A model generated the notes under the pieces. That model did not search any database. It was not told where the DNA came from and was given only the letters and a program-made list of their open reading frames with translations. Below, in pieces: positions 1-32,533 of a stretch of 32,533 nucleotides of DNA. How positions within the stretch are numbered: the first letter of the stretch is position 1; every line of letters begins with the position of its first letter. This DNA is from Bacteroidia bacterium (GTDB lineage: Bacteria > Bacteroidota > Bacteroidia > UKL13-3), in assembly GCA_020049855.1 (NCBI GenBank), contig JAGVLJ010000075.1, positions 1 through 32,533 of the forward strand. The letters run 5' to 3'. The position numbers and the translations under genes were made by a program.

Positions 1-141
1 CAGAACGACAAAATTGGTTCTGAACATGACGGTAATTTGAACTTGTATTTTTCATATTCAACAGACAAAGTGGAATGTTCCGGACTTGATTTAACAAAAT
101 ATGTATCTGACTTTACCGACTTCCCACTGATTGAAGAGTAG
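1..141 (+). CDS. 3' end of an unidentified gene (partial)
   Basis: The window opens inside a reading frame that stays open for 46 codons and ends with TAG at 139-141. The visible tail is polar and acidic and ends in FPLIEE. It has no membrane segment and no motif I recognise, and its start lies outside the window. It sits upstream, on the same strand, of a decayed lipoprotein-like fragment and the SOS genes. No function can be assigned. Confidence 0.45.
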   Translation, partial: QNDKIGSEHDGNLNLYFSYSTDKVECSGLDLTKYVSDFTDFPLIEE

Positions 142-251
142 CACGAACCGCTAACAGGGGGCTTAAAGAAATGCCGGGTGACATGGTTAATTCAGGTTTT
201 TTCTCTTATTTAGCATTGTACTGGGGGAAGCCAAATGCAAATCGAAAATGA

Positions 252-563
252 CACACCGACTTTAATGGTACTGGGCAGTTGACAAATCCATATACTGTAA
301 CCAACATGCAAACAGCCTATTCGAATCTTGTACTTGAAGACCCCGAATTTTGCAACAACGACTTCAATGTACGTACCACACATTATTATGTAAAGTTTAT
401 GCCTCAAAATGAAATAGATGTTGAGGCACTGTTTGATGATAGCACGCTTATTCTCTATGATTACCCAATAGATAGAGAAATTCTTAATAATGGGAATTAC
501 CACAAAGATCCAAGTATATTTGAAAATCTTAATTTTGAAAATTGTATTCATATATTTGTTTAA
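252..563 (+). pseudogene. Fragment of a Bacteroidota lipoprotein-like hypothetical protein
   Basis: The frame opens right after a TGA at 249-251 and has no ATG. The only possible start is a TTG at 279, which falls inside a conserved-looking segment (LTNPYTVTNMQTAY). The middle (RTTHYYVKFMPQNE, then LYDYPIDREI and KDPSIF) matches, as I remember it, the N-terminal part of a Bacteroidota family of putative surface lipoproteins (NPY-xxxNMQ, THxYVRFxP, DYPLDxEI). The N-terminus is missing, although another frame at about 195-240 holds a weak hydrophobic stretch followed by a Cys. The C-terminus stops early at TAA after a short divergent tail. I read it as a gene remnant truncated at both ends. A short functional derivative cannot be excluded. 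Confidence 0.5.
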
Positions 564-633
564 AATCGGTAGACAATTTTTCGTTTCGTAGGTCGGCAAC
601 AACGCCAATTTGCGGAACATTATAGGCTATTCT

Positions 634-1101
634 ATGGCGACAGTGCAAAAAATGACAGTAATACCAATTAATATGACAGGAAAATTAAAAATCTTTGCAG
701 TTTCTACATTGACAGAGTTAGAACTACCAATGATTGAAAGCGGTATTAGTGCTGGTTTTCCTTCTCCTGCTGCCGACTTTTTAGACACCATTATAGACCT
801 TAACAAATACCTAATTAAAAATCCTTCAACGACATTTGTGGCATTTACTGACGGTTACTCATTAATTGGTGCAGGTATCAACGACAAAGACCTTTTAATA
901 ATTGACAAATCGTTAGAACCTGCAGACGGCAAAATTGCCATCTGTATTATTGACGGAGAATTTACTGCAAAGCGTTTAAAAGTGGTAAAAAAAGAAATTT
1001 GGTTAATGCCAGAAAACGAAAATTTTAAACCAATCAAAATATCAGAGTATAACGACTTTGAAATTTGGGGTATAGTTACATATTCAATTCAAAAACATTA
1101 A
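634..1101 (+). CDS. umuD: UmuD-like S24 peptidase (SOS mutagenesis, Pol V subunit precursor)
   Basis: UmuD-type LexA-fold protein that, after RecA-stimulated self-cleavage, partners UmuC in error-prone translesion synthesis. Numbered from ATG 634, the cleavage region reads SAGFPSP with an Ala40-Gly41 bond, as in LexA rather than the Cys-Gly of E. coli UmuD. The catalytic Ser76 lies in GYSLIGAGI and the Lys113 general base in EFTAKRL. Family members usually have GDSM before the serine; here Asp is Tyr and Met is Leu. The size (155 aa) is normal for UmuD. The frame extends upstream to a TTG at 610, but ATG 634 (or ATG 652) is a more likely start. umuC starts 5 nt after the stop, as expected for a umuDC operon. 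Induction by the SOS response is inferred from the family. Confidence 0.88.
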
Positions 1102-1106
1102 AAATC

Positions 1107-2366
1107 GTGTTTGCTTTAATTGACTGCAATAATTTTTATGCCTCATGTGAGAGAGTTTTTCAACCAAAGTTGAGAAACAAACCTATTGTTGTTTTATCAA
1201 ACAACGATGGTTGCGTAATTGCACGAAGCAACGAAGCCAAACCATTTGTTCCAATGGGAGCAGCAGCATTTGAATACAAAGAGATTTTTGAAAAAAATAG
1301 TATCAATGTGTTTTCATCCAATTACGCTTTGTATGGCGACATGAGTAGTCGTGTAATGAATTTACTTTACGAATTTTCTCCTGAAATTGAAGTTTACAGT
1401 ATTGACGAAGCATTTTTGAAGTTTGAAGGTTTTGAAAAACATTTTGATTTACAAGAACACGGCAAACAAATTCGTTACCGAGTAACCAAAGGCACAGGAA
1501 TACCAATTAGTGTTGGCATTGCCAACACCAAAGCATTGGCAAAAGTGGCAAACAAAGTTGCCAAAAAATTCCCCGACAGAACAGGTAATGTCTATGTAAT
1601 AAACACCGAAGCACAACGTATAAAAGCATTGAAATGGTTAGCAATTGGCGATGTTTGGGGTATTGGACGGAAACACGCAAAGCTATTGGATAAAATGGGA
1701 GTTAAAACGGCTTACGACTTTACGCTATTAAATGAACAATGGGTAAAGAAAAATATGAGTATTGTTGGTTTCCGTTTGTTATTAGAATTGCAAGGCACAT
1801 CAGTTTTAGAAATGGAAACTCCCTCAGACAAAAAAAACATTGCCTGCACAAGAAGTTTTGACAAAAACTATTCTGACATTGAAACAGTAAGTGAAAGAGT
1901 AACAACTTTTGCAGTTACTTGTGCCGAGAAATTACGGAAACAAAAATCGTGTTGTAATGCAATTATGGTTTTTATACACTCCAATTTCCACCGAAAAGAT
2001 CTACCGCAATATTCACGAAACATTGTTTTAAATTTACCTTATTCAACCAATTCAAGTATTGAGTTGGCAAAGTTTGCAACACTTGGGCTAAAGAAAATTT
2101 TCAGAAAAGACATTCCTTACAAGAAAGCTGGAGTAATTGTAATGGATTTTACACCCGAAGCAGTAATGCAGACAACTTTATTTGAAACAAGTAATCCAAA
2201 ACATAAAATAATTATGGAAACGCTTGACAACATTAACAAAGCAGTAGGCAAAACCAAAGTAAAACTTGCATCGCAAGACCCCGACAGAACTTGGAAAATG
2301 CGACAAGAAAAACTTTCGCCATGCTACTCAACAAGAATTTCAGAAGCAATAAAAATTAAAGTATAA
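1107..2366 (+). CDS. umuC: UmuC-like Y-family DNA polymerase (Pol V catalytic subunit)
   Basis: Y-family translesion polymerase. With a GTG start at 1107, the N-terminus reads [18 protein letters not shown], the usual UmuC opening, which favours this start over a TTG at 1065 inside umuD. Catalytic acidic residues are Asp6 (ALIDCNNFY) and Asp100-Glu101 (YSIDEAFL). A helix-hairpin-helix region follows at about residues 185-205 ([17 protein letters not shown]), then the little-finger domain. The C-terminus carries the DUF4113 signature ([17 protein letters not shown]). At 419 aa it is full length. Its TAA overlaps the ATG of the next gene (TAATG), suggesting translational coupling to the broken SRAP gene. 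No damaged residue is evident. Confidence 0.93.
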
Positions 2367-2677
2367 TGTGTTATCACTTTAAACAGAGAAGCGAAGCACA
2401 ATCTTTTGAGAAAAGAATTAAAGCCAAATTTGATACGGTCGAATTTGAAATTCAACCACGTTACAATGGATTTACATTTCCAAAGACACCCGTTATTACA
2501 AAAGAAAACTCAAATTTAAATCAGCTTTACAGTTGTGGCCTAATGCCAAGTTGGGGCAAAGAACAAAAGTTTAGAGTAAATACATTGAACGCAAGAATTT
2601 AAACGCTGACAGAAAAACCATCATTCAAATCTTATCTAAATAATCGTTGCTCAATATTAACTTTTGAATCATACTAA
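2366..2677 (+). pseudogene. SRAP (YedK/HMCES) N-terminal remnant with an in-frame stop
   Basis: SOS-response-associated peptidases form a thiazolidine crosslink from Cys2 to abasic sites in single-stranded DNA. The remnant begins MCYHFKQR, keeping the essential Cys2, and contains the family's GLMPSWG and NTLNARI motifs. The usual next residue is Glu, but here a TAA stands at 2600-2602, one base change from GAA. In the same frame the sequence continues with recognisable SRAP residues (TLTEKPSFKSYLNNRCSIL) before diverging and stopping at TAA 2675-2677. Intact members are about 220-250 aa, so most of the protein, including the conserved glutamate and histidine of the active site, is missing. 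The gene overlaps the umuC stop by one base, so an SRAP gene was once part of this SOS operon. Confidence 0.8.
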
Positions 2678-2758
2678 TAAAGGGGTAAGCACATTTGCTA
2701 ATACCTACAGCTTTATGTCCCTGCTGGTATTTAAACTGTACCCTCTGTTTTTCCGTTT

Positions 2759-3160
2759 CTAACGCTGTTTAGTTAATAGATATCCTAAGCAACTGCCAAG
2801 AAATTTTGCACCGTTGGCAAGTAGAAAAATCTGAATAAACTCCGACCATTTAACGCCAAATATTGTAAGGAGAATAATGTCTAACACAATATACATGACA
2901 GGGAATAGAATAGTTATTTTTAGCGAGTTATCGTAGCCATTCTTCTTCCAATATCGTGCTACAAGAAAAAAAACAATAAACCCGAAAATGCCGGAAATAT
3001 ATGGTGCGGAAGCATTAGCGTGTGCTTCATAAATACTTTCTTCCTGCCCTGCATTTATAAGATGAGAATAGACTGCGACTTCAAGGAATGAAATGATAAC
3101 CAAGGTTGCCATGGTCAGCATAGCCATTCCAATTAATTTTAAAACAACATATTTTTTCAT
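2759..3160 (-). CDS. Small membrane protein of unknown function
   Basis: A 133-aa protein with about four hydrophobic segments (roughly residues 8-30, 50-68, 80-102 and 108-128) and a short charged C-terminus. It has no motif I recognise. The ATG at 3160 lies 2 nt after the stop of the DUF1801 gene on the same strand, so it is probably the last gene of the VOC-DUF1801 operon. A role in transport or as a membrane accessory is possible but unsupported. Confidence 0.65.
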   Translation of the reverse strand: MKKYVVLKLIGMAMLTMATLVIISFLEVAVYSHLINAGQEESIYEAHANASAPYISGIFGFIVFFLVARYWKKNGYDNSLKITILFPVMYIVLDIILLTIFGVKWSEFIQIFLLANGAKFLGSCLGYLLTKQR

Positions 3161-3162
3161 TG

Positions 3163-3618
3163 CTATTTTTTTAATTTAGTTTCATAAGTATTTATCCAAT
3201 CTGTTACGCTCATCTTTTTCATCAGTTCGCCAATGAGTTTGTAGGGTATATCGTCTAATTTATTAAAGCGGACACAACTTTTTCCCATGTCTAATTTTTG
3301 CTTACTGTGTTTTGGGTACTCTGTTACAAACCATTTCAACAATTTTGGGTCGGAATAAATACCCATATGGTAAAAGTTAATAGATTTTTTTTGCGAAGCA
3401 ATTCCTGCAAAAGGAAGCGGCTCGCTTGGTTTGCAATGGTAGCCCGCAGGATAAATCTTATGCGGAACAACGTAGCCCAATCCACCATAACTAATGGCTG
3501 CTTCAAAACCATTGGGCAGGTTTTTTACAATAACATCATGTAATTTGTTGAAAGGTACAGCCCTGTCTTCAGGGAGATTAATCAAAATTTCCTTCACGGT
3601 TTTTCCTACTGCTTTCAT
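3163..3618 (-). CDS. DUF1801 family protein
   Basis: A 151-aa soluble protein. The N-terminal TVKEILINLPEDR, the central AISYGGLGYVVPH and the later INFYHMGIY and GKSCVRF segments match the layout of DUF1801 (YdhG-like) proteins, whose biochemical role is not established. No signal peptide or membrane segment is present. The ATG at 3618 is 9 nt after the stop of the upstream VOC gene, and 2 nt separate its stop from the membrane-protein ATG, so the three genes are likely co-transcribed. Confidence 0.78.
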   Translation of the reverse strand: MKAVGKTVKEILINLPEDRAVPFNKLHDVIVKNLPNGFEAAISYGGLGYVVPHKIYPAGYHCKPSEPLPFAGIASQKKSINFYHMGIYSDPKLLKWFVTEYPKHSKQKLDMGKSCVRFNKLDDIPYKLIGELMKKMSVTDWINTYETKLKK

Positions 3619-3627
3619 ATATTCTAA

Positions 3628-4038
3628 CTATTTCTTTTGTCCAAGCGAGAACCAATTTCCCGAGTCGTCTTTGAATAAAGCTTCAACGCCATAAAATTCT
3701 TTTTTGGGTTTTTTGGTGAACTCAACGCCTTTATTTTTCAGTTCCTCATAAGTGGCATAAATGTCGTTGCACTCAAAAACCCCGAAGCCAAATGTTCCTT
3801 TCTTCACAAGATTTCGCATGGCCTCAGCCGTTTCTACAGTGAACATCATGCCTTCAACAATCGGCATCAGCGCTATTTCAAGGTCTTGCTGATCGGGTGT
3901 ACAAACCGTAAGCCAACGTTTTCCTTCTCCCATTGGAGCATCGGTGTGAACTTTGAAGCCAAGCTTGTTCACATAAAAATCGTAAGCACTATCTTGATTG
4001 AGAACGTAAATACTCAAGTGTGAAATTTTTGAAATCAT
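3628..4038 (-). CDS. VOC (glyoxalase/bleomycin-resistance fold) protein
   Basis: A 136-aa protein with the two beta-alpha-beta-beta-beta halves of the vicinal oxygen chelate fold: the first from ISHLSIYVLNQDSAYDFYV to about residue 60, the second from FGFGVFECNDIYATYEELK to the C-terminal SGNWFSLGQ. Candidate metal ligands are His7 and one of the acidic residues of the second half, but the substrate cannot be told from the sequence. Proteins of this type include lyases, dioxygenases and drug-binding proteins. It is the first gene of a three-gene minus-strand cluster, just downstream of an AraC-type regulator gene. Confidence 0.82.
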   Translation of the reverse strand: MISKISHLSIYVLNQDSAYDFYVNKLGFKVHTDAPMGEGKRWLTVCTPDQQDLEIALMPIVEGMMFTVETAEAMRNLVKKGTFGFGVFECNDIYATYEELKNKGVEFTKKPKKEFYGVEALFKDDSGNWFSLGQKK

Positions 4039-4085
4039 TTTGACATTTGTTTTGTTTTAATGCTATCACAAAAATGAACATTAGG

Positions 4086-4571
4086 TTAATAGATAATTTC
4101 TTCAAAATTGCTTTTTGGGAGCCACCCGTTATTTTCTGCATAGCAGCCAGGAACAAAACCCAATGGGGCTTGGATAAGTTGTGCTTTGATTACTTGTTGT
4201 TGTAATAAATAGTTGGAGGGGCTTATTCCGACAAGCCTCTTGAATAGTCCACTAAACGAACTTAAACTTTCAAAACCCACAGAGAAACAAGCTGTCGAAA
4301 CCTGCTTATTTGCTCTAAGCAGTTGCATTGCCTGTTCAATTCTTACGGTTGTCAGGTATTGATGTGGCGTTTTGCCATAGATTTTTTTGAAAAGCCGGAT
4401 GAAATGAAACTTGGAAAAATTGGCTTTGTCAGCAATGCAGGAAAGGTTAATATTGTCAGCATAGTTGTTGTCAATGAATAGCTTTGCCTGAACTACCCGT
4501 TTGTAGAGATAAATTTGGTGATATGTTTCTGTTCTCTGAGTCAAATTATTGAGAATTTGTCTATGAAGCAA
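4086..4571 (-). CDS. Short AraC-family transcriptional regulator
   Basis: A small AraC/XylS protein with both helix-turn-helix motifs. The first is around residues 38-62 (LSCIADKANFSKFHFIRLFKK), followed by YGKTPHQYLTTVRIEQAMQLL. The second is around residues 93-118 (STACFSVGFESLSSFSGLFKR). The C-terminal tail is about 35 aa. There is no separate N-terminal sensor domain, as in a group of short Bacteroidota regulators of this size. No ATG exists in frame: the possible starts are TTG 4571 and TTG 4544 (giving MTQRTETYHQ). The second fits the usual N-terminus better. It lies 47 nt upstream of the VOC gene on the same strand and may control that cluster, which is an inference from position. Confidence 0.82.
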   Translation of the reverse strand: MLHRQILNNLTQRTETYHQIYLYKRVVQAKLFIDNNYADNINLSCIADKANFSKFHFIRLFKKIYGKTPHQYLTTVRIEQAMQLLRANKQVSTACFSVGFESLSSFSGLFKRLVGISPSNYLLQQQVIKAQLIQAPLGFVPGCYAENNGWLPKSNFEEIIY

Positions 4572-4607
4572 TGGACGGTTCAGGGCTATAAAATTAGTAA
4601 AAAGGAA

Positions 4608-4640
4608 GCATGTGCCAAAATCTTAGATTTTGGCACATGC
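4608..4640. repeat. Perfect 15-bp inverted repeat with a 3-nt loop
   Basis: The left arm (4608-4622) and right arm (4626-4640) are exact reverse complements, each containing GTGCCAAAATC or its complement, separated by TTA. It lies between the AraC gene and the DUF2200 gene, both on the minus strand. As RNA it would form a strong hairpin, but no T-run follows on either strand, so it is not a classic terminator. It could be a Rho-associated hairpin, a recombination site or the end of a former mobile element. Confidence 0.75.
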
Positions 4641-4709
4641 GGTTTACACGGCTGCCCGCCTGAAGCAAAAAACCGTGCTACTATCAGTGCTTCTGTCTGA
4701 CAAGTCATT

Positions 4710-5081
4710 TTACTGCTTATATTTTCTAAAAATTTTCTCCATTTTTCTCCCTTTCGCCAATTCGTCCACCAACTTGTCTAAATACCTAACTTGTCTGGTT
4801 AAAGGATTTTCAATTTCTTCTACCCGATAACCGCATATCACTCCGGTTATAAGGTCTACGTTTGGGTTTATCGCAGCACGTTGAAAGAAGGTTCCAAAAG
4901 TTACTTTCTCGTCAATAATTTCTTTAAGTTCTTTGTCGTCAAAACCAGTCAACCACTCTATCACTTGATGCAGTTCTTCGATTGTCCTGCCTTTGCTTAC
5001 AACTTTTGTTATATAGTGTGGATAAACCGATGCGAATGTCATTTTTGCTATTCGATCGTTATGTATTTTAGTTTCTTTCAT
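4710..5081 (-). CDS. DUF2200 family protein
   Basis: A 123-aa protein matching the DUF2200 layout throughout: [18 protein letters not shown] near the N-terminus, EVIEWLTGF-like residues at about 40-47, TFFQRA with [20 protein letters not shown] in the middle, and [20 protein letters not shown] at the C-terminus. It has no signal peptide. The family has no established function. The ATG start at 5081 gives a normal length. It stands alone, with about 450 bp of gene-free DNA upstream and the inverted repeat downstream. Confidence 0.85.
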
Positions 5082-5539
5082 TGTCTTTAAATTATAATAT
5101 TAAAATAATCCCTGACAAATTTGTGTGTGTTGTGTTGATTCAATAAACATTTTACAAATCCATTTTTAATGTATTAACCCGAAAAACGAAGTTTTTCCAC
5201 AACCTGACGTTTCGGGGGGTGCGGTAGTTCTTCCTCGTGATGTGTCAGTTCATATAAAATTCTGACAAACAAAGTTCCTTTTTACTCCAGTGAATGTGTT
5301 TCACTCCGTAATTGTTCAACGCCCCAATTACATCCTTAGAAACTTCTTTTTAAATGTCGTTATAACTGCCGCTCACTCGTGATATATGCGAACCTTTAAT
5401 TCCTTTTTGTAAAGATATGTTTTCCCCATAAACCCGCAAAAAAAAGGAGATATTTTTGTGAATGCCCCCACTGTGCAGAGAGGGTTGGTAATATCGAATG
5501 CCTAAGCTCAAATAATGAATGAATAAGTTTTAAGAAGAG
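5082..5539. other. Gene-poor intergenic stretch
   Basis: I find no convincing gene in these 458 bases. A small hairpin at 5181-5197 (GAAAAAC-GAA-GTTTTTC) could act as a weak terminator. On the minus strand, 5245-5349 is open for about 35 codons without an ATG and looks like chance or a very short remnant. The stretch separates the accessory-looking genes from the core block starting with the PTPS/QueD gene and may mark an insertion boundary. Confidence 0.5.
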
Positions 5540-5968
5540 TTACTCCCCGAAATACTCTACATAGTTGTTTTCCGTTTCAATCAGTTTAAGGCTGTGCAAC
5601 TGGCAGCCGACATCTAAATGGGGGGTTAATTGTTCCCAAATGGCCACTACAATGTTTTCGATAGAGGCCATTTTGCCCCGCATAAAATCCACATCTTCGT
5701 TAATGTTCATGTGGTCGAGTTTATCAATCACATACTCCTTAATCACGGCTTTCAACTTTTTCAAGTCCATCACAAAGCCGGTATCGGGGTTAGGGTAGCC
5801 TTTAAGGGTCACAAACAATTCGAAATTGTGGCCGTGCCAGTTGCGGTTGGCGCATTTGCCAAAAACTTCGCAGTTCTTTTCTTCGGTCCAGGCGGGGTTG
5901 TACAGCTTATGTGCTGCGTTAAAATGTTCTCTTCTTGTTATATATAACAATTTAGGTTTCTCAGTCAT
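5540..5968 (-). CDS. queD: 6-pyruvoyl-tetrahydropterin synthase / 6-carboxytetrahydropterin synthase (QueD family)
   Basis: Tunnel-fold enzyme acting on 7,8-dihydroneopterin triphosphate. In bacteria it usually makes 6-carboxytetrahydropterin for queuosine; in eukaryotes the fold makes pyruvoyltetrahydropterin. From ATG 5968 (142 aa), the zinc ligands are His20 (HFNAAH), His45 and His47 (WHGHNF). The catalytic Cys39 is in FGKC, Asp85-His86 are in LDHMN, and the pterin-anchoring Glu is in IETENNYVEY. The FGKCxNxxxHGHN arrangement is closer to eukaryotic PTPS than to E. coli QueD. A longer frame exists to 6001, but its extra residues are low-complexity. Tgt, the enzyme that uses the pathway's product, is encoded at 28.2-29.3 kb, which favours a queuosine role. 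It is divergent from hldD. Confidence 0.85.
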   Translation of the reverse strand: MTEKPKLLYITRREHFNAAHKLYNPAWTEEKNCEVFGKCANRNWHGHNFELFVTLKGYPNPDTGFVMDLKKLKAVIKEYVIDKLDHMNINEDVDFMRGKMASIENIVVAIWEQLTPHLDVGCQLHSLKLIETENNYVEYFGE

Positions 5969-5998
5969 ATGCTGGAGGTTGGCCGTTGTTGTTGGCTG

Positions 5999-6006
5999 CA
6001 AATATA
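5999..6006 (-). promoter_or_regulatory. Candidate -7 box for the queD-type gene
   Basis: Read on the minus strand this is TATATTTG, a full match to the Bacteroidota -7 consensus TAnnTTTG. It would start transcription roughly 25 nt before the ATG at 5968. I did not find a convincing -33 TTG at the usual distance. Confidence 0.4.
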
Positions 6007-6026
6007 CAATTTCGCTGCTATTACCT

Positions 6027-6034
6027 TAATTTTG
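6027..6034 (+). promoter_or_regulatory. Candidate -7 box for hldD
   Basis: The plus strand reads TAATTTTG, a full match to TAnnTTTG, about 20 nt upstream of the hldD ATG, giving a very short leader. No clear -33 element is visible. It would drive hldD and, by read-through, the kinase and outer-membrane genes that follow. Confidence 0.4.
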
Positions 6035-6053
6035 GCTGAATTTAATTGCCCAT

Positions 6054-7019
6054 ATGATAGTAATAACCGGAGCCGCAGGATTTATAGCCAGTTGTTTGGC
6101 CGCCAAACTGAATGAAGAAGGGTACAACGACCTGGTGCTGGTGGACGACTTTAGCCGCGAGGATAAACGCCCTAATTACCTGAAGAAAACCTACACCCAG
6201 CTGGTGCACCGCAACGAGCTGGAGCAATGGATACACGACAACCACCGGTTCATTCAACTGGTGTTTCACCTGGGTGCCCGCACCGATACCACCGAGTTTA
6301 ACCATCGGGTGTTTGATACGCTCAACGTAGGCTACTCGCAAATGGTGTGGCGCACCTGTGCACAGTATGGCTTGCCGCTGGTGTATGCCTCATCGGCTGC
6401 AACGTATGGGTTAGGGGAACTGGGCTATGATGATAACCAGGCCCTCATTCCTCAGTTGAAACCCCTTAATCCATACGGAGAATCGAAAAAGCAATTTGAT
6501 GTGTGGGCACTGGAGCAGAAAGAGAAACCTTATTTTTGGGCCGGTTTGAAATTTTTTAATGTGTACGGACCCAACGAATACCACAAGGGGCGCATGGCCT
6601 CGGTGATTTTTCATGCCTATACGCAGATTAATGAAAAAGGCTCAGTCAAATTATTCCGTTCGCATCACCCCGATTATAATGACGGGGAACAATTGCGCGA
6701 TTTTGTGTATGTGATGGATGTGGTAAAGGTGTGCCTGTTTCTCATGCATCACCGTAAGAATTCGGGTATTTATAACCTGGGGTCGGGCAAAGCGCGTACT
6801 TTTCTTGATCTGGCACGTAATACTTTTAAAGCAATGAACGTTGAAGAACACATTGAATGGATAGATACCCCCGCAGATATACGCGACAAATACCAGTACT
6901 TTACCGAAGCTAACATGCAAAAACTGCAAAGCATAGGATACAACACTCCGTTTACATCACTTGAGGATGGGGTGGATGATTACGTAAAACGTTTTTTAAT
7001 TCCGGTAAAATATTATTAA
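6054..7019 (+). CDS. hldD: ADP-L-glycero-D-manno-heptose 6-epimerase
   Basis: Extended short-chain dehydrogenase/reductase that converts ADP-D-glycero-D-manno-heptose to the L-glycero form, the last step in making the heptose donor for LPS inner core. The Rossmann motif is at residues 5-11 (GAAGFIA). The family's HLGARTDTTE, the catalytic YGESKKQFD (Tyr/Lys) and FFNVYGPNEYHKGRMASV are all present, and the 321-aa length is normal. The start is ATG 6054. The sensor-kinase gene begins 6 nt after the stop, so this LPS gene probably shares a transcript with the kinase and the outer-membrane protein. Confidence 0.92.
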   Translation: MIVITGAAGFIASCLAAKLNEEGYNDLVLVDDFSREDKRPNYLKKTYTQLVHRNELEQWIHDNHRFIQLVFHLGARTDTTEFNHRVFDTLNVGYSQMVWRTCAQYGLPLVYASSAATYGLGELGYDDNQALIPQLKPLNPYGESKKQFDVWALEQKEKPYFWAGLKFFNVYGPNEYHKGRMASVIFHAYTQINEKGSVKLFRSHHPDYNDGEQLRDFVYVMDVVKVCLFLMHHRKNSGIYNLGSGKARTFLDLARNTFKAMNVEEHIEWIDTPADIRDKYQYFTEANMQKLQSIGYNTPFTSLEDGVDDYVKRFLIPVKYY

Positions 7020-7025
7020 CCGCTT

Positions 7026-10000
7026 TTGCTGAAACTTAACTCATACAAAAAAAACTTTTTGTGGTACGCCATTTCCTGCGTGGTGTTGCTGCTGGCCATT
7101 ATCATTCAGCAAAACCTGGTCTCAGGAAAAGCTGAATATCAGCAACAGGAGCAAGAACGACTTCAGCAATTCATTTCGCAAAAAACAGCCGTTTTAAACA
7201 AAGCCGTTTATTTGCTTTCGCAAAACGACCCATCGGGCATTGAAACCCAACTGCAAATTAAAGAACTGGGTGCAAAAGAAAAAGTATATGTGCAGGTATG
7301 CCGCCACGATTCGGTGATTTCGTGGAATAATAACATGCTTGATTTGGTCAATGTAATTGATAAAATTGAATCCGGCATTAGTGCAGATAAATTCAGCAAT
7401 GGATGGTATCTTGTGTACAGGTATAACAAAAATGAACTGAGCTATTTCAGCTACTACCTGCTAAGGCAGGAATACGCCATCACCAATAATTACCTTCAAA
7501 ACAGGTTTAATCCCGATTTAACAATTTCTGAAAGTTGCATATTCAGCAAAGACAGCGTTTCAGGTTTTTATCCTATCCTCAACCCATCGGGTAAGGTGGC
7601 ATTCTATATTAGCTTGAACGACACCAATACCGATAGCCCGGTTTACCTTAATTTGCTGGCACTTGTATGCAGTTCGTTCTTCTTTTACCGTTTGTTTAAA
7701 CTCAGCAAGGATCTTATTTTAAGTTACCCCATCCTTGCTTTTATTTTGGAACTGGTAAATCTGGTAGTGTTCCGCTGGATGAATCTTCATGCACATTTTC
7801 CGGGTTTTATTTACCGCTATTCCCTTTTCAGCAGTAAGGTTTATGCTTCTTCGTGGTGGCTCTCGTCAATGGGCGATTTATTACTAAACAGTATTGTTTT
7901 TCTGTTTATTTGCCATCGAATAAGTGAATACCTGCAAAGCCGTACCGAATACTTTGTAGAAAAACCCGTTCCGCGCTTTAAACAATACCAGCTAATTTCA
8001 CTTACTCTTTTGCTTGGCGGCACTGTAGCCTACGGGGTACTAAGCACCACCCGAAGTTTGTTGCTCGATTCAAGCATTTCATTTGATGTAAACCGCATTT
8101 ATGAAACAGGAGCTTACTACTTTGTGGGAGCACTCATCATCGGATTCTTGGTTTATGGGCATATTTTACTTACCACCCGAAGCATTGAACTTATCCGAAT
8201 AGTACCACTACCAGTTGCACACAAGGTAGTACTCATAGGACTCACTATTGTACTTTTATGCGGTTACGAAATTGTGCTACGGCAAAGCAATGAGCAATAC
8301 CTCACCCTGCTGGTGCTAATTTATGTGTTTCTTATAATTGCCGCACCTGTTGCCTCTAAAAATTTAGTATGGTATCAAAAAGCACTGGTAACTATTACTG
8401 TTATTTCCCTGTTTTCGGCCAATTATATTTTTTACTGGAACAACCAGAAAGAAAAAGAAAAAAGAAAGGTATATGCTTTTAAACTAACCAACAGGAAAGA
8501 CGTAGATGCCGAGTATTATTTTAAAACGGCCGAAGATAAAATTTCTGCCGACCCGCTCATTCGCGATTATTTCAAAAATTCCATCATTTTAAAATCGCAG
8601 ATAGAGCGCTTAGTAAAACAAAACTACTTTACCAGCTACCTTGGCAGCTACGATATTCAATTGTTCGATTACGATTCGCTAGGTAATCCATACAAAGAAA
8701 TTAACAGTTTGGCCTGTCACGAAATTGATTCTCTTTACCGGTTTCAATCCATCACCACACTCGATCACAATTTCAGGTTTATCAAATCCTCGTCAGACCT
8801 TCAGGGATATTTAGGGCGATTTACCTATGGTATCAACAACCAGTTGTGGGGTGTACTTTATATTTTGCTACAACCTAAAATTATAAAAGAAGAAAACCGC
8901 TTTGACGAGTTGCTGGTGGAAGGCCGTAATTCATTTGCCTTGGGTACCGAGTATTACTCGTACGCTTTGTACAAAGAGCGAAGGCTTATTAATCAAACCG
9001 GAGATTTCCCATACCCAAGTATTTTACCTGAACTGAATGAAAAAAGTGAAACCGAGTTTTTTGACGATGAAGGCTACTCGCATATGCTCTATTCCTCGGG
9101 GAAAGAACTGAAAATTTTAATCAGTAAAAAACAAGATAAGTTCAGTGAATTATTTGCCATTTTTTCTATGCTCTTTGTGGTGTACACCACTCTGGCTCTG
9201 CTGCTGTTTCTAATTTTTACGGGTATCTCTTTATTATTAACTTACCTCGAACAACATGTGTCCACCAACCGCCCCATCCAGCGTTTACATGGGTTTTTAA
9301 ACTCCTTTTTCCCGTCAGGACTGTTTAAGATGCGCTTAATAAGTACACGCATCCAAGTTAGTATTATTCTACTGGTATTTCCAACCCTGCTCCTCACCTT
9401 CTACTTTACCATCGACTCAATGATTGAAAAATATAAAAAATCGCAGTTTGACCGATTGGGGATAAAAGCCAGAAGTGTGGTAAAAGCAGTAGAAAACGAT
9501 CCGCGAATACGTATCAGCAACCTCAACATGTCAGATCTGGCATTGTACACCCATCAAATTGGTGATTTTAATAATACGGATATCAACTTATACGACCTGA
9601 ATGGAAAACTGATTGCCACTACCTCCCGCATTTATGACGCGGGAATTATTGCCCCTTTGATGAATAAAAATGCATTTTATGAATTAAAAACATTGGGACG
9701 TTCACAGGTTCACATACGCGAAGAAATAGGACAAATGAGTTTTCTGGCCGCATACCAACCCATTCTCGACAGCCGTAAAAACAAGGTAGCCTACCTGAAT
9801 CTCCCTTATTTTGTAAAGGAAAGTGAACTGTATGCCGATGTTACCTCGTTGTTCATTAGTATTATTAATATTTATGTGATTGCTTTTTTATGTGTAATTA
9901 TCATCGTGTATATCCTGTCGCGAAATATTACCTCTCCATTATTACTTATACGCGATAAAATGGCGCATACCTCACTTGGCCGCACCAATGAAATGATTGA

Positions 10001-10772
10001 ATGGAAAGGAAATGATGAAATTGCCGAACTGGTGGCACAGTACAATAAAATGATTGAAGAACTGGTGCTGAGTGCCGAAAGACTTTCTCGCTCCGAAAGG
10101 GAACATGCCTGGCGGGAAATGGCCAAGCAGGTAGCACATGAAATAAAAAATCCGCTAACCCCGATGAAATTAAGCGTGCAGCATTTGCAACGCGCCTGGA
10201 ATGACAAGTCGCCTAATTTGGAAGAAACATTTAAAAGAGTTACTGGCGTTTTAATTGAACAAATTGACAGCATGTCGTTGCTGGCAACCGAATTTTCTAG
10301 TTTTGCCAAATTACCTTCCAGCCAGTTCATTCGTTTAAATGCCATTGAAACACTTCACTCGGTCATTTTGCTTTACTTAGGTGATAACAGCATAGACATA
10401 GAACAGTATATCCCTGATAAAAAAGTAATGGTATTGCTGGATAAAGACCAGTTAATGCGGGTTTTCAATAACCTGATTAAAAATGCCATTCAGTCAATTC
10501 CAGAAAGCCGTAAAGGAAAAATTACCATTCGTGCAGAGGTTAGAAACAACGAGCTAAATGTATCTATAGGGGATAATGGAACCGGCATAGATGAAGAGCA
10601 ACAAACCAAAATATTTCTCCCTAACTTCAGCACTAAAAACTCGGGCATGGGTCTTGGTTTGGCAATTGTAAAAAACATTATCGAAAGTGCCGGGGGAAGA
10701 ATCAAATTTGAAACAAAAGCCGGAGAAGGAACCATATTTTATGTTATTCTTCCGGTACAATCTAATGAATGA
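7026..10772 (+). CDS. Large NtrY-like multi-transmembrane sensor histidine kinase
   Basis: A 1248-aa membrane histidine kinase. TM1 is at about residues 12-30, followed by an extracytoplasmic region to about 210. A cluster of about eight membrane helices spans 210-470, then a second extracytoplasmic domain to about 710, TMs at about 710-740 and 774-797, a third outside domain (about 800-940), a last TM at about 942-965 and a HAMP linker. The kinase core has the H-box AHEIKNPLTPMKL (phospho-acceptor His1038), N-box NNLIKNAIQS (about 1148), G1 DNGTGID (1183) and G2 GMGLGLAI (1207). HEIKNPLTP with a HAMP domain is typical of NtrY-like kinases. No response regulator is adjacent. There is no ATG in frame near the start, so TTG 7026 is used, 6 nt after hldD. 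The stop overlaps the next gene (ATGA). The signal sensed is unknown. Confidence 0.9.
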   Translation: MLKLNSYKKNFLWYAISCVVLLLAIIIQQNLVSGKAEYQQQEQERLQQFISQKTAVLNKAVYLLSQNDPSGIETQLQIKELGAKEKVYVQVCRHDSVISWNNNMLDLVNVIDKIESGISADKFSNGWYLVYRYNKNELSYFSYYLLRQEYAITNNYLQNRFNPDLTISESCIFSKDSVSGFYPILNPSGKVAFYISLNDTNTDSPVYLNLLALVCSSFFFYRLFKLSKDLILSYPILAFILELVNLVVFRWMNLHAHFPGFIYRYSLFSSKVYASSWWLSSMGDLLLNSIVFLFICHRISEYLQSRTEYFVEKPVPRFKQYQLISLTLLLGGTVAYGVLSTTRSLLLDSSISFDVNRIYETGAYYFVGALIIGFLVYGHILLTTRSIELIRIVPLPVAHKVVLIGLTIVLLCGYEIVLRQSNEQYLTLLVLIYVFLIIAAPVASKNLVWYQKALVTITVISLFSANYIFYWNNQKEKEKRKVYAFKLTNRKDVDAEYYFKTAEDKISADPLIRDYFKNSIILKSQIERLVKQNYFTSYLGSYDIQLFDYDSLGNPYKEINSLACHEIDSLYRFQSITTLDHNFRFIKSSSDLQGYLGRFTYGINNQLWGVLYILLQPKIIKEENRFDELLVEGRNSFALGTEYYSYALYKERRLINQTGDFPYPSILPELNEKSETEFFDDEGYSHMLYSSGKELKILISKKQDKFSELFAIFSMLFVVYTTLALLLFLIFTGISLLLTYLEQHVSTNRPIQRLHGFLNSFFPSGLFKMRLISTRIQVSIILLVFPTLLLTFYFTIDSMIEKYKKSQFDRLGIKARSVVKAVENDPRIRISNLNMSDLALYTHQIGDFNNTDINLYDLNGKLIATTSRIYDAGIIAPLMNKNAFYELKTLGRSQVHIREEIGQMSFLAAYQPILDSRKNKVAYLNLPYFVKESELYADVTSLFISIINIYVIAFLCVIIIVYILSRNITSPLLLIRDKMAHTSLGRTNEMIEWKGNDEIAELVAQYNKMIEELVLSAERLSRSEREHAWREMAKQVAHEIKNPLTPMKLSVQHLQRAWNDKSPNLEETFKRVTGVLIEQIDSMSLLATEFSSFAKLPSSQFIRLNAIETLHSVILLYLGDNSIDIEQYIPDKKVMVLLDKDQLMRVFNNLIKNAIQSIPESRKGKITIRAEVRNNELNVSIGDNGTGIDEEQQTKIFLPNFSTKNSGMGLGLAIVKNIIESAGGRIKFETKAGEGTIFYVILPVQSNE

Positions 10773-13700
10773 AAAAGACAATCTCCATTGTTTTTTTTCT
10801 ACTTACCTTGAGTGCCGCAGCACAAAAGTTGCCGGGTATAGTTACTAAATATATTATTGTCGAACCAAAGGTTGTACTTGATTCACTTCCCATAGTCAGG
10901 GGGAGTTTACGAATACAAAGAAATTATCTGTTGCTACTCGAAGATGAAGTATATACAACAGACTACCTCCATGCAACAGTTTTCTTTAACAGTCACTATG
11001 GAGATTCCATTAAGGTATCATATAAAACAATTGCGTTTAATTTTACAAAAAATTACCTGCATAAAGACACGATACTCATTGCTCAGGAATCTATGGGCCG
11101 AAAAAATCCATTTAGCTTTAGTGACGATAAACCTGCCTTTGCCAATCCCTTTCTGGAGGAAGGCTTGCAGGTAAACGGAAGTTTATCGAGAGGAATTGCT
11201 TTTGGGAACAACCAAAACCTCACAGTGAATTCATACCTGAATTTACAGGTTGCCGGACGCCTGAATAATGAAATTAATGTAGTAGCAGCCATTAGCGATG
11301 ATAATAATCCAATTCAACCCGAAGGAAACACACAGCAACTACAGGATTTCGATAAAGTATTTATTCAACTGTCTAAAGACAGCACCAAACTTACGATGGG
11401 CGATTTTGTAATGGAAAAACCAGCACAAAGCTATTTCATGAATTATTACAAAAAATCAAGAGGTGCACAGGTAAATACCTACGTAAAAACGGGAGTAAAC
11501 AGCTATTCAAGATTTTTTGGAGAGGGAGCTGTATCGCGAGGAAGATTTGCCCGAAATATCATTAACGGTGTAGAAGGAAATTTGGGCCCGTACAGGTTAT
11601 CAGGAAGCAATGGAGAACAATACATCATTATTGTATCAGGCACCGAAGCAGTATACCTTGACGGACAAAAGTTAACCCGTGGAGAGCAGAACGATTACAT
11701 TATTGATTATAACTCGGGGGAAATTGTTTTTATGCCTAAAATTCTCATTACTGCATATAGCCGTATTGTTGTTGAATTTCAATATTCCGATCGTAATTAT
11801 GCACGCTCTGTTTACCATTTCGGGAACGAAACCGGAATGAAGAACGTAACGCTACGGTTTAATTATTTTAGCGAGCAGGACAACAAGAATCAACCGTATC
11901 AACAGGATTTAACCAATGAAGACAAACTAAATCTTGCCAACGCAGGCGACCTTATTTCGGCAGCGTTTACCAACGGAGCCAAATCTGTTCCCACCTTTTC
12001 AAATTCAATGATTTTGTATCGAAAAACTGATACTCTGACCTATACCGGTATTTATGTTTATGCCCCAACTGCCGGAACCGATACCGCATTTTATCAGGTA
12101 ACCTTTAGCTATGTGGGTGCCAATAAAGGAAACTATGTACAAGCAGCCACCAGTGCCAATGGAAGAGTGTACCAGTGGGTACAACCCAGCGCAGGAATAC
12201 CCCAAGGCTCGTTTGAACCGGTAATTTTGCTGGTGAGTCCCAAACGCATGCAAATGTACACGGCTGCTGCCGATATTCAGATTAAACGAAATACAAAAGT
12301 TACCATTGAAGTTGCTGGAAGCAGTTTTGATAAAAATACCTTTTCAACTAAAGATAAGTACAATGATAACGGCTGGGGCACACGGCTAGGTTTCAGTAAC
12401 CAATTAAACCTTACTAAAAAAAAAGAAAACAACTGGCAGATTAAAACGGAAGGTAATTACGAATATGTAAACAAATACTTTCGGTATGTAGAAAGGTATC
12501 GCAATGTAGAATTTAACCGAATATGGAGCCGCCAGTTACAGAACCAAACAGAAGCCGACACTTCATTTGAAGAACATATTACCCGATTAAAAACAGGCCT
12601 ATATAAACCGGGATTACTTAATATTTCCTACCAATTAAGCAACTACAACCGTGTTATCACTTTTTCGGGTTTGCAACATCTGGCTTCCATTCAGCTTACA
12701 TTTCATAATAATTTGCTAAAGGTAGATGCCGAAAAGTTAAGCAACCTAAGTAAAGTGAAACAACCGCAAAATTTGCTTACAAGGTACAAGGCAGATTATT
12801 CTAGAAAAATGCGACTAATAATAACTGGGGCAAAATACGAAATGGAAGAAAGTTCATTCAGAGACAGTACCAAATTTTTACAAAGTAACAGTTACGCATA
12901 CAACCAATGGCAGGTTTATGTTGATAATTCCGACACAGTCAAAGTAAAATTTCATCTGGACTATACTAGCCGCACAGATTACCTCACAAAAAACAACGAA
13001 TACACCATTTCAACCGATGGAAAGCAGGTAAATTTTAAAACACAATTTAGTACCAACGACAGAAATCGCTTATTGGTAAGTATAATTTACCGGGAATTAG
13101 CCATCCGCGATACAAGTGTCACCAAAACTCAACCTGAAAATTCGTTGCTTTCTAGAATTGAATTTGACTTCCGCTTTTTAAAAAAAGTGTTTAACTCAAA
13201 TACCTATTATCAGGTTGGATCGGGGCAAGAATTGGTTAGAGATTTTCAATATATAGAAACCCGACCCGGACAGGGAGTATATGCATGGTATGATTTTAAT
13301 AATAACAGTGTGCAAGAGAATAATGAGTTTGTAATTGCCCCGTTTCCAAATCAAGCCAATTTCATCAAGGTGTTTTTACCTACAAATACCTTTGTGCGAA
13401 CTAATACCAATCAGTTTAATCAAACTCTTAATATTATTCCTTCCGAAGTATGGTCGGGGAAAAAGGGAATCAAAGGAATTGTATCCAGATTCAGCAATAT
13501 GGCAACCATGCGTATTGACCGAAAAATCCGGCTCGTAAGCGACCTGTCTTACCTTAACCCCTTTGATTTGAAGATATCCGACTCCTCTCTGGTAAGTATT
13601 ACATCCGATTTCAGGAATACCTTTTTCTTTAATCGTTTCGACCCTGATTTCGGAGCTGATTATTCGTTGTCGCAGAACAAGAGCAAAAATTTGCTCACCA

Positions 13701-14245
13701 ATGGATTTGACAGCCGTAGTAAAATGGAGCATCAGCTTAATTTTCGCTGGAATATGAGCACCAAACTTACACTTAGTAATACCTCAATTGCCGGATTAAA
13801 AATCTATTCTTCTCAGTTTTATAAAACAAATAATTTTAATTATACCTACTACGATATCAAGCCAAAAATTACTTACCAGTTTAACAACAATTTCAGGGTA
13901 AGTATTCTGTACACTCGTTACCAAGCAAAAAATGCTGTGGAAAATGGCAACGAAAAAGCTCTTAACAATGAAGCCGGAGGAGAATTAAGATACAATATTT
14001 TAGAGAAAGGAGTCATCTCAGCCAAAATGAGTTATTACCTTGTTAAGTTCACTGGCAGCACCAGTTCCCCAGTAGGATTTGACATGTTACAGGGATTACA
14101 GAACGGAAAAAATGCCGTGTGGAATGTAAATTTTCAGCAACGGTTAAATAACAGCATCCAGATAAATGTAATTTATGACGGACGAAAATCAGAAAGCTCC
14201 AATGTGATTCACACCGGAAGAGTGGAAGCAAGGTATATTTTTTAA
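10769..14245 (+). CDS. Large Bacteroidota outer-membrane (beta-barrel-like) protein
   Basis: A 1158-aa secreted protein. A signal peptide (MKKTISIVFFLLTLSAAAQ) is followed by a conserved N-terminal region (residues about 110-340: GRKNPFSFSDDKP, EGLQVNGSLSRGIAFG, DNNPIQPEGNTQQLQDFDKVFIQL, SYFMNYYKKSRGA, GPYRLSGSNGEQYIIIVSG). A long stretch of alternating aromatic/polar strands (about 480-1158) ends in a terminal Phe (VEARYIF), as expected for an outer-membrane barrel recognised by the BAM complex. I recognise the N-terminal pattern from large uncharacterised Bacteroidota surface proteins, with some resemblance to SprA-like proteins, but cannot assign a function. Its ATG overlaps the kinase stop by 4 nt, so the two are probably made together and may work as an envelope-sensing pair. 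Confidence 0.75.
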   Translation: MKKTISIVFFLLTLSAAAQKLPGIVTKYIIVEPKVVLDSLPIVRGSLRIQRNYLLLLEDEVYTTDYLHATVFFNSHYGDSIKVSYKTIAFNFTKNYLHKDTILIAQESMGRKNPFSFSDDKPAFANPFLEEGLQVNGSLSRGIAFGNNQNLTVNSYLNLQVAGRLNNEINVVAAISDDNNPIQPEGNTQQLQDFDKVFIQLSKDSTKLTMGDFVMEKPAQSYFMNYYKKSRGAQVNTYVKTGVNSYSRFFGEGAVSRGRFARNIINGVEGNLGPYRLSGSNGEQYIIIVSGTEAVYLDGQKLTRGEQNDYIIDYNSGEIVFMPKILITAYSRIVVEFQYSDRNYARSVYHFGNETGMKNVTLRFNYFSEQDNKNQPYQQDLTNEDKLNLANAGDLISAAFTNGAKSVPTFSNSMILYRKTDTLTYTGIYVYAPTAGTDTAFYQVTFSYVGANKGNYVQAATSANGRVYQWVQPSAGIPQGSFEPVILLVSPKRMQMYTAAADIQIKRNTKVTIEVAGSSFDKNTFSTKDKYNDNGWGTRLGFSNQLNLTKKKENNWQIKTEGNYEYVNKYFRYVERYRNVEFNRIWSRQLQNQTEADTSFEEHITRLKTGLYKPGLLNISYQLSNYNRVITFSGLQHLASIQLTFHNNLLKVDAEKLSNLSKVKQPQNLLTRYKADYSRKMRLIITGAKYEMEESSFRDSTKFLQSNSYAYNQWQVYVDNSDTVKVKFHLDYTSRTDYLTKNNEYTISTDGKQVNFKTQFSTNDRNRLLVSIIYRELAIRDTSVTKTQPENSLLSRIEFDFRFLKKVFNSNTYYQVGSGQELVRDFQYIETRPGQGVYAWYDFNNNSVQENNEFVIAPFPNQANFIKVFLPTNTFVRTNTNQFNQTLNIIPSEVWSGKKGIKGIVSRFSNMATMRIDRKIRLVSDLSYLNPFDLKISDSSLVSITSDFRNTFFFNRFDPDFGADYSLSQNKSKNLLTNGFDSRSKMEHQLNFRWNMSTKLTLSNTSIAGLKIYSSQFYKTNNFNYTYYDIKPKITYQFNNNFRVSILYTRYQAKNAVENGNEKALNNEAGGELRYNILEKGVISAKMSYYLVKFTGSTSSPVGFDMLQGLQNGKNAVWNVNFQQRLNNSIQINVIYDGRKSESSNVIHTGRVEARYIF

Positions 14246-15015
14246 CAATTAACTTGTTGTGCTATCAGCTAAGGGGACTCTGTCCATTTATCAGTGTTTA
14301 ATACTCGTCATATTCCCTTAATAAACACATAGGCACATAGATTTGTCAAACCTTATTTTTCTCTTACAAACGCAATGGGTATCGTGACTATCTTTGCTTT
14401 GATGAGGTTTTTAATTAAACCTCTTTTGAATTAATCGCCAAAACTTCTCTTGCTTTCAACTTTGGTATTCCGTCCCATCTATGGCCTTAAGTTGGATTTT
14501 AGGATATATGGTATTTTCGCTCTGGTATGTCAAAAAACTTTGCCGGCTCTTAGTTATTAAACTACCAAATTCCATTCTAAATTTGCAACAATAACCATAA
14601 AAGTTGCTTGCTGCGGCAGGATATAAGCGTTAGGGCAACCATAGGCCTGCTAACTGGTTTGCAAAATCAGGTAGGCTAGCTACTTTCAGTTTTTTTATCA
14701 GTTCGGGTGTCGAAAGCGTACCGATTTTTTCTACCTTCCTGATAAATGAAATCCTGTATGCACATGTCCTCACTTTATGTTGTTTTAGTATCTTTAACAT
14801 CAATATACACTATCTATATTTAGGAATATTTAATTGTTTGATACGGGTTACTACACCCAATAAACCCACAATAATAGGTAGCTGTTGCTACGTGAAACAA
14901 AAAAATTCCTGACATTATTTCGGCCAGCCGGCAATGGCTTGCATCCCTATCTTTACATCAAGGGTAACACATATAACCCGCAATAAATTACAGTTAGTAA
15001 CCAATACTGACCAAC
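14246..15015. other. Long intergenic region between converging genes
   Basis: About 770 bases between the converging outer-membrane gene and rhodanese gene. No ORF of normal size is present. A short inverted repeat (14404-14410 with 14417-14423, GAGGTTT/AAACCTC) followed by TTTT could be a weak terminator for the upstream operon. A CATAGGCACATAG motif at about 14328-14340 is of a kind I associate with Bacteroidota intergenic repeats. The one candidate coding piece is the short minus-strand ORF at 14630-14800, listed separately. The rest looks like decayed, non-coding DNA. Confidence 0.5.
14630..14800 (-). pseudogene. Short ORF with a Fur-like N-terminus (possible remnant)
   Basis: An ATG at 14800 opens a 56-codon frame ending at TAA 14630-14632. 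Its first half (LKILKQHKVRTCAYRISFI) resembles the start of Fur-family regulators in Bacteroidota, where a helix 'ILKxHxLRxTxCRxxVL' is common. The second half (TPELIKKLKVASLPDF) does not follow the family. It could be a degraded fur-like gene, a very small protein or a chance frame. Confidence 0.25.
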
Positions 15016-15330
15016 TCATTTAGAAAGATGAGTTAATTTTACCCAGCTTCCTCCGTTGTACACCTCGGTAAAGCCGTTTTGTTTCAATATGCTTTTAGCT
15101 CCCGCACTACGCATTCCCGATGCACAGCAGGTAATAACGGGTTTATCTTTTTTGAGTTTAGCTAACTGTTCGCTAAGGGTATCAAGCGGAATATTGATTG
15201 ACCCCTTCACATGCCCTCCGGCAAATTCACTTTTGCTGCGTACATCTAAAATAATAGCTCCACGTTTAATTAATTCAGCATAATCTACCTTTGATCCAAA
15301 TCCAAGAAGTTTTTTTATTGTATCTAACAT
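15016..15330 (-). CDS. Single-domain rhodanese (second of a tandem pair)
   Basis: A 104-aa rhodanese-fold protein (sulfurtransferase type). The catalytic loop reads CCASGMRS, with the persulfide-forming Cys probably Cys69 (CASGMRS loop). DVRSKSEFAGGHVKGSINIPL is the usual DVR...GHxxGAxNIP motif. A short N-terminal extension (MLDTIKKLLGF) could be amphipathic. No signal peptide is seen, so it is cytoplasmic. It lies 2 nt after the first rhodanese and its catalytic half is closely similar, so the pair looks like a local duplication. The donor and acceptor of sulfur are unknown. Confidence 0.88.
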   Translation of the reverse strand: MLDTIKKLLGFGSKVDYAELIKRGAIILDVRSKSEFAGGHVKGSINIPLDTLSEQLAKLKKDKPVITCCASGMRSAGAKSILKQNGFTEVYNGGSWVKLTHLSK

Positions 15331-15332
15331 GA

Positions 15333-15605
15333 TTAGTTATTTAACGAATTTATATTTATCCAACTACCGCCATTTTCGCAGAAAACACCGTGGCTTTTAA
15401 GATAGGCAGACGCCTGACCGCTACGTATCCCGCTGGCACAACATAAAATCAATGGTTGTTTCAGGCTTGCTAATTCATCCATTCGTTCCGGTAATTCCTG
15501 TAACGGTATGTTGATACTGCCATCCACATGGCCATCCATAAACTCCATCGGAGTTCGCACATCAACTATAGCCGCCCCGTTTTTAATTAATTGTTCAATG
15601 CTCAT
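15333..15605 (-). CDS. Single-domain rhodanese (first of a tandem pair)
   Basis: From ATG 15605 the protein is 90 aa, the minimal rhodanese size. A longer frame to 15629 has no better start. It has DVRTPMEFMDGHVDGSINIPL and the active loop CCASGIRS (Cys56), then the GGSW C-terminal motif shared with its neighbour. It is preceded by a perfect palindrome (15657-15670) and a plausible promoter, and lies downstream of a Crp/Fnr-type regulator gene on the same strand. I infer that this regulator controls the pair, possibly in response to redox or sulfur conditions. Confidence 0.88.
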   Translation of the reverse strand: MSIEQLIKNGAAIVDVRTPMEFMDGHVDGSINIPLQELPERMDELASLKQPLILCCASGIRSGQASAYLKSHGVFCENGGSWININSLNN

Positions 15606-15626
15606 AACTTGTTTTAAATTTCGGCA

Positions 15627-15654
15627 CAAAGATCAATTTAATTTTTGAACCCAA
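15627..15654 (-). promoter_or_regulatory. Candidate promoter of the rhodanese pair
   Basis: On the minus strand a -7-like GATCTTTG (15634-15627, one mismatch to TAnnTTTG) is preceded, 17 nt upstream, by a TTG at 15654-15652. Transcription would begin near 15623, about 18 nt before the ATG at 15605. The palindrome at 15657-15670 would then be centred near -40. Confidence 0.35.
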
Positions 15655-15656
15655 AA

Positions 15657-15670
15657 GTAACAAATGTTAC
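15657..15670. promoter_or_regulatory. Perfect palindrome GTAAC-N4-GTTAC, candidate Crp/Fnr-family operator
   Basis: The sequence GTAACAAATGTTAC has two exact 5-bp half sites separated by four bases, the spacing of FNR boxes (TTGAT-N4-ATCAA). It lies between the Crp/Fnr-type gene and the first rhodanese. Its centre is about 40 bp upstream of the inferred transcription start, the position of class II activators. Confidence 0.5.
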
Positions 15671-15733
15671 ACAAGCTAAGGAAGGATAAATTATTGTTAT
15701 CTTTGGGTATATATTTTTCGAAACGCAGTTAAT

Positions 15734-16339
15734 TTAAACCAAGGTAATCTTATTTCGCCCAAGAGATACAATTCCGGTTTTCTCCATTTGTTTCAACAAG
15801 CGCGAAATAACCTCGCGGGTTGAACCAAGTTCATCGGCCAATTGCTGATGTGTGATCGTTATTTCGTTACTCTGCATCAATTCCGATTTTTTTATCAATA
15901 ATTTCCAGATGCGTTCGTCCATTTTTTGAAAAGCGATTGAATTGACTACGTTTAATAATTCTTCAAATCGCTGATGATAAAGCTTAAAGATATAATCAGT
16001 CCACTCGGGGTATTTTCCCACCCATTTGGTTACTCTGTCAATAGGAATCAGAGTTAATTCACTGTCATCTTCTGCAATAACTTTCACCTTACTGGTATCA
16101 TTATTAACACCCGCCAGAAAACTCATAATGCAACTTTCGCCCGGTTTAATATAATACAACAACATATCACGCCCGTCATCATCGGTACGATACACTCCAA
16201 GCAATCCGGAATTTAAAATTGGAATTACCTGAATGAATTTATTCATACCTACAATTTGTTCGCCAGCCGTCAGCAACTTCACAACGGCAGATGCCGCAAG
16301 TTCCTCGGTAAAATCTTTTTGATGAAATGGCAGTAACAT
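15734..16339 (-). CDS. Crp/Fnr-family transcriptional regulator
   Basis: A 201-aa regulator. The N-terminal cyclic-nucleotide-binding-type beta roll spans about residues 10-120 and the C-terminal winged HTH about 145-201 (ITITHQQLADELGSTREVISRLLKQME). The recognition helix has the E-x-x-S-R pattern of FNR rather than the E-x-x-G-R of CRP. There is no N-terminal Cys cluster for a 4Fe-4S centre as in FNR; the visible cysteine is in GESCIMSFL. The cAMP-contacting residues of CRP are not evident, so its effector is unknown. The length is normal and the ATG is at 16339. The rhodanese pair follows on the same strand after a 128-nt gap containing the palindrome. Confidence 0.88.
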   Translation of the reverse strand: MLLPFHQKDFTEELAASAVVKLLTAGEQIVGMNKFIQVIPILNSGLLGVYRTDDDGRDMLLYYIKPGESCIMSFLAGVNNDTSKVKVIAEDDSELTLIPIDRVTKWVGKYPEWTDYIFKLYHQRFEELLNVVNSIAFQKMDERIWKLLIKKSELMQSNEITITHQQLADELGSTREVISRLLKQMEKTGIVSLGRNKITLV

Positions 16340-16371
16340 GCAACAAAAATAAACTATAACTCAACAGCCTT

Positions 16372-16392
16372 TAGTGATATAAGTCATCACTA
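16372..16392. promoter_or_regulatory. Inverted repeat TAGTGAT-N7-ATCACTA upstream of the Crp/Fnr-type gene
   Basis: Two exact 7-bp arms with a 7-nt spacer (ATAAGTC) lie between the porX stop and the regulator's ATG at 16339. No T-run follows on the minus strand, so it is a weak terminator candidate. It may be an operator upstream of the regulator gene, since the inner TGAT/ATCA resembles FNR half sites, although the spacing is wider than in FNR boxes. Confidence 0.35.
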
Positions 16393-16398
16393 TTCATT

Positions 16399-17952
16399 TT
16401 ATTTTGAGTGCAGCACCGCAAACGGAATCAACATCTCCTCCATACTAATTCCCCCGTGTTGAAATGTGTTTTTATAGTGATTCACGTAGTAGTTATAGTT
16501 GTTTGGATAAGCAAAAAAATCATTATTTCGGGCAAACACAAAACCTGAACTGACATGTTGCCTTGGCAAAAAAACTTTAGCCGGATCTTTTACTTCAAAT
16601 ACCTCTTTCTTTTCGTAACTCAGGTTTTTCCCCTGCTTATAACGAAGGTTGGTATTGGTATTACGGTCGCCCACAATTTTCACCGGCTCATGTACCCTGA
16701 TGGAACCATGGTCGGTGGTAATAACCACGGTTACGTCTTTTGAAGCAATTTTTTTAAGCGTTTCGAATAATGGAGAATTTTCAAACCAGGCAAGTGTTAC
16801 CGACCGATAGGCCTTTTCATCCTCTGCCAGTTCCCGAATAACATGCATATCGGTGCGGGCATGTGAGAGTGCATCAACAAAATTATATACGATCACATTA
16901 AATTTATTCTGAAACATGTTCGAAATATTCTCTACAAGATTTTTTGCACCATCCAGATTAGTTACTTTGGTATATGAGAATTTGGCATCAATACGCGAAC
17001 GAGAAAACAAATCTTTTAGGAAGTCCTCTTCGTGCATGTTTTTCCCCCCTTCATCTTCGTCATTGCTCCAAAATTTAGGCATACGCTTTTCAATTTCCGA
17101 AGGATACATTCCGGCAAAAATCGCATTCCGGCAATAATGCGTAGTAGTGGGCAAAATACTCATATACAATTCATCGGCTTCTACTCTGAAATATTCATTG
17201 AGCACCGGCTGTAATACCCGCCATTGGTCGAAACGCAAATTATCAATGAGTACAAAAAAAACCGGTCGCTCCCCTGTAATCAATGGAAATACTTTCTTCG
17301 ACATCAGGTTATGAGAAAGTATAGGCAAATCCTCCCCTTTTCCCTGCATAAAATCGAAGTAATTATCGCTGATGTATTTACAGAAATTGTGATTTGCCTC
17401 GGCTTTTTGCATATCAAACACATCAGCCATGGTATTATCGGTAGTTTGACTCAACTCAAGTTCCCAAAACACCAGCTTGCGATATAGATTGCACCACTCT
17501 GTAAATCCCATTTTATCCTGAAAAGCCATCCCAATATTCCGAAAATCCTGCTGATAGCCCTGAGTGGTTTTTTCCGTCACCAGGCGTTTATTGTCAATTA
17601 GTTTTTTAATTGAAAGTAAAATCTGATTCGGATTTACGGGTTTTATCAGGTAATCGGCAATTTTTGAACCGATAGCTTCATCCATAATATATTCCTCCTC
17701 ATTCTTGGTAATCATCACCACCGGAATTTCGGGTTGTTCTTCTTTAATTTTGGTAAGAGCCACCAAACCTGATATACCGGGCATATGTTCATCAAGAAAA
17801 ACCAAATCGAAATGTTGCTCCCTGCACGTTTCAATGGCATCCACTCCATTGGTAACCGCAACTACCTCATAGCCCTTATGCTCAAGGAAAAGAATATGCG
17901 GCTTTAGTAAATCAATCTCGTCATCGGCCCAAAGAATTTTTATTTTTTGCAT
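16399..17952 (-). CDS. porX: PorX, T9SS response regulator with PglZ domain
   Basis: Two-domain response regulator that controls type IX secretion in Bacteroidota. The receiver domain (residues 1-120) has acidic residues in WADDE (10-12), phospho-acceptor Asp54 (VFLDEHMPG), Thr82 and Lys104. A helical linker follows, then a PglZ/alkaline-phosphatase-superfamily domain (about 225-517). This keeps Asp237 (LIDNLRFDQW), the nucleophile-position Thr271 (LPTTTHYC), Asp360/His364 (VDALSHART), Asp414/His415 (TTDHGS) and His499 (FQHGG), consistent with a metal-dependent phosphodiesterase site. The 517-aa length matches the family. The ATG is at 17952. The partner kinase PorY is not adjacent, which is usual. 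T9SS components (porT) and a cargo gene lie about 7-12 kb away in the window. Confidence 0.93.
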   Translation of the reverse strand: MQKIKILWADDEIDLLKPHILFLEHKGYEVVAVTNGVDAIETCREQHFDLVFLDEHMPGISGLVALTKIKEEQPEIPVVMITKNEEEYIMDEAIGSKIADYLIKPVNPNQILLSIKKLIDNKRLVTEKTTQGYQQDFRNIGMAFQDKMGFTEWCNLYRKLVFWELELSQTTDNTMADVFDMQKAEANHNFCKYISDNYFDFMQGKGEDLPILSHNLMSKKVFPLITGERPVFFVLIDNLRFDQWRVLQPVLNEYFRVEADELYMSILPTTTHYCRNAIFAGMYPSEIEKRMPKFWSNDEDEGGKNMHEEDFLKDLFSRSRIDAKFSYTKVTNLDGAKNLVENISNMFQNKFNVIVYNFVDALSHARTDMHVIRELAEDEKAYRSVTLAWFENSPLFETLKKIASKDVTVVITTDHGSIRVHEPVKIVGDRNTNTNLRYKQGKNLSYEKKEVFEVKDPAKVFLPRQHVSSGFVFARNNDFFAYPNNYNYYVNHYKNTFQHGGISMEEMLIPFAVLHSK

Positions 17953-17982
17953 GTATTATCGGATGTTAGTAGTGAAATGAAG

Positions 17983-18001
17983 TGCGAAAATCGCATTTTT
18001 G
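17983..18001 (+). promoter_or_regulatory. Small inverted repeat and candidate -7 box upstream of the HD-domain gene
   Basis: TGCGA-AAA-TCGCA (17983-17995) runs into CATTTTTG (17994-18001), which differs from the -7 consensus TAnnTTTG only at the first base. It would start transcription about 50 nt before the preferred GTG start. There is no clear -33 element. Confidence 0.25.
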
Positions 18002-18061
18002 TACTGTACAATTGTTATACCATGTGGCATTAATAACTCGAAACATAAATATTTAGTATTG

Positions 18062-19294
18062 GTGACTGTTAAAAATAAGAAAAAAATAATCAACGATCCG
18101 GTTTACGGATTTGTAAATATTCCCTACGATCTGGTGTATGACCTAATTGAACACCCTTACTTTCAACGTTTACGAAGAATAAAACAACTTGGTCTTTCAC
18201 ATTATGTGTATCCGGGTGCACAGCATACCCGCTTCCAGCACGTAATTGGTGCCATGAGTTTAACCCATCAGGCGGTAGAAACCCTGCGCTTTAAAGGAGT
18301 TTCCATCTCTGAGCAGGAAGGTGAAGCCGTTTGTGCTGCTGTTCTATTACACGACTTGGGGCACGGGCCGTTCTCGCACACACTTGAACATTGCATTGTA
18401 GATGTTCCTCATGAAGAAATTTCGAACGCACTGATGGAAGAATTGAATAAACAATTTGGTGGGCGACTGAATCTCACATTGAAAATTTTTAATAACAATT
18501 ACAAAAAGAAATTCCTTCATCAATTAGTATCGAGCCAGTTGGATATGGACCGCCTTGATTACCTGAGAAGAGATAGTTTTTATACCGGGGTACAGGAAGG
18601 GATTATCGGGCACGACCGCATCATTAAAATGCTTACAGTAACCCATGAAGGTGAACTTGCGGTTGAAGAAAAAGGAATTTATTCGATCGAAAAATTTATT
18701 ATTGCCCGCAGGCTGATGTATTGGCAGGTGTATTTGCACAAAACGGTAATTGCGGCTGAAAGTTTATTAATTAAAATTTTCGAAAGAGCAAAGGAACTGG
18801 CAGCCGAAGGTGTACAGCTTTTCTGCACGTATCCGCTCTATTTCTTCTTCTATGAAAACAAAAAAAAGTATAATTTCAGAAAAGATCGTAAACAACTCGA
18901 AATTTTCACCTTGCTTGATGACTACGATATTTTTGCATGCATAAAAGCGTGGATGCTACATGCGGATGTGGTTTTGGCTACGCTCTGTTCCAACCTTATC
19001 AATCGCCAGTTGCCCAAAATTGAATTTAGTCGAAAAGCTTTTGGCAAATCACGACTGAAGAAACTGCAACAGCAAACAGCCAACATGCTTGACATTTCGG
19101 TAGCTCATGCAGGTTACTTCGTTTACACGGATAAGGTGCAGAATAAGGCCTACAGCCTGAAGGGAATTAAAATAAATATTGTGGATAAGCAAGGTAAGGT
19201 TCGTGATATTGCCAAAGCATCAGACAATTACAATATTTCAGCTTTAAGTGATACGGTGGTAAAACACTATTTATGTTTTCCTAAAAATTCATAA
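18062..19294 (+). CDS. HD-domain phosphohydrolase (dNTPase/SAMHD1-like)
   Basis: HD-superfamily metal-dependent phosphohydrolase, probably acting on nucleotides, with substrate unproven. The family's opening INDPVYGFVNIP is followed by HPYFQRLRRIKQLGL, the metal-binding HTRFQHVIGAM, the HD pair in LLHDLGHGPFSHTLE and the distal Asp in SSQLDMDRLDYL. These are the hallmarks of the SAMHD1-like branch. The frame is open from TTG 17999, but the family usually starts only a few residues before KKKIINDP, so GTG 18062 (410 aa) or TTG 18059 is preferred. lpxD begins 31 nt after the stop on the same strand. I recall this gene preceding lpxD in other Bacteroidota, so it may belong to the same transcript. 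Confidence 0.87.
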   Translation: MTVKNKKKIINDPVYGFVNIPYDLVYDLIEHPYFQRLRRIKQLGLSHYVYPGAQHTRFQHVIGAMSLTHQAVETLRFKGVSISEQEGEAVCAAVLLHDLGHGPFSHTLEHCIVDVPHEEISNALMEELNKQFGGRLNLTLKIFNNNYKKKFLHQLVSSQLDMDRLDYLRRDSFYTGVQEGIIGHDRIIKMLTVTHEGELAVEEKGIYSIEKFIIARRLMYWQVYLHKTVIAAESLLIKIFERAKELAAEGVQLFCTYPLYFFFYENKKKYNFRKDRKQLEIFTLLDDYDIFACIKAWMLHADVVLATLCSNLINRQLPKIEFSRKAFGKSRLKKLQQQTANMLDISVAHAGYFVYTDKVQNKAYSLKGIKINIVDKQGKVRDIAKASDNYNISALSDTVVKHYLCFPKNS

Positions 19295-19325
19295 ATTCAC
19301 CCCTAAATCATAACCCTGTATCTGA

Positions 19326-20372
19326 ATGGTATCAGCACTGGAAATCAGTAAGCTCCTCAACGGTGAGTTGATAGGAAATAAAGACACCGTCATCCGGTCG
19401 GTTTCTAAAATCGATCAGGGGCATCCCGAATCGCTTACTTTTCTTGCCAATCCCAAATACACCAACTTTATTTATGAAACCAAAGCTTCGGTAGTTTTGG
19501 TAGGCAAAGGTTTTAAAAGTAGTGTGCCCAATCATATTACCCTCATAAAAGTAGATGACCCATATGCCTCCTTTTGCCTAATACTTGATAAATTTTTTAA
19601 CAATAAATCGGCTCTTGCCGGAATTGAGCAACCAAGCTTCATTGCTCCCGATGCTACTTTGGGAAAAGAGGTGTATATAGGAGCCTTCGCTTATGTTGGG
19701 AGCCAGGTGCAGGTAGGCGATGGAACATTGATTTATCCGCAGGTGTATATTGGATCAAATGTAAAAATAGGGAAAAACTCCATTATTTATCCGGGTGTAA
19801 AAGTGTATAATCAATGTATAATTGGAGATAATTGCATTGTTCATGCTGGCACCGTAATTGGCAGTGATGGTTTTGGATTTGCTCCCCAAAAAGACGGAAG
19901 CTATGCAAAAATTCCTCAGATAGGAAATGTTATTATTGAAGACGATGTTGAAATTGGTTCCAATTGTTCTATTGACCGTGCAACCATGGGAAGCACTATT
20001 ATTCGAAAAGGTGTAAAACTAGATAACCTTATTCAGGTGGCACATAATGCCGAGGTAGGAAAAAACACCGTAATTGCCTCTCAAACGGGAGTATCGGGTA
20101 GTACCAAAATAGGCGAAAATTGTGTGATTGGAGGACAAGTTGGATTTGTAGGCCATATCAGTATTGCCAAAGGAAGCCAAATTGGTGCACAAAGTGGCAT
20201 TCCTAACTCAATTGATACACCCGGTCAAAAATGGATTGGCTCACCCGTACAGGAATACAAAAACTACCTGCGCTCAAGCATTGTTGTGAAACGTTTGCCT
20301 GATATGGATAAAAAACTGGATGAACTGGAAAAAGAAGTAGAAGAACTAAAGAAAAAATTAAAAGGCGAATAA
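19326..20372 (+). CDS. lpxD: UDP-3-O-acylglucosamine N-acyltransferase
   Basis: Third enzyme of lipid A synthesis, adding the N-linked acyl chain from acyl-ACP to UDP-3-O-acyl-glucosamine. The N-terminal uridine-binding domain (about 1-100) is followed by a left-handed beta-helix of hexapeptide repeats (about 105-300) with catalytic His240 in IQVAHNAEVG, and then a C-terminal coiled-coil helix rich in Lys/Glu (about 320-348). The length, 348 aa, is normal. The start is ATG 19326. The next gene, lpxC-fabZ, starts 5 nt after the stop. Confidence 0.95.
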   Translation: MVSALEISKLLNGELIGNKDTVIRSVSKIDQGHPESLTFLANPKYTNFIYETKASVVLVGKGFKSSVPNHITLIKVDDPYASFCLILDKFFNNKSALAGIEQPSFIAPDATLGKEVYIGAFAYVGSQVQVGDGTLIYPQVYIGSNVKIGKNSIIYPGVKVYNQCIIGDNCIVHAGTVIGSDGFGFAPQKDGSYAKIPQIGNVIIEDDVEIGSNCSIDRATMGSTIIRKGVKLDNLIQVAHNAEVGKNTVIASQTGVSGSTKIGENCVIGGQVGFVGHISIAKGSQIGAQSGIPNSIDTPGQKWIGSPVQEYKNYLRSSIVVKRLPDMDKKLDELEKEVEELKKKLKGE

Positions 20373-20377
20373 GTATT

Positions 20378-21769
20378 GTGAAACAAACAACAATTAAAAA
20401 CGAGATTACTATTTCGGGAGTAGGATTGCACACCGGACAAAAAGTAAATATGACTTTTTGCCCTGCTCCTGATAATCACTGGTACAAATTTCAACGCATA
20501 GATTTAGAAGGTAAACCCATTGTTGATGCAGACGTAGATAATGTGGTTGACACATCCAGAGGTACTACCATTGAGCAGAACGGAGCACGCATTTACACCG
20601 TAGAACATGTGTTGGCTGCATTGGTAGGATTGGAAATTGATAATTGCCTCGTTAAAATGGATGGACCTGAACCAGCTATTCTTGATGGAAGCTCCATTCA
20701 GTTTATGGAACAATTGGAAAAAGCTGGAATAAAAGAACTGGATGCCGACAGGGAATATTTTTCTGTCCCCCAAAACATTTATTACCACGAGCAAGACCGG
20801 GGGGTAGAAGTAATTGCCATGCCTCTGGACGATTATCGGCTCACGGTAATGGTTGACTATAATTCTCCTGTATTGGGAAGTCAACATGCATCGCTCACCA
20901 ATATCAAAGATTTTAGAAAAGAGATTTCTTCCTGCCGCACGTTTTGTTTTTTGCACGAACTGGAAATGCTGTATAACAACAACCTGATAAGAGGAGGCGA
21001 CTTAAACAATGCCATTGTAATTGTTGATCGCATTGTGGAAGAGCACGAACTGGAGCGCTTGGCAAAAATGTTTAACAAACCAAAAGTAGAAGTAAAAAAA
21101 GAAGGCATTCTTAATAATGTAGAACTACGTTTTTACAATGAGCCTGCCCGACATAAACTGCTTGATTTAGTTGGTGACCTTGCACTCATTGGTATGCCAC
21201 TTAAAGCCCAAATTATGGCTGCCCGGCCCGGCCATGCCGCCAATATAGCTTTTGGCAAAAAAATAAAGGCCTTAATAAAGAAACGGAAAAATAAATCACT
21301 CGTACCTGCCTACGACCCCAATACCAAACCTGTTTTGGATAATGTGGCCGTATCTAAATTACTTCCGCATACCTGGCCATTTCTTTTGGTAGATAAAATT
21401 ACAGAGTTGTCGTCAAACCATATTGTGGGAATTAAAAATGTATCGGCCGACCAATATTTTTTTCAAGGGCATTTTCAGGGCAATCCAATATTCCCCGGTG
21501 TATTGCAAATAGAAGCCATGGCTCAGGTGGGTGGGGTATTAGTGTTGAGCGGAGTGCCCGACCCCGAAAAGTACAGCACCTATTTTATGAAAATTGACAA
21601 TGCCAAGTTTAAAGACAAAGTAGTACCCGGTGATACATTGATTCTGAAACTGGAGTTGTTGGCTCCCATTCGAAGAGGTATTGTTACCATGAAAGGGATG
21701 ACTTTCGTTGGCGAAAAGCTGGTTTGTGAAGCCGACCTGATGGCTACGGTAGTAAAAGATAAAGCATGA
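20378..21769 (+). CDS. lpxC-fabZ: Bifunctional UDP-3-O-acyl-GlcNAc deacetylase / 3-hydroxyacyl-ACP dehydratase
   Basis: Natural fusion of LpxC, the committed zinc deacetylase of lipid A synthesis, and FabZ, the fatty-acid dehydratase that competes for the same hydroxyacyl-ACP pool. The LpxC part (about 1-305) has zinc ligands His77 (TVEHVLAAL), His259 and Asp263 (HKLLDLVGD), and catalytic His287 (RPGHAANI). The FabZ part (about 320-463) has LPHTWPFLLVDKI and the catalytic His365/Glu379 in GHFQGNPIFPG and QIEAMAQ. This fusion is characteristic of Bacteroidota. It starts at GTG 20378, and its stop overlaps lpxA (ATGA). Confidence 0.95.
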   Translation: MKQTTIKNEITISGVGLHTGQKVNMTFCPAPDNHWYKFQRIDLEGKPIVDADVDNVVDTSRGTTIEQNGARIYTVEHVLAALVGLEIDNCLVKMDGPEPAILDGSSIQFMEQLEKAGIKELDADREYFSVPQNIYYHEQDRGVEVIAMPLDDYRLTVMVDYNSPVLGSQHASLTNIKDFRKEISSCRTFCFLHELEMLYNNNLIRGGDLNNAIVIVDRIVEEHELERLAKMFNKPKVEVKKEGILNNVELRFYNEPARHKLLDLVGDLALIGMPLKAQIMAARPGHAANIAFGKKIKALIKKRKNKSLVPAYDPNTKPVLDNVAVSKLLPHTWPFLLVDKITELSSNHIVGIKNVSADQYFFQGHFQGNPIFPGVLQIEAMAQVGGVLVLSGVPDPEKYSTYFMKIDNAKFKDKVVPGDTLILKLELLAPIRRGIVTMKGMTFVGEKLVCEADLMATVVKDKA

Positions 21770-22545
21770 TTCATCCATTAGCTCTAGTACATAAAGATGC
21801 AAAACTAGCTCCCCGTGTAACGGTGAGCCAGTTTTCAACTGTAGAACGCAACGTAGAAATAGGTGAAGGCACGTGGATAGGCCCAAACGTTTCGATCATG
21901 GAAGGAACCCGCATCGGAAAAAACTGCCGCGTTTTTCCCGGGGCTGTAATCGGTGCAATTCCGCAGGATTTAAAATTCAAAGGCGAAAATTCGACCGTTG
22001 AAATAGGAGACAATACTACTATCAGAGAATGTGTAACCATTAATCGGGGAACGGTTGACCGTATGAAAACCAGTGTAGGCAATAACTGCCTGCTTATGGC
22101 TTACGTGCATTTGGCTCACGATTGTATTTTAGGTAATAATATCATTGTTGCCAACAGCGTAAATCTTGCCGGCCATGTTACCATCGAAGACTGGGCAATT
22201 TTAGAAGGCATTGTAGCCGTACAGCAATTTGTGCACATTGGTGCACATTCATTTATCACCGGAAGTTCGCTGGTACGCAAAAATGTTCCTCCATTCATCA
22301 AAGTTGCCCGCGAGCCCCTCCAATACATCGGCATCAATGCAGTTGGGTTGCGAAGAAGAGGTTTCAGCGATGAAAAAGTACGAGAAATAGAAGACTTCTA
22401 CCGCATACTTTTTGTAAAAGGACATAATATCACTAATGCTATTGGCATCATTGAGCAGGAAATTCCAGCAAGTGACGAAAAAGAGCAAATCCTCTCCTTT
22501 ATTCGCGAATCAAAAGACGGCATCGTTAAAGGTTATTCCCGTTAA
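21766..22545 (+). CDS. lpxA: UDP-N-acetylglucosamine O-acyltransferase
   Basis: First enzyme of lipid A synthesis, transferring a 3-hydroxyacyl chain to UDP-GlcNAc. It has a left-handed beta-helix of hexapeptide repeats at about residues 1-185, with catalytic His118 in VHLAHDC, and a C-terminal helical domain (INAVGLRRRGF, then about 60 aa). The length, 259 aa, is normal. The ATG overlaps the lpxC-fabZ stop by 4 nt, so translation is probably coupled. The order lpxD, lpxC-fabZ, lpxA is conserved in the phylum. An ABC ATPase gene follows after 10 nt. Confidence 0.95.
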   Translation: MIHPLALVHKDAKLAPRVTVSQFSTVERNVEIGEGTWIGPNVSIMEGTRIGKNCRVFPGAVIGAIPQDLKFKGENSTVEIGDNTTIRECVTINRGTVDRMKTSVGNNCLLMAYVHLAHDCILGNNIIVANSVNLAGHVTIEDWAILEGIVAVQQFVHIGAHSFITGSSLVRKNVPPFIKVAREPLQYIGINAVGLRRRGFSDEKVREIEDFYRILFVKGHNITNAIGIIEQEIPASDEKEQILSFIRESKDGIVKGYSR

Positions 22546-22555
22546 CCCGGTACAC

Positions 22556-23185
22556 ATGCAGATAAGGCTCGACCATATCGGCAAACGTTTTGGCAACGAA
22601 TGGATTTTTCGTGACGTAACCCTTGATTTCAATTCTCCGCAATCATACGCCCTGCTGGGCGCCAATGGAAGCGGTAAATCAACCCTGCTTCAGATTATTC
22701 TTGGTGCGGTTGCTTTCAGCAAAGGGGCAATCCACTATTCAGTAAATGGTTTACCGATGGCCTCCGACATCTTTTTCAGGCATTGTAGCTTCAGTTCGCC
22801 CTACCTCGAGTTAATTGAAGAGTTTACCTTAAACGAATTATTGGTATTCCACTTTTCGTTAAAACCCTTGAAACCCGGACTAACCCTGCAATCAATAACA
22901 GAAGAACTGGGACTTGAAAAGCACTGTCATAAACCGTTAAAAGCTTTTTCTTCAGGTATGAGGCAACGGGTAAAATTAGGGATCTCATTATTTGCTGAAA
23001 CAAGCGTATTGTTGTTAGATGAACCGTGTACTAACTTAGATGCTGCTGGCATCACCTGGTATCAAAAAATGATTGAAAAATATTGCAGCAAGCAATTGGT
23101 AATTGTTGCTTCAAATGTACCAGCCGAATACGATTTTTGTAAAAACCATATTCATATCGAGAATTACAAACAAGCAAAAAAATGA
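22556..23185 (+). CDS. ABC-type ATPase without adjacent permease
   Basis: A 209-aa ABC ATP-binding protein. Walker A is GANGSGKS (35-42), the signature is SSGMRQ (132-137), Walker B is LLLDEP (152-157) and the D-loop is NLD. The switch (H-loop) position, normally His, reads IVASNVP with Asn187, which may alter ATP hydrolysis. There is no membrane domain in the protein and no permease gene beside it. A longer frame begins at 22436, inside lpxA, but ATG 22556 matches the usual N-terminus. The downstream gene overlaps it by 4 nt (ATGA). It could energise a transporter encoded elsewhere or act as a soluble ABC protein. Confidence 0.87.
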   Translation: MQIRLDHIGKRFGNEWIFRDVTLDFNSPQSYALLGANGSGKSTLLQIILGAVAFSKGAIHYSVNGLPMASDIFFRHCSFSSPYLELIEEFTLNELLVFHFSLKPLKPGLTLQSITEELGLEKHCHKPLKAFSSGMRQRVKLGISLFAETSVLLLDEPCTNLDAAGITWYQKMIEKYCSKQLVIVASNVPAEYDFCKNHIHIENYKQAKK

Positions 23186-24180
23186 GTTTGTTCACCAATG
23201 GAATTTTACTTATGAAAACTGCACAAAATCTTTGGCGGGGCAAAAAGAAATGGAAACAGGAAGCATTAGCTCATACGGACAACTATATAAACACCGCTCA
23301 AAAAAATCATGACAAAACACTAACCACCGGCATTTTTTATAAACTGAAGGATTACCCGTATGAGGGACTGTTTGCAGCAAATCTGGTTGCCAATTTAATC
23401 AATTATAAATTAACTCCTGTTGAACGCAGACTTATAAGTAAAGCAGGAGCCGTACTGGCACTTGGCGATGTTTACTGTGATGATACAAACATCAGCTTTG
23501 AGAAAATGCACTTAATGCTCGAAGAGCCTCATCAGGCCGATCCGATTAATTCCCTCGATCGGTTGTTTCTTGAAATTTATAAAGATCTGCTAATAGAACT
23601 TGATGATAGCCAACAGGTATTTTTTCACCGTACACTAATACAGGGTTTTGAAGCCGAAAAAAACAGTCGTAAACTTAAAGACCCAAACCTTGACGCATCA
23701 AAAGTAAAAGAAATTAGTAAAAACAAAGGAGGTATTAGTTTACTTATCTACCGCTCACTGATGCACATCCCGCTAGATGAAAAGGAAAGGGAAGTTTTAT
23801 GGCTTGCCGGAGCATTTACCCAATTAATTGACGACCTGTTTGATTTACGTTGGGATATAGAAAAGCACACGCAAACATCGGCTACCATTTGCACCTCATT
23901 TGGAGATATAAGCAATCAACTGGAAGAACATTTCTCCTTACTGGTTAAAACACTTAAAAACTCACAACTTAATCAGGGAAAATGCAGGGAATTTGCCTTT
24001 GTATTCTATGTTTTTAAACTTGGAGCTGATGCCTATATTAACCAACTTAGAACCTATTGCGATGAGCGCATCAGAACTGAACAAATTCTCTCATTGTCAA
24101 AAAAACAATTGCACTTTGTGCATTTCGATTTGAGCAATGTGACGTTTGTTTTGCCCAAGGCACTAAGGTTTATTTACTGA
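23182..24180 (+). CDS. All-alpha protein with a DDxxD motif, possibly a class I prenyl/terpene-synthase-like enzyme
   Basis: A 332-aa protein, helical and with no obvious membrane segment. An aspartate-rich stretch, LIDDLFDLRWDIEKHT (Asp217, Asp218, Asp221, Asp225), matches the DDxxD metal-binding motif of class I isoprenoid/terpene synthases. A possible second acidic cluster is GDVYCDD (about 95-101). The preceding NKGGISLLIYRSLM helix recalls the KGG/KS segment before the second acidic motif in squalene/phytoene-synthase-like and DUF2600 proteins. I do not recognise it as a named enzyme. It overlaps the ABC ATPase gene by 4 nt and meets the minus-strand lipoprotein gene tail to tail, overlapping by 7 nt. 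ATG 23182 is used; ATG 23212 is an alternative. Confidence 0.55.
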   Translation: MSLFTNGILLMKTAQNLWRGKKKWKQEALAHTDNYINTAQKNHDKTLTTGIFYKLKDYPYEGLFAANLVANLINYKLTPVERRLISKAGAVLALGDVYCDDTNISFEKMHLMLEEPHQADPINSLDRLFLEIYKDLLIELDDSQQVFFHRTLIQGFEAEKNSRKLKDPNLDASKVKEISKNKGGISLLIYRSLMHIPLDEKEREVLWLAGAFTQLIDDLFDLRWDIEKHTQTSATICTSFGDISNQLEEHFSLLVKTLKNSQLNQGKCREFAFVFYVFKLGADAYINQLRTYCDERIRTEQILSLSKKQLHFVHFDLSNVTFVLPKALRFIY

Positions 24181-24386
24181 CCTTTGAGTTTTTTTTGCCG
24201 TTGCATATCAATCGTCTTTTTTAGCGAATCAACTTGTAGTTGATTTTCCAAACCCGGCCTCGGCATTTCTGGTGTTACTATTTGATGCGGCTGAACTGCT
24301 CTCTTTTTAGAACAGCATCCATTAACAAACCCGAAGAACAGCAAACTAATGCCCCACCACAAATTTTTGAGATATCCCTTCGTCAT
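24174..24386 (-). CDS. Small putative lipoprotein
   Basis: A 70-aa protein. It has a hydrophobic N-terminal segment (residues about 8-22) followed by FVNGCCSKKR, where Cys24 fits a lipoprotein signal (V-x-G-C), then a polar, proline-containing tail ending in basic residues. The start (ATG 24386) lies 41 nt inside the end of the upstream T9SS cargo gene, and the stop overlaps the converging gene by 7 nt. Function unknown. A short lipoprotein is plausible because the signal is good, but its size makes the call tentative. Confidence 0.5.
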   Translation of the reverse strand: MTKGYLKNLWWGISLLFFGFVNGCCSKKRAVQPHQIVTPEMPRPGLENQLQVDSLKKTIDMQRQKKLKGQ

Positions 24387-26205
24387 GGTTAGTTACTGCC
24401 TTTAGAATATAACTGCCCGCACTTAATTGCGAAATCTCAAGCGAAACTTTATAGCTGCCGTAGGGCAGCTTCATTTCCTGAAGTTTTTTTATTTCATGGC
24501 CGTTCATATCCGTAATTGAGAAAGTATACAGCCCGGGGCTTTCTACCTGCATGGTCAAATAAATAAACTGGGTGGCCGGGTTAGGAAATACTTTTAATTC
24601 AGAAAGTGTTAACCCGCCTGTTGATAGCTGCGTATCATTAGCTTTAATTTTTGCAATGGTTGTAGGGTGCTGGCTGATGGTATTTCCGTAGGAACCCGAA
24701 ATCCAAACTACTCCCAATTCATTATATTTTCGCTGAATTCCGGTATAATCTCCCCATCGTTCCATCGAATCGGCAAGCAGATTAATGGAACCATCACCCT
24801 CTCGGATGCGTATATACGAATAAATGACACCGTAACGATCAATATATACTGCAGATGTGCCGGGCTGCCTTTGCTGCGACACATGCGAAAAAGTAATAAG
24901 TAAACTTTTATCAGCACCTCCGCCACCTATATATGCTAGCGAAGGATATCCTATATCTAACGTATCGTAAGAAATATACTGTGCAGTGACCTGTGGGGAG
25001 GCATACAATCCGGTTATTTTCCCCAAATAGACAGATGGACTGAAATTTACCGGCTCAATGGTATTGCCTACAAAATAAATTATTCCACCCTCAATAATGG
25101 ATGAAAGGGCACGTGCATCGTTAGTTTGCAAATATTGCCCGCTAGGCTGAATGGCGGATGGTGGCAACCCATATGGTTTATTCGATTTCAGAATGCGTGT
25201 GCCTAGTGTAGCTGTCCCCGACTCAAGTGTATTGCTTATAGTATGTAAAAACACTGTATCATTGGATGCATCGCCAGGGCGAAGGGAAATAAAATATGTT
25301 TCGGGACCCCATGGCTGCGAACCTCCCTGCACAGCACAAATACTCCAGATGGGTCGACCATTATACGTAATACTATCATAATATTTGCTGGAAAGGGAAA
25401 GACCGTCAAATCCGTCCTGTTTTTTTACCTGCCAAATAATGGATTGTTTAAATCCCTCGCGCCAGCTTTTACCATCCTGCAACAGATTTCCTGTCACAAA
25501 CAAATCCTTTTTTGAAATACACACAATCGGATAATCAAACCAAGTTCCATTGCCCCACCTATTTCCTGCAAGTGAATAAAATTTCCAGCTTAACGTGGGA
25601 TCATTACTTTGCGAAAACCCAATTACAATGCGTGAATCATTGCTGCTGTCACCCTGTAAAAACACCATGATAAAACGATCCGCCAGAGGGTCATAAATAA
25701 TCCGAGGATCATACGTACGGTTTAGCGCTCCCAACTGATTGGTGGTTATAGCCGACAGCGATTTGTAGGGATTGATTGATGTTCCCGTTTCATCGTACAT
25801 GCGCACATTGGTATTTACCACACTCACAATTTTGCCTCCGTTAGAAATGGCCACACTATTATCGTTGGGGGTTCCGTTTGACCCGTTACCCGTAAAAACT
25901 TTATCAATTGACGGGGCTGTAACCGTGTTAGTATTGTTAGTTTTATTTTTCGCCTGATTCATTAAATGAAGCATCCGTTGTTTGTCAATTGAGCTTTTAA
26001 GTTCTTTTGAATATCCTTTAGGTTCCGGAAATGCCTTGTTCGTTTGAAATTCGATAGTAAAAAGCCAATTATCGGGCAACGTACTAAAATTAATTTCGGT
26101 AAAAGGAATAATCGGCTCCAGATTTACTTCCCGGTTGGTTAGTTGCTGTGCTTTAGATCCAATTACTGCACTGAGTAATATAAAAAGCGAAAAAACATAT
26201 TTCAT
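24346..26205 (-). CDS. Secreted protein with C-terminal T9SS type A sorting domain
   Basis: A 619-aa exported protein. A Sec signal peptide (residues 1-19, ending SKA-QQ) is followed by a large domain with GNGSNGTPNDNSVAISNGG, YDPRIIYDPLADRF and repeated beta-propeller-like segments (about 100-520). The last 85 residues form a T9SS sorting domain (LKVFPNPATQFIYL, then YTFSITDMNGHEIKKL, then LSAGSYILKAV and FVV), which would direct export and surface attachment through the type IX system. The central domain has no catalytic motif I recognise and may bind or display something on the surface. It follows the EamA gene by 4 nt in a long operon that also contains porT. Confidence 0.85.
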   Translation of the reverse strand: MKYVFSLFILLSAVIGSKAQQLTNREVNLEPIIPFTEINFSTLPDNWLFTIEFQTNKAFPEPKGYSKELKSSIDKQRMLHLMNQAKNKTNNTNTVTAPSIDKVFTGNGSNGTPNDNSVAISNGGKIVSVVNTNVRMYDETGTSINPYKSLSAITTNQLGALNRTYDPRIIYDPLADRFIMVFLQGDSSNDSRIVIGFSQSNDPTLSWKFYSLAGNRWGNGTWFDYPIVCISKKDLFVTGNLLQDGKSWREGFKQSIIWQVKKQDGFDGLSLSSKYYDSITYNGRPIWSICAVQGGSQPWGPETYFISLRPGDASNDTVFLHTISNTLESGTATLGTRILKSNKPYGLPPSAIQPSGQYLQTNDARALSSIIEGGIIYFVGNTIEPVNFSPSVYLGKITGLYASPQVTAQYISYDTLDIGYPSLAYIGGGGADKSLLITFSHVSQQRQPGTSAVYIDRYGVIYSYIRIREGDGSINLLADSMERWGDYTGIQRKYNELGVVWISGSYGNTISQHPTTIAKIKANDTQLSTGGLTLSELKVFPNPATQFIYLTMQVESPGLYTFSITDMNGHEIKKLQEMKLPYGSYKVSLEISQLSAGSYILKAVTNHDEGISQKFVVGH

Positions 26206-26209
26206 ATAA

Positions 26210-27076
26210 CTATATTTTGTTTCTTTTTTTCAGAAATAGATACGTAAAGATAGCAAATAAAATTAAAAAAGTTCCAGCATAAAACCCGGGACTCATGTAT
26301 TCATCATCGCCAAACACAAGCAATGAGAGCAAAATTCCATACACCGGCTCCAGGTTGGTAATCATATTCACCGTAAAAGGGGTAAGTTCTTTCATTAAAT
26401 GCACACTTACTACAAATGGAATGGCCGTACACACAATACTTAGTATTACCAGCAGCCAAAAATCAGTTGCTGAAGGTACAGAAGGTAATCCAATATCACC
26501 ATCAATCAGCATCATGCAGGTAAGCAAAATAAGAGCCCCGCCTATTTCATAAAAGGTGATGCTGTAGGCCGGAAAACGATTGGCAATTTTACCATTTAAC
26601 ACCACAAATAATGAACCAGCCAATGCAGCCAATATCCCATAAAAAATACCTTCCGAATACCCCGACTCAAAACGAAATATGAGGGAAATGCCGATGATAA
26701 CCACCAATGCCAGAAAAACCTCCTTAAGCGAAATAGCCCTTTTGAAAAATAATGGCTCAAGCAAAGAAGTAAACAAGGTTATAGTGGAAAGGCTTATTAG
26801 CGTAATGGATACATTTGACACCTTGATGGAATGGTAAAAACAATACCAGTGAAAACCTACAATTAGTCCGATAAATAAAATCCAAATGATTGCCTTGGGG
26901 GGTAGCTGTAGTTTAAACCTTATAAACCTAAAATACACCCAAAGGCTGATGATGGTAAACAGCACACGATACCATACCAAATCAATAGCCTGTAAGCTAA
27001 TCAACTTTCCTAAAATGGCTGTAAATCCCCAGATAAAAACAATTACATGAAACCTGGCCAAGGCAGTTGCTTTCAC
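26210..27076 (-). CDS. EamA/DMT-superfamily transporter
   Basis: A 288-aa membrane protein with about ten hydrophobic helices in two EamA repeats (residues about 5-135 and 145-282). It has the usual internal motifs (WYRVLFTIISLW in the first half, NLEPVYGILLSLLVFGD in the second) and a basic C-terminus (LKKRNKI). The substrate cannot be predicted; members move amino acids, nucleotides or other small metabolites. The start is GTG at 27076, directly after the stop of the LPS-permease gene with no spacing, so the two are probably coupled. Confidence 0.87.
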   Translation of the reverse strand: MKATALARFHVIVFIWGFTAILGKLISLQAIDLVWYRVLFTIISLWVYFRFIRFKLQLPPKAIIWILFIGLIVGFHWYCFYHSIKVSNVSITLISLSTITLFTSLLEPLFFKRAISLKEVFLALVVIIGISLIFRFESGYSEGIFYGILAALAGSLFVVLNGKIANRFPAYSITFYEIGGALILLTCMMLIDGDIGLPSVPSATDFWLLVILSIVCTAIPFVVSVHLMKELTPFTVNMITNLEPVYGILLSLLVFGDDEYMSPGFYAGTFLILFAIFTYLFLKKRNKI

Positions 27077-28153
27077 TTATTTCGGGGCTTTAACGGCTAT
27101 CCCTATTCCGAGGATAAGGTAGCAAATATTGGGAATCCAAACAGCTATGAACGGATGCATTTGCCCGCTGATGCCGTAACTAAGCGAAAACTGGGTAAGT
27201 AATAAAAAAGTAAAACTAATAAATAATCCTAACCCAAGGTGAATACCCACCCCACCCCTTACTTTGCGGGCAGCAATGGCCACCCCAAGCAGTGTAAGTA
27301 CGAACATGGCAAATGAAGAAGCCTGTCGTTTATACTTCTCAACCAGCAAATTATTAATATTGGCTCCTCCTTCACTCATGGTCTCCTTTATCTCGTGATT
27401 TAATTCAAAATAATTAAGTGTGGAAACTACCAGATTGGTTGCCGAAAATTCATCAGGGGTGATGGCCAAAGATGTATCTTTCCTGTACCCCGATTCAATA
27501 GTTTCTCCATTAAGGCCAAACCTTCGAATCACGTAATTTTCCAGCGTCCATTTTTTCTTTGCTTTGTTCCAGATAAGCTGGTCGGCAGTAAGTCGGTATA
27601 TTTTATCAGTGCCTATAAAATAATCGGTAGTAAATTGATAGCCGGCACTATCGGTTAAATTAAATGCCTCAAGGGTTACAAATAAACCGGGTGCCTTGCG
27701 CAAATACACTTTACTGCTAAGCACTCGATGCTCGTTACGAACGTAGGTATCTTCAAAGGCCTCCACTTTTTTATGGCATGGAGGAACCACAAAAGCTGCT
27801 AAAATGAAATTAAGAATTGCAATAACTGAGGCTCCTGCAAAATAAGGAAATAAAAATCTGGTGTAATTAACTCCTGTCCCTAAAATTGCGATAATTTCGC
27901 TGCGTGTAGCAAGTTGCGAGGTAAAATAAATAACAGCTATAAAAATAAACAAGGGGCTAAGTAAACTTATGTAATATGGTATAAAATTGAGGTAGTAATC
28001 AAACACAATAGCCTTCATCGGGGCTTTCTTCTCAATAAAATCATCAACTTTTTCAGTAAGATCAATAACCATTACAATCAAAATTATAAGTGCCATGGTA
28101 AAAAAAAATGTACCAAGGAACTTTTTAATAATGTAGCGGTCAAGTATTTTCAC
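27077..28153 (-). CDS. LptF/LptG-family LPS export permease
   Basis: A 358-aa YjgP/YjgQ-family permease of the Lpt system, which extracts LPS from the inner membrane. It has the N-terminal MKILDRYIIKKFLGTFF, two TMs at about 12-32 and 52-80 and a third at about 100-125. A periplasmic beta-jellyroll region spans about 130-280 and three C-terminal TMs lie at about 285-355. I cannot tell from the sequence whether it is LptF or LptG. It starts at GTG 28153, 1 nt after the tgt stop. This links LPS transport to the lipid A and heptose genes elsewhere in the window. Confidence 0.9.
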   Translation of the reverse strand: MKILDRYIIKKFLGTFFFTMALIILIVMVIDLTEKVDDFIEKKAPMKAIVFDYYLNFIPYYISLLSPLFIFIAVIYFTSQLATRSEIIAILGTGVNYTRFLFPYFAGASVIAILNFILAAFVVPPCHKKVEAFEDTYVRNEHRVLSSKVYLRKAPGLFVTLEAFNLTDSAGYQFTTDYFIGTDKIYRLTADQLIWNKAKKKWTLENYVIRRFGLNGETIESGYRKDTSLAITPDEFSATNLVVSTLNYFELNHEIKETMSEGGANINNLLVEKYKRQASSFAMFVLTLLGVAIAARKVRGGVGIHLGLGLFISFTFLLLTQFSLSYGISGQMHPFIAVWIPNICYLILGIGIAVKAPK

Positions 28154-28154
28154 G

Positions 28155-29273
28155 TTATAGTCGTTCGTTAAGTTTGGATATCATGATATTCTTCCATTCG
28201 GTAAATGTACCATCAATTATTTTCTCCCGGGCAGTGGTGGTAAGCCAAAGGTAAAATTTAAGATTTTGCATAGTAGCCAAATGTGCGCCAAGAATTTCAT
28301 TAGTAGTAATTAAATGGCGCAGATAAGCTTTTGAATAATCAGGTGTAAGACGCACATCAACTGCAGAAAAATCATTTTCCCATTTTTTGTTGCGCAGGTT
28401 AATGGTTCCCTGTTCAGTAAACAATAATCCGTGGCGTGCGTTGCGGGTAGGCATTACACAATCAAACATATCAATACCCAGGGCAATGGATTCTAAAATA
28501 TTTACCGGAGTACCCACCCCCATTAAATAACGTGGTTTATCGGCTGGAAGAATGGCACATACTTCATCCGTCATTGCATACATTTCTTCGGCAGGCTCTC
28601 CTACCGATAACCCTCCAATGGCATTTCCTTCCCTGTGCATCGAAGCAATAAATGTTGCTGAGTGTTTTCTCAAATCACTGTACACACTGCCCTGCACAAT
28701 AGGAAATAAGGTTTGTTCATACCCATAAAGGCCTTCCGTTTCATCAAAACGAACACAGCAACGCTCCAACCAGCGATGAGTCATGTGCATTGATTTTTTT
28801 GCATAATCATAGTCGCACGGATAGGGTGTACACTCGTCAAATGCCATTATAATATCGGCTCCAATGGTACGCTGAATGTCCATCACATTCTCCGGTGTAA
28901 ATAAGTGTTTACTCCCATCAATATGGGATTTAAACCAAACCCCTTCTTCGTGAATTTTGCGCTGGTCAGAGATGGAATATACCTGAAAACCTCCGCTATC
29001 GGTAAGTACAGGGTGTTGCCAATTCATAAACTTATGCAGGCCACCTGCCTGATTCAGAATAGTTGTTCCGGGTCGCAAATATAAATGATAGGTATTACTA
29101 AGTATAATCTGCGCTTTAATATCATTAACTAAATGGTGTTGCGACACACCTTTTACACTCCCGTTTGTACCCACGGGCATAAAAATAGGAGTTAAGAAAG
29201 TACCATGTGCCGTATGCACCTCCCCCGCACGTGCCTTGCTTTTACTATCAGTTGCCGCTAGCTTAAACTTCAT
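28155..29273 (-). CDS. tgt: tRNA-guanine transglycosylase lacking the zinc cysteines
   Basis: Exchanges guanine 34 of GUN-anticodon tRNAs for the queuosine precursor. It is a TIM barrel with Asp92 (general acid/base in TDSGGFQVYS), AFDECTPYP, GGLSVGEP, and the nucleophile Asp271 in MFDCVMPTRNARHG. The usual C-terminal zinc site (CxCxxC...H) is absent: after WENDFSAVD the sequence goes to VRLTPDYSKAYLRHL without any Cys. As I recall, this is a lineage trait of Bacteroidota Tgt. The 372-aa length is near normal. The ATG overlaps the porT stop by 4 nt (ATGA) and the permease gene follows after 1 nt. Confidence 0.93.
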   Translation of the reverse strand: MKFKLAATDSKSKARAGEVHTAHGTFLTPIFMPVGTNGSVKGVSQHHLVNDIKAQIILSNTYHLYLRPGTTILNQAGGLHKFMNWQHPVLTDSGGFQVYSISDQRKIHEEGVWFKSHIDGSKHLFTPENVMDIQRTIGADIIMAFDECTPYPCDYDYAKKSMHMTHRWLERCCVRFDETEGLYGYEQTLFPIVQGSVYSDLRKHSATFIASMHREGNAIGGLSVGEPAEEMYAMTDEVCAILPADKPRYLMGVGTPVNILESIALGIDMFDCVMPTRNARHGLLFTEQGTINLRNKKWENDFSAVDVRLTPDYSKAYLRHLITTNEILGAHLATMQNLKFYLWLTTTAREKIIDGTFTEWKNIMISKLNERL

Positions 29274-30010
29274 TTGCCCGACTCGAAATTGAACGTTAAG
29301 GTGAGCATTTTAGGGAAGATGCTATTAATGGATTGCGAATAAATATACGGATCCTTGAACATGGCATTGGTCATGGCATTACTAAGTTTTAACTCGGGCG
29401 AAAATTTGAAATAAGGATAATAAAAATCAAATCCAAAACCCACTTCATAGCCATATACTTTAGGAACTAAAGAGACGACAGCCTTGGTATTACTGCGCGA
29501 TTGGTCAACTGTTGAACCAAAATCATACGACAGATAGGCTCCGCCAATTACATAAAAACGGGTGTTGCGATGCCGCTCACTTTTATATTTAAGCAGCAAC
29601 GAAGCCTGAAGGTAAATTGACTCTATTTTAATCACTGTTTGTTTTTGGGTAGTCCCATAAAAATCATAAACCAAATTTCGCTGGGTAAATATCAACTGTG
29701 GGAAAATGGCTCTTACATCTAAAAACTTTCCAGCTCTGAAATTGGTAATGGCTCCTAACCCTAATCCGGGAAACCCTTGTGTACGTACACTTCTTAACGA
29801 ATCAAAATTGTAGAAATACCTGCTGCGGTTTAACTGAAAACCCGATGAATTTACATTAATATTAAATCCGAAATGAATGGGTTTAAAATCCGATTGATAC
29901 AAATTGGGTTGCTGAGCCTTTAAGCCAAAAGTAACAAGCACCAGAAGAAAGGTGAGTTTTACTTCTTTCCTGAGTAAATAGAAGATATTCCGAATGAAAG
30001 AGGTTTGCAT
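29270..30010 (-). CDS. porT: PorT-family outer-membrane protein of the type IX secretion system
   Basis: From ATG 30010 the protein is 246 aa. A hydrophobic N-terminal signal (LTFLLVLVTFGLKAQQ) is followed by an eight-strand-type beta-barrel pattern: FKPIHFGFNINVNSSGF, FPGLGLGAITNFRAGKFLDVR, LLLKYKSERHRNTRFYVIGGAYLSYDF as three successive stretches, then VYGYEVGFGFDFYYPYFKFSPELKLS and a strand ending in FNFESGK. Length and pattern agree with PorT, an outer-membrane component needed for T9SS export. Its start lies 52 nt inside the upstream ubiE gene in another frame. A longer frame to 30133 is only the shadow of ubiE. The tgt gene overlaps its stop by 4 nt. Confidence 0.85.
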   Translation of the reverse strand: MQTSFIRNIFYLLRKEVKLTFLLVLVTFGLKAQQPNLYQSDFKPIHFGFNINVNSSGFQLNRSRYFYNFDSLRSVRTQGFPGLGLGAITNFRAGKFLDVRAIFPQLIFTQRNLVYDFYGTTQKQTVIKIESIYLQASLLLKYKSERHRNTRFYVIGGAYLSYDFGSTVDQSRSNTKAVVSLVPKVYGYEVGFGFDFYYPYFKFSPELKLSNAMTNAMFKDPYIYSQSINSIFPKMLTLTFNFESGK

Positions 30011-30678
30011 GTTGTAGTAATATATCCTGCCTGACTTAATTCTGTTAAAAATGCCTCGCCTTCCGGAAATTCCTGTACCGAATCCGGTAAATAGGTATAA
30101 GCCGTTTGATGGTTGGCCAACCACCTCCCACACAAGGGAACAATGTAACGGAAATAAAATCTATAGAACTGTTTTACAGGAAACACCCGAGGCTTAGAAA
30201 ACTCCAGTACCACCAAAATACCGCTTGGCCTCAACACGCGGTACATCTCCGTCAACCCTTTTTGCAAATTTTCAAAATTGCGTACTCCAAAAGCAACGAT
30301 AATAGCATCAAAACTGTTGTCGGCAAACTGTAAATTTTCCGAATCACCCCGCATCAGTTTTATTTTGCCTTCATAGCGTTTTACTTTCTCCTCACCCACT
30401 TTCAACATTCCTTCTGAAATATCAACTCCAATTATCTCTTTTGCCCCCGTTTCTAAAGCCTGAATGGCAAAATCACCCGTACCGGTTGCCACATCAAGCA
30501 ATCGCCCGGGTTTTACCGAGGCTGCCAAAGCAATAGCCTTTTTGCGCCAAATTTTATCAATTCCTAATGATAAAAAGTGGTTCATAAAATCGTAACGAGC
30601 CGATATCTGGTCAAACATCTGCTCAACTTGCTGCTTTTTGCCGGCCGATGAATCTTTAAACGGAGTAACGCGGGTCAA
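29959..30678 (-). CDS. ubiE: Demethylmenaquinone methyltransferase (MenG/UbiE)
   Basis: Class I SAM-dependent methyltransferase that makes the last step of menaquinone synthesis, the respiratory quinone of this phylum. The UbiE N-terminal FDQISARYDFMNHFLSLGID is followed by SAM motif I (LLDVATGTGDFA, 60-71), IGVDISEGML (about 83-92), VAFGVRNFENLQKGL and the C-terminal RFYFRYIVPLCGRW. The length, 239 aa, is normal. The start is TTG at 30678; there is no in-frame ATG nearby upstream. The 3' end contains the porT start. This is the first gene of a seven-gene minus-strand operon and is divergent from engB. Confidence 0.92.
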   Translation of the reverse strand: MTRVTPFKDSSAGKKQQVEQMFDQISARYDFMNHFLSLGIDKIWRKKAIALAASVKPGRLLDVATGTGDFAIQALETGAKEIIGVDISEGMLKVGEEKVKRYEGKIKLMRGDSENLQFADNSFDAIIVAFGVRNFENLQKGLTEMYRVLRPSGILVVLEFSKPRVFPVKQFYRFYFRYIVPLCGRWLANHQTAYTYLPDSVQEFPEGEAFLTELSQAGYITTTCKPLSFGISSIYSGKK

Positions 30679-30698
30679 CTGATATATGTTTTAATTCC

Positions 30699-30706
30699 TA
30701 CCTTTG
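30699..30706 (+). promoter_or_regulatory. Candidate -7 box for engB
   Basis: TACCTTTG matches TAnnTTTG. Transcription would begin near 30713, about 29 nt before the engB ATG. No clear -33 TTG is seen. It faces the oppositely oriented candidate box at 30714-30721. Confidence 0.45.
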
Positions 30707-30713
30707 AAGAGCG

Positions 30714-30721
30714 CAAATTTA
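30714..30721 (-). promoter_or_regulatory. Candidate -7 box for the ubiE-porT-tgt operon
   Basis: Read on the minus strand, TAAATTTG matches TAnnTTTG. Transcription would begin near 30707, about 30 nt before the TTG start of ubiE. No -33 element is evident. Confidence 0.4.
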
Positions 30722-30741
30722 ATTAAATCTCCCGCTTTCGT

Positions 30742-31365
30742 ATGCTTATTAAAACGGCCACCTTTGTTAAAAGTTCAGTAAACCTGTCACAATGCCCTTC
30801 GCCTCAGTTGCCTGAATATGCATTTATTGGCCGCTCCAATGTGGGCAAATCATCGCTCATCAACATGTTGTGCAACCACTCTAAACTGGCCAAAGTATCT
30901 TCTACTCCAGGAAAAACCCGGGAAATAAATCACTTTCTAATAAATAATAACTGGTATCTGGTAGATCTGCCGGGTTATGGGTATGCACGTGTATCGCGCT
31001 CGGCTCGCCAAAAATGGGGTGATTTTATTGAAGAATACCTGAAAGGACGCGAAAACCTACAGTACCTTTTTGTACTCATTGATTCCAGGCTCGAACCTCA
31101 GCCAATCGACATTGAGTTTGTTAATCACCTTGGGGTACTATCCATTCCATTTGTTATTGTTTTTACCAAAATTGACAAACAAAACACCGCACAAACACAG
31201 CAAAACAAAGAGTTGTTTGAAAAAGCACTTTACAAAACATGGGAGGAGTTACCCTCAATGTTCCTTACCTCGGCCGAGAAAAAAACGGGAAAGGATGACT
31301 TGCTTAAGTTTATTGGTGGCTCCAACCAAGAATACCGGATACAAAAAAAAACAGACCTGAAATAA
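30742..31365 (+). CDS. engB: Ribosome-biogenesis GTPase EngB (YsxC/YihA)
   Basis: TRAFAC-class small GTPase needed for large-subunit assembly. The G1 motif is GRSNVGKSS (30-38), G2 is around Thr55-Thr59 (STPGKTREINHF), G3 is DLPGYGYA (75-82), G4 is TKID (142-145) and G5 is TSAEKK (176-181). At 207 aa it is normal for the family. The ATG is at 30742. It is transcribed alone, divergent from the ubiE operon, and its 3' end faces the small secreted-protein gene. Confidence 0.95.
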   Translation: MLIKTATFVKSSVNLSQCPSPQLPEYAFIGRSNVGKSSLINMLCNHSKLAKVSSTPGKTREINHFLINNNWYLVDLPGYGYARVSRSARQKWGDFIEEYLKGRENLQYLFVLIDSRLEPQPIDIEFVNHLGVLSIPFVIVFTKIDKQNTAQTQQNKELFEKALYKTWEELPSMFLTSAEKKTGKDDLLKFIGGSNQEYRIQKKTDLK

Positions 31366-31400
31366 TTCAAACCTGTATAGAATGAGAAATAAAATAGCTG

Positions 31401-31937
31401 CTAAAAATCGTTTACCCCGCTGTTTATAATTTTAAATTCATGCAGGTTAAAATCCATAAAGAAGGTAACGGTTATAAACCCGTCAGCCGATCCATCCGTT
31501 AGTGTAATGCGTACATCATCTACTGTCCATTGATATACGGTGCTGCCATTGGAAGTTTTTGAAATTTGGGGAGGCTGCACATCATCATACTTGTAGGATA
31601 AAATGTATTTCATATCGGTAAAATACTTTTTATCGGCTACCATCATTACTTTGGTAAAACGCCCACGGTCAGTAAAATAATAGTAGATATTATTGAGCGT
31701 TACGGTACCAACAGTCATATCTTCATTTTCCAACACGTAAGCATTAGGGTCGTTTAGGGTATTGCTTTTAATAAAATTAACTTTACGGCCATTTTTTTGA
31801 GTCGAGTCAATATGCATTCCCCACGTTATGGATCGAAAACCTGGAATAAGACCTTTGCCGTTTGTTTTTTTATTGCCTTGAGCAATTAAGCTTAAAGAAG
31901 TAATCAGGAAAAGTGCAAGAATGCTGATTTGTTTCAT
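31401..31937 (-). CDS. Secreted protein of unknown function
   Basis: From ATG 31937 the protein is 178 aa. The signal peptide (MKQISILALFLITSLSLIAQ) is followed by a mature domain opening GLIPGFRSITWGMHID and then mostly beta-strand sequence (LNNIYYYFTDRGRFTKVMMV, TVDDVRITLTDG, FITVTFFMDFN). The 'FRxITWGM' opening is seen in small periplasmic or extracytoplasmic proteins of several phyla, but I cannot assign a family. It has no lipobox and no T9SS sorting domain. A frame extends to 32051, but its first part is not signal-like and ATG 31937 is clearly better. Confidence 0.75.
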   Translation of the reverse strand: MKQISILALFLITSLSLIAQGNKKTNGKGLIPGFRSITWGMHIDSTQKNGRKVNFIKSNTLNDPNAYVLENEDMTVGTVTLNNIYYYFTDRGRFTKVMMVADKKYFTDMKYILSYKYDDVQPPQISKTSNGSTVYQWTVDDVRITLTDGSADGFITVTFFMDFNLHEFKIINSGVNDF

Positions 31938-31988
31938 TGATTTTTGGTTTAATAAAAACTTTCGAGATAGCCGTAAAATTAACGGAAA

Positions 31989-32016
31989 CAAATTTACACG
32001 CAATATTGAAGGCAAA
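31989..32016 (-). promoter_or_regulatory. Candidate promoter for the small secreted protein
   Basis: On the minus strand the -7 box TAAATTTG (31996-31989) is preceded, 16 nt upstream, by TTTG (32016-32013), resembling the TTTG/TTG -33 element. The leader to ATG 31937 would be about 45 nt. Confidence 0.4.
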
Positions 32017-32121
32017 GCAAAACCCTTGTATGCAAGTTTCCACACCTGCACTTTTTTCTGAACAAGCCTGTTTTAATTTATTAATAACCAAGTTCCTCAC
32101 AAAAATATAGCTACAATAGCT

Positions 32122-32129
32122 TATCTTTG
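32122..32129 (+). promoter_or_regulatory. Candidate -7 box for ssrA
   Basis: TATCTTTG matches TAnnTTTG and lies 21 nt before the first base of mature tmRNA, leaving a short 5' leader to be trimmed. No clear -33 element is visible. Confidence 0.45.
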
Positions 32130-32150
32130 TGATCAAAAATAGCACAACCT

Positions 32151-32519
32151 GGGGCTGACCGGATTTGACGGGATGAGCAACAGGGATGTAAGCACGCAGA
32201 GCTTTGGGATATTGGCTCTATAATCTCAATACTCAACCATTAACTGGCGAAAACAACTTCGCAATGGCTGCCTAATCAGGATTGATTACGCAATAGCCAT
32301 CATCCCGGCAAATGTTTTCTGGTGCATTTGTCATTCGGGGTGTCGTATCACCGGAGCCTGCGGGTAAGTGGTTTTGCGCCCTGCTTGTATAAAGAGACCT
32401 AAGGAACAGGATTAGCCCTTGCCCGGCTTACCTGCTCACAAAAATCAAAGGGCAATAAGCGTGTAGAAAGCATTACCGTTCCATCTCCGGACGAGGGTTC
32501 GACTCCCTCCAGCTCCACC
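32151..32519 (+). ncRNA. ssrA: Transfer-messenger RNA (tmRNA)
   Basis: Rescues stalled ribosomes together with SmpB. The 5' end GGGGCTGACCGGATTTGACG and the 3' end CGAGGGTTCGACTCC...AGCTCCACC are the tRNA-like halves. The acceptor stem pairs 32151-32157 with 32510-32516 (seven pairs, one G-U), followed by A32517 and only CC before a T, so the terminal CCA is not fully encoded. The T-arm TTCGA is present. The tag frame starts at GGC 32246 and reads GENNFAMAA, followed by TAA at 32273-32275; the charged alanine adds the first residue. The length (about 369 nt) is normal for a one-piece tmRNA. Confidence 0.96.
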
Positions 32520-32533
32520 TTCGCCCTCCTTCG

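Follow-up and report, generated by a model that had tools for sequence, protein, structure and literature searches.

The window, by which we mean the whole 32,533-nt stretch of DNA analyzed, carries a run of lipid A genes on the forward strand. The first ORF of this stretch of the lipid A operon is lpxD (19326-20372), which is followed by lpxC-fabZ (20378-21769) and lpxA (21766-22545), the upstream neighbor that marks the conserved location of an ABC ATPase gene. The ATPase gene (22556-23185, forward strand) starts 10 nt after lpxA and encodes a single-domain protein of 209 aa, and no permease gene adjoins it at this locus. Its stop codon overlaps the start codon of the next forward-strand gene (23182-24180) in the 4-nt sequence ATGA (23182-23185). 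This gene encodes a 332-aa protein of an uncharacterised family, which the structural model and alignments place in the class I isoprenoid-synthase fold. The first-pass annotation had described a permease-less ABC ATPase after lpxA in which Asn stands at the switch His position, and a 332-aa helical protein bearing LIDDLFD whose gene overlaps that of the ATPase by 4 nt. The ORFs and alignments bore out both statements, with the Asn at position 187 in the sequence VASN and LIDDLFD at residues 215-221. Among congeners, the two genes overlap by 4 nt in G002 and by 1 nt in G001. The ATGA overlap suggests, at the sequence level, that translation of the two genes is coupled, and they are likely carried on a shared transcript. 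Further downstream, the reverse strand (24346-28153) encodes a T9SS C-terminal sorting-domain protein, an EamA-type transporter and an LptF/G-like permease (27077-28153).

The ATPase is a member of the Pfam family ABC_tran (E 3e-20), with a Walker A motif GANGSGKST, a signature motif SSGMRQ and a Walker B motif LLLDEP. Ortholog alignment located the switch (H-loop) His position at Asn187, encoded by AAT at 23114-23116 (forward strand). All 30 orthologs aligned share SN at this position, indicating that the Asn is a fixed feature and not a sign of decay. The Q-loop Gln also appears to be replaced in the alignment (FSSPY). Of 149 genomes of the class, 121 carry a single ortholog, and in 89 of the 117 genomes having both genes the ATPase gene lies directly downstream of lpxA, with a median gap of 30 nt. 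Three ATPase-less genomes were inspected; in each an efp-like gene follows lpxA, in one of them after a small ORF. Assignment as LptB was rejected, as the ATPase scored 56 bits with TIGR04406 against a cut-off of 240, and a true LptB on contig C67 scored 371 bits.

With the ccmA model TIGR01189, the ATPase scored ~83 bits, which does not reach the cut-off of 131.6, and other ABC proteins of the genome scored higher. The model does not discriminate in these genomes; no protein in 12 Bacteroidota genomes reached its cut-off. The family HMM did not single out CcmA among the ABC proteins of E. coli (CcmA, 83.3 bits; LolD, 81.4 bits), and in a tree of ABC proteins from E. coli and Bacteroidota the family did not fall beside E. 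coli CcmA, whose branch is very long.

Prompted by the weak ccmA match, we compared the presence of CcmB over the same 149 genomes. Both proteins were present in 118 genomes and both absent from 23; three genomes had only the ATPase and five had only CcmB. The two thus matched in 141 of 149 genomes (Fisher p 4e-19, in a test that treats genomes as independent and ignores shared ancestry). Among the CcmB-only genomes, G081 carries a diverged, sub-threshold ATPase right after lpxA (L205), and G085 and G153 are just 72% and 65% complete. The ATPase and CcmB were lost together twice inside families (f11/g64 and f33/g46), indicating that the match does not stem from one ancestral event. COX1 was found in 144 of the 149 genomes, and most genomes missing both the ATPase and CcmB retain a terminal oxidase, so that an aerobic way of life does not account for the match.

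We then examined the ccm loci, in which ccmB was named by Pfam CcmB and the other genes by reading translations. The operon in the genome of the window runs ccmB-ccmC-ccmD-like-ccmE-ccmF and contains no ccmA. Likewise, no adjacent ccmA was found in the ccm operon of G163, in G049 (ccmB-C-D) or in G126 (ccmB alone). Among the 30 best ccmB loci phylum-wide, 29 had no ABC ATPase gene within 1.5 kb of ccmB. The remaining locus, L235, comes from a different class of Bacteroidota and has the order ATPase-ccmB-ccmC-ccmE, so that adjacency was seen at one locus. The L235 ATPase scored 174.6 bits with the HMM of the lpxA-linked family, compared with at most 94 bits for His-bearing single-domain ABC proteins and 128 bits for a 655-aa ABC protein. 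It has Asn at the switch position and, in the alignment, the same SPY pattern at the Q-loop.

From these comparisons of sequence and gene content, the most likely role of the ATPase is that of the Bacteroidota CcmA, although we do not claim it as a member of TIGR01189. Its partner would be CcmB, whose gene lies elsewhere together with those of CcmC, D, E and F, and ATP would drive the release of heme-loaded CcmE in the maturation of cytochrome c. The ATPase gene of Bacteroidia stands apart from ccmB, usually behind lpxA. Like CcmA of the E. coli CcmABCD heme-release complex (PMC9616876), the protein is a single-domain ATPase of ~207-209 aa that co-occurs with CcmB and keeps the Walker A Asn (N36 in E. 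coli), and its relative in L235 adjoins ccmB-ccmC-ccmE. Unlike E. coli CcmA, it is encoded apart from ccmB and beside lpxA, it falls below the TIGR01189 cut-off, and it has Asn in place of an essential His: in E. coli CcmA, the H184A mutation of the switch His184 gives 0% cytochrome c (PMC9616876). This difference either counts against the CcmA assignment or means that the mechanism differs.

The ATPase might instead partner another membrane protein, such as an ABC-2 or LptFG-type permease, and match CcmB only indirectly. Sequence by itself does not mark the ATPase as CcmA, and the LptF/G-like permease is encoded on the opposite strand at a distance of a few kb. We nevertheless consider such a partnership unlikely, because a canonical LptB is encoded elsewhere, the ATPase adjoins ccmB in L235, and its phylogenetic profile matches that of CcmB far more tightly than that of lpxA or COX1. 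The first-pass annotation had suggested that the ATPase and its neighbor may, as a pair, modify or move a lipid; both the profile and the bridging L235 locus point to a CcmA role.

Sequence searches of Pfam, NCBIfam and the PDB gave no notable match for the 332-aa protein, and a single-sequence query with it against genome contigs found no relatives. Family alignments were made from 28 diverse members (A2) and from 62 members (A4), mostly 13-25% identical. An AlphaFold (AF2) model built on the 62-row alignment reached a pLDDT of 93.8 and a pTM of 0.91. Among the matches listed in the fold search (Foldseek, VIA-align), all were isoprenoid synthases, aligned over ~230-290 residues with Z scores of 15.3-17.4, which exceed the tool's warning level for helical bundles. 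They comprised polyprenyl, geranyl and farnesyl diphosphate synthases, MoeN5, and class IB and sesterterpene synthases. A Roseivirga homolog that was modeled independently showed the same fold, with MoeN5 as the top match (Z 17.6), tied with others within 1. These models indicate that the predicted fold of the 332-aa protein is that of the class I isoprenoid-synthase superfamily, as the first-pass annotation had guessed from the LIDDLFD motif. MoeN5, a prenyltransferase of moenomycin biosynthesis, is among the best structural matches at ~13% identity; fold alone gives no function.

Like class I isoprenoid synthases, the 332-aa protein combines an all-helical fold with two Asp-rich motifs and with a Lys and a Gln before the second motif. 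The first motif is D96-V-Y-C-D100 (23467-23481, forward strand), which reads DDFFD in most relatives and falls, by hhalign, on the DDxxD motif of polyprenyl synthases. The second is Q214-L-I-D217-D218-L-F-D221-L-R-W-D225 (23821-23856, forward strand), which aligned to FQIQDDLLDVYGD of the polyprenyl synthases. Between them lies the invariant Lys182 (23725-23727, forward strand), identified by profile alignment as the counterpart of the KT lysine of polyprenyl synthases. Profile-profile alignment (hhalign) against polyprenyl synthases of the same phylum brought the two Asp motifs and the Lys into register (E 0.001-0.002): DDFFD fell on the first DDxxD, the KGG lysine on the KT lysine, and QLENDIFDVYKD on QIQDDLLDVYGD. 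The family differs from class I isoprenoid synthases in that its second motif is (N/D)DxxDxxxD and in that it has no IPP-site motifs; it also shares only ~10% sequence identity with the solved isoprenoid synthase structures that it matched and stays below any Pfam or NCBIfam threshold. The spacing of (N/D)DxxDxxxD fits the NSE/DTE triad of canonical terpene cyclases, but the Ser/Thr and Glu of the triad are Asp in the family.

D96, K182, G210, Q214, D218, D221 and D225 are invariant in both A2 and A4, and position 100 is D or E throughout. Conservation of Asp217, 218, 221 and 225 had been anticipated; it holds for the last three across 28 to 62 relatives but not for position 217, which is often Asn (16 D and 12 N in A2; 1 D and 61 N in A4). 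The D96/D100 motif, overlooked earlier, is as conserved as the second motif. Position 54 is basic (K or R) and position 58 is Tyr in nearly all members. Asp97, Arg281 and the C-terminal Arg307/Asp313 are kept in most relatives, and the genus of the window lacks all four. In a quick family tree, this genus forms a long branch of uncertain placement. Given the long branch and the lost Asp97 and Arg307/Asp313, the protein of this genus may have drifted to another activity.

In chain-elongating synthases such as farnesyl diphosphate synthase, the GKxxR and RR motifs bind IPP. GKxxR was found in none of the 28 A2 members and none of the 62 A4 members, versus all 16 control polyprenyl synthases. The RR pair after the first motif was found in 0/28 (A2) and 2/62 (A4) members, versus 16/16 controls. 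Since these IPP-site motifs are missing, the 332-aa protein probably adds no IPP units; a terpene-synthase-like enzyme or a prenyltransferase that uses a non-IPP acceptor is more probable. We envisage a soluble enzyme in which the Asp motifs would bind Mg2+ and ionise a prenyl diphosphate, and which would then cyclise or rearrange the prenyl cation or hand it to a non-IPP acceptor.

It is improbable that the protein instead elongates chains as a polyprenyl diphosphate synthase whose IPP site is unusual. The nearest Pfam family is polyprenyl_synt (PF00348), to which 10 of the 62 members had weak matches (best E 0.00097) and the window protein had no match up to E 1, below the gathering score. 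Both Asp motifs and the KT lysine align with polyprenyl synthases, and the conserved K/R54 and Tyr58 could serve a diphosphate site. However, GKxxR and the RR pair are missing and the genome already encodes two canonical polyprenyl synthases, and for these reasons the protein was not filed as a polyprenyl diphosphate synthase; its patchy occurrence and the tandem paralogs in some genomes also resemble accessory metabolism. A pseudo-enzyme that retained the fold for binding or regulation rather than catalysis is very unlikely: although the genus lost Asp97, Arg281 and Arg307, present in most relatives, it retained D96, D100, K182, Q214, D218, D221 and D225, and the dN/dS of ~0.10 between two congeners indicates purifying selection on the gene. 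A non-IPP enzyme of the superfamily is the reading that we carry forward.

Each of the three genomes of the genus carries the 332-aa gene (77 and ~50% identity). Of 395 genomes of the class, a profile search detected the family in 21 (~5%), with up to three copies per genome. A partial contig scan that used closer family members yielded 152 relatives; the best 80 were retained. Across these 80 loci the family had no constant neighbor gene, its neighbors varying by locus. A SAM-dependent methyltransferase gene adjoins the family gene in 9 of the 80 loci (L072, 7153-8001; L073, L089, L107, L111, L117, L121, L125 and L066), in three arrangements, and overlaps it once. This methyltransferase could methylate the substrate or product of the enzyme; it is closer to generic O/N-methyltransferases than to prenyl-diphosphate methyltransferases and is a lead only. 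In one genus of another family, diverged tandem paralogs were found (L153, 8631-10602; L154, 9650-11618), with bioD-like and FKBP-like lipoprotein genes nearby.

Among the loci seen, the ATPase and 332-aa genes adjoin only in the genus of the window. Outside the genus, neither the ATPase nor lpx genes were found near the enzyme gene in any of the 80 other loci, with flanks of up to 8 kb. A distant homolog in another family (G156; L156, 8431-9654, reverse strand) lies between an HD-domain gene and lpxD, divergent from lpxD; this is a single case. With no adjacency of both genes found outside the genus, a shared function of the two proteins in lipid transport is unlikely. The first-pass annotation had seen them as a pair that may modify or move a lipid, a view not supported by their distribution (ATPase, 121/149 genomes; enzyme, 21/395) or by an adjacency seen in one genus. 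It had also pointed to where the lipid A operon ends; the ATPase commonly follows lpxA, and this position is uninformative as to a lipid role of the DDxxD gene. A joint system of ATPase and isoprenoid enzyme for making or moving an isoprenoid lipid of the envelope is thus highly improbable, despite the 4-nt overlap in two genomes, the adjacency in 3/3 genomes of the genus, the isoprenoid-synthase fold and the lpx-adjacent homolog in G156, because the genes are unlinked outside the genus, the ATPase is near-universal in the class and the enzyme is found in ~5% of genomes, and the ATPase tracks CcmB.

We consider it likely that the operon combines two unrelated functions, an enzyme of the isoprenoid-synthase superfamily that does not use IPP as acceptor and a CcmA-type ATPase, and the 332-aa gene would have been added behind the ATPase gene in one genus. 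The complete reading is one that we hold with evenly balanced confidence: a Bacteroidota CcmA cut from the ccm operon, placed behind lpxA in most Bacteroidia, lacking the usual Q-loop Gln and working with Asn at the switch position; in one genus, translation of this CcmA would be coupled to that of a class I isoprenoid synthase from an undescribed Bacteroidota family that does not use IPP. Literature searches returned no report of a displaced CcmA or of the 332-aa family; most subscription journals lay outside their scope, which makes this weak evidence of novelty.

If true, the CcmA role of the ATPase would fill a gap, the missing CcmA of the phylum Bacteroidota, and would raise the question of how ATP hydrolysis proceeds with Asn at a position where E. 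coli CcmA depends on His. The 332-aa family, for which a partial scan gave 152 loci and which carries no Pfam or NCBIfam name, would enlarge the isoprenoid-synthase superfamily in Bacteroidota as a candidate group of enzymes with clear residues for mutation.
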